Assembly (NCBI GenBank): GCA_017882605.1
Contig: JADGPE010000016.1
Coordinates: 1 to 36,120 of the forward strand
From: Thermoleophilia bacterium
Lineage (GTDB): Bacteria; Actinomycetota; Thermoleophilia; Gaiellales; Gaiellaceae
Length of the DNA stretch: 36,120 nucleotides
Reading direction: 5' to 3'
Shown here: piece after piece, positions 1 through 36,120 of the stretch
Numbering within the stretch: position 1 is the stretch's first letter
How the letters are laid out: every line of letters begins with the position of its first letter
Notes under the pieces: model-generated
What the model was told of the DNA's origin: nothing
The model's input: the letters and a program-made list of their open reading frames with translations, nothing else
Databases searched by the model: none
Translations under genes and position numbers: made by a program

Positions 1-765
1 CTCGCCGAGCTCCTGCTGGATCGCCTTCAACTGCTGGCGCAGGAAGTACTCGCGCTGGCCCTTCTCCATCTCCGACTGGACCTGCGACTGGATCTTCGAT
101 CCGAGCTCGAACACCTCGAGCTCACGGCTCAGGATCGCCGAGACCGTCCGTAGCCGCTGCTCCACGTTCACCTGTTCGAGGATCTCCTGTCGCTCCTCGG
201 TCCGGATCGTGCGGAGCGTGGAGGCGACGAGATGGCAGAGCGCACTCGGATCGTCGACGTTCGCGGCGGCGAGCTGCAGCTCCTCGGGGAGGTAGGGGGC
301 AAGGCCGATGATGCGCGCGAACAGCCCCTGCACGTTGCGAGTCAGGGCTTCGAGCTCCGGCGTTTCCTCGAGCACGTCGGGGAGGGCGCTGAACTCGCCG
401 AGCAGATACGGGTCGGCGTCGAGACGATGCTCGAGCTTCACGCGCTCGATGCCCTGCACGAGGATGCGCAGCGTCCCGTCGGGCACCTTGATCATCTTGT
501 GGACGAGCGCGATCGTGCCGACCTCGTAGATGTCGTCCCAGCCGGGCGACTCGACGGAGGCGTCCTTCGTGGTGATCAGCGCGAGTAGCCGGTCGCCCGC
601 GACGACGTCGTCGATCAGCTGGACGGAGCGCTGCTGCCCGATCGCAAGTGGCGACATCGACTGTGGGAACACCACGGTCTCCTTCAGCGGCAGCACCGGG
701 AGCGCCACGGGGAACGCCAGCGGCTGCTCCTGCGGCTCGGCCGGGTCGAACATCACATCCGTCAT
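1..765 (-). CDS. lon: Lon protease, N-terminal part (runs off the window)
   Basis: ATP-dependent cytosolic serine protease that degrades misfolded and regulatory proteins. Only the N-terminal substrate-recognition domain is present: the start reads MTDVMFDPAEP, then ALPVLPLKETVVFPQSMSPL (the usual Lon N-domain opening), then ILVQGIERVKLE, and the last visible residues REYFLRQQLKAIQQELGE are the helical linker that precedes the AAA+ domain. The Walker motifs and catalytic Ser-Lys dyad lie outside the window. The ATG (763-765) overlaps the TGA of hsp20 (762-764), so the two are probably translationally coupled. Family assignment is very secure; promoter control is inferred to lie upstream of hsp20. 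Confidence 0.96.
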   Translation of the reverse strand, partial: MTDVMFDPAEPQEQPLAFPVALPVLPLKETVVFPQSMSPLAIGQQRSVQLIDDVVAGDRLLALITTKDASVESPGWDDIYEVGTIALVHKMIKVPDGTLRILVQGIERVKLEHRLDADPYLLGEFSALPDVLEETPELEALTRNVQGLFARIIGLAPYLPEELQLAAANVDDPSALCHLVASTLRTIRTEERQEILEQVNVEQRLRTVSAILSRELEVFELGSKIQSQVQSEMEKGQREYFLRQQLKAIQQELGE

Positions 766-1196
766 AACCGCTCGACCGTGATCCGGTAGCGGCCCGCCGG
801 CGGTGCCTGATCGATCACCGGCAGCTCGATCGTGAGGACGCCGTGCTCGAACCGCGCGCGAGCCTGCTCGGGATCGATGTCCTCGACGAGCCGGACCCGG
901 CGCTGGAAGAAGCCGTATTCGATCTCCATCTGCTGATAGACGCGACCCGGCAACTGCGGGCGCTTCCGCTCCCCGGCGATCGCGAGGAGGCGCTCACCCG
1001 CGACGACGCGGACCGACTGCGCATCCACCCCGGGCAGCTCCACCACCACGGTCAACGCGTGGGGGTCGTCCGTGTGAAAGCAATCCACCTTGGGCCGGAA
1101 TCCGTGGCGGAGCCCGGAGAACCGCGGCACCTGCCAGAGGTCTGCAAACAGCTCCTCGATCTCTTCCTGCAGCTTGTCGACGTCCCTGGATGTCAT
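762..1196 (-). CDS. Hsp20/alpha-crystallin small heat-shock protein
   Basis: ATP-independent holdase chaperone. From the ATG at 1196 the product is 144 residues, normal for the family. A short N-terminal arm (DKLQEEIEELFADLWQVPRF) precedes an alpha-crystallin domain with VVVELPGVDAQSVRV and the closing FEHGVLTIELP containing the G-V-L signature. A longer frame exists to 1256. The ATG at 1196 is preferred because a TACCGT hexamer (1206-1211) sits 9 bases before it, the leaderless-type layout seen elsewhere here, and GGGAG abuts the start. It forms a proteostasis operon with lon through a 4-base ATGA overlap. No CIRCE or HAIR element was recognised upstream. Confidence 0.93.
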   Translation of the reverse strand: MTSRDVDKLQEEIEELFADLWQVPRFSGLRHGFRPKVDCFHTDDPHALTVVVELPGVDAQSVRVVAGERLLAIAGERKRPQLPGRVYQQMEIEYGFFQRRVRLVEDIDPEQARARFEHGVLTIELPVIDQAPPAGRYRITVERL

Positions 1197-1205
1197 CTCC
1201 CGAGA

Positions 1206-1211
1206 ACGGTA
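1206..1211 (-). promoter_or_regulatory. Putative -10 element of hsp20-lon
   Basis: Reads TACCGT on the minus strand, 9 bases before the ATG at 1196. No convincing -35 was seen. It is part of a GGTACC palindrome. Assigned by analogy with the recurrent TANNNT-start layout in this window. Confidence 0.45.
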
Positions 1212-1239
1212 CCCCGTCCGGCCTGCCTGAAGCTTCACT

Positions 1240-2175
1240 GTGTCCGTCCGATCCACCGCACACGATGCCCACGTGGCAGTCGTTCATCCGCGCTGGTCGG
1301 CCTGGAGCTTCCTCGTCTATGCGGGGGGCTTCGTCCTGCTCGCCGCCACCGGCTCCTGGCTCACGTATCTCGCGTCGAAGTCGGGCGACGCGGGCTACGT
1401 CGCGTGGACGCTCGTCGTCCTCGCAGTGTTGGCCGGGCTCGCGCTCGCTCTTCGCCGGACGGCGCACCCCGTCGCCGCGGGTGTCGCCGCCTTTGTCGCG
1501 GTGGTCGCCTACGTCGCCTTCCTCTCCGCGCTGTGGAAGTGGTTCGGGTGGCGGTCGACGGCGCCGACATCGTCCAGCTTCCATGGGTTCCACCTCGGGC
1601 AGTTGGCGCTCGAGGGCCTCTGGCTGCTCGCGGCGCTCGTCGCACTCCGCCGGTTCCGCTTCCCGTTGATCGCAGCGCAGGCGGTGCTCGCAGGCTGGAT
1701 CCTCGTGACCGATCTGGTCTCGAACGGCGGCGACTGGACGGCGGTCGTGTCGCTCTTCATCGGCCTCGTCTACCTCGCCGTCGCGTTCGCCCTCGATGCG
1801 GGCCCGAGCAGGCCCTACGGCTTCTGGGTCCACCTGGGCGCCGGGATGCTGATCGGCGGCAGCCTTCTGTGGTTCTGGCACGGCGGCGATGTCGAGTGGA
1901 CGCTGATCGTGATCGCCTCCGTGGCCTACGTGTTCTTCGCCCAGCTCGTGGGACGCTCGAGCTGGGCGGTGCTGGGCGCGGTCGGGCTGGTGCTCGCCTC
2001 GACCCACTTCACGCTCGAGTGGACACACGTGCGGTTCGTCTTCTTCAACGGGGGCAGTGGATCGGCCCGCGCCTGGGTGCCCCCGCTCGTCCTCACGTGC
2101 CTGAGCCTCGTGCTCGTCGGGCTCGGGCTCGTCCTCGCGGGGCGCGACCCTCAGGCGAGCCCGGAACTGCCGTAG
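1240..2175 (+). CDS. Multi-pass membrane protein of unknown function
   Basis: A 311-residue protein from a GTG start. It has about eight hydrophobic stretches, for example residues 22-45, 56-75, 78-98, a segment starting LALEGLWLLAALVAL, and ones near 165-185, 195-215, 220-250 and 285-305. There is a short polar N-terminus and a polar tail (AGRDPQASPELP). I do not recognise a family or catalytic motif; WF and HG pairs in loops are the only mildly notable residues. It diverges from hsp20, with the two putative promoter regions within about 45 bases. The start is uncertain, since a GTG further in (about 1273) is also possible. Its function cannot be inferred from context. Confidence 0.75.
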   Translation: MSVRSTAHDAHVAVVHPRWSAWSFLVYAGGFVLLAATGSWLTYLASKSGDAGYVAWTLVVLAVLAGLALALRRTAHPVAAGVAAFVAVVAYVAFLSALWKWFGWRSTAPTSSSFHGFHLGQLALEGLWLLAALVALRRFRFPLIAAQAVLAGWILVTDLVSNGGDWTAVVSLFIGLVYLAVAFALDAGPSRPYGFWVHLGAGMLIGGSLLWFWHGGDVEWTLIVIASVAYVFFAQLVGRSSWAVLGAVGLVLASTHFTLEWTHVRFVFFNGGSGSARAWVPPLVLTCLSLVLVGLGLVLAGRDPQASPELP

Positions 2176-2178
2176 CCG

Positions 2179-2328
2179 TCAGAGCGCGCTGCTGAAGGTG
2201 TCGCAGCCGCTCGGCTCACCACGCTGGTAGCCGCGCGTGAACCACATCGGACCGCCCCGGCCGCGGCGGTCCTGCACCTGCGAAGGGTCGAGCCTCGCTC
2301 CGGGGCGAAATCGCACGACGGCGGCAGC
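2179..2328 (-). pseudogene. Orphan 3' remnant resembling a YpfJ-type neutral zinc metallopeptidase
   Basis: Directly after the CitE stop, the same minus-strand frame stays open to a TGA at 2179-2181 and ends with MWFTRGYQRGEPSGCDTF plus SSAL. This resembles the conserved C-terminal tail of putative neutral zinc metallopeptidases of the YpfJ family, which end in an R-W-F-x-x-G-F/Y-x-x-G-x-P-x-x-C-x-T-F pattern. No HEXXH zinc site or other part of the peptidase is present, and the frame lacks a plausible start. I read it as the surviving 3' end of a deleted gene. The resemblance is from memory of the family and the match is short. Confidence 0.4.
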
Positions 2329-3129
2329 CTAAGGCTCACGCTGGGCGGGTGGGAGGCGGGCGAGGATCGCCTCGGCCATGCGCCGGTTCGCCGCGTCGAC
2401 CATCTCGCCGTCGAGCCGCGCCACGCCGTCGACGCCGAGGATTCGTCGTGCGCGCTCGAGCTCGGCTGCGGTCGGCGTGTAGAGCTCGTTGCAGATCTCG
2501 ACCTGGGCCGGGTGGATGCACCACTTGCCGTCGTAGCCGAGCGCGCGAGAGCGAAGCGCCGACGCGCGTAGGCCCGGCTCGTCGTCGAGCCCCACGTACG
2601 GCCCGTCGATCGCTGCGAGGCCGAACGCCCGCGCCGCCACGACGAGCCGGGCGAGTGCGTAGTCGACGTGCGCTCCCGCACCGATCGTCAACTCCGGCAC
2701 GCCGAGCGAGGCTGCGAGGTCACCCGGGCCGAGCACCAGTGCCTCGAGCCCGGACGCCGCCGCGATCCGCTCGCACTCGACGAGCCCGCGCGCCGTTTCG
2801 ATCTGAGCCTCCGCCGGCACGGGCAGGCCCTCGAGCTCCTCCGCCGACTCGACCTTCGGCAGCACGACGACGTCGGGGCGTGTAGCGCGCACCAGCTCCA
2901 GGTCGGCGGCCGAGCCTCGGTTCACCCGGATCGCGACCGTGGCTGCCCGCCATTCGTGGTCGCGGAGGGCGCGCGCCACGGTCTCGCGCGCGCCCTCCTT
3001 CCGCTCCGCCGCCACGGCGTCCTCGAGATCGAGGATGACCTCGTCGACGTCGAGCGCAGCGGCTTTCACCAGCTTGCGTTCGTCATCGCCCGGGACCGTG
3101 AGGCACGAGCGTCGGCGGCGCACAGTCAT
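2329..3129 (-). CDS. HpcH/HpaI aldolase-family CoA lyase (CitE-like)
   Basis: A 266-residue TIM-barrel lyase of the CitE / malyl-CoA lyase / CLYBL group, which cleaves or forms 3-hydroxy-acyl-CoA esters using Mg2+. Visible landmarks in order: RSCLTVPGDDERKLVKAA, the metal-site motif VILDLEDAVAAERKEGAR, the substrate Arg in IRVNR, LPKVESAEEL, the acidic QIETARG, LGPGDLAASLG, and the C-terminal GKWCIHPAQVEICNELYTP typical of the family. The substrate (citramalyl-, malyl- or methylmalyl-CoA) cannot be told from the sequence. It is monocistronic and diverges from the YczE-like gene. TAGCTT (3136-3141) ends 6 bases before the ATG, suggesting a leaderless transcript. Confidence 0.9.
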   Translation of the reverse strand: MTVRRRRSCLTVPGDDERKLVKAAALDVDEVILDLEDAVAAERKEGARETVARALRDHEWRAATVAIRVNRGSAADLELVRATRPDVVVLPKVESAEELEGLPVPAEAQIETARGLVECERIAAASGLEALVLGPGDLAASLGVPELTIGAGAHVDYALARLVVAARAFGLAAIDGPYVGLDDEPGLRASALRSRALGYDGKWCIHPAQVEICNELYTPTAAELERARRILGVDGVARLDGEMVDAANRRMAEAILARLPPAQREP

Positions 3130-3135
3130 GGATCG

Positions 3136-3141
3136 AAGCTA
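3136..3141 (-). promoter_or_regulatory. Putative -10 (TAGCTT) of the CitE-like gene, leaderless layout
   Basis: TAGCTT on the minus strand followed by six bases and the ATG at 3129. No clear -35. One of the recurring TANNNT elements placed 6-9 bases from a start codon. Confidence 0.5.
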
Positions 3142-3193
3142 ACGAATCCCGCACCGACGCGGCGAAGGCTGCCTCCTGATCCTGCCGTTCCAC

Positions 3194-3199
3194 TAACGT
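3194..3199 (+). promoter_or_regulatory. Putative -10 (TAACGT) of the YczE-like gene, leaderless layout
   Basis: TAACGT followed by six bases and the GTG at 3206. It faces the CitE-like gene promoter in the 76-base divergent intergenic region. Confidence 0.5.
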
Positions 3200-3205
3200 C
3201 CGACG

Positions 3206-3832
3206 GTGCACGCGGCTCCCGTCCTGCGTGGCGGGCGGGTCGCGCGGGCGGTCTGGCTCGTCGCCGGTCTCTTTCTCTGCGCCTGCGGGATCGTCGCGTT
3301 CCTCGAATCGCGCCTGGGCCTGCCGCCGTGGGACGTGCTGCACCAGGGCATCGCGAATCACACGCCGCTCTCGTTCGGGTTCGCGAACGAGCTCGTCGCC
3401 GTGGTCGTCCTCTTCCTCGCCTGGCTCCTCGGCTCCCGCCCCGGCCCTGGAACGGTCGCGAACGCCGCCTTGATCGGCGTCTTCGTCGCCCTCGTGCAAC
3501 CGCTCGGGTTCGTCCACCACCTGGCGAGCTGGCCGCTCGCTGCTCGCGCCGTGCTGCTCGCGGCCGGGCTCGCCGCCTTCGGCGTGGGCTCGGCGTTCTA
3601 CATCGGCGCGGCGTTCGGTGCCGGGCCGCGCGACTCGCTGATGCTGGTGGGCGCGTTCCGGAGCGGCGTGCGGATCGGGGTCGTCCGCGCGGTGCTCGAG
3701 GGGACGGCGCTGCTTGCGGGGTTTGCATTGGGCGGTCGTGTGGGGATCGGTACGTTGGTGTTCGCGTTGCTGATCGGCCCGGCGGTCGAGGGGTCGTTTT
3801 GGCTGATCTCGCGGACGCGCCTCGTGACATGA
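3206..3832 (+). CDS. YczE/YitT-like integral membrane protein
   Basis: A 208-residue membrane protein with about five hydrophobic spans and the two conserved signatures of the YczE family: LGLPPWDVLHQG after the first helix (residues about 33-44) and GAGPRDSLM after the fourth (about 137-145). The family is widespread in Gram-positive bacteria, where members are often called membrane proteins of unknown or transport-related function; no substrate can be assigned. The GTG start is supported by a TAACGT -10 six bases upstream. Its TGA (3830-3832) overlaps the ATG of the MFS gene, so the two membrane proteins are co-translated. Confidence 0.82.
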   Translation: MHAAPVLRGGRVARAVWLVAGLFLCACGIVAFLESRLGLPPWDVLHQGIANHTPLSFGFANELVAVVVLFLAWLLGSRPGPGTVANAALIGVFVALVQPLGFVHHLASWPLAARAVLLAAGLAAFGVGSAFYIGAAFGAGPRDSLMLVGAFRSGVRIGVVRAVLEGTALLAGFALGGRVGIGTLVFALLIGPAVEGSFWLISRTRLVT

Positions 3833-5061
3833 CGCTCTTCGGCCGTTTCTTCCGTCTCATCTGGGGCGGTGACGTGGACCGCGCCCTGCGCCCGGTGCTC
3901 GCCGTTGCCCTCGCCGGCTCGATCGCCGGTGCGACGGCCTACCCGTTCATGGGCATCTGGGCGATCAAGCACCTTTCGGCCCCGCAGTCGGCGCTCGCCC
4001 TGACGTATCTCGCCGGCGCCGTCCTCGCGGGTGGGACCGGCTACCTCGGCGGCCACGCCTCGGATCACATCGGACGGCGGCCGCTGATCCTCGCCGGCTG
4101 GGGATTCGAGGCGATCGTGCCGCTGCTCCTGCTCGCCGTCGGCCACCACGTCTACTGGGGGCTCGTGCTGCTCGCAGCGCTGCCGGTGTTCGGCTCGCTC
4201 GGCGGGGCGGCCGACCAGGCGATGGTCGCCGACCTCGTCGCGCCGGAGCGGCGCGAGGCGGCCTATGCGTCCGTTCGCATCGCGCAGAACCTCGGCGTCA
4301 CGATCGGGCCGGTGCTCGGCGGCCTGCTCCTCCTGGGCGGGCACTGGTCGCACCTCTGGCTGGGCACGCTCGTGCTCGCGAGCATCGGCTTCGGGATCGC
4401 CTGGCGCTACATCCCGAGCGGCGGCGCGTACGCCCCGGAGGGACCACCGCAGCGCGGGTCGTTCGGGGTGATCGTGCGCGACACGCCGTTCCTCTTCTTC
4501 ATGCTCGCCTCCGTCTTCGCGACGATGACCTACATCGCCACGGAAACGCTGCTCCCGATCTCCGCCACGACGACGCACCATCTCGAGCCCGCAGCGTGGG
4601 GGTTCCTGATGATCCTCAACCCGCTGCTGGTCACCACCCTGCAACTGCGCCTCACGCGCTGGACGAGGTCGGTGCCCCCGTCGATCAAGCTCGGGATCGC
4701 GATGCCGATGATGGGCGTCCCGTTTCTGCTCCTGAACGTGAACGGCTCAGCGCCGGTGATCGCCGTCGTGATCCTGATCTTCGTCTTCGGGGAGATGCTG
4801 TGGGTGCCGACGTCCCAGGCGGTCGTCGCCGCGCTTGCGCCGTCGGACATTCGCGGCGCCTACATGGGCGTGTTCGGCGGCACGTGGTCGGTCGGCTGGG
4901 CGGCGACACCGTTCCTCGGTCTGACCGTGCGGCATGCGTATGGCGACGCGGTCATGTGGATGTGCGTCGCGTCGGTCGGCGTCGTCGCCGGCGTCACGGG
5001 GCTGCTCGCAGCGCGCGGCCATGACGCCGAGGCGCTGGCCGCCGTAGGATCGCCTGCATGA
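3829..5061 (+). CDS. MFS transporter
   Basis: A 410-residue major facilitator with the expected twelve hydrophobic segments in two halves. Between helices 2 and 3 lies GGHASDHIGRRPLIL, the MFS motif A (G-x-x-x-D-x-x-G-R-R). The loop DLVAPERREAAYASVRIAQN after helix 4 and NLGVTIGPVLGG in helix 5 resemble multidrug/sugar efflux-type MFS proteins. The substrate is unknown. The start ATG overlaps the preceding stop (ATGA), and the stop overlaps the ATG of rfbA in the same way. This places the gene at the head of, or leading into, the dTDP-rhamnose operon, although rfbA also has its own promoter-like hexamer inside this gene's 3' end. Confidence 0.9.
   Translation: MTLFGRFFRLIWGGDVDRALRPVLAVALAGSIAGATAYPFMGIWAIKHLSAPQSALALTYLAGAVLAGGTGYLGGHASDHIGRRPLILAGWGFEAIVPLLLLAVGHHVYWGLVLLAALPVFGSLGGAADQAMVADLVAPERREAAYASVRIAQNLGVTIGPVLGGLLLLGGHWSHLWLGTLVLASIGFGIAWRYIPSGGAYAPEGPPQRGSFGVIVRDTPFLFFMLASVFATMTYIATETLLPISATTTHHLEPAAWGFLMILNPLLVTTLQLRLTRWTRSVPPSIKLGIAMPMMGVPFLLLNVNGSAPVIAVVILIFVFGEMLWVPTSQAVVAALAPSDIRGAYMGVFGGTWSVGWAATPFLGLTVRHAYGDAVMWMCVASVGVVAGVTGLLAARGHDAEALAAVGSPA
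5045..5050 (+). promoter_or_regulatory. Putative internal -10 (TAGGAT) for the rfb operon
   Basis: TAGGAT lies within the last codons of the MFS gene, and 7 bases separate it from the rfbA ATG at 5058. The layout matches other leaderless-type starts in the window, so rfbACD may be transcribed independently of the transporter. Confidence 0.45.
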
Positions 5062-5825
5062 AGGGGCTGATCTGCGCCGGCGGCACCGCGACCCGCCTCG
5101 AGGAGCTGACGCGGGTGACGAACAAGCACCTGCTGCCGGTCGGCCGCTGGCCGATGGTCTACTACCCGCTTCAGCTTCTGCAGCGACTGGGTGTCCGCGA
5201 GGTGCTGCTCGTCACCGGCCAGCACCACGCGGGACAGTTCATCGACCTGCTCGGCAACGGGCACGTGCGCTCGCGCTCGGGCGACGAGCCGCTCTTCGAC
5301 CTCGATCTCTCGTACAAGGTGCAGGTGGAGGCGGGAGGGATCGCGCAGGTCGTCGGCATGGCGCGCGACTTCGCGGCCGGCGAGCAGCTCGTTGTGTGTC
5401 TCGGCGACAACATCTTCGAGCATGCGCACGCCGACGCCGTCAGGTCGTGGGGGGAAGGTGCAATGGTGTTCGTCAAGGAAGTTCCCGACCCTGAGAACTT
5501 CGGCGTCGTCGTCTACGGCGAAGACGGGAACGTCACCGACATCGTCGAGAAGGCCGGGCGCGTCGACACGCGCTACGACGCGCCGCCGTCGCAGGACGCC
5601 GTCGTCGGCTTGTACTGCTATCCGCCCGACGTGTTCGAGATCATCGAGGGCCTTGCGCCGTCCAGTCGCGGCGAGCTCGAGATCACCGACGTCAATCGCG
5701 TCTACGCGCAGCGCGGGGACCTCGAGATCCGTCGGGTCGAAGGCTGGTGGCATGACGGTGGCAAGCACTGGGCAGACCTGGCCGAACTCGGACGCCTGAT
5801 CGAAGAGACCGGAGCGAACAAATAG
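5058..5825 (+). CDS. rfbA: Glucose-1-phosphate thymidylyltransferase (RmlA)
   Basis: First step of dTDP-L-rhamnose synthesis: dTTP plus glucose-1-phosphate gives dTDP-glucose. The 255-residue product opens with MKGLICAGGTATRLEELT, a variant of the nucleotide-binding GGxGTRL loop, then NKHLLPVGRWPMVYYPL holding the essential Lys. It continues with VTGQHHAGQFIDLLGNG, VVCLGDNIFE (metal-binding Asp), VVVYGEDGNVTDIVEK and SSRGELEITDVNRVY, ending with WWHDGGKHWADLAE. The length fits the short RmlA class. The Gly-Thr-Ala replacing Gly-Ser-Gly in the loop is also seen in some archaeal/actinobacterial homologues, so I expect activity. It is coupled to the MFS gene upstream (ATGA) and abuts rfbC. Confidence 0.93.
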   Translation: MKGLICAGGTATRLEELTRVTNKHLLPVGRWPMVYYPLQLLQRLGVREVLLVTGQHHAGQFIDLLGNGHVRSRSGDEPLFDLDLSYKVQVEAGGIAQVVGMARDFAAGEQLVVCLGDNIFEHAHADAVRSWGEGAMVFVKEVPDPENFGVVVYGEDGNVTDIVEKAGRVDTRYDAPPSQDAVVGLYCYPPDVFEIIEGLAPSSRGELEITDVNRVYAQRGDLEIRRVEGWWHDGGKHWADLAELGRLIEETGANK

Positions 5826-6283
5826 TGGTCAGGCGCATCCCGCTCACGCGGCACGAGGACGAGCGGGGCTGGTTTCAGGAGCTTGTCCGGGCCAGCGCGC
5901 TGCCGAAGCCGGTTCGCCAGGCCAATCTCGCGCGCTCCCGCCGGGGCGTGATCCGCGGGCTGCACTATCACGAGCGCGGGCAGGACGACCTCTTCGTGTG
6001 CCTCGAGGGGATGGTGCGCGTCGTCGTCCTCGACCGCGAGACGGGCGAGACGTTCACCGAGGACATCGGCGATGACAACCCGGTTGCGATCTACGTCGAG
6101 GGGCGAAACGCGCACGGCTACGAGGCGTTGACGGACTGCCTCTTCTGCTATTTCGTCACCGAGGAGTACGACACCGCGAGCCCTGATGAGCACGGCGTCG
6201 CGTGGAACGATTCGCGAGTTGTCCACCTGTGGAGCACCCGATCGCCGATCTTGTCGGAGCGGGACCAGCGCGTCGCGTCGTGA
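5825..6283 (+). CDS. rfbC: dTDP-4-dehydrorhamnose 3,5-epimerase (RmlC)
   Basis: Cupin-fold epimerase that converts dTDP-4-keto-6-deoxyglucose to dTDP-4-keto-rhamnose. Seen: HEDERGWFQELVR near residue 10, RSRRGVIRGLHYH (catalytic His in the GLHYH strand), LFVCLEGMVRVVVLDRE, YVEGRNAHGYEALTD and FVTEEYD, with the closing AWNDSRVVHLW. At 152 residues it is shorter than the usual 175-185, mainly in the C-terminal region, but it keeps the core. The GTG start shares its G with the rfbA TAG (TAGTG). The order rfbA-rfbC-rfbD-rfbB is a complete dTDP-L-rhamnose pathway. Confidence 0.9.
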   Translation: MVRRIPLTRHEDERGWFQELVRASALPKPVRQANLARSRRGVIRGLHYHERGQDDLFVCLEGMVRVVVLDRETGETFTEDIGDDNPVAIYVEGRNAHGYEALTDCLFCYFVTEEYDTASPDEHGVAWNDSRVVHLWSTRSPILSERDQRVAS

Positions 6284-7047
6284 TCACCGGCGCCGGCGGC
6301 CAGCTCGGCCACGCGCTCGCCGAGACGTTTCCGGACGCGCGTGCGCTGACGCGGGCCGACTGGGACATCACGTACCCGCCGCCTCCCGGGCTGGCCGCCG
6401 ACCTCGTCCTCCATGCGGCCGCGTGGACCGACGTCGATGCCGCCGAAGACGACCCGCAGGGCGCGGCCGCGGTGAACGTCGGCGGTGTGCAGCACGCGGC
6501 CGAGCTAGGAGCGCCGCTCGTCGTCTGGTCGACCGACTACGTCTTCGACGGCACCAAGCGCGAGCCCTACGTCGAATCCGACGCTCCGGCGCCGCGCGGG
6601 GTCTACGGCCGCACGAAGCTGCACGGCGAGGCCGCCGCGGGCGGCCGGGCATGGATCGTGCGCTCCTCGTGGCTCTATGGCTGGACCTCGAAGAACTTCG
6701 TGCGCACGATGCTGCGGCTCGGCGCAGAGCGCGACGAGGTCGCGGTCGTCGACGACCAGCGCGGCGCGCCCACGTACGTCGGTCACCTTGCGGAGGCGAC
6801 CGAGCACCTGCTTGGGTTGCCGTTCGGCGTCTACCACGTCGCCGGCGCGGGCGAATGCACCTGGGCCGATTTCGCCGAGGCGATCTTCGAGGAGTCCGGG
6901 CTCGGCACGCGTGTGCGTCGGATCACGACTGCCGAGTTCGGTGCGCGCGCGCCACGTCCGGCCTATTCCGTCCTGCGCAGCGAGCGGGGCGCGCCCGAGC
7001 TGCCTCACTGGCGCGAGGGCCTCCGCGAATGCCTGGCGCGGCTGTGA
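6202..7047 (+). CDS. rfbD: dTDP-4-dehydrorhamnose reductase (RmlD)
   Basis: Last step of dTDP-L-rhamnose synthesis, an NAD(P)H-dependent SDR reductase. Seen: RRVVITGAGGQLGHAL (Rossmann GxxGxxG), VLHAAAWTDVDAAE, VVWSTDYVFDG, YGRTKLHGE (YxxxK catalytic pair), WIVRSSWLYG and DDQRGAPTYVGHLAE, all standard for RmlD. The start is ambiguous. The longest frame from GTG 6202 overlaps rfbC by 82 bases. GTG 6229 is possible. GTG 6280 would make a neat 4-base GTGA overlap with the rfbC stop but leaves only MITGAGGQLG for the first strand. From 6202 the product is 281 residues, near the usual length. Confidence 0.9.
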   Translation: MERFASCPPVEHPIADLVGAGPARRVVITGAGGQLGHALAETFPDARALTRADWDITYPPPPGLAADLVLHAAAWTDVDAAEDDPQGAAAVNVGGVQHAAELGAPLVVWSTDYVFDGTKREPYVESDAPAPRGVYGRTKLHGEAAAGGRAWIVRSSWLYGWTSKNFVRTMLRLGAERDEVAVVDDQRGAPTYVGHLAEATEHLLGLPFGVYHVAGAGECTWADFAEAIFEESGLGTRVRRITTAEFGARAPRPAYSVLRSERGAPELPHWREGLRECLARL

Positions 7048-7048
7048 G

Positions 7049-7054
7049 TACCCT
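7049..7054 (+). promoter_or_regulatory. Putative -10 (TACCCT) of rfbB, leaderless layout
   Basis: TACCCT begins two bases after the rfbD stop codon and ends six bases before the rfbB ATG at 7061. The same GAGTACCCTG string precedes the sensor-kinase start near 21960. Confidence 0.5.
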
Positions 7055-7060
7055 GTAGCC

Positions 7061-8050
7061 ATGCGCCTTCTCGTCACCGGCGGCGCGGGCTTCATCGGCT
7101 CGCATTTCGCGCGGCGTCTGGCCGAGCGCGGCGAACACGTCGTCGTGCTCGACAAGCTCACGTATGCCGGAAACCGCGCGAACCTGGAGGGTGTCGAGCA
7201 CGAGTTTCACCACGGTGACATCGCCGATCCGGATGCCGTCGCCCGTGCTGCGCGGGGCTGTGATGCGATCGTCAACTTCGCGGCGGAGACGCACGTCGAC
7301 CGCTCGATCCTAGGCCCTGCGGAGTTCATCCTCACCGACGTGCTCGGAACGCAGGTGCTGCTCGACCACGCGCGTCACGCGCAGCTGCGCCTCGTGCACG
7401 TCTCGACCGACGAGGTCTACGGCGACATTCCGCTGGGCGCTCCCGCGTGTACCGAGGACGCCCCGCTTCGCACCTCGAGCCCATATTCCGCTTCGAAGGC
7501 CGGCGGGGAGCTTCAGGTGTTCGCCTACGTGCGCACTTTCGGAGTCGACGCACTCGTCACGCGCGGAGCCAACACTTATGGCCCGCGCCAGTACCCCGAG
7601 AAGTTCCTGCCGCTCTTCATCACCAACGCGTTCGACGGCCGGCACCTCCCCGTCTACGGTGACGGCAAGCAGCGCCGGGAGTGGCTCCACGTGGAGGACC
7701 ACTGCGACGCGATCGAGATCGCGTTGCGGTGCGGAGCAGCGGGCGAGGCCTACAACATCAGCGGGCAGGAGCGAGAGAACATGGACGTCGTCAAACGCAT
7801 CCTGGAGCTCACCGGCGCGAGCCCGGACCTCGTCAGGCATGTCGAGGACCGGCCCGGGCACGACCGCCGCTACGCCGTCGATTCGTCCAAGCTACGCGCG
7901 CTCGGCTGGTCGCCTGCGCATTCGTTCGACGCGGGCGGCCTGGAGGAGACGGTCGAGTGGTATCGCGCGAATCGCGAATGGTGGGAGCCGATCAAGTCCG
8001 GCGAGTACCGCCGGTACTACGACGCGCAGTACGCCGCCCGTCTCGGCTAG
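7061..8050 (+). CDS. rfbB: dTDP-glucose 4,6-dehydratase (RmlB)
   Basis: Second step of dTDP-L-rhamnose synthesis; an extended SDR that oxidises, dehydrates and reduces dTDP-glucose using tightly bound NAD+. The 329-residue protein has MRLLVTGGAGFIGSHFARRL, LDKLTYAGNRANLE, NFAAETHVDRSI, STDEVYGD (the Thr-Asp-Glu active-site signature), YSASKAGGE (YxxxK), TRGANTYGPRQYPEK, RREWLHVEDHCDAI and EDRPGHDRRYAVD, all diagnostic for RmlB. The ATG at 7061 is chosen because it gives the canonical N-terminus and has a TACCCT hexamer 6 bases upstream. It closes the rhamnose operon 13 bases after rfbD. Confidence 0.95.
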   Translation: MRLLVTGGAGFIGSHFARRLAERGEHVVVLDKLTYAGNRANLEGVEHEFHHGDIADPDAVARAARGCDAIVNFAAETHVDRSILGPAEFILTDVLGTQVLLDHARHAQLRLVHVSTDEVYGDIPLGAPACTEDAPLRTSSPYSASKAGGELQVFAYVRTFGVDALVTRGANTYGPRQYPEKFLPLFITNAFDGRHLPVYGDGKQRREWLHVEDHCDAIEIALRCGAAGEAYNISGQERENMDVVKRILELTGASPDLVRHVEDRPGHDRRYAVDSSKLRALGWSPAHSFDAGGLEETVEWYRANREWWEPIKSGEYRRYYDAQYAARLG

Positions 8051-8155
8051 GGCGGTCGCCTCCCGGCCCGGCAGGCATGACCGGGCCTGCAACGAAAGAA
8101 GTCGCCACAGAGCGGCTGCTCGCCGTTCGCTGCGCTATGGAAATGTTCCGTAAAG

Positions 8156-8176
8156 CCTCGACTGGCCGGGTCGAGG
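8156..8176. repeat. 7-bp inverted repeat upstream of the SpoIID-like gene
   Basis: CCTCGAC, 7-base spacer, GTCGAGG, a perfect inverted repeat ending 7 bases before the putative -10. The position would suit an operator; a transcript hairpin is less likely because the probable start of transcription lies downstream. Confidence 0.4.
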
Positions 8177-8183
8177 GGTCGGC

Positions 8184-8189
8184 TACCGT
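8184..8189 (+). promoter_or_regulatory. Putative -10 (TACCGT) of the SpoIID-like gene
   Basis: TACCGT, then seven bases, then GTG at 8197. An alternative GTG start at 8188 would overlap the hexamer, which is the reason for preferring 8197. Confidence 0.45.
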
Positions 8190-8196
8190 GGCCCGT

Positions 8197-9870
8197 GTGG
8201 GTCGCTCCGCCCTCCGGCCGGCCGCCGCCGCGCTGCTGCTCGCCGGCGGCTTCACGCTGTCGGTGCTCGCGGCCGGCCCCGCACTCGGCGGCCCGGTCGC
8301 GTCGACCTCGACCGCGCCGTCGACCCCTGCTTCGACCTCGACGACGGCCGGCGCGACGACAACCAGCCCGGCGAAGGCGGTGCTCGTCGTCGACGGCCAC
8401 GGCTGGGGGCACGGTCTGGGGCTGAGCCAATGGGGCGCCTACGGCTACGCGAAGCACGGTTGGGGCTACGACCGGATTCTTGCCCACTACTACCCGGGCA
8501 CGACGCTCGGGCGGGCGAAGGCCAGGGCGGTGCGCGTGCTGCTCGTGTCGGCGAAGAAGGCCACGCTGAGCTCCGCGGTGCCCTGGACCGTCACGGACGC
8601 CGCAGGCCGGCGCGCCAGGCTCGACCCAGGGTCACTCCTGCTGAAGGGAGCGCTCGTCGTGGCCGGGCAGCTCGCGTTGCAACCGCCCTACACGTTCGCA
8701 GCCGCTCAGCCTCTCTCGGTCAACGGCACGCCGTATCGCGGCAAGCTCGTCGTCGCCGGCGACGGGAAGGTCGTGCAGGTGATCGACATCGTCGGGCTCG
8801 AGCAGTACCTCAAAGGCGTCGTGCCGGCGGAGATGCCGTCGGACTGGGCGCCCGACGCGCTGAAGGCGCAGGCCGTGGCGGCCCGCTCGTACGCGCTTGC
8901 GAACCTCGCGCAGGGCCGTGCGTTCGACCTCTACGGGGACACGCGCGACCAGGCGTATGGTGGCGTGAAGGCCGAGTCGGCGAGCACGAACGACGCCGTC
9001 GACGCCACCCGGGGCGAGGTCGTGCTCTACGCAGGCAAGGTCGCCGACACGTTGTTCTTCTCCACGTCGGGCGGGCGCACCGCGTCAGCGCTCGAGTCGA
9101 CCGGCACTGCGGTGCCGTACCTCGTCCCGGTCGCAGACCCGTACGATCGACTCTCGCCCTACCACGACTGGGGGCCGGTGGTGCTCGACGCCGCGAAGGC
9201 GGCGAAGGCGTTGAAGCTGTCTGCGCCGATCGCCGACCTGCAGACCACGACGGGGGCTTCGGGCCGTGTGCTTTCGGTGACCGCTGTTGCCGACGACGAC
9301 TCGCAGGTGACGCTGACGGGCGACCAGGTTCGGACCGCGCTCGGCCTTCGCTCCACCTGGTTCTCACCGGCGGTGCTCGAGCTTCTCCCGGTCGCGAAGA
9401 CGATGACCTACGGCGGTGCCGTCTCGCTCACCGGTCTGGTGCATGGAGTCGAGGCACTGTCACTCGAGTCGAAGACTGCCGCGGTGCCCGGCTGGGCGCC
9501 GGCAGGAGATCTCATGCTCGGCCCGGACGGGTCGTTCGCCACGATCGTCAGGCCGCTGGCGACGACGCAGTACCGGCTCGTCTGGGGCGACGTGCGCGCG
9601 GGTCTTGCCCGGATCGCGGTCGCTCCGCGGGTCGATGCGACGCTGAGCCCGTCCGCCGTCAGCGGGTCGATCCGGCCGGCCGTCGCCGCCGCTGCGGTGC
9701 AGCTCCAGCAGCAGGCAGGCACGGTCTGGACGACGGTCTCCTCGACCGTGACGGACACGTCCGGATCGTGGAGCTTCGCGGGCGCACCCCCGGCAGGCAC
9801 CTATCGCGTCCGCTGCGCGCCGGGTCAGGGCCTGGTCGCCGGGGTCTCCTCGACGCTGCTCGTCCAGTGA
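8197..9870 (+). CDS. Secreted SpoIID/LytB-domain protein
   Basis: A 557-residue exported protein of the SpoIID/LytB family, whose characterised members act on peptidoglycan (SpoIID is a lytic transglycosylase). Residues 1-31 look like a signal peptide (RPAAAALLLAGGFTLSVLAA), followed by a Ser/Thr/Pro/Ala-rich linker to about 58. DGHGWGHGLGLSQWGAYGYA (66-85) precedes the SpoIID core GLEQYLKGVVPAEMPSDW (200-217) and ALKAQAVAARSYAL, with FFSTSGGRTASALES further on. In Bacillus SpoIID the HGxGHG motif is C-terminal; here it comes first, as in other actinobacterial homologues. A C-terminal Ig-like region (about 440-557) may bind the cell surface. The start could also be GTG 8188 or ATG 8137. Its stop overlaps the next GTG (GTGA). 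Confidence 0.88.
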   Translation: MGRSALRPAAAALLLAGGFTLSVLAAGPALGGPVASTSTAPSTPASTSTTAGATTTSPAKAVLVVDGHGWGHGLGLSQWGAYGYAKHGWGYDRILAHYYPGTTLGRAKARAVRVLLVSAKKATLSSAVPWTVTDAAGRRARLDPGSLLLKGALVVAGQLALQPPYTFAAAQPLSVNGTPYRGKLVVAGDGKVVQVIDIVGLEQYLKGVVPAEMPSDWAPDALKAQAVAARSYALANLAQGRAFDLYGDTRDQAYGGVKAESASTNDAVDATRGEVVLYAGKVADTLFFSTSGGRTASALESTGTAVPYLVPVADPYDRLSPYHDWGPVVLDAAKAAKALKLSAPIADLQTTTGASGRVLSVTAVADDDSQVTLTGDQVRTALGLRSTWFSPAVLELLPVAKTMTYGGAVSLTGLVHGVEALSLESKTAAVPGWAPAGDLMLGPDGSFATIVRPLATTQYRLVWGDVRAGLARIAVAPRVDATLSPSAVSGSIRPAVAAAAVQLQQQAGTVWTTVSSTVTDTSGSWSFAGAPPAGTYRVRCAPGQGLVAGVSSTLLVQ

Positions 9871-11315
9871 AGCGCCGGCTGGCGGCCGCGCTCGCGATCG
9901 CCGCGCTCGTGCTGCCGGCGGCGGCGTCGGCGTTCGACGGCACGGAGCCGCTCGCCGCCCGCCAGTGGTACCTCGCCAACGACCGTGCGTGGACGTACTG
10001 GCCGACCCAGCCGCAGCTCTTCCCCATCAGCGTCGCCGTGATCGACTCCGGCATCGATGGGACACATCCCGAGTTCACAGGGCGTGTGGTCGCTGCGAAG
10101 TCGTTCGTGGGCGGCTCCCCGTTTCGCGACGATCAGGGACACGGCACCTTCGTCGCGGGCGAGATCGCAGCGAACCCGTTCAACGGCGAGGGCATCGCCG
10201 GCATGGCCTTCAATGCGCGGCTGATGATTGCGAAGGTCGTCGGGGCGGACGGCGTGGTGTCGCTGAGGGCGGAGGTGGCCGCGATCCGCTGGGCCGCCGA
10301 CAACGGGGCGCGCGTGATCAATCTCAGCCTCGGCGGCGTTCGCGACCCACTCGACCCCCAGCTCGACACCTACTCACCGCTCGAGCAGGCGGCAGTGGAA
10401 TACGCCTATTCGAAGGGCGCCGTCGTCGTTGCCGCGGTGGGGAACGGACCGCAGTCCCCGGCCACACCCTGGGGCTTCGCCCACTATCCCGCCTCGCTGC
10501 CGCACGTGATCGGTGTCAGCGCGGTGCGGCAGGATGGGTCGGTCCCCAACTACTCGAATCGCGACGCCGTCTACAACGATCTCGCCGCTCCGGGAGCGGC
10601 GATCTTCTCGACGATCCCGACCAACCTGGTCGAGGCCAGGGCGGGCTGTGCCGGCGAGCCCTACTCGGACTGCGGGCCGTTCGAGTTTCGCGATGCGATC
10701 GGGACGTCGTTCTCGACACCACAGGTCTCGGCCGCCGCCGCCTTGCTCCTCGGCCAGGATCCGACGCTTCGCCCGGAGCAGGTGGCCTGGCTGCTCGAGC
10801 GCAGTGCCGACGACGCCAACCCGTCGACCGGGTGCGCGACCTGCCCGGCCGGACGTGACCTGTTCACGGGCTGGGGCACGCTCGACGTCGAGAGCGCCCT
10901 CGACCTGCTGGCGCAAGGGTCAGTCCCGCCCGCCGACCACTACGAGCCGAACGACAACGCCGGCCCGTGGGCGCACGCGCTGCCGCCGCTGCCGCAGACG
11001 ATCGAGGCGACGCTCGACTACTGGGACGACAATCTCGACGTCTACCGCGTCTACCTGCAGAAGGGCAGCCGGCTCTATGCGCGGGTGACACCGGAGGGCA
11101 GCGGCAGCGTGCGGATGAGTCTCTGGGCGCCGGGCACGCAACGTGTCGACACGCTCGACGGCGAGCGCTCGCTGCTCACGCGTTCGCGAGTCGTCGGGGC
11201 GCAGTCGCGGCTCGCCTACCGGGCAACGCGGACAGGCACCTACTACCTCGAGCTCAGGCTCAGCCGCCCGGCCTACGATCCTCTGGCCTACCGCCTCGCA
11301 GTCGCGCGCAGGTAG
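9867..11315 (+). CDS. Secreted S8 (subtilisin-like) serine protease
   Basis: A 482-residue subtilase with a Sec signal peptide (MKRRLAAALAIAALVLPAAA, cleavage near SAFDG). The catalytic triad is complete: Asp60 in VAVIDSGID, His92 in DDQGHGTFVAG and Ser281 in IGTSFSTPQVSAA, with the oxyanion Asn193 in AAVGNG. There is no long propeptide. After the catalytic domain (to about 365), the segment opening ADHYEPNDNAGPWA resembles a pre-peptidase C-terminal (PPC-like) beta-sandwich. Four Cys (261, 269 and CATC further on) could form disulfides outside the cell. It is translationally coupled to the SpoIID-like gene (GTGA), suggesting a joint cell-envelope role. The substrate is unknown. Confidence 0.92.
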   Translation: MKRRLAAALAIAALVLPAAASAFDGTEPLAARQWYLANDRAWTYWPTQPQLFPISVAVIDSGIDGTHPEFTGRVVAAKSFVGGSPFRDDQGHGTFVAGEIAANPFNGEGIAGMAFNARLMIAKVVGADGVVSLRAEVAAIRWAADNGARVINLSLGGVRDPLDPQLDTYSPLEQAAVEYAYSKGAVVVAAVGNGPQSPATPWGFAHYPASLPHVIGVSAVRQDGSVPNYSNRDAVYNDLAAPGAAIFSTIPTNLVEARAGCAGEPYSDCGPFEFRDAIGTSFSTPQVSAAAALLLGQDPTLRPEQVAWLLERSADDANPSTGCATCPAGRDLFTGWGTLDVESALDLLAQGSVPPADHYEPNDNAGPWAHALPPLPQTIEATLDYWDDNLDVYRVYLQKGSRLYARVTPEGSGSVRMSLWAPGTQRVDTLDGERSLLTRSRVVGAQSRLAYRATRTGTYYLELRLSRPAYDPLAYRLAVARR

Positions 11316-11342
11316 TGCCGAGGCCGCGCTGACGGTCGACGT

Positions 11343-11993
11343 CTAGCCGCCGTTCTCGCGCAACTCGGCCGGATCGACATCGCGCAGCACACGCGCCGGC
11401 GACCCGACGACGACCTTGCGCGCCGGCACGTCCCGGGTCACCACAGCTCCTGCGCCGACGAATGCCTCCTCGCCGATCTCGACCGCAGGACAGAGGACAG
11501 CACCGCCGCCGACCCGCGCGCCGCGCCTGATCGTCGGCCCCTTCAGCAGCGCCTTGCGCCGCTCGGTGCGGCCCATGAAGTTGTCGTTCGTGGTGACGAC
11601 ACACGGGGCGATGAAGACGTCTTCCTCGAGCGTCGAGTACGCCGTCACGTACGCCTCCGCCTGGATCCGGGTGCCTCTCCCGACGGTCGTGTCGTTTTCG
11701 ATCAGCGATCCCCGCCCGAGGATGCAGTCGTCGGCCATCTGCACGCGCTCGCGGATGCACGACTGGTCACCGACGATGCAGTTGGCGCCGACTGTCGCGC
11801 CCGCGAACACGATCGCGCCGGTCGAGACGATCGTGCCGTCGCCGATCGTCGCCGGTGGCAGCGGGTCGCGCTTGGCGGTCGAGGACCGGCCGAGTGACGG
11901 CTGCTTCCCGATCACGGCATTCTCGAGCACGCGCACTCCTTCGCCGAGCACCGTGCCGGGATAGACGATCGCCGACGGATGGACGTCAGGCAT
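11343..11993 (-). CDS. Hexapeptide-repeat acyltransferase, WbpD-like
   Basis: A 216-residue left-handed beta-helix acetyltransferase. The N-terminus MPDVHPSAIVYPGTVLGEGV begins the [LIV]-G-x4 repeats that run to about residue 190 (IGDGTIVSTGAIVFAGATVG, VGDQSCIRERVQMADDCILG, GARVGGGAVLCPAVEIGEEA), with the typical end GSPARVLRDV. A His-free loop TTNDNFMGRTERRK occupies the position of the acceptor loop. With the adjacent Gfo/Idh, 6-dehydrogenase and 2-epimerase genes it fits the WbpD step, N-acetylation of a 3-amino uridine-sugar uronate. A longer frame to 12059 exists, but the ATG at 11993 gives the canonical start and overlaps the upstream gene by only 8 bases. Confidence 0.87.
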   Translation of the reverse strand: MPDVHPSAIVYPGTVLGEGVRVLENAVIGKQPSLGRSSTAKRDPLPPATIGDGTIVSTGAIVFAGATVGANCIVGDQSCIRERVQMADDCILGRGSLIENDTTVGRGTRIQAEAYVTAYSTLEEDVFIAPCVVTTNDNFMGRTERRKALLKGPTIRRGARVGGGAVLCPAVEIGEEAFVGAGAVVTRDVPARKVVVGSPARVLRDVDPAELRENGG

Positions 11994-12954
11994 GGAGCGA
12001 ATTCGTGAGCATCTCGAGGGCGCGCACGACGCGGGCGCCGTCGCGCGCGACCTTGCCACGATCGTGCTGTCCGGCGACGAGCTCGAGGAAATAGGTGCAT
12101 TCGAGGCGCAGGGGTTCGGCGGTCGAGATCTTCGGGATGGAGATATCGCCCGAGCGCGTCTGCCACTCGCCGTACGTCTCGGCGCGCTTCCACGGCGACT
12201 TCTCGTAGATCGTCACCTTGCGCTCGAGCTCCATGTCGTCGAACACGACCATCTTCTCGCGGCCGACGACGGTCATCTTGCGCATCTTGTGCGGGTCGAG
12301 CCACGAGAGATGCATGTGCGCGATCTTGCCGGACGGAAAGCGCAGGTAACAGAAGACGACGTCCTCGACACCCGGAGTGAGAAAGTCGCGACCCTGTGCG
12401 ACGGCAACCTCGGGATCCTCGTCGAGCAGATAGAGGATCACGGAGAGGTCGTGGACGCCGAGCGACCAGAGCGCGTTCTCGTTCGTGCGCACGATGCCGA
12501 GGTTCTGCCGGTTGCCGTAGACGCACAGCACCTCGCCGAGCTCCCCGGCGTCGATCAACTGCTTCAACTTGAGCACGCCGGGGTGGTAGAGCAGGAGGTG
12601 ACCCGGCATCAGCACGCAATCGCGCTCGGCGGCGAGCGACACGAGCTCGTCCATCTCCGCGGCGTGCATCGCCGGTGGCTTCTCGACCAGCACGTGCTTC
12701 CCCGCCTCGAGCACGCGCTTCGCGAGCGCGTGGTGCGTGGGGACCGGAGTGGCGACGACGACGGCGTCGACTGAGTCGTCGGCGAGCACCACATCGAGGT
12801 CATCGGTGACCTGCGCGTTGGGATAGCGCGCGGCGAAGCGCTCGCGCAGTTCAGGATCGAGGTCGACGAGCCACGCAAGGTCGGCCAGGTCGTCGAAGTT
12901 GCGGACCAGGTTCGGGCCCCAGTAGCCGAGGCCGGCCACCGCGACCCGGGTCAC
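11986..12954 (-). CDS. Gfo/Idh/MocA oxidoreductase, WbpB-like
   Basis: A 322-residue NAD-dependent sugar oxidoreductase. MTRVAVAGLGYWGPNLVRNF carries the Rossmann GxGxxG. VDAVVVATPVPTHHALAK and GKHVLVEKPPAMHAAEMDEL (the EKP motif) are hallmarks of the family, and ENALWSLGVHDLSVILYL includes the catalytic-region His. In this neighbourhood it most likely oxidises C3 of a UDP-GlcNAc uronate (WbpB role). The GTG start (12952-12954) overlaps the dehydrogenase TGA (GTGA), so expression should be coupled. The frame stays open further upstream, but that part is antisense-like read-in of the dehydrogenase gene. Confidence 0.9.
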   Translation of the reverse strand: MTRVAVAGLGYWGPNLVRNFDDLADLAWLVDLDPELRERFAARYPNAQVTDDLDVVLADDSVDAVVVATPVPTHHALAKRVLEAGKHVLVEKPPAMHAAEMDELVSLAAERDCVLMPGHLLLYHPGVLKLKQLIDAGELGEVLCVYGNRQNLGIVRTNENALWSLGVHDLSVILYLLDEDPEVAVAQGRDFLTPGVEDVVFCYLRFPSGKIAHMHLSWLDPHKMRKMTVVGREKMVVFDDMELERKVTIYEKSPWKRAETYGEWQTRSGDISIPKISTAEPLRLECTYFLELVAGQHDRGKVARDGARVVRALEMLTNSLHA

Positions 12955-14219
12955 AGCTTCCAGACCTTGCCGTCGATCTCGTGGCCCTTGGTGGCGTTGC
13001 GGAAGTCGACGATCACCCGGCCACGGCGCACGAGGTCGCCGTAGTCGATCTGGGAGTGATTGGTCACGATCGCGACGCAGTCGTATGCCTCGGGCTCGAG
13101 CGGGACCGAGGCCAGGTCGCCGAAGGTCGGGACGAACGGGTCGTGGTAGGCAACGTCGGCGCCGGCGTTGCGCAACAGCTGGATCAGCTTTTCGGCAGGC
13201 GTCTCGCGCCAGTCGCCGATGTCGGGCTTGTAGGCGACGCCGATGATCAGGATCTTCGAGCCGCTGACCGACTTGTTCGCGCCGTGGTTGAGCGCCTGTG
13301 AGATCAGCGACCTGCAGAAGTACGGCATGTTGTTGTTGACCTCGCCCGCCAGCTCGATGAAGCGCGTCGAGAAGTCGAACTCGCGCGCCTTCCAGGTGAG
13401 GTAGAAGGGATCGATCGGGATGCAGTGGCCGCCGAGGCCCGGGCCGGGCTTGAACGACGCGAACCCGAACGGCTTCGTGGCGGCCGCTTCGATCACCTCC
13501 CACACATCGATCTCCATCCGGTCGCAGAGTTGCGCGAGCTCGTTGACGAGTGCGATGTTGACGGCGCGGTAGATGTTCTCCAGCAGCTTCGTCAGCTCGG
13601 CGGCGTCCGGTGTCGAGACCTCGTGCACCGTGTCGAGCGCCGTGCGATAGACGTCCGCCGCCGCCTTCGTGCACTCCGGCGTGATCCCGCCGACGACCTT
13701 TGGCGTCGTCTTCGTCGTCCAGTCCTCACGGCCGGGGTCGACGCGCTCCGGCGACATGGCGAGGTGGAAGTCGGCGCCCGCCTTCAGGCCCGATCCCTGC
13801 TCGAGGATCGGCTGCAGGATCTCGCGGGTCGTGCCGGGCCACGTGGTCGACTCGAGGACGACGACCTGGCCGCGTTGCAGGACCGGTGCGAGGCTCTGTG
13901 CGGCGCGCTCGATGTACGAGAGATCGGGCTCGCGCTGGCGCGAGAGGGGCGTCGGCAATGCGATCAGGACGGCGTGCGCCTGTTTGACCTGCTCGTAGTC
14001 CGTGCTCGCAACGACGCGGCCCTTGTCGACGAGCGGCTCGAGGCGCTCGGAGGTGACGTCCTCGATGTGGCTCGTGCCGGCGTTCAACGCCTCCACGATG
14101 CCCGGCTGCACGTCGATGACGAGAACGCGCCTTCCTGCTTCCGCGAATGTGACCGCGAGCGGCAGACCGACGTAGCCCGCGCCGATGACGGCGACGTCGT
14201 AGAGGGTCGTCTCGGGCAC
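12951..14219 (-). CDS. Nucleotide sugar dehydrogenase (UDP-GlcNAc/ManNAc 6-dehydrogenase, WbpA-like)
   Basis: A 422-residue UDP-sugar dehydrogenase that oxidises C6 to a carboxylate in two NAD+ steps. N-terminal Rossmann: YDVAVIGAGYVGLPLAVTFA. STTWPGTTREILQPIL and MSPERVDPGRED follow. The central helix domain contains ELTKLLENIYRAVNIALVNE, the catalytic Cys is in KPGPGLGGHCIPIDPFYL, and the UDP-binding domain contains ILIIGVAYKPDIGDWRETPA. The sequence best matches the WbpA/WecC-type branch, not UDP-glucose dehydrogenase, and the flanking genes favour UDP-GlcNAc as substrate. The GTG at 14219 is preferred, as the frame upstream reads into wecB. The wecB stop is 5 bases upstream. Confidence 0.92.
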   Translation of the reverse strand: MPETTLYDVAVIGAGYVGLPLAVTFAEAGRRVLVIDVQPGIVEALNAGTSHIEDVTSERLEPLVDKGRVVASTDYEQVKQAHAVLIALPTPLSRQREPDLSYIERAAQSLAPVLQRGQVVVLESTTWPGTTREILQPILEQGSGLKAGADFHLAMSPERVDPGREDWTTKTTPKVVGGITPECTKAAADVYRTALDTVHEVSTPDAAELTKLLENIYRAVNIALVNELAQLCDRMEIDVWEVIEAAATKPFGFASFKPGPGLGGHCIPIDPFYLTWKAREFDFSTRFIELAGEVNNNMPYFCRSLISQALNHGANKSVSGSKILIIGVAYKPDIGDWRETPAEKLIQLLRNAGADVAYHDPFVPTFGDLASVPLEPEAYDCVAIVTNHSQIDYGDLVRRGRVIVDFRNATKGHEIDGKVWKL

Positions 14220-14224
14220 GGCGC

Positions 14225-15241
14225 TCAAGCGTACAGAACGGCCGCGATGCGTTCGGAGGCGTGCCCGTCGCCGTAGAGCGGAGGTGCGGCCTCCGGGAAG
14301 CGGGCCTGCGCGAGCGCGGCGGCGAGCCCGGGCGGCTCGGCGAGCCGGTTCGCGCCGGCCGCCACCGTGTCGACCCACTCGGTGCTCGTCCGCAACGTGA
14401 CACAGGGGACACGCAGCCAGTACGCCTCCTTCTGCAGGCCGCCAGAGTCGGTGACGACCACGTCGGCTGCGGCGACGAGCGCGAGCATCTCCAGATAACC
14501 GAGCGGTTCGATCGCCTGGATGTGGGCGTCCAGGCGGAGACCCAGCTCGTCGAGTGCGTGACGCGTGCGCGGGTGAACGGGGAAGACGAACCTGCGCTCT
14601 GCGGCGTTGAGCGCTTCGACGATCGATCGCAGACGGTCGGGCTCCGTGTTCGCCTGGCGGTGGATCGTCAGCGCCGTGTACGGCGGCTCGAACGGGAGCT
14701 CGAGCCGCCGCGCCGCCGCCTCGAAGAGCCGCGTCGCATCGCCCATCACGTCGCCCACGACCTCGCGCCGGCCGGGCACGCCCTCCTGCTCGAGCTGCGA
14801 TGCCGAGCGCTCGTCGGGACAGAAGAGCAGCGCCGACAACCGGTCGACCTCGATTCGGTTGCGCTCCTCGGGCATCGAGAGGTCGAAGCTGCGCAGCCCG
14901 GCCTCGACGTGGGCGACCGCGACCTCTTCGCCCGCGGCATGCGCACCGGCGAGGGTCGAGTTCGTGTCGCCGTAGACCAGCACCCAGTCGGGCCGCTCCG
15001 CTTCGACCACCTCGCGGATCGGCGTCGTCATCGCGCCCGGGTCGGACGTGCGCAGATCGAGGCGGTACGCCGGCTCGGGTATCCCCAGTTCGTCGAAGAA
15101 GACCTGCGACATGGCCGGGTCCCAGTGCTGTCCGGTGTGGAGCACGATCTCGTCGATCCCGGCATCTCGCAGGGCGACCGAGAGCGGCGCCGACTTGATG
15201 AACTGCGGGCGGTTCCCGACGACGGATAGGACTTTTGTCAC
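14225..15241 (-). CDS. wecB: Non-hydrolysing UDP-N-acetylglucosamine 2-epimerase (WecB/WbpI family)
   Basis: A 338-residue GT-B-fold epimerase that inverts C2 of UDP-GlcNAc or of a derived uronate. Seen: MTKVLSVVGNRPQFIKSAPL, VLHTGQHWDPAMSQVFFDEL, VLVYGDTNSTLAGA, VAHVEAGLRSFDLSMPEERNR, LTIHRQANTEPDRL, FPVHPRTRHAL, VVTDSGGLQKEAYWLRVPCV and LRTSTEWVDTVAAGAN, which cover all the family signatures. With the other three genes of the operon it could act as WbpI on UDP-2,3-diacetamido-glucuronate; WecB function on plain UDP-GlcNAc is equally possible. A TATCGT hexamer (15249-15254) lies 7 bases before the GTG. Confidence 0.92.
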   Translation of the reverse strand: MTKVLSVVGNRPQFIKSAPLSVALRDAGIDEIVLHTGQHWDPAMSQVFFDELGIPEPAYRLDLRTSDPGAMTTPIREVVEAERPDWVLVYGDTNSTLAGAHAAGEEVAVAHVEAGLRSFDLSMPEERNRIEVDRLSALLFCPDERSASQLEQEGVPGRREVVGDVMGDATRLFEAAARRLELPFEPPYTALTIHRQANTEPDRLRSIVEALNAAERRFVFPVHPRTRHALDELGLRLDAHIQAIEPLGYLEMLALVAAADVVVTDSGGLQKEAYWLRVPCVTLRTSTEWVDTVAAGANRLAEPPGLAAALAQARFPEAAPPLYGDGHASERIAAVLYA

Positions 15242-15247
15242 CCTCGC

Positions 15248-15254
15248 TACGATA
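15248..15254. promoter_or_regulatory. Overlapping divergent -10 elements (tRNA-Lys / wecB operon)
   Basis: The seven bases TACGATA contain TACGAT on the plus strand (15248-15253, 14 bases before tRNA-Lys) and TATCGT on the minus strand (15249-15254, 7 bases before the wecB GTG). A single site may therefore initiate transcription in both directions. No -35 was recognised for either. Confidence 0.45.
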
Positions 15255-15267
15255 CGCGGCGCTTCCC

Positions 15268-15340
15268 GGGCCGTTAGCTCAGCTGGTAGAGCAGGGGACT
15301 CTTAATCCCAAGGTCGAAGGTTCGATCCCTTCACGGCCCA
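15268..15340 (+). tRNA. tRNA-Lys (anticodon CTT)
   Basis: A 73-base cloverleaf. The acceptor stem GGGCCGT pairs with ACGGCCC (15333-15339), with discriminator A at 15340. The D arm is GCTCAGCTGGTAGAGC. The anticodon loop CTCTTAA (15299-15305) has anticodon CTT at 15301-15303, and its stem GGGGA/TCCCA carries one G-A mismatch at the outer pair. The T arm contains GGTTCGATCC. CCA is not encoded. Sequence to the right is gene-poor and decayed, which fits use of this tRNA 3' end as an integration site. Confidence 0.97.
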
Positions 15341-15411
15341 TTCCCGGAACCCAGTCGTCAACAGAGCCTATGGCCGAGCTGCCCCCGTGGTCATGGGCGT
15401 TTCCGAGAGTG

Positions 15412-15433
15412 GGGGCAACAGACGGGGCAACAG
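15412..15433. repeat. Two direct copies of GGGGCAACAG, 12-base period
   Basis: Copies at 15412-15421 and 15424-15433, about 75 bases from the tRNA-Lys 3' end. Short repeats spaced like this beside a tRNA are compatible with recombinase arm-binding sites, but no recombinase gene is present to support that. Confidence 0.5.
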
Positions 15434-15457
15434 GAGTCACGGATGTCTCGCCTCCTT

Positions 15458-15501
15458 TGGGATGCGACGAGAAGTCCTGTGGGATGCGACGACAAGTCCT
15501 G
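15458..15501. repeat. Tandem 22-bp direct repeat
   Basis: Units 15458-15479 and 15480-15501 are immediately adjacent and identical except at position 14 (G in the first, C in the second). Each begins TGGGATGCGACGA and ends AAGTCCTG. The origin is unclear; it could be a protein-binding repeat or a tandem slip. Confidence 0.85.
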
Positions 15502-15853
15502 CACGAGTGGTGTTGAGGCCGTTTGGGACTGTGATCGCGCCTTGGGAGCCTTTGATGACAGGACTGGCCCTTTCGTCGCCCGCCGAGGAGCGTCGAGCGC
15601 GTCCATCGCGCGAAAGCCCCTGGCGACCAGTTCGTCGCTCGCTCGAAATCAGCCGTGATTGTCCGCGAGACACCTCGGCAGGCTGTGCAGTGTCGTCAGC
15701 CCTGGTTACGCGGTGGTCAAGTCCGTCCAGGGTTAGGAGATAGGGGCCGGCAAAACGCCGCTTGCCGTGGACAGGGAAGATCCACCAGACCCGACGGACC
15801 AGTGGTGACGGCCGGCGCTGGCGGGCAAATCCCGGAGGGCTGGCCGTAAGCCC

Positions 15854-16276
15854 TTGCTGGGATGTTCGTCAGTGCCTCGACTTAGTTACAGCGAAGTGAG
15901 TCTTGATGTAGTAAGCACCCGTCGATGTTCGGTGGATGGTCGTCGGGGAGGTGTCGCCAACCCAGAGGTACGGATTTGCCAGCTCCAAGAACGGGCAGCT
16001 TCCGTCGTTGATGAGGTAGCGGCAGAACACAGACTTCGAGGCGAAGCCGGCTACCGGGAAATCTCACTTAGCCACGTCACCTTTAACGGCTACAACGCGC
16101 TCCGCTGGGAGTTTGAGGTACCCGAGCATGGCGTCCTGCTGCACAAGATCGACACGTTCTTCACCGGTAATCGCGGCGGTGATTGGGGGATCCTGGAGCA
16201 AGCCCCAGCGAGCCAATGGGGTCAAGTCTCGAGCTCATTCGATGCAATGGCAGCGAGCTTTTCCGAGACCGGCTAG
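15854..16276 (+). pseudogene. Truncated lipoprotein/sensor-type extracellular domain
   Basis: The last 75 or so residues of this 140-residue frame form a coherent domain: GYREISLSHVTFNGYNALRW, EFEVPEHGVLLHKIDTFFTG and WGILEQAPASQWGQVSSSFD. This resembles the extracellular domain at the C-terminus of actinobacterial lipoproteins and some membrane Ser/Thr kinases (pattern: weF...h..d.ff...g..w.l...aP..qw......f). The first 50 residues look unlike protein, the start would be TTG, and there is no convincing signal peptide or kinase upstream. I interpret it as a 5'-truncated remnant. Base composition is visibly lower in GC than the flanking operons. It overlaps the next frame. Confidence 0.4.
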
Positions 16277-16653
16277 CGACACGGCACAAGAAAAGTCGAA
16301 ACCGGATCGATCTTAAGAATCGCGGCTTTCATATACACCAGGTTCTCGATCAGCTCGAACAGCTGCGCCTCAAGGGTGGCCATCAAGTCGAGATCATCGA
16401 TACGACTGAGATGTCTGACGACGATCGGTTCAGTCTCTATCTGAACGAAGCGATCGTCGCAGCTCGCCGTCGATACCGAGTCCGGAGGACCTTCGGAAGT
16501 AATAGTCGCCCAGGTAAAGGACTGGGTCGTGAGGTTCCGGCGCTGATTGTCTATTCAGAGGGCTCCCAACGACCCGAAGATGTGTATCCGCATGAGAGCA
16601 GCATTGGTGAAATCACGACGATCGCGGACTATCTGCTTCGACTGACGGGATAG
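16216..16653 (+). CDS. Hypothetical protein in the low-GC island
   Basis: From residue 35 on, the frame reads like real protein: HQVLDQLEQLRLKGGHQVEI, IDTTEMSDDDRFSLYLNEAI, ARRRYRVRRTFGSNSRPG, GREVPALIVYSE and EDVYPHESSIGEITTIADYL. It gives a compact alpha/beta-looking protein of about 110 residues. The region before this is poor and the start is unclear (ATG 16216, TTG 16183, or a lost start), so the 5' end may be truncated or fused to unrelated sequence. I do not recognise the family. No ribosome site was seen. GC content is low relative to the window, suggesting acquisition by transfer. Confidence 0.5.
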   Translation: MGSSLELIRCNGSELFRDRLATRHKKSRNRIDLKNRGFHIHQVLDQLEQLRLKGGHQVEIIDTTEMSDDDRFSLYLNEAIVAARRRYRVRRTFGSNSRPGKGLGREVPALIVYSEGSQRPEDVYPHESSIGEITTIADYLLRLTG

Positions 16654-16669
16654 TGTCAAGCGATGCCCA

Positions 16670-17731
16670 TCAGATGCTGGTGTCTCCGTGAGTGAGATAC
16701 CAAGACTCGAGCCGCCCGACGGCGTCTCCAGCTCGAACTGAGAGAGGGCCGCACGCCATCCGCGCTCCACCTTTGGGACTCGGTATGAACCCGGAACGGA
16801 GCATTGCTCGTTTCGTCCACCACCGCGGGTCGTGATACGTGCACGTCACGCTGTGACAACCCTCCGTGATGAGACTCGACCACGCGTCGGTGATGAGCGC
16901 GCGCATCGCGGCGTAGTCGCGAACGAGCAGATCCGCGATGACGCCGCGCCGACCAGCAGACTCCTCGACTGCTCCGATGACGACGAATCCACGAAGCGTG
17001 CCTCTTGGATCTCGCACTGCGCGAATGCGCCAATCAGCATCCGGCTGCTCACTCCAACGCCAATGAATATACGCCGCATCACGCACACGAATGCACCGCG
17101 CAAAGCCGGCGGAATCCCGCGCGAGGTCGTCGACGTCGTTACCCGGAGCCCCGAGATCCTCCACTGTGAGATTTGGTCGATGACCACTCAATACCGCACC
17201 ACAGACCCGTAGCGGACGCGTGAGCGAGGCAGGAAGCCTTTCGTCACGATCCTGGTAGCGGATCCAGTGCCGAGCTCTCTTCAACTGAACCGTCCCTGCG
17301 TACTGTGTGAATACGTGCCCCGACCTGTCATTGACGTGGCCGAGGTTCAGGTCGAACCCGTGGTCGGACTCGAGGAATGTCTCGACGAGTTGCTGCGATC
17401 CACCGCGTCCTCGGCACTCGGGGGAGATCATCAGGTCGCAGCCCGTCGCCAGGCGAAGTCTGCGTCCGTCGACCCAGACCGAGGTCGGAATGTGGGCGAT
17501 CGAGCCGACCGGTCGCCCGTCGTGCTCGAGGATGCCGATGAGAGCCGGCCCCTCAGGCCCCTGCTGGAACAGCCAGCGCCACTCGGCGAGCGACCGCTCT
17601 CGGAAGATCGCCGAGTACATCTCGACGAGCGATGCCTCATCCCCCGGGATGTAAGGCCTGACCCGAAGCCCGGTTGAAGACTCCGGAACGGTCTCGGAAA
17701 ATGGAAGGACGCTCGACGCCGAAGGCACCAC
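16670..17731 (-). CDS. GNAT-family N-acetyltransferase (two-domain type)
   Basis: A 353-residue acetyltransferase of a type often found in polysaccharide gene regions. The N-terminal half has GLRVRPYIPGDEASLVEMYS, RSLAEWRWLFQQGPEGPALI, the strand DGRPVGSIAHIPTSVWVDGR and the acetyl-CoA loop ISPECRGRGGSQQLVETFL (motif A, RGRGG). The C-terminal half repeats a GNAT-like fold (VRDAAYIHWRWSEQPDADW, VIADLLVRDYAAMRALITDA). The acceptor is unknown. The start GTG at 17731 (or the next GTG, 17728) follows a GGGAGAG ribosome site and lacks the TANNNT leaderless layout of its neighbours. Codon and base usage are lower in GC. It is the one apparently intact gene in the tRNA-Lys island. Confidence 0.8.
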   Translation of the reverse strand: MVPSASSVLPFSETVPESSTGLRVRPYIPGDEASLVEMYSAIFRERSLAEWRWLFQQGPEGPALIGILEHDGRPVGSIAHIPTSVWVDGRRLRLATGCDLMISPECRGRGGSQQLVETFLESDHGFDLNLGHVNDRSGHVFTQYAGTVQLKRARHWIRYQDRDERLPASLTRPLRVCGAVLSGHRPNLTVEDLGAPGNDVDDLARDSAGFARCIRVRDAAYIHWRWSEQPDADWRIRAVRDPRGTLRGFVVIGAVEESAGRRGVIADLLVRDYAAMRALITDAWSSLITEGCHSVTCTYHDPRWWTKRAMLRSGFIPSPKGGARMACGPLSVRAGDAVGRLESWYLTHGDTSI

Positions 17732-18177
17732 AACTCTCCCTTGCGTGCAGGACTCGCCGCCAGGGTTATCTCAAGGCAACTCGGCATCGCGCAAGACCCT
17801 CCCGACAGACCTGGCCGGAAACACCGGCTTTCTTGCCCCGAGCGTTAGGCACGAAAGCGAAGTGGGGCGACTCGTGCGCCGTTTACCGCAACCAGCCGGG
17901 CCACTGAAACACGTGCAAACAAGAGGGTGCGCCCAGACGCGCCCAGCCAGCGACCCGCTCCAGGTCAGTGGATTAGTCCTCGTGCGCGTGCGCGGGTGAA
18001 CAACACCAGACAGAGAGTGCTGCGCTAGATCCTCTCCGACGTTGTCCGCCAAATGGCGGGGGCTTCTTCGGCGGCGATCTTGCCAAGCAACTCCTCACAG
18101 CCCGCTACGAGCCGTGAGCTCTTATAGCCGACCCACTCCTGCAAGCAGTCCGGGTCCGGGACGGAAACGGCGCGAGG
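17732..18177. other. Gene-poor stretch inside the island
   Basis: No supported gene. Short frames exist on both strands without recognisable motifs. A short direct repeat of GCGCCCAG occurs near 17930-17945. One minus-strand frame ending near 18025 has a protein-like tail (AGCEELLGKIAAEEAPAIWR) but its upstream part is not credible, so it is not called. Confidence 0.4.
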
Positions 18178-18350
18178 TGAACTTCGCGCCCTATCCGCCG
18201 TCGGAGTTCGCGCCAGAACTGCTGACGAATCACATCGCGCTGGTCGCAGAGGACGCGGGCGAGGTTGTCGGCTGCGTGTACGCCGCCGCGCCGAGCGATG
18301 ACCACGGGTTTGTTTTCGGCCTCCGCTCGGATACTTCGCGCCAACGTTGA
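18178..18350 (+). pseudogene. GNAT acetyltransferase fragment
   Basis: The reading frame encodes EFAPELLTNHIALVAEDAGE, VVGCVYAAAPSDDHGFVFGL and then terminates after RSDTSRQR. This looks like the middle of a GNAT domain (the beta2-beta4 strands with a following V-F-G-L), cut off just before the acetyl-CoA-binding motif A. No start or ribosome site is visible. It is consistent with a decayed gene in the island. Confidence 0.4.
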
Positions 18351-18510
18351 GCAGCCTCTCAGGGGTCGGCAAGACTCGGCGAACACTGGCCCAGGCGAAT
18401 TCGCTCGCAACCTCTGGCGTGTCGAAGGCGACCGCTGCCGCACCTCCCCCGAGCGTGAGCACGACGGGTACTTCTGTTCAGAAGCATCTAGGAAATGCCT
18501 TCGGCTGATC

Positions 18511-18939
18511 TCAGGCCGGAGTCGCCGGCAAGCCTGCCGCAGCCAAGTCGGCACGCTCGGCAGGTGTGACCTCGTACGGAGCGCCAGGCTCGGCGCCGAT
18601 CACGAGCACGACGGTGTTGTCCGACAGCGCGACGGCAGACCGGATCGTGTTCACGTCGAGGGCGCTCACAAAGGTGCCTGCCGGTGCGTCAACGTCCTGA
18701 CCGTCCACCTGAAAACGCGCGTGTCCTCGGTGGACGAAGTACAACTCCTGGTGCTGCTCGTCGGTGGGATCCGCGTGGTCGTGCTCGCCGATGATGCGAT
18801 CGCCGGCCTGCCGGGCGGTGTAGGCGTTGACACCGAACGCGGTGATCCCGAAGTGATTGCGAACCGGCGTCCACTTCGCGTCTGCGTAAGCGACGTCGGC
18901 GGCTGGGATGTCGGTCAGCGACGCGTGGGCGGCGGACAT
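18511..18939 (-). CDS. Cupin-domain protein
   Basis: A 142-residue single-domain cupin. The first cupin motif is seen as GEHDHADPTDEQHQELYFVH followed by RGHARFQVDG, giving the H-x-H...E...G metal-binding pattern. The second is weaker (PAGTFVSALDVNTIRSAVAL). The tail GAEPGAPYEVTPAERADLAA is common in small bacterial cupins. No substrate can be assigned. The ATG at 18939 is favoured over an upstream read-in to 19053 because TAGAAT (18947-18952) ends 7 bases before it. It diverges from the ABM-like gene. It marks the return to normal high-GC, well-packed coding after the island. Confidence 0.87.
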   Translation of the reverse strand: MSAAHASLTDIPAADVAYADAKWTPVRNHFGITAFGVNAYTARQAGDRIIGEHDHADPTDEQHQELYFVHRGHARFQVDGQDVDAPAGTFVSALDVNTIRSAVALSDNTVVLVIGAEPGAPYEVTPAERADLAAAGLPATPA

Positions 18940-18946
18940 GGCGGCG

Positions 18947-18952
18947 ATTCTA
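18947..18952 (-). promoter_or_regulatory. Putative -10 (TAGAAT) of the cupin gene, leaderless layout
   Basis: TAGAAT on the minus strand, then seven bases, then the ATG at 18939. It is one of the best matches to a TATAAT-like -10 in the window. Confidence 0.55.
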
Positions 18953-19067
18953 GTGGCGGCCTGGTCAAGGCCTGGACGATCGGGGAGACTGCGTTTTGCC
19001 GACTGTGTTCTTCCGGCGTGGGACGATCCCGCGCCGCGGCACGGCGGCACCATCGAGGAGAGTGCTC

Positions 19068-19352
19068 ATGTATGCCACCGTGCGGACGTACTCGGCAGGC
19101 CCGGAGCTCGCAGACGGGCTCGTCGGCAAGGCAGACGACGTCAAGAGCCTGATCAGCGGAATCGACGGATTCAAGGCGTACTACCTGGTTCGCACCGACG
19201 ACGGCGCGGTGTCGATCAGCGTCTACGAGAACGAGGCGGGCGCCGCTGAATCGACTACCGCCGCCGCGGCCTGGATCCAGGAGAACCTTCCCGGGCTCGT
19301 CGGCACCACGCCCCGGGTCTCGGCCGGTGAGGTCGTGATCGACGCCGCCTAG
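19068..19352 (+). CDS. Small antibiotic-biosynthesis-monooxygenase (ABM)-like protein
   Basis: A 94-residue protein with a ferredoxin-like ABM pattern: MYATVRTYSAGPELADGLVG, ISGIDGFKAYYLVRTDDGAV, SISVYENEAGAAESTTAAAA and WIQENLPGLVG. Members are often small haem- or quinone-linked monooxygenases or stress proteins of unknown substrate. The ATG at 19068 is chosen because GAGGAG lies seven bases upstream; longer frames to 18996 lack support. This gene uses a classical ribosome site, unlike many neighbours. A strong hairpin follows the stop. Confidence 0.78.
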   Translation: MYATVRTYSAGPELADGLVGKADDVKSLISGIDGFKAYYLVRTDDGAVSISVYENEAGAAESTTAAAAWIQENLPGLVGTTPRVSAGEVVIDAA

Positions 19353-19362
19353 AGGCGACGCC

Positions 19363-19394
19363 GCCCCTGTGCCGCTCGCCCGCGGCACAGGGGC
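19363..19394 (+). terminator. 13-bp perfect hairpin after the ABM-like gene
   Basis: GCCCCTGTGCCGC, loop TCGCCC, GCGGCACAGGGGC. It starts 10 bases after the stop at 19352 and has no T-tract, as is common for hairpin terminators in GC-rich actinobacteria. The next gene's putative -10 begins two bases after it. Confidence 0.7.
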
Positions 19395-19395
19395 A

Positions 19396-19401
19396 TAGAC
19401 T
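19396..19401 (+). promoter_or_regulatory. Putative -10 (TAGACT), leaderless layout
   Basis: TAGACT, six bases, then GTG at 19408. The upstream terminator hairpin would occupy the spacer and -35 region. Confidence 0.5.
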
Positions 19402-19407
19402 CGGACC

Positions 19408-19809
19408 GTGCACACGCCGTTTCGGTTCCTGTTGCGCGTGCTCGGGATCAGCGCCCTCGTCGCGGGCGGTCTCGCGCTCGCCTTCGCGGTGCTCGTCGTG
19501 GTGGTGCTGCTCGGGCCACTCGTCTTCTGGGTCGCGTGGAACGTGCTCAACTTCGCCTCGGCCGTCGGGTTGCCGGAGCTCGGCTTCTGGGGGATCGTGC
19601 TCGCGACGCTCTTCCTCGTCGCCGGCTGGGGCGGCAAGGTCTTGATCGCCGGCATCGTCTTCCTGGTCGATCCCTCCTGGTTCCACGGCTCCGCCGAGGT
19701 GCGTTGGCCCGAGCCGGCGTTCCGCAACTTCGTCGCGGTGGCTCTGCTCGCGCTGCTCGCAGCGCGTCCGCACACGCGCGCGCACGAACAGTCGCGCTCG
19801 CGTCGCTGA
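19408..19809 (+). CDS. Small membrane protein of unknown function
   Basis: A 133-residue protein with three or four hydrophobic segments (LGISALVAGGLALAFAVLVV, GPLVFWVAWNVLNFASAVGL, FWGIVLATLFLVAGWGGKVL and a shorter one before the C-terminus) and a basic His/Arg tail. No family recognised. The GTG start is supported by the TAGACT hexamer 6 bases upstream. It is followed after 9 bases by the next gene, so the two probably share a transcript. Confidence 0.65.
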   Translation: MHTPFRFLLRVLGISALVAGGLALAFAVLVVVVLLGPLVFWVAWNVLNFASAVGLPELGFWGIVLATLFLVAGWGGKVLIAGIVFLVDPSWFHGSAEVRWPEPAFRNFVAVALLALLAARPHTRAHEQSRSRR

Positions 19810-19818
19810 GGACAAGCG

Positions 19819-20415
19819 ATGCCGCTACAGAACCGGGTCACGCCCCTCGGCGAACTGATCGCCGATCCCGCGCGTGGGCTCGTGTACGGAAACCGCGGTT
19901 GCCTGCACGACGCGCACCGGAACATCGTGCGGCGCTTCCAGGTCAAGCGTTGGATCGCCTGCCGCCTCGAGTTCAAGGAGCGGCGTCGCGTCGAGAAGCT
20001 GCCACCGGGCCGCTTCACCGAGCTCTTCTTCCTCGATGAGGCGACCGCGTTCTCAGCCGGCCATCGGCCCTGCGCGGAGTGTCGGCGCGAGGACTACAAC
20101 CGCTTCATGCAGCTCGTCGGCGAGAAGCGAGCCGACGCGATCGACGCGCGGCTGCACGCCGAGCGACTCGGTCCGCGCCACAGTGTGGTGGTCGCCGATC
20201 TTCCCGATGCCACATTCGTGCTGCGGGACGATGCCCCTTGGCTCGTGCTCGGGACCGAGCTGCTGCGCTGGTCACCGGCCGGGTACACCGAGCGCCTAGC
20301 ACGGCCTCGCAACGGAGAAGCGACGGTGATCACACCACCGTCGCTTCTCGGCGTCCTCCGCGCCGGTTTCACCGGGGCCGTGCCCCTCCTGCACGGGAGC
20401 GCTAGAAGCCGTTGA
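19819..20415 (+). CDS. Conserved uncharacterised protein with a PCAEC motif
   Basis: A 198-residue protein that I recognise only as a recurring uncharacterised bacterial family. It opens MPLQNRVTPLGELIADPARG, LVYGNRGCLHDAHRNIVRRF, then WIACRLEFKERRRVEK, FTELFFLDEATAFSAGHRPC and AECRREDYNRFM. The HRPCAECRR element with its paired Cys and His could bind a metal, but no other part of a zinc site is obvious. The end reads ATVITPPSLLGVLRAGF. GAGGA lies about 8 bases before the ATG. A 14-bp hairpin sits inside the 3' part of the frame, and the last 14 bases overlap a convergent microprotein gene. Confidence 0.75.
   Translation: MPLQNRVTPLGELIADPARGLVYGNRGCLHDAHRNIVRRFQVKRWIACRLEFKERRRVEKLPPGRFTELFFLDEATAFSAGHRPCAECRREDYNRFMQLVGEKRADAIDARLHAERLGPRHSVVVADLPDATFVLRDDAPWLVLGTELLRWSPAGYTERLARPRNGEATVITPPSLLGVLRAGFTGAVPLLHGSARSR
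20315..20349. repeat. 14-bp perfect hairpin within the 3' end of the PCAEC gene
   Basis: GAGAAGCGACGGTG, loop ATCACAC, CACCGTCGCTTCTC. It is terminator-like in strength but lies 66 bases before the stop codon. It might terminate the convergent minus-strand operon, whose last stop is at 20402, or act on the plus-strand transcript. Confidence 0.65.
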
Positions 20416-20554
20416 CGCGGTGAGGTTTCTGCCAGGCGACGCGGATCAGCTCCGCCTCCGCCTCGACGAGCCCGAGCTCGGGACGGGAACTGCCGGCCGC
20501 CTGTTTGCGATTCAGGCGCCGTGGCGCCGTCGTGTCCCACGAAAGACGGTTCAT
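20402..20554 (-). CDS. 50-residue microprotein coupled to the DUF4097 gene
   Basis: A short frame from ATG 20552-20554 to TAG 20402-20404. Its ATG overlaps the TGA of the DUF4097 gene (ATGA), the same coupling used by most real gene pairs in this window. The product starts MNRLSWDTTAPRRLNRKQAA, continues with an acidic/aliphatic stretch (PELGLVEAEAELIRVAWQ) that could form one amphipathic helix, and ends KPHRVNGF. It is rich in Arg/Ala, has no membrane segment or Cys, and no family is recognised. Being the third gene of an RHH-DUF4097 operon, it may be a partner of those proteins. Support is positional, not by homology. Confidence 0.5.
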   Translation of the reverse strand: MNRLSWDTTAPRRLNRKQAAGSSRPELGLVEAEAELIRVAWQKPHRVNGF

Positions 20555-21396
20555 GCGTGCACCCCCTGTGTGCTGTCGGAGGGCGCCGGGGCCCTCGTGA
20601 TCCTGATGTCGCCGCTCACGGTCTTCGCGCGGATCTCGACGAGCGGCCCGTCGCCGGCGGGCACGTCGCCCGACAGTTCCAGCTCCGAGCGCGTGTCGCC
20701 GCTCACGGTGTTGCAGTCGAGGAAGACCTTCGAGCCGCGGCGGACTGCGATCGAGACGTCGCCGGACACGGCGTGCGCCGAGACGTTCCCCCGCATGACG
20801 GCGCCGTGATCCTGGTCGCCGCTGACCGTGTTGACGCTGACGTTGTCGTACGCCTCGCCGATCGTCACGTCCCCCGATGCGGAGTTGACGTTGATCGGGC
20901 CGCGCACGGACTCGATGTCGACGTCGCCAGATGCGTTCTGCACGTTCACCGCGTCGCCCGCCTCGCGGATGCTCACGTCGCCGCTCGCGCTCTTGACGTT
21001 CACGCCACCCGTGATGCGATCGGCCTCGACGTCGCCGGACGCGGTCGAGACATTGAGCCCGCCGAGCACGCCGTGGGCGACCAGGTCGGCCGACTTCGTC
21101 TTCGTGCTGAGACCGGATCCCTCCGGACAGCGAACCCGGCAGGTGATCCCCTGACGCCCGAACATCTGACCGAGGTTGAATCCCCGCTTGTTCGGCACGT
21201 CGACGATCACCTGCGGCCGGCCGCTGTGCTCGCGCAACTCCACGGTGGCCTCGTCGACGAGGCGCTGGGATTCTTCGTCGTAGGCGATCAGCTCGACCTC
21301 CACGCGGCCGTCGACGGCTGCGTCGACCGTGATGTCTCCGGCGGCGAGCCGGATCTCGAGCTCGGCCGGCCCTGCGACCTCGAATGACTGCTGCAT
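20551..21396 (-). CDS. DUF4097 family beta-strand-repeat protein
   Basis: A 281-residue protein dominated by a regular repeat of about 19-22 residues built on [ST]-x-SGD[VI] (STASGDVEADRI, KSASGDVSIREA, QNASGDVDIESV, NSASGDVTIGEA, NTVSGDQDHGAV, HAVSGDVSIAV, NTVSGDTRSEL, KTVSGDIRITR), predicting a right-handed beta-helix or solenoid, as in DUF4097 proteins. It has no signal peptide or membrane segment, unlike many relatives. The N-terminal 60 residues hold MQQSFEVAGPAELEIRLAAG, DITVDAAVDGRVEVELIAY, which may be a cap. AGGAGGAG lies just before the ATG at 21396. It is downstream of an RHH protein by 10 bases and coupled to a microprotein. The function of the family is not established. Confidence 0.87.
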   Translation of the reverse strand: MQQSFEVAGPAELEIRLAAGDITVDAAVDGRVEVELIAYDEESQRLVDEATVELREHSGRPQVIVDVPNKRGFNLGQMFGRQGITCRVRCPEGSGLSTKTKSADLVAHGVLGGLNVSTASGDVEADRITGGVNVKSASGDVSIREAGDAVNVQNASGDVDIESVRGPINVNSASGDVTIGEAYDNVSVNTVSGDQDHGAVMRGNVSAHAVSGDVSIAVRRGSKVFLDCNTVSGDTRSELELSGDVPAGDGPLVEIRAKTVSGDIRITRAPAPSDSTQGVHA

Positions 21397-21406
21397 CTCG
21401 CTCCTC

Positions 21407-21856
21407 CTAACTCTGGGCGTAGCCCGACAGGCGCTTGCCGCTGACCTGGACTGGGCGCGACTCGGCTGCGCGCGCGATCGCGCGCACGAGCCACGCGTTG
21501 GTCGAGACGCCCTCGCGGTCGGCCGCCTTCTCGACGGCCGTCTTGAGCGACTCGGGGAGGCGCAGGCTGATCCGCGCCGAGAGCTCTTCGCCCGCCATGC
21601 CCGCGGCATCGCCGGGGGCGTCGACGAACACGAGCTCGGGCTCCTGGCCGGCGAGGCGAACCTCGATGTGGCCGGAGGGCAGTTTCGAAGAGAGCTCCAC
21701 CGCTGCCTGCGAGAACAGGTCGAGCAGCTTCAGCCGCAGGTTCGATCCGAGCGCCTCGGTGAGGCGCTGCGCGACCTGCGCAGACCGCTCGTCGCCGAGC
21801 TCGCCGAGATTCTGGAGGTCCTGCTGGAGCCCTTCGAGCACAATCGTCAAGTTCAT
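21407..21856 (-). CDS. Ribbon-helix-helix protein, probable autoregulator
   Basis: A 149-residue protein. Residues 94-131 (ARISLRLPESLKTAVEKAAD, REGVSTNAWLVRAIARA) form a classic ribbon-helix-helix/HicB-type DNA-binding unit. The first 60 residues are helical with a Leu/Gln-rich pattern (QQDLQNLGELGDERSAQVAQ), probably oligomerising, and 61-80 carry a beta-rich GHIEVRLAGQEPELVFVDA. It is the first gene of an operon with DUF4097 and the microprotein. Directly before its ATG lies a perfect palindrome overlapping the -10, so negative autoregulation is likely. The possible alternative as an antitoxin is not supported, because neither neighbour resembles a toxin. Confidence 0.82.
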   Translation of the reverse strand: MNLTIVLEGLQQDLQNLGELGDERSAQVAQRLTEALGSNLRLKLLDLFSQAAVELSSKLPSGHIEVRLAGQEPELVFVDAPGDAAGMAGEELSARISLRLPESLKTAVEKAADREGVSTNAWLVRAIARAAESRPVQVSGKRLSGYAQS

Positions 21857-21858
21857 GA

Positions 21859-21894
21859 TGATGTCACTATGACATCAGAAGCGATGTCTGTCAA
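21859..21894 (-). promoter_or_regulatory. Leaderless promoter with operator palindrome for the RHH operon
   Basis: On the minus strand: -35 TTGACA (21889-21894), 17-base spacer, -10 CATAGT (21866-21871), then nine bases to the ATG at 21856. A perfect 8-bp palindrome TGATGTCA-CTA-TGACATCA (21859-21877) covers the -10 and the probable transcription start. A further GATGTC half site lies in the spacer (21883-21888). This is the only promoter here with both a textbook -35 and spacing. Confidence 0.7.
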
Positions 21895-21954
21895 GCGTCA
21901 ATTGGCTGCACGGATGCTGCCTGCGTGCTGGACGCCGCTTGCGGAGCCAGCGAG

Positions 21955-21960
21955 TACCCT
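21955..21960 (+). promoter_or_regulatory. Putative -10 (TACCCT) of the sensor kinase
   Basis: TACCCT followed by nine bases and GTG at 21970. It supports this start over the upstream ATG at 21925. Confidence 0.45.
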
Positions 21961-21969
21961 GCACAGGTC

Positions 21970-24900
21970 GTGAGGCCAACCGCCGAGTCGCCTGCGTCCG
22001 CCCTCGCGGCCTCGCGCGAGCTCCTCGAGACGGTCCTCAGCCGCCTGCAGGACGGCGTGATCGTCTCCGACGGCGACGGGCGGCGGATCTACGCGAACGA
22101 GCGGGCGGCCCTCCTGACCGGGTACGCGTCGGTCGAGGAGCTGCTCGCTGCTCCGGGTGATGAGCTGCGTGGGCGGTTCGAGCTCCTCGACGAGCAAGGC
22201 CGGCCGCTCGAGCCGGCCCTGCTCCCAGCCCCGCGGGCTGCCGCCGGCGAAGAGCCCGCGCCGATGCTAATCCGGTTCCGCCGCCTGCCCGACGGCATTC
22301 CCCAGGCGGCCGAGGTGACCGCCGTTCCGGTGCTCGACGCGCACGGCGCGGTGCAGCACGTGATCTCCTTCTTCCGCGAGGTGACCGCCCGGCAGGAACT
22401 GACCGAGCAGCAGAAGACGCTCTACGACGAGGCACGGCGAACCACGGCGCTGCTGGACGCGCTGTACGGGAGCGCGCCGGTCGGCCTCGGGTTCTGGGAT
22501 CGCGACCTCCGCTACGTCAGGGTCAACGACGCGCTCGCGGCGATCAACGAGCTTGCCCCCGAGGCGCACGTGGGCAAGACCTTCACCGAGGTCGTTCCGC
22601 AGGTCGCGCAGCTCATCGAGCCTGTCGCGCGGCGGGTGCTCGAGCAGCGCGAGCCGGTGATCGGCCTCGAGCACACGTCAGGCACTCCGGGCAGGCCCGA
22701 CGACGTGCGCTACTGGCTTGCGAGCTACTACCCGGTGCTGGCGCCGGACGGCGAGGCGATCGGAGTCGGCTCCGTCGTCGAAGAGATCACCGACCGGCGC
22801 CGTGCCGAGCAGCGCACCGAGCTGCAGCACGTCGTCACCAGCGTCCTCGGAGACGCCGAGACGATTGACGAGGCGGTGCCGCGCGTGCTCGCCGCGATCG
22901 TCGAGACGCTTGGTTGGGACGTCGCCTGCTTCTGGTCGACGGAGGCCGACGAGCCACGGGTCGTGTCGGTGCGACGAGGCCTGAAGCTCGACGGCTTCGT
23001 CGGGATGACGGAGCGCCTGACGATCTCGCCCACGATGCTGCCGGGCCGCGTCGCGCTCTCGGGCACACCGGAGTGGCTGGAGGAGCTCGATCCCGGCCGG
23101 TTTGGTCGCGCCTCCGTTGCGGCTGCCGAAGGGCTCCGCTCAGGCGTCGCATTCCCCGTCCGGATCGAGAGCGAGGTGATCGGGGCGCTCGAGACGTTCA
23201 GCACCGCGCGGCGCCCGCACGACCTGGAGCTGGAGCGCACACTGGGCGCGATCGGCGGCCAGCTCGGTCAGTTCATCCGTCGCAAGCGCGCGGAAGAAGA
23301 GCGAACTCAGCTGTTTCAGCGCGAGCGCCAGGCGCGGGCCCATGCGGAAGCCGCCGCGGCGACGTTGCGCAAGCTCGGACGTGTCTCGGAGGCGGCCCTC
23401 GAGCACCTCTCGCTCAGTGACCTCCTGAACGCGCTCCTGGAACGCATCGTCGAGGTGCTTCAGGCGGACACGGCGGCGATTCTGCTCGTCGGCGCCGACG
23501 AACTCCTGCATGTGCGGGCAACCGTCGGGCTCCAGCGGGAGATCGACCGCGCGGTCCCGGTGCCGCTCGGGGCCGGCATGGCGGGCCGGGTCGCTGCGAG
23601 CCGCGCGCCGAAGCTCGTCCCCGACCTGTCGGAGATCGAGCTCGTCAGCCCGGTGCTGAGGGAACGCGGCATCAACTCCCTTGTCGCCATCCCCCTCATC
23701 GTCGAGGACCGGGTGATCGGGGTGGTTCACGCCGGTTCGGAGGCGTTCGCCCAGTTCGTCGACGAGGACGCACGACTGCTCGAGCTGATCGCCGATCGCA
23801 TTGCGCTCGCGATCAACCAGGCGTCGTTGCACGAGGCGGAGCGCGCCGCGCAGGAGCGGCTGCGATTTCTCGCCGAGGCGAGCGCGCTCCTCGGGGCGTC
23901 CCTGAACATCGAGCGGACGCTCGAGCAGTTGACCGCTCTTGTCGCTGGGCGCTTTGCCGACTGGTGCGCGATCCACCTCGCCTCCGACGCCGGCGAGCCG
24001 CGACTCGTCAGCGTCGGGCTCGGCGAGCCCGACGGCCCAGCCATGCCGAACGCCGTGTTCGGCGTCGGCGAAGTGATCCGCACGGGTGCGCCCGAGCTGC
24101 TCCAGGAGCCGCCGTCCGAGCTGCTCGAGGCCGGGGTCGGTTCGTGTTTGATCGTCCCGCTGCAAGCGCGCGGCCGGACGCTCGGCGTCATGAGCCTCGT
24201 GCGGGGGAAGCTCGCGGCCCAGTACGAGGAACGCGACGTCGACTTCGCGCTCGACCTTGCGGGGCGCGCTGCGGTCGCCGTCGACAACGCACAGCTCTAC
24301 CGCGCGGCCGAAGAACGCGCGCAGGCGGCGCGCGTGCTCGCCTCGGTGGGTGACGGGGTGTTCCTCGTCGACCGGCACGGCGACGTGCGCACTTGGAATC
24401 GTGCGGCAGCGGCCGCGACCGGGCTGCAGGAGTCGGACGTCATCGATCGCCGCGCGGCCGAGGCGATCCCCGGGTGGAGCGCAATCGCGCCCCGCGTGCC
24501 GATCGTCGCGGCGGGCGCCGGGCCGCCGCGCGCCGAGTCCCTGCCGCTCGATCTGGGGGACCGCGAGCTGTGGCTCTCGCTGCACGGCGTCGTCGTGCCC
24601 GACGGCATCGTCTACGCGTTTCGCGATCTCACCGAGGAGCGTGCTCTCGAGACGATGCGGACGGAGTTCGTCTCGACGGTCTCGCACGAGCTGCGCACCC
24701 CGCTGGCGGCGATCTACGGCGCGGCGATGACCCTGCGGCGCAACGATGTCGTGCTCGACGACGGGCAACGGGCTGTACTGCTCGACGTCGTCTCGGGCGA
24801 GGCGGACCGCCTCGCCCGGACGGTCAACGACATCCTGTGGGCGAGTCGCCTCGACGCCGACTCCCTCCACATGACGATTCAGGCTTGCGACCCGGTCAAG

Positions 24901-25344
24901 CTCGCCGGCGACATCGTGCAAGCGCAGCGGGCGCACCTCGGTGGCGGGCACGACCTGGTCCTGACGGTCGAGCCCGACTTGCCGCAGATCTCGGGCGACC
25001 CCGACAAGGTCGGTCGCATCCTGATCAACCTCGTCGACAACGGCGTCAAGTATTCGCCCGACGGCGGCCGGGTCGAGCTCAGTGTCAGCTCGGTCGGATC
25101 ACGGGTCCGCTTCACCGTCGTCGACCAGGGAATCGGGATCCCTTCGGCCGAGCAGCGGCGCATCTTCGAGAAGTTCTACCGCCTCGATCCGAACATGACC
25201 CGCGGTGTCGGCGGCACGGGGCTCGGCCTCTACATCTGCCGCGAGCTCGTGCGACGGATGGACGGGCGCATCTGGGTCGACTCCGAGGGCCTCGGCCGCG
25301 GCTCGAGCTTCCACGTCGAGCTCCCCGTGTCACCCTCCTTCTAG
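21970..25344 (+). CDS. Multi-sensor histidine kinase (PAS/GAF)
   Basis: A 1124-residue soluble kinase without transmembrane segments. Order of domains: PAS (about 20-140, LQDGVIVSDGDGRRIYANE), PAS (about 165-280, GLGFWDRDLRYVRVND), GAF (about 285-430), short coiled coil (RAEEERTQLFQRERQARAHA), GAF (about 460-610), GAF (about 625-770), PAS (about 780-890, GDGVFLVDRHGDVRTWNR), HisKA and HATPase. The phosphoacceptor His906 is in EFVSTVSHELRTPLAAI; the ATP-binding N box is NLVDNGVKYSP, G1 is DQGIGIP and G2 is GVGGTGLGLYI. The input signals are unknown. No response regulator is adjacent: the next gene is the oxidase operon, so a link to respiration is possible but unproven. GTG 21970 is preferred over ATG 21925. 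Confidence 0.92.
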   Translation: MRPTAESPASALAASRELLETVLSRLQDGVIVSDGDGRRIYANERAALLTGYASVEELLAAPGDELRGRFELLDEQGRPLEPALLPAPRAAAGEEPAPMLIRFRRLPDGIPQAAEVTAVPVLDAHGAVQHVISFFREVTARQELTEQQKTLYDEARRTTALLDALYGSAPVGLGFWDRDLRYVRVNDALAAINELAPEAHVGKTFTEVVPQVAQLIEPVARRVLEQREPVIGLEHTSGTPGRPDDVRYWLASYYPVLAPDGEAIGVGSVVEEITDRRRAEQRTELQHVVTSVLGDAETIDEAVPRVLAAIVETLGWDVACFWSTEADEPRVVSVRRGLKLDGFVGMTERLTISPTMLPGRVALSGTPEWLEELDPGRFGRASVAAAEGLRSGVAFPVRIESEVIGALETFSTARRPHDLELERTLGAIGGQLGQFIRRKRAEEERTQLFQRERQARAHAEAAAATLRKLGRVSEAALEHLSLSDLLNALLERIVEVLQADTAAILLVGADELLHVRATVGLQREIDRAVPVPLGAGMAGRVAASRAPKLVPDLSEIELVSPVLRERGINSLVAIPLIVEDRVIGVVHAGSEAFAQFVDEDARLLELIADRIALAINQASLHEAERAAQERLRFLAEASALLGASLNIERTLEQLTALVAGRFADWCAIHLASDAGEPRLVSVGLGEPDGPAMPNAVFGVGEVIRTGAPELLQEPPSELLEAGVGSCLIVPLQARGRTLGVMSLVRGKLAAQYEERDVDFALDLAGRAAVAVDNAQLYRAAEERAQAARVLASVGDGVFLVDRHGDVRTWNRAAAAATGLQESDVIDRRAAEAIPGWSAIAPRVPIVAAGAGPPRAESLPLDLGDRELWLSLHGVVVPDGIVYAFRDLTEERALETMRTEFVSTVSHELRTPLAAIYGAAMTLRRNDVVLDDGQRAVLLDVVSGEADRLARTVNDILWASRLDADSLHMTIQACDPVKLAGDIVQAQRAHLGGGHDLVLTVEPDLPQISGDPDKVGRILINLVDNGVKYSPDGGRVELSVSSVGSRVRFTVVDQGIGIPSAEQRRIFEKFYRLDPNMTRGVGGTGLGLYICRELVRRMDGRIWVDSEGLGRGSSFHVELPVSPSF

Positions 25345-25423
25345 CTCTGTACGGCGCAACGGCGGCGCGGTGGAACGCCTGAGCCGGCGAGACGGTTACG
25401 CCTCGCCAGGCTTCCGGTTGGAC

Positions 25424-25429
25424 TAGGCT
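25424..25429 (+). promoter_or_regulatory. Putative -10 (TAGGCT) of the oxidase operon, leaderless layout
   Basis: TAGGCT, eight bases, then the coxB GTG at 25438. The 93-base gap after the kinase holds nothing else recognisable. Confidence 0.5.
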
Positions 25430-25437
25430 TCGCGCGG

Positions 25438-26430
25438 GTGCGCAGGGGATCGATCATTCAGCTCACCGCGATCGGGCTGGTCGCAGGTGCGATCTGCACC
25501 GCGGTCGCGCTGGCGATCCCGTGGCTGCCCGTCGCCGGCGGCCAGGAGGCGGGCCGGATCCATTTCGTCTACTGGTTCACGACGGTGATCGCGATCTGCG
25601 TGTTCTCGGTCGTCACGGCGGTGCTGGTCTATTCGGTCTGGAAGTTCCGGGCCGGCCCCGACGACGACTCGGACGGGCCGCCGACCCACGGGCACACCCA
25701 GCTCGAGATCGTCTGGACTGCGATTCCGGCCGTGCTCGTCACCGCGATCTCGATCGTGAGCGCGATCGTGCTCGCGCAGAACGGTCACGCCGGAACGAAC
25801 CCACTCGTGATCAAGGTCGAGGCGCGGCAGTTCGCGTGGAAGTTCACCTATCCGAACGGCACGAGCTTCGGCACGCTGACGCTTCCGCAAGGTCGTCACG
25901 TCAAGCTCGACATCACCGCCGACGACGTCATCCACTCGTTCTGGGTGCCTCAGCTCTCGCAGAAGCAGGATGCCGTCCCCGGGCAGCACAACTTCATCGT
26001 GATCACGCCGACGCACATCGCCACCTACCCCGTGGTGTGCACCGAGCTCTGTGGCCTCGGGCACGCACTGATGCGGAGCCAGGTCGACATTCTCGCCCCG
26101 GCGGACTACGAGAAGTGGGTCGCCCAAGGTGGGACGGCGAGCTCCGGGCCGCCCGGGCTCGCGGTCTTCCAGCAGAACGGCTGCGCTGGCTGTCACACGT
26201 TCAAGCCGGCGCTCGCGACGGGGAACGTCGGCCCCAACCTCGACAACCTGGCGCAGGAAGCCAAGCAGGCGAACCGCGGCGCGCTCGACGCGTTCATCAA
26301 GGAGTCGATCGTCAAGCCGCAGGCCTACATCGCGCCGGGCTTCACGGACGCGATGCCCCACACCTTCGGCACGCAGATCCCGCCGGACAAGTTGCAGCAG
26401 CTCGTGCAGTATCTGGCGAAGGGAGCCTAG
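25438..26430 (+). CDS. coxB: Cytochrome c oxidase subunit II fused to cytochrome c (caa3-type)
   Basis: A 330-residue electron-entry subunit. N-terminal signal/anchor (8-30) and a second helix (45-68) are followed by TQLEIVWTAIPAVLV, normal for subunit II. The periplasmic cupredoxin domain has the full CuA site: His166 (DVIHSFWVP), Cys201, Glu203, Cys205, His209 and Met212 in CTELCGLGHALM. After a Gly/Ser linker, a haem c domain follows: NGCAGCHTF (Cys249, Cys252, His253) and probable distal Met306. The fusion defines a caa3-type enzyme that takes electrons from cytochrome c. The GTG start has a TAGGCT hexamer 8 bases upstream. First gene of the operon. Confidence 0.95.
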   Translation: MRRGSIIQLTAIGLVAGAICTAVALAIPWLPVAGGQEAGRIHFVYWFTTVIAICVFSVVTAVLVYSVWKFRAGPDDDSDGPPTHGHTQLEIVWTAIPAVLVTAISIVSAIVLAQNGHAGTNPLVIKVEARQFAWKFTYPNGTSFGTLTLPQGRHVKLDITADDVIHSFWVPQLSQKQDAVPGQHNFIVITPTHIATYPVVCTELCGLGHALMRSQVDILAPADYEKWVAQGGTASSGPPGLAVFQQNGCAGCHTFKPALATGNVGPNLDNLAQEAKQANRGALDAFIKESIVKPQAYIAPGFTDAMPHTFGTQIPPDKLQQLVQYLAKGA

Positions 26431-26434
26431 AGCT

Positions 26435-28375
26435 GTGACCGACGTCGCACACGCCCACGATCTCCATGCAGCGCCGCCCGCTCCCACGGGCTGGCACCGC
26501 CTGACCGCGGCCGGCTGGCTGCGGGTGCTGTGGGTGACGCCGCTCTTCTTCGGGATCGGCGTTGCGCTGCCGGTGCTCCTCCGCTGGGCGGCCGATTGGC
26601 ATCCGCTCTGGAAGGGCTCGGTGATTCTCACGGTCGAGCTCGTCACGACGCCGATCGGCTTCCTCGCCGGCCTCGGCGTGTTCGACTACTGGGCCTACTA
26701 CGCGAGCGGCCGCCCGACGCGTCCGGAAGACCACTCCGGGCACGGCGCGCATTCGTGGCGCGACTACTTCCACGTCAACACCGACCACAAGGTGATCGGG
26801 ATCCAGTACGTCGTCACGACGTTCTTCTTCTTCCTTGTCAGCGGCTTCTTCGCGCTGCTTTTCCGTGCCGAGCTCGCCCAGCCGGGCGATCAGTACTTCA
26901 ACCCGCAGACGTTCAACGTGCTCGTCTCGGACCACGCGGCGCTGATGATCTTCCTCTTCATCGTCCCCGTGTTCGCCGGGCTCGGGAACTACGTGATCCC
27001 GTTGATGATCGGGGCGGGCGACATGGCCTTCCCGCGTCTGAACGCGCTGTCGTTCTGGCTGCTGCCGATCGGCGGCGCGATCCTGATCACAGGCATGGTC
27101 ATGCCGGGCGGCGGGCCGTCAGCCGGGTGGACGTGCTACGCGCCGCTCTGCTCTCATCAGCCGCTCGGCCAAGTGTTCTTCAACATGGGCGTCCAGTGGG
27201 CCGGCACGAGCTCGATCATGACCGCGCTCAACTTCCTGGTCACGATCATCACGATGCGCGCACCCGGTATGACGTTCTGGCGGATGCCGCTTCTCGTCTG
27301 GGCGAACTTCACGACAAGCCTCCTCGTCGTGATTGCCACGCCGTTCATCGCCGGCTCGCAGTTCTTCGTCCTGTTCGACCGCGTGCTGCACACGAACTTC
27401 TTCGAGCCCGGCGGCGGCGGGTACGTGCTCGGCTACCAGCACATCTTCTGGTTCTACTCGCACCCGGCGGTCTACATCATGATCCTGCCCGGCTTCGGGA
27501 TCATCAGTGAGGTGATCGCGGTGATGAGCCGCAAGCCGGTCTTCGGCTACCGGCTGATGGCGCTGAGCCTGATGGCGATTCTCGTGCTCGGCTTCTCGGT
27601 GTGGGCGCACCACATGTTCGTCGCGGGCATGGCGGGCTGGCTGCGCGTCCCGATGATGGTCACGTCGATGGTGATCGCGGTGCCGACCGGAGTGAAGGTC
27701 TTCTCGTGGCTCGCGACGATGTGGAACGGGCGCATCCGATTCACGACGCCGATGCTGTTCGCGCTCGGCTTCCTGTCGATGTTCGTGATCGGCGGCCTGT
27801 CCGGGATCTACCTTGCCTCGGTCCCGATCGACATCCACGCTTCCGACACGTACTTCATCGTCGCGCACATCCACTACGTGCTCTTCGGCGGGTCCGTCTT
27901 CACCATCTTCGCGGGCGTCTACTACTGGTTCCCGAAGATGACCGGCCGGATGTACAACGAGCGGCTCGGCCAGTTGCACTTCTGGCTGACGTTCATCGGT
28001 TTCAACCTCACGTTCTTCCCGATGCACTACATCGGGCTGCAGGGGATGCCGCGCCGCGTCGCCGACTACGCCCATCGCTTCGCCGACATCAACCTCTTCA
28101 TCTCGATCGCTTCCTTCGGTCTCGGTGCCTCCACGCTCGTCTTCCTCTACAACGTGATCAACTCCTGGGCGCACGGGCCTGTCGCCGAGGGCAACCCGTG
28201 GCGCGCGCTGACGCTCGAGTGGCAGGTCAGCTCGCCGCCGCCGATCTTCAACTTCGACGAGATCCCGCAGGTCGTCGGCCATCCGTACGAGTACGGCGTC
28301 CCGGGCGCCAAGCATGCGATCCTCGGAGCGCCTCGCCCGGTGCCGGTGCTCACCGATCCTGTCGGAGCCGACTGA
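26435..28375 (+). CDS. ctaD: Cytochrome c oxidase subunit I, A2-type
   Basis: A 646-residue haem-copper oxidase core. Haem a ligands are His167 (SDHAALMIF) and His480. CuB ligands are His343, His392 and His393 (VWAHHMFVAG), with the cross-link Tyr347. The haem a3 ligand is His478 (FIVAHIHYVLFGG). The D-channel end reads FYSHPAVYIMILPGFG: Tyr-Ser replaces the Glu of A1 enzymes, the mark of the A2 group. An N-terminal extension of about 110 residues with two extra hydrophobic segments (WVTPLFFGIGVALPVLLR, SVILTVELVTTPIGFLAGLG) precedes the usual HVNTDHKVIGIQY start. The GTG at 26435 is 4 bases after the coxB stop. It catalyses O2 reduction with proton pumping. Confidence 0.95.
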   Translation: MTDVAHAHDLHAAPPAPTGWHRLTAAGWLRVLWVTPLFFGIGVALPVLLRWAADWHPLWKGSVILTVELVTTPIGFLAGLGVFDYWAYYASGRPTRPEDHSGHGAHSWRDYFHVNTDHKVIGIQYVVTTFFFFLVSGFFALLFRAELAQPGDQYFNPQTFNVLVSDHAALMIFLFIVPVFAGLGNYVIPLMIGAGDMAFPRLNALSFWLLPIGGAILITGMVMPGGGPSAGWTCYAPLCSHQPLGQVFFNMGVQWAGTSSIMTALNFLVTIITMRAPGMTFWRMPLLVWANFTTSLLVVIATPFIAGSQFFVLFDRVLHTNFFEPGGGGYVLGYQHIFWFYSHPAVYIMILPGFGIISEVIAVMSRKPVFGYRLMALSLMAILVLGFSVWAHHMFVAGMAGWLRVPMMVTSMVIAVPTGVKVFSWLATMWNGRIRFTTPMLFALGFLSMFVIGGLSGIYLASVPIDIHASDTYFIVAHIHYVLFGGSVFTIFAGVYYWFPKMTGRMYNERLGQLHFWLTFIGFNLTFFPMHYIGLQGMPRRVADYAHRFADINLFISIASFGLGASTLVFLYNVINSWAHGPVAEGNPWRALTLEWQVSSPPPIFNFDEIPQVVGHPYEYGVPGAKHAILGAPRPVPVLTDPVGAD

Positions 28376-28376
28376 C

Positions 28377-29177
28377 GTGAGCCACATTCTCGTGATCGCG
28401 AACGAGACCGTCGCGTCGGAGACGCTGCTCGACGCCGTGCGGGGCGAGGCCGGCAGCGACGACCGCGTCACCGTCGTCGCCCCCGTGAACGAGCCGAGCC
28501 AGGGATACGTCGTCTACGAGGACACGCGCCGGGCGTCGGCCGGCCGGCGGCTCGACAAGACGCTGAAGGCGCTCCGCGAGGCCGGTCTCGCAACTCAGGG
28601 CTTCGTCGTCGAGACCGGCCCCGTGCAGGCGGCTAAGGACGCGCTCGCGCAGCTCGAGCCGAAGATCGACGAGATCGTGCTCGCGACGCACAGCGTGGAG
28701 CGCTCGGGCTGGATGCGGCGCGACGTCCTCGGCGACATCGAGCGCATCGCGGGCGTGCCCGTGAAGCACGTCGTCGTCGAACCGACCGACGGCGGTGAGA
28801 CGAACGTGCTCGTGATCGCGAACCAGACCGTCGTCTCGGACGAGCTGCTCGAGCGGATCCGGAAGCGTGCAGCGAAGAGCCCAGCGAGCTTCCTGATCGT
28901 CGCACCACAGAGCGACGACGAGGAGCACGCCGACGCCGACAAGCGGTTGCGCTTCGCCCTCACGGAGCTGCGCAGCGCAGGCATCGACGCGCACGGGCAG
29001 GTCGTGCATCCCGATCCCTACACCGCGGCCCGGCAGGTCGTGAACGACGAGCGGGTCGACGAGATCATCGTCTCGACCTTCCCGGGCGAGCGGAGCGGCT
29101 GGCTGCGCCGCGACCTCGTACAGCGGCTGCGCAAGGACACAGGTCTTCCCGTCGAGCACGTGATCTCCACCTCATGA
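28377..29177 (+). CDS. Tandem UspA-like protein inside the oxidase operon
   Basis: A 266-residue soluble protein made of two similar halves. Half 1 (4-134) starts ILVIANETVASETLLDAVR and ends EIVLATHSVERSGWMRRDVL plus GVPVKHVVV. Half 2 (143-264) starts VLVIANQTVVSDELLERIRK and ends EIIVSTFPGERSGWLRRDLV plus GLPVEHVIS. Each half looks like a universal-stress-protein Rossmann-like unit; the canonical G-x2-G-x9-G-S/T ATP motif is not clear, replaced by an ERSGW[ML]RRD motif. The GTG is one base after the ctaD stop and the TGA overlaps the cox3 ATG, so it is embedded in the oxidase operon. The role is unknown; redox-linked regulation or assembly is a guess. Confidence 0.8.
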   Translation: MSHILVIANETVASETLLDAVRGEAGSDDRVTVVAPVNEPSQGYVVYEDTRRASAGRRLDKTLKALREAGLATQGFVVETGPVQAAKDALAQLEPKIDEIVLATHSVERSGWMRRDVLGDIERIAGVPVKHVVVEPTDGGETNVLVIANQTVVSDELLERIRKRAAKSPASFLIVAPQSDDEEHADADKRLRFALTELRSAGIDAHGQVVHPDPYTAARQVVNDERVDEIIVSTFPGERSGWLRRDLVQRLRKDTGLPVEHVISTS

Positions 29178-29797
29178 CCTCTGCCGCCGAAACTCACGAC
29201 CAGGGGGCGTTCGAACACCACGGACCGCCTCCGGTCCACTACAGCTCACGAGTCTCCCCTTCGGTGCTCGGCATGTTCCTCTTCATCGCGTCGGAGATCA
29301 TGCTGTTCGGCTCGTTCTTCACCGTCTATTTCTTCGATCGCGTCGTCAACAACGGCGTCAACGGGGTCTGGCCGCCGAACGGTTATCAGCGTCCCGCGTT
29401 CGTCGCAGGCATCAACACGGTGATCCTCGTCTCGTCGAGCTTCACGATGCACTGGGCCGACACGTCGATCAAGAAGGGGAACCGGAGAGGCCTCTGCGCA
29501 GGGATGGTGCTGACGTTCCTGCTCGGCCTGACGTTCCTGCTCACGCAGGTGATCGAGTACCACCGCATCGGTTTCAACACGAGCGACACGTCGTTCGCCG
29601 CCACGTTCTTCGGCCTCACGGGATTGCACGGCGCGCACGTGTTCGTGGGCCTGACGATCCTCGGCGTCATGACCGTGAGGGCGTTCCGCGGGCACTTCAC
29701 ACCCGAGCACCATCACGGCATCGAGATCGGCGGCATCTACTGGCATTTCGTCGACGTCATGTGGATCGTCGTCTACGTGACGGTGTACCTCCTCTAG
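29174..29797 (+). CDS. ctaE: Cytochrome c oxidase subunit III
   Basis: A 207-residue membrane subunit with five hydrophobic helices. Landmarks: SVLGMFLFIASEIMLFGSFF (with the conserved Glu), INTVILVSSSFTMHWADTSI, VIEYHRIGFNTSDTSFAATF, GLTGLHGAHVFVGLTILGV and the C-terminal IGGIYWHFVDVMWIVVYVTV YLL. The His-Gly-x-His and WHFVD motifs are diagnostic. The first two helices of seven-helix subunit III are absent, as in other bacterial caa3 enzymes. It supports stability of the D-pathway. The ATG overlaps the stop of the Usp-like gene. Confidence 0.93.
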   Translation: MTSAAETHDQGAFEHHGPPPVHYSSRVSPSVLGMFLFIASEIMLFGSFFTVYFFDRVVNNGVNGVWPPNGYQRPAFVAGINTVILVSSSFTMHWADTSIKKGNRRGLCAGMVLTFLLGLTFLLTQVIEYHRIGFNTSDTSFAATFFGLTGLHGAHVFVGLTILGVMTVRAFRGHFTPEHHHGIEIGGIYWHFVDVMWIVVYVTVYLL

Positions 29798-29799
29798 CC

Positions 29800-30039
29800 A
29801 TGAGAAACCCCGTCCGGAGCGAGGCGGATGCGTTCCGGTTCGTTCTGCTGACGATCGGCTACTTCGCGCTGATCGTGATCGGCTCGGTGATCAACTCGTG
29901 GGCCGGGCTGGCGGTGTTCCTGGTTCTCACGGGTGTGGCGCTCTGGGCGGTCTTCCGGCGTGGGGAGCCGGAGGCGCCGGTGCAGCAGGCGGCGGCCGAG
30001 ACCCCGTCGGACGAACGCCGCGTCGAGCTCGATGCTTGA
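29800..30039 (+). CDS. Small two-helix membrane protein (subunit IV position)
   Basis: 79 residues. The start RNPVRSEADAFRFVLLTIGY leads into two hydrophobic helices separated by a short loop (YFALIVIGSVINSWAGLAVF, LVLTGVALWAVF), followed by an acidic/Ala-rich tail. Position directly after cox3 (2-base gap) and size fit an actinobacterial small oxidase subunit, but the sequence itself is not recognisable as subunit IV. The last 8 bases overlap the GNAT gene. Confidence 0.75.
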   Translation: MRNPVRSEADAFRFVLLTIGYFALIVIGSVINSWAGLAVFLVLTGVALWAVFRRGEPEAPVQQAAAETPSDERRVELDA

Positions 30040-30592
30040 AGCCCGCGCGCTGACGGTCGAGCAGGTCGATCCCATGCCGATGCGCGCCGAGCTGCGCGAG
30101 GTGCACCGGGCCGCTCTCGGTGCGGGCGCGCTGTCCGACGACTGGGCGGCAAACAGGCTGCCCCGCCACGTCCGGCGCGACGACTTCGTCTTCCTGGTCG
30201 CGCGCGACGGATCGGAGCTCGCGGGCTTCGGGTACGGGTACACCGGCGCGTACAAGCAGTGGTGGACCGAGCAGGTCGCACGCGCGCTCACCGTGGCCCA
30301 GCGCGAACAGTGGCTCGACCCCCCGCATTTCGAGATCGTCGAGCTGCATGTGCGGCCGTCCTGGCAGCGGTGCGGCGTCGGCAGCGCGTTGCTCGCGCAG
30401 CTGCTCAGCCGGCAGCCACACGACCGGGCGCTGCTCTCGACCCAGACCGGATCGAGGAAGGCGCGCAGCTTCTACGCCAAGAACGGCTGGACCGAGCTCG
30501 CGGACGTGGACTTCGGCAGCGGCTACCCGTCGTACCTCGTGCTCGGGAAGAACCTGGTTGCCCGCGAAGCGGGAACCAGGTTCACGTCGTAG
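30032..30592 (+). CDS. GNAT-family N-acetyltransferase
   Basis: A 186-residue acetyltransferase. Strands DFVFLVARDGSELAGFGYGY and HFEIVELHVRPSWQRCGVGS lead to the acetyl-CoA loop Q-R-C-G-V-G-S-A-L-L (motif A), and RALLSTQTGSRKARSFYAKN GW is the typical C-terminal motif B. The acceptor is unknown. The ATG (30032) overlaps the preceding stop by 8 bases, so it is the last gene of the oxidase transcript. Its last codons (LVAREAGTRFTS) are encoded within a hairpin that probably serves as terminator, so the C-terminal tail is likely dictated by the hairpin and not by function. Confidence 0.87.
   Translation: MLEARALTVEQVDPMPMRAELREVHRAALGAGALSDDWAANRLPRHVRRDDFVFLVARDGSELAGFGYGYTGAYKQWWTEQVARALTVAQREQWLDPPHFEIVELHVRPSWQRCGVGSALLAQLLSRQPHDRALLSTQTGSRKARSFYAKNGWTELADVDFGSGYPSYLVLGKNLVAREAGTRFTS
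30550..30583. terminator. Hairpin 1 of a matched pair between convergent genes
   Basis: GAACCTGGTT, bulged G, CCCGC, loop GAA, GCGGG, AACCAGGTTC: a 15-bp stem overlapping the end of the GNAT coding region. It shares its outer 10-bp arms with hairpin 2 (30608-30643). No T-tract. Confidence 0.65.
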
Positions 30593-30607
30593 GCCCGGCT
30601 CAGGACG

Positions 30608-30643
30608 CGAACCTGGTTTCGCCTGCGGCGAGAACCAGGTTCG
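30608..30643. terminator. Hairpin 2 of a matched pair between convergent genes
   Basis: CGAACCTGGTT, TCGCC, loop TGC, GGCGA, bulged G, AACCAGGTTCG: a 16-bp stem lying immediately after the stop of the cytochrome c gene (30644-30646, minus strand). The bulge is on the opposite arm to that of hairpin 1. Confidence 0.65.
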
Positions 30644-31330
30644 TTACTTGCCGGCTACCGAGCTGACGTAGGCCGCGACGGCCTTGATCTGGGCGTCGCT
30701 CAGCTGGCCCTTGAAGGCCGGCATCGGCCCGCCGCCGACCTCGACCTGGTGCGCGACTCTCGACTCCGACGGCTTGAGCTGGTCGAGGTTGGGACCGACG
30801 TTGCCGGTCGCGCCGGCGTCCTTGAGCGTGTGACAGCCGCCGCAGCCGGCCGAGGCGAAGACCTGCTTGCCCTCGGCGGTCGACGAGCCACCGCCCCCGC
30901 CGCCGGAGGATGTCGCCGAGGTGGTCGTAACCGGCGCCGCAGGCGTCGCGTTCGCGGCGGTGACGCCGCAGTTCGCGTTGCCTGCGCACTTGGCGATGTA
31001 CACCGAGACGTCGTCGGCGTCGCTGCCCTGGACGAGCTTCGCCGGCATCGGCGCCTCCGGATAGGCGACTTGCCCGCGCACGACATCGGCCATCGTCTGC
31101 TGGGAGAAGCCCTGCGCCTTGTCGGAGGCGAAAGCGTCGTCGAGATTCGGCCCGACCGTGCCCTGTGCGTGGGCGTCCGCGAGCGTGTGGCATGAGGCGC
31201 ACTTCGCCTGGAAGAGCGTCTTGCCTTGGCTCGGGTCACCCGCGGTGACCCGTTTGACGGCGCCGCAACCGGAGGCGGCGACCGCGACGAGGAGAACCGC
31301 AGTTGGAGCGAGGAGTCTGCGCGCGTTCAG
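30644..31330 (-). CDS. Di-haem cytochrome c lipoprotein, probable CTG start
   Basis: Two c-type haem sites: KCASCHTLADAHAQGTVGPN (first) and GCGGCHTLKDAGATGNVGPN (second), with possible Met ligands in EAPMPAKL and GGPMPAFKG. The frame upstream of the first haem encodes ARRLLAPTAVLLVAVAASGC, a lipoprotein signal whose Cys would be lipidated, so the mature protein would be membrane-anchored outside the cell. Between the STAS stop (31361) and 31094 there is no ATG, GTG or TTG in frame. The nearest usable codons are CTG at 31330 (228 residues) or 31336. The first conventional start, ATG 31093, would delete the signal and first haem. It may donate electrons to the caa3 oxidase (inference). Confidence 0.75.
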   Translation of the reverse strand: MNARRLLAPTAVLLVAVAASGCGAVKRVTAGDPSQGKTLFQAKCASCHTLADAHAQGTVGPNLDDAFASDKAQGFSQQTMADVVRGQVAYPEAPMPAKLVQGSDADDVSVYIAKCAGNANCGVTAANATPAAPVTTTSATSSGGGGGGSSTAEGKQVFASAGCGGCHTLKDAGATGNVGPNLDQLKPSESRVAHQVEVGGGPMPAFKGQLSDAQIKAVAAYVSSVAGK

Positions 31331-31360
31331 AGTCAGCTCGGAGTCAGGGTCAGCGTGGGG

Positions 31361-31723
31361 TCAGGACGGTTGGGTGACGCCGTCGAGCTCCGAGATCGCC
31401 TCAGCACGCGTCGCGTGAATGGCGAAGACGCGATCGAGGCCGGTGATCTCGAAGATCTTCGTGATGTTCCGGTCGCTGCAGACGAGCGAGAGCTGGCCGT
31501 CGTTTGTCCGCAGCCGCTTGACGCCGCCGACGAGCACGCCCAGCGTGGTCGAGTCGATGAAGGTGGTCGACGAGAAGTCGACGATCACCTGCTTGCCGCC
31601 CTGCCCGATCACCTCGAGCAGCTGCTGCTTGAACTCTGGCGCGGTGTAGAGGTCGACCTCGCCCGCGAGCGAGATCACGTAGGCGTCATCGGAGAGCTGC
31701 TCGGTCTTGATGTCGAAGTTCAT
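31361..31723 (-). CDS. STAS-domain anti-sigma factor antagonist (SpoIIAA-like)
   Basis: A 120-residue single STAS domain of the SpoIIAA/RsbV type: LAGEVDLYTAPEFKQQLLEV, GKQVIVDFSSTTFIDSTTLG with phosphorylatable Ser58, VLVGGVKRLRTNDGQLSLVC and ITKIFEITGLDRVF. In the known partner-switching systems it would sequester an anti-sigma kinase when unphosphorylated. No RsbW-like kinase or sigma factor is in the window. The ATG at 31723 is chosen because GGGGGA lies 7 bases upstream; a TTG at 31756 would lengthen it by 11 residues. A TAGACT -10 (31767-31772) predicts a leader of about 35 bases. Confidence 0.9.
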   Translation of the reverse strand: MNFDIKTEQLSDDAYVISLAGEVDLYTAPEFKQQLLEVIGQGGKQVIVDFSSTTFIDSTTLGVLVGGVKRLRTNDGQLSLVCSDRNITKIFEITGLDRVFAIHATRAEAISELDGVTQPS

Positions 31724-31766
31724 CTTGGTTCCCCCGAGTGCGTCTGTGGCAGGCAACTGCCGCGTG

Positions 31767-31772
31767 AGTCTA
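31767..31772 (-). promoter_or_regulatory. Putative -10 (TAGACT) of the STAS gene
   Basis: TAGACT on the minus strand at the very end of the TPR gene, 43 bases before the STAS ATG. This gene has a normal leader and ribosome site, in contrast to the leaderless layout elsewhere. Confidence 0.4.
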
Positions 31773-32672
31773 ACCGGAGGCCGTGACCGGGGTGCCGGTA
31801 GGCGTCTGCGCCTGGAGCTGCTTCAGCGCCTGCTTCACCTGGCCCGCGAGCGGGTCGGTCGGTGCGAGCTTCAGGAACGCCTTGAAGGCGGTGATCGCGG
31901 TCGTCGGATCCTGTGCGGCCTGGGCCGCCTGCCCGAGCTGGATCTGCGAGGTCGCGTCACTTGGATTCAGCTCGACGAGCTTCCGGTACGCGGCCTCCGC
32001 GCTCCGCTGGGCGTTCTGGTAGCTGGAGTAGGCGGTCTGCTGCTTCGCGGCGGCGAGCGTCGCGACGGCAGCCGAGATCGGGTCCTTGAGCGCCTTCGGG
32101 TCGGCGAGCGCCTTGCCGAACGGGGTCGTCGACGCAGGCCCGAAGGCCGAGGCGGGCGACTCCTGTTCCGCCATGGCCTGCTGGGCGACCGCATAGTCGT
32201 TCGAGTAGGTGGTCGCGAGCGTTCCGTACTGGGACGCCAGCTCGGCGAGCGCGCCCTGGTCCTTCGGGCGCAGCGTGGTGTAGCGCTCGAGTGCGGTCAC
32301 CGCCTCCTGGGTCCGCTGTTTCTGCTCGAGCGCGGTCGCGAGGTCGCGCCACGCCGTCGCGTCCTGCGGATGCTTGTCGACCTTGTTCTGGAGCTTCGAG
32401 ATCGACGTGCCGCCCTTGTTGCCGAAGTTGAAGGCGTTCTGGAGCGCGTCGCTGATCCCGGTCGACCCGGAGCCGACGCCGAAGAAGACGAATCCGAGCG
32501 CGAAGACGAGGGCGAGCAGCACGAACATCCACTTGGCGTGGTTGCGCAGGCGCTGGAAGAAGAGCTCCTCCTGCCACTGCGGCGGCCTCTGCTTGTGCGG
32601 CGGCGCCGCTACGGCTGAAGCGCGAGCATTCTGCGCCGGGCGGCGCTTGCGGTGCTGCGTACCTCTTGCCAC
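31770..32672 (-). CDS. Membrane-anchored TPR protein
   Basis: A 300-residue protein with a basic cytoplasmic N-terminus (RKRRPAQNA; QWQEELFFQRLRNHAKW), one transmembrane helix (about 48-66, WMFVLLALVFALGFVFFGVG), a Gly/Ser segment and an extracytoplasmic region of TPR-like helical repeats: HPQDATAWRDLATALEQKQR, TQEAVTALERYTTLRPKDQG, AYRKLVELNPSDATSQIQLG and DPTTAITAFKAFLKLAPTDP. Such proteins are usually scaffolds; the partner is unknown. The GTG at 32672 is chosen for the GAGGA just upstream and because it gives the basic-then-hydrophobic topology. It overlaps the end of the amidohydrolase gene by 64 bases. Confidence 0.8.
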   Translation of the reverse strand: MARGTQHRKRRPAQNARASAVAAPPHKQRPPQWQEELFFQRLRNHAKWMFVLLALVFALGFVFFGVGSGSTGISDALQNAFNFGNKGGTSISKLQNKVDKHPQDATAWRDLATALEQKQRTQEAVTALERYTTLRPKDQGALAELASQYGTLATTYSNDYAVAQQAMAEQESPASAFGPASTTPFGKALADPKALKDPISAAVATLAAAKQQTAYSSYQNAQRSAEAAYRKLVELNPSDATSQIQLGQAAQAAQDPTTAITAFKAFLKLAPTDPLAGQVKQALKQLQAQTPTGTPVTASG

Positions 32673-33874
32673 TGTTCCTCTTCTTCCTTCAGGTAACGGG
32701 TGTTGCCGTCGACGATCGTCTCGAGCACTCGGTCCGGCGAACCGCCGAAGACGACGGCCGCCACGGGATCCTCGACCGGATGGTAGGGGCTTCCCGCGAG
32801 CGACACGACCGTCAGGTCGGCGCGCTTGCCGGGCCTCAGCGTACCCACCCGTTCGTCGATTCGCAGGGCCTGGGCCGCATCGCCGGTGGCCAGGCGCAAC
32901 GCGTCGACCGCGAGGAGGGCGTCCGGGCGCCGTTCGAGGGCCCGTGCGGCAGACACGGCGGCGCGCATCTCCTCGAAGACGTCGAACGAGGGGGTCGACG
33001 CCGGCGAGTCCGTGCCGAGGCCGACGACGATCCCGGCAGACCGCATCGCCGCGACCGGAGCGACGCCGCAGCCGAGCAGCGCGTTCGACCGCGGGCAGTG
33101 CGCGACGGGGACGCCTCGCTCGGCGAGGAGTGCGATCTCGTCGCCGGACACCTCGACGCAGTGCGCACAGAGGAGGTTCGGGCCGAGCACGGGCTCGAGC
33201 GAGGCGACGGCCCGCTTGCCGGTCGGAGGGACGAGGATGGGGATCCCCTGGAGGATGCCGGTGCCGTGCTCGAGCCACTCGTTCTCACCCGCGCTCTCCG
33301 CGAGGTGCGTGCCGACGGGGATGCCGAGCGAGAGGCACCATCGATACGTCTCGAGGGAACACGTGTAGGGCGCGTGCGGGGAGACGCCGATCGTCACGAG
33401 CGCCGTCTCCTCGACCAGCGCGCGCTTCTCCTCGAACCGGCGCCGGGCGTCCTCCGGATCGTCGGCGAACACCTCGAGGTAGACCGTTGCCCGCAGGCCG
33501 AGCTCGGAGGCCGCGACGGCGCCGGCGCCGGAGAAGCTGTAGTCGGCCGTGGTCGTGATGCCGGTCCGGAACGAGTCGGCGACGCCACAGCGGGCGATCG
33601 CGATCATGTCGTCGGCCGAGAGACGGCCCTTCCGCTCGACGTGGGTCTTGATCCACGCCCCGAACGGGGTGCCGTCACCGAAGCCCGCGTACAGCGCGTA
33701 TTCGAGGTGTGAGTGCGCGTTGACGAAGCCGGGCAGGATCACCGCGTCGTCGTAGTGCCGGTCTGCGCGACCGGGCCCGACTTCGACGATCTGGCCGCGT
33801 TCCCAGCGGACGCGCCCGCCTTCGATCGGCTGCCCGTCGACGGGCAGCACCCAGTCGGCGGAGAGCTCGTTCAC
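32609..33874 (-). CDS. Amidohydrolase (MtaD/SsnA/aminodeoxyfutalosine-deaminase-like)
   Basis: A 421-residue metal-dependent hydrolase of the cytosine-deaminase-like branch. Metal and catalytic residues: His54 and His56 in GFVNAHSHLEYA, His190 and Glu193 in GTHLAESAGENEW, His238 in LCAHCVEVSGDE, and Asp289 in GLGTDSPASTPSFDVFEE. HCPRSNALLGCGVAP and RIDERVGTLRPGKRADLTVV are also typical. The set fits nucleoside-type deaminases (8-oxoguanine, S-adenosylhomocysteine, or the aminodeoxyfutalosine deaminase of the futalosine menaquinone route); the substrate cannot be settled from the sequence. The GTG start (33872-33874) overlaps the tatC stop (GTGA), an unexpected partner for Tat genes. Confidence 0.88.
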   Translation of the reverse strand: MNELSADWVLPVDGQPIEGGRVRWERGQIVEVGPGRADRHYDDAVILPGFVNAHSHLEYALYAGFGDGTPFGAWIKTHVERKGRLSADDMIAIARCGVADSFRTGITTTADYSFSGAGAVAASELGLRATVYLEVFADDPEDARRRFEEKRALVEETALVTIGVSPHAPYTCSLETYRWCLSLGIPVGTHLAESAGENEWLEHGTGILQGIPILVPPTGKRAVASLEPVLGPNLLCAHCVEVSGDEIALLAERGVPVAHCPRSNALLGCGVAPVAAMRSAGIVVGLGTDSPASTPSFDVFEEMRAAVSAARALERRPDALLAVDALRLATGDAAQALRIDERVGTLRPGKRADLTVVSLAGSPYHPVEDPVAAVVFGGSPDRVLETIVDGNTRYLKEEEEQWQEVRSTASAARRRMLALQP

Positions 33875-34650
33875 GTCTCGACGGGGTACGACGCCGACGC
33901 GCGCGCACTGCGGCGCTCGAGCAGGACCGCGGCCCAGATCGACGCCTCGTAGAGGACGAGCAGCGGGACCGTCTCGAGGATCGTGGTGATCGGGTCGACG
34001 CCCGGCAGGGCCACCCCGATACAGCAGACGACGAAGTAGCCGACGCGCCGGCTGCGCCGGAGCGTGGTGGTCGAGAGGATCCCGATGCGCGTCAGGCCGA
34101 TCACGAACAGTGGCAGCTCGAAGACGATCGCCATCGCCACGAGCACCTTCGCCGCGAAGCCGATGTAGTCCCGGGCGCGGATGAACGTCGTGTACTGCTG
34201 CTTGTCGTAGTTCGCGAGGAAGTGCGCGGCCTTCGGCAGCGCGAAGTAGTAGCCGAACGCGAGCCCGATCATGAGCAGCACCACCGAGACCAGGACGAAC
34301 ACCCGCAGGATCCGTTCGTGCGCCGGGTCGAACGCCGGCAGGAAGAACGCCCACGCCTGCCAGAGAATCACCGGGATGGCGACCAGGAAGCCGGCGTAGA
34401 ACGCGAGCCACATCGACGTCATGAAGGGCTCGCCGATCGTCAGCGTCGTGAGATGACGGTGGCCTTTCGGGAGCTCCAGCTCGAGCGCGTGGATCAGCCG
34501 CTGATGGAAGACGAACGCGACGACGAACCCGACGAGTAGCGCCCCGATGCAGACGAACAGCCGGTGCCGCAGCTCCTCGAGATGCTCGACGAGCGTCGCC
34601 TCCTCGCCGTGATCGAGCCGACGCGGCGGACGAAGCGACCGCATGCGCAT
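33871..34650 (-). CDS. tatC: Twin-arginine translocase subunit TatC
   Basis: Core receptor of the Tat export system, binding twin-arginine signal peptides at the membrane. The 259-residue protein shows six hydrophobic helices and the TatC landmarks EEATLVEHLEELRHRLFVCI (conserved Glu-Leu-Arg), TIGEPFMTSMWLAFYAGFLV, PVILWQAWAFFLPAFDPAHE, FGYYFALPKAAHFLANY, FAAKVLVAMAIVFELPLFVI and LRRSRRVGYFVVCCIGVALP plus DPITTILETVPLLVLYE. The ATG at 34650 is used; MRM at 34644 is an alternative. It follows tatA by 6 bases. It is translationally coupled to the amidohydrolase gene. Confidence 0.95.
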   Translation of the reverse strand: MRMRSLRPPRRLDHGEEATLVEHLEELRHRLFVCIGALLVGFVVAFVFHQRLIHALELELPKGHRHLTTLTIGEPFMTSMWLAFYAGFLVAIPVILWQAWAFFLPAFDPAHERILRVFVLVSVVLLMIGLAFGYYFALPKAAHFLANYDKQQYTTFIRARDYIGFAAKVLVAMAIVFELPLFVIGLTRIGILSTTTLRRSRRVGYFVVCCIGVALPGVDPITTILETVPLLVLYEASIWAAVLLERRSARASASYPVET

Positions 34651-34656
34651 GTCGCG

Positions 34657-34890
34657 CTAGTGAACGGTCTCGTTCTCGCGGGGCGGCGCGGGCGCAGTCG
34701 TGTCCTGCGTCCCAACCGGGAGCTGCGACGTCTGCGTCGGCTCCGGCTTCGTGGTGCCGGTGACGGAGTCCTTGAACTCTCGCATCCCCGTTCCGAGGGA
34801 GCGGCCGATCTCCGGGAGCCGCTTTGCCCCGAAGAGCAGAAGAGCGACGAGCAGCAGGAGGATGATCTCGGGCGCGCTGATGTTTCCCAT
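34657..34890 (-). CDS. tatA: Twin-arginine translocase subunit TatA
   Basis: A 77-residue Tat pore-forming component: one N-terminal helix (ISAPEIILLLLVALLLFG), the FGxxxLP hinge (FGAKRLPEIGRSLG), an amphipathic helix (TGMREFKDSV) and a disordered Pro/Thr-rich tail. Together with TatC it makes a minimal TatAC system; no TatB-like gene is adjacent. The ATG at 34890 is preceded by TAGGCT (34897-34902) at 6 bases, predicting a leaderless tatA-tatC-amidohydrolase-TPR transcript. Confidence 0.95.
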   Translation of the reverse strand: MGNISAPEIILLLLVALLLFGAKRLPEIGRSLGTGMREFKDSVTGTTKPEPTQTSQLPVGTQDTTAPAPPRENETVH

Positions 34891-34896
34891 GCCGGA

Positions 34897-34902
34897 AGCC
34901 TA
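34897..34902 (-). promoter_or_regulatory. Putative -10 (TAGGCT) of the tat operon, leaderless layout
   Basis: TAGGCT on the minus strand, six bases, then the tatA ATG at 34890. The hexamer is identical to the one before coxB. Confidence 0.5.
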
Positions 34903-34968
34903 GCAGTGCCTGAGCGGCCGCTCTTGCCGGAATCTGGTGGGAAGTGCTGTAGTCGAGGGCCCGTTGGC

Positions 34969-35004
34969 TACGATGGGGGTGAAGACGAACGGGATGCGTA
35001 GGCT
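34969..35004 (+). promoter_or_regulatory. Candidate -10 elements for sufC
   Basis: TACGAT (34969-34974) and TAGGCT (34999-35004) are both possible -10 hexamers upstream of sufC. Either would give a leader (about 25-60 bases) with CGGAG close to the ATG, so this operon looks conventionally led. The choice between them cannot be made by eye. Confidence 0.35.
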
Positions 35005-35035
35005 CGTTCGCCGGCCCTTCTAGGACTCGGAGACC

Positions 35036-35815
35036 ATGGCCAAGCTTGAGCTGAAGCAGTTGCACGTCGCGCTGGAGGACGGAACGGAGATCGTCAAGGG
35101 TGTCGATCTCACGGTTGCCTCAGGTGAGGTGCACGCGATCATGGGCCCGAACGGCTCCGGCAAGTCAACGCTCGCGTACGCGATCGCGGGTCACCCGGCC
35201 TACCAGATCACCGAGGGTCAGATCCTCCTCGACGGCAAGGACATCACCGAGGCCGGCGCCGACGAGCGCGCCCAGGCCGGGCTGTTCCTCGCCTTCCAGT
35301 ACCCGCACGCGATTCCGGGCGTCACCGTCACGAACTTCCTGCGGCAGGCGATGAACGCCGTGCGCAAGGCCCGGAACGGCGGCGTCGACGACCCGATGCC
35401 GGTGCGTGAGTTCCGCGACCTCTTCTTCGCGAAGATGGACGACCTGAAGGTGAGCCGCGAGCTCGCGTCGCGCTATCTGAACGACGGGTTCTCCGGCGGC
35501 GAGAAGAAGCGCGTCGAGATTCTGCAGATGGCCATGCTGGCACCCAAGATCGCCGTGCTCGATGAGACCGACTCCGGTCTCGACATCGACGCGCTCAAGG
35601 TCGTCGCGGAAGGCGTGCAGCAGCTCGTCGGCCCCGACATGGGCGCGCTCGTGATCACGCACTACAACCGCATCCTGAAGTACATCACTCCCGATTTCGT
35701 GCACGTGTTCGTCGACGGCAGGATCGTCGAGGAGGGCGGCCCCGAGCTCGCAGAGAAGCTCGAGGTCTCCGGGTACGTCCAGTGGGAGAAACCGAAGGAA
35801 GAGGTGGCCGTCTAA
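35036..35815 (+). CDS. sufC: Fe-S cluster assembly ATPase SufC
   Basis: ABC-type ATPase that energises the SufBCD scaffold for Fe-S cluster assembly. The 259-residue product has Walker A GPNGSGKST, the Q-loop region FLAFQYPHAIPGVTVTNFL specific to SufC, signature FSGGEKKRVEILQMA, Walker B with the extended SufC motif VLDETDSGLDIDALK, and the H-loop LVITHYNRIL. The ATG at 35036 has CGGAG three bases upstream. Its TAA shares an A with the sufB ATG (TAATG). Here sufC precedes sufB, a different order from the usual sufB-sufD-sufC of many actinobacteria; what follows sufB is not visible. Confidence 0.96.
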   Translation: MAKLELKQLHVALEDGTEIVKGVDLTVASGEVHAIMGPNGSGKSTLAYAIAGHPAYQITEGQILLDGKDITEAGADERAQAGLFLAFQYPHAIPGVTVTNFLRQAMNAVRKARNGGVDDPMPVREFRDLFFAKMDDLKVSRELASRYLNDGFSGGEKKRVEILQMAMLAPKIAVLDETDSGLDIDALKVVAEGVQQLVGPDMGALVITHYNRILKYITPDFVHVFVDGRIVEEGGPELAEKLEVSGYVQWEKPKEEVAV

Positions 35816-36120
35816 TGGCGCAGACCGAGTCCGAGATCGTCCAGGGGATCGGCTCCGACTACGGCACGAAGTACGGCTTCTCCAATCCAGATGAGGCGAA
35901 GGACTACTTCTTCAAGAGCGGACGCGGCCTCTCGCACGATCTGGTCGATGCGATTTCTGCGCACAAGGGCGAGCCGGAGTGGATGAACAAGTTCCGCCAC
36001 AAGTCGCTCGACTACTTCCTCGCGCGTCCGATGCCCACGTGGGGCGGGATGCCGTCGCTCGCGGAGATCGACTTCGAGAACATCTACTACTACATCAAGC
36101 CGACCGAGAACCAGGCGAAC
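35815..36120 (+). CDS. sufB: Fe-S cluster assembly protein SufB, N-terminal part (runs off the window)
   Basis: The first 102 residues of SufB, the scaffold subunit on which Fe-S clusters form. Seen: YGTKYGFSNPDEAKDYFFKS, GRGLSHDLVDAISAHKGEPE, WMNKFRHKSLDYFLARPMPT, WGGMPSLAEIDFENIYYYIK, which are highly conserved SufB N-terminal sequences. The remaining two-thirds, including the Cys and beta-helix core, lie beyond the edge. The ATG overlaps the sufC TAA by one base, so production is coupled. Confidence 0.96.
   Translation, partial: MAQTESEIVQGIGSDYGTKYGFSNPDEAKDYFFKSGRGLSHDLVDAISAHKGEPEWMNKFRHKSLDYFLARPMPTWGGMPSLAEIDFENIYYYIKPTENQAN

What the first reader, a model, noticed from the sequence alone, without database searches (positions are those of the whole stretch)
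30644..31360. Di-haem cytochrome c whose first haem and signal peptide lie upstream of any ATG/GTG/TTG
Minus-strand frame 30644-31360 continuously encodes a lipoprotein-type signal, a CASCH haem site, then a CGGCH site. Between the STAS stop and 31094 no conventional start codon exists in frame; CTG occurs at 31330 and 31336, exactly where the signal peptide begins. Standard gene callers will start at 31093 and lose a haem and the export signal. The frame is also in phase with the STAS stop directly upstream (TGA at 31361-31363), so stop-codon readthrough or re-initiation are further possibilities.
Basis: seen in the sequence. Interest (0 to 1): 0.68.

Follow-up and report, generated by a model that had tools for sequence, protein, structure and literature searches.

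The report
Cytochrome gene with conserved CTG start
A respiratory cytochrome gene in an uncultured actinobacterium, and at least five other genes in the same genus, appear to start at CTG, a codon bacteria almost never use, right where the previous gene stops, so standard annotation truncates or misses them.

Summary
The minus-strand frame encodes a lipoprotein-type signal, CASCH and CGGCH, and has no ATG/GTG/TTG between the STAS stop and 31093. Relatives support the CTG start. In the cytochrome family (80 genes) the start sits about 18-28 codons before the lipobox Cys and is nearly always GTG, TTG or ATG. In all 8 STAS-linked orthologues of the window's genus it is CTG, with no canonical start there. 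In the 4 genus members where the gene lies elsewhere it is GTG. Readthrough of the STAS stop is rejected: the relative frames differ among orthologues. The CTGs have almost no Shine-Dalgarno pairing and lie 2-30 nt after the STAS stop, so termination-reinitiation is the best mechanism, but it is inferred.

The trait goes beyond this gene. An unbiased scan of 613 kb of the same genome ranked this gene first. It and a junction scan led to five more genes with CTG starts supported by orthologues (carB, lepB, a LuxR-type regulator, a HAD phosphatase, a HIRAN protein) and one likely ATA start, all at or close after the stop of a preceding frame. The initiator tRNA is normal. No protein-level proof exists. 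New variant of a known kind: rare CTG starts, here recurrent and conserved.

The parts
31361..31756 (-). Upstream STAS-domain gene (anti-anti-sigma type); its stop TGA is 31361-31363
   Evidence: PF01740 E=4e-21; ends in ...GVTQPS* in the window and similarly in the genus
31334..31336 (-). First in-frame CTG (alternative start, 24 nt after the STAS stop)
   Evidence: a CTG-N-CTG arrangement also occurs in G008 and G004
31328..31330 (-). CTG start codon favoured here (30 nt after the STAS stop)
   Evidence: CTG in 8/8 STAS-linked genus orthologues in this alignment column
30644..31330 (-). Di-haem cytochrome c lipoprotein, 228 aa if started at 31330
   Evidence: two cytochrome c domains; orthologues 65-79% identical in the genus
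31265..31330 (-). Lipoprotein-type signal peptide MNARRLLAPTAVLLVAVAASG|C
   Evidence: read from the sequence; basic n-region and Cys are kept in orthologues
31187..31201 (-). First haem site CASCH
30830..30844 (-). Second haem site CGGCH
31091..31093 (-). First conventional start (ATG) in the frame; starting here would lose the signal and haem 1
   Evidence: the ORF listing gives 30644..31093

Best explanation
The gene encodes an exported, lipid-anchored di-haem cytochrome c, probably an electron carrier to the adjacent aa3/caa3-type oxidase. It is translated from a genuine CTG start codon (31330, less likely 31336). Ribosomes that finish the STAS gene stay on the mRNA and restart at the nearby CTG with normal fMet-tRNA. 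Proximity to the stop replaces both the Shine-Dalgarno sequence and a strong start codon. Shown: the conserved CTG, the absence of a canonical start, the closeness to the STAS stop, the lack of Shine-Dalgarno pairing, and the same arrangement in other genes of the genus. Inferred: the termination-reinitiation step, decoding as fMet, and the role as oxidase electron donor.
For: All 8 STAS-linked genes of the genus have CTG where relatives have GTG/TTG/ATG. In G000, G004 and G002 a stop closes the frame upstream of the CTG with no canonical codon between. The start column is CTG in 8/8, while the two other all-Leu columns are mainly CTC; CTG is 29% of Leu codons in these genes, and four-fold sites differ by 34-47% between the window gene and each of the other seven, so the conservation is not recent identity. 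Where the gene left the STAS context (G006, G007, G009, G012) the start is GTG. Pairing to the anti-SD is -2.5 to +0.5 kcal/mol, against a median of -3.8 for random window 19-mers. The same genome has further CTG starts supported by orthologues: carB, lepB with CTGA over the trmD stop, a LuxR-type regulator, a HAD phosphatase with CTGA and a HIRAN protein with CTGA. In E. coli, loss of ribosome recycling factor causes initiation at non-canonical codons downstream of stops (PMC2268962). A CTG start on a plasmid rep gene was shown by N-terminal analysis and mutagenesis (PMC11983097).
Against: No protein, ribosome-profiling or mutational data exist for these organisms. In E. coli CUG gives 0.86% of AUG expression (PMC11497404), which seems low for a respiratory protein. 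In the window the CTG lies 24-30 nt from the stop, further than in the other orthologues (2-19 nt for the CTG used). The genomes are fragmented drafts, mostly or all from uncultured organisms. The 8 sequences are related, so they are not 8 independent events.
Confidence: 0.82

Rival explanations
1. CTG is the start, but initiation is de novo: a free 30S subunit binds the STAS-cytochrome junction, and the upstream gene matters only by unfolding the mRNA.
For: RNA unfolding is an accepted model of translational coupling (PMC12548453). The CTGs are not all at one fixed distance from the stop (2-30 nt).
Against: Almost no Shine-Dalgarno pairing at these CTGs, and no unusually stable structure at the junction (z +1.07 and -0.90). 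CUG is very weak as a de novo start in E. coli.
Confidence: 0.15
2. Readthrough of the STAS stop gives a STAS-cytochrome fusion.
For: In the window the two frames are in phase.
Against: Among the other STAS-linked genus orthologues, six checked frame by frame (G008, G002, G005, G011, G004, G001) carry the cytochrome in another frame than STAS. A signal peptide in the middle of a cytoplasmic STAS protein would not be expected to work.
Confidence: 0.01
3. Translation starts at the ATG at 31093; the upstream coding-like sequence is a decayed 5' end, or an assembly error removed a start.
For: 31093 is the first conventional start in this frame.
Against: Eight separate species assemblies lack a canonical start and keep signal, lipobox Cys and first haem intact. 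Starting at 31093 would leave a protein without export signal and first haem.
Confidence: 0.02

Closest known systems
FIB replicon rep gene of E. coli plasmids (CTG start)
   Same: A bacterial gene whose CTG start is established by N-terminal sequencing and CTG-to-CTC mutation, and which databases mis-annotate at a downstream GTG (PMC11983097)
   Different: Single plasmid gene, where a good ribosome-binding site matters; here several genes of a whole genus, the cytochrome without Shine-Dalgarno pairing, at stop/start junctions
NTGA / TGATG overlapping gene pairs (termination-reinitiation)
   Same: Stop and start of neighbouring genes overlap or lie within a few nucleotides; the NTGA form is the commonest spacing (PMC12548453, PMC6728339)
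   Different: The passages read do not mention CTG as the start; here CTGA is conserved in lepB, HAD and HIRAN genes, and the cytochrome uses CTG shortly after the stop
infC (AUU start), a conserved non-canonical start (from memory, not looked up)
   Same: A conserved non-canonical start codon
   Different: infC is one autoregulated gene; here unrelated genes share the trait

Membership tests
Non-canonical (CTG) translation start | No ATG/GTG/TTG available at the conserved start position | tested here: met
Non-canonical (CTG) translation start | CTG conserved where relatives have canonical starts | tested here: met
   cyt c 8/8 in the genus; also carB, lepB, regulator, HAD, HIRAN
Non-canonical (CTG) translation start | N-terminal peptide or mutational proof | not testable with these tools
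   no proteomics available here for these organisms
Termination-reinitiation coupled gene pair | Start overlaps or lies close to the upstream stop | tested here: met
   2-30 nt in the 8 CTG orthologues; -1, +1 or -4 nt in many family members
Termination-reinitiation coupled gene pair | Downstream expression depends on upstream translation | not testable with these tools
   needs reporters
Di-haem cytochrome c | Two CXXCH sites in two cytochrome c domains | tested here: met
Bacterial lipoprotein | Signal peptide ending in a lipobox | tested here: inconclusive
   basic n-region, hydrophobic core and Cys are kept in orthologues, but -3 is A in the window (AASGC); no dedicated predictor was run
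SorU sulfite dehydrogenase cytochrome subunit (NCBIfam NF052248) | Score above cut-off | tested here: met
   123 bits against cut-off 100
SorU sulfite dehydrogenase cytochrome subunit (NCBIfam NF052248) | Partner sulfite dehydrogenase gene nearby | not tested
   the neighbours examined were ctaD, ctaE, STAS, TPR and TatC genes; oxidase context preferred

The most novel reading that the evidence does not exclude
This genus, and perhaps its class, uses CTG (and occasionally ATA) as regular start codons at stop/start junctions, in about 1% or more of its genes. Reinitiating ribosomes here would be relaxed in start-codon choice, so a whole category of bacterial genes would be systematically mis-annotated.
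Probability: 0.5. Interest if true: 0.78.

Novelty: new variant of a known kind. Interest (0 to 1): 0.62.

Why it matters
Only 0.024% of about 85,000 annotated bacterial genes start with CTG (PMC11983097, PMC11497404), partly because common gene callers do not allow it (own knowledge). Finding it conserved in carB, lepB and a respiratory cytochrome of one genus suggests that coupling to an upstream stop can replace a strong start codon. That gives a testable question on start-codon fidelity during reinitiation. It also means export signals and cofactor sites are likely being lost from protein databases for this lineage.

Tried and rejected
Stop readthrough: rejected by frame differences among orthologues. 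Sequencing error: rejected by 8 species. Altered initiator tRNA: the genus has the normal initiator with GGG/CCC anticodon stem and CAU. Missing IF3: IF3 is present in 12 of 13 genomes; its residues were not compared, and my attempts to read the infC start codon returned nothing. RNA structure at the junction: unremarkable. Controls: a scan of CTGA junctions without a nearby canonical start gave 5 raw candidates in G000, of which two (guaB, gyrB) have an ATG 16-18 codons on; 1 in G030 (another genus), 0 in G007, Cupriavidus and Rhodococcus. Numbers are too small to prove lineage enrichment. carB survey across 396 genomes of the phylum: CTG in 2, canonical in 170; both CTG cases are in the window's class, one being the window genome itself. 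Excluding it (1 of 15 in class against 0 of 156 outside) this is not significant. G070 and G021 cytochromes lack a clear canonical start too, but are ambiguous. An early reading with some loci in the wrong orientation was redone.

Full report
OBSERVATION. The minus-strand frame 30644-31360 reads without a stop from the STAS stop to TAA. It holds a basic n-region, a hydrophobic stretch, Cys, CASCH and CGGCH. Between 31360 and 31094 there is no ATG, GTG or TTG; CTG occurs at 31336 and 31330. Pfam finds two cytochrome c domains, and a STAS domain in the gene upstream. The neighbours on the other strand are ctaD (26129-28375) and ctaE (29174-29797) of an aa3/caa3-type oxidase. In some relatives the cytochrome follows ctaE directly (L015, L023-L025). 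This suggests an electron carrier to that oxidase (inference).

ORTHOLOGUES. Searches in the genus (13 genomes) and family (103 genomes) gave 80 usable cytochrome genes. The start position is clear from the signal peptide: about 18-28 codons before the lipobox Cys, usually followed by R or K. By a fixed rule 38 are GTG, 20 TTG and 10 ATG; 12 have none in the search window, and two of these (G103, G099) have a canonical codon just outside it. The eight STAS-linked genes of the window's genus (G000, G008, G002, G005, G004, G001, G011, G010) have CTG and nothing canonical at this place. In G000, G004 and G002 the frame is closed upstream by a stop, so no further start exists. In the four genus members where the gene lies elsewhere (G006, G007, G009, G012) it is GTG. 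On a tree of the mature protein, CTG needs two changes against 7.8 in shuffles.

IS THE CTG CONSERVED BY CHANCE? Among the eight, the start column is CTG in all. The two other columns with Leu throughout are CTC in 7/8 and 8/8. CTG is 29% of Leu codons in these genes. The window gene and the other seven differ at 34-47% of four-fold sites. The eight are related, so this is not eight independent trials.

READTHROUGH. In the window the cytochrome is in phase with STAS, but in G008, G002, G005, G011, G004 and G001 it is in another frame. Readthrough is therefore excluded.

MECHANISM. The CTG lies 2-30 nt after the STAS stop; other family members have TAGTG-type (-1), +1 or -4 arrangements. Pairing with the anti-Shine-Dalgarno (sequence for Thermoleophilia from PMC10783764) is -2.5 to +0.5 kcal/mol, weaker than random window sequence, median -3.8. 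RNA folding is unremarkable. A ribosome that has just terminated is the most likely initiator. Published work shows that the NTGA overlap is the commonest coupled spacing and that scanning and reinitiation models exist (PMC12548453). It also shows that without recycling factor E. coli ribosomes initiate at non-canonical codons after stops (PMC2268962). The initiator tRNA of the genus is ordinary.

BEYOND THE GENE. I scanned 613 kb of the window's genome for coding signature upstream of the first canonical start; the window gene came first. Other hits were then checked in the genus. carB: CTG in G000, G001 and G008 (CTGCCTAG over the carA stop, in-frame stop 2-3 codons upstream), ATG/GTG/TTG in the other genomes with a hit. 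lepB: CTGA over the trmD stop in G000, G005, G002, G008, G004 and G001; GTG or ATG in G011, G009, G007 and G006. LuxR-type regulator: CTG in G000, G005, G002, G003 and G011, with an in-frame stop two codons upstream in three. A junction scan added a HAD phosphatase after another cytochrome: CTGA kept in six species although the spacing to the conserved LPxxFPR varies; and a HIRAN protein: CTGA in G000, G004 and G005. A membrane Fe-S protein after etfA has ATA overlapping the stop (ATAG) in five species and GTA in one. All these sit at or shortly after the stop of a preceding frame. Six CTG genes among 761 coding ORFs is about 0.8% in this sample, a lower bound, because genes with a chance canonical codon nearby are invisible to the method.

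HOW SPECIAL IS IT? CTG is annotated for 0.024% of bacterial genes and gives 0.86% of AUG expression in E. coli (PMC11497404; PMC11983097), but annotation is biased against it. For carB, 2 of 172 detectable genes in 396 genomes of the phylum have CTG, the window genome and one other member of its class; the latter is also at the carA-carB junction. Small controls in Cupriavidus and Rhodococcus megaplasmids and in G007 showed no CTGA start without a canonical codon near; G030, another genus, showed one candidate. Lineage specificity is suggested, not proven. A literature search for Thermoleophilia and start codons found no report of this; absence from this open-access library is weak evidence. 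The class assignment rests on best hits named Thermoleophilia/Solirubrobacterales.

VERDICT. The CTG start is real with high probability. Termination-reinitiation is the best mechanism, and it is inferred. The wider pattern is the more interesting result.

Noticed in passing
L170 minus strand (G000:C40, codon ending at about 4811): carB starts with CTG overlapping the carA stop; also CTG in G001, G008 and in G395 of another family of the class.
   Followed up: yes
L156 minus strand (G000:C17, about 6911): lepB starts with CTGA overlapping the trmD stop in six species.
   Followed up: yes
L149 minus strand (G000:C10, about 8520): LuxR-type response regulator starts with CTG in five species, in three of them two codons after an in-frame stop.
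   Followed up: yes
L098 + 14161 and L166 + 5197: HAD phosphatase and HIRAN-domain protein start with CTGA overlapping the upstream stop, conserved in six and three species.
   Followed up: yes
L153 minus strand (after etfA); L244-L249: Membrane Fe-S (heterodisulfide-reductase-like) protein appears to start with ATA in ATAG overlapping the etfA stop (five species), GTA in one.
   Followed up: partly
L174 minus strand, reverse-complement coordinate 3612 onward: FAD/NAD-dependent oxidoreductase (MSPEPHIVVLGGGSSGEHF) whose most plausible start is ATC overlapping the upstream gene.
   Followed up: no
L106 (G070) and L017 (G021): Cytochrome c orthologues in other genera also lack a clear canonical start (CTG or ATC near the STAS stop); ambiguous.
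   Followed up: partly
window 30550-30642: Two hairpins with stem GAACCTGGTT/AACCAGGTTC about 60 bp apart, between the cytochrome and the convergent gene; 11 such units in 613 kb of the genome, stem also found in G008, none in 400 kb of G030: a REP-like palindromic repeat.
   Followed up: partly
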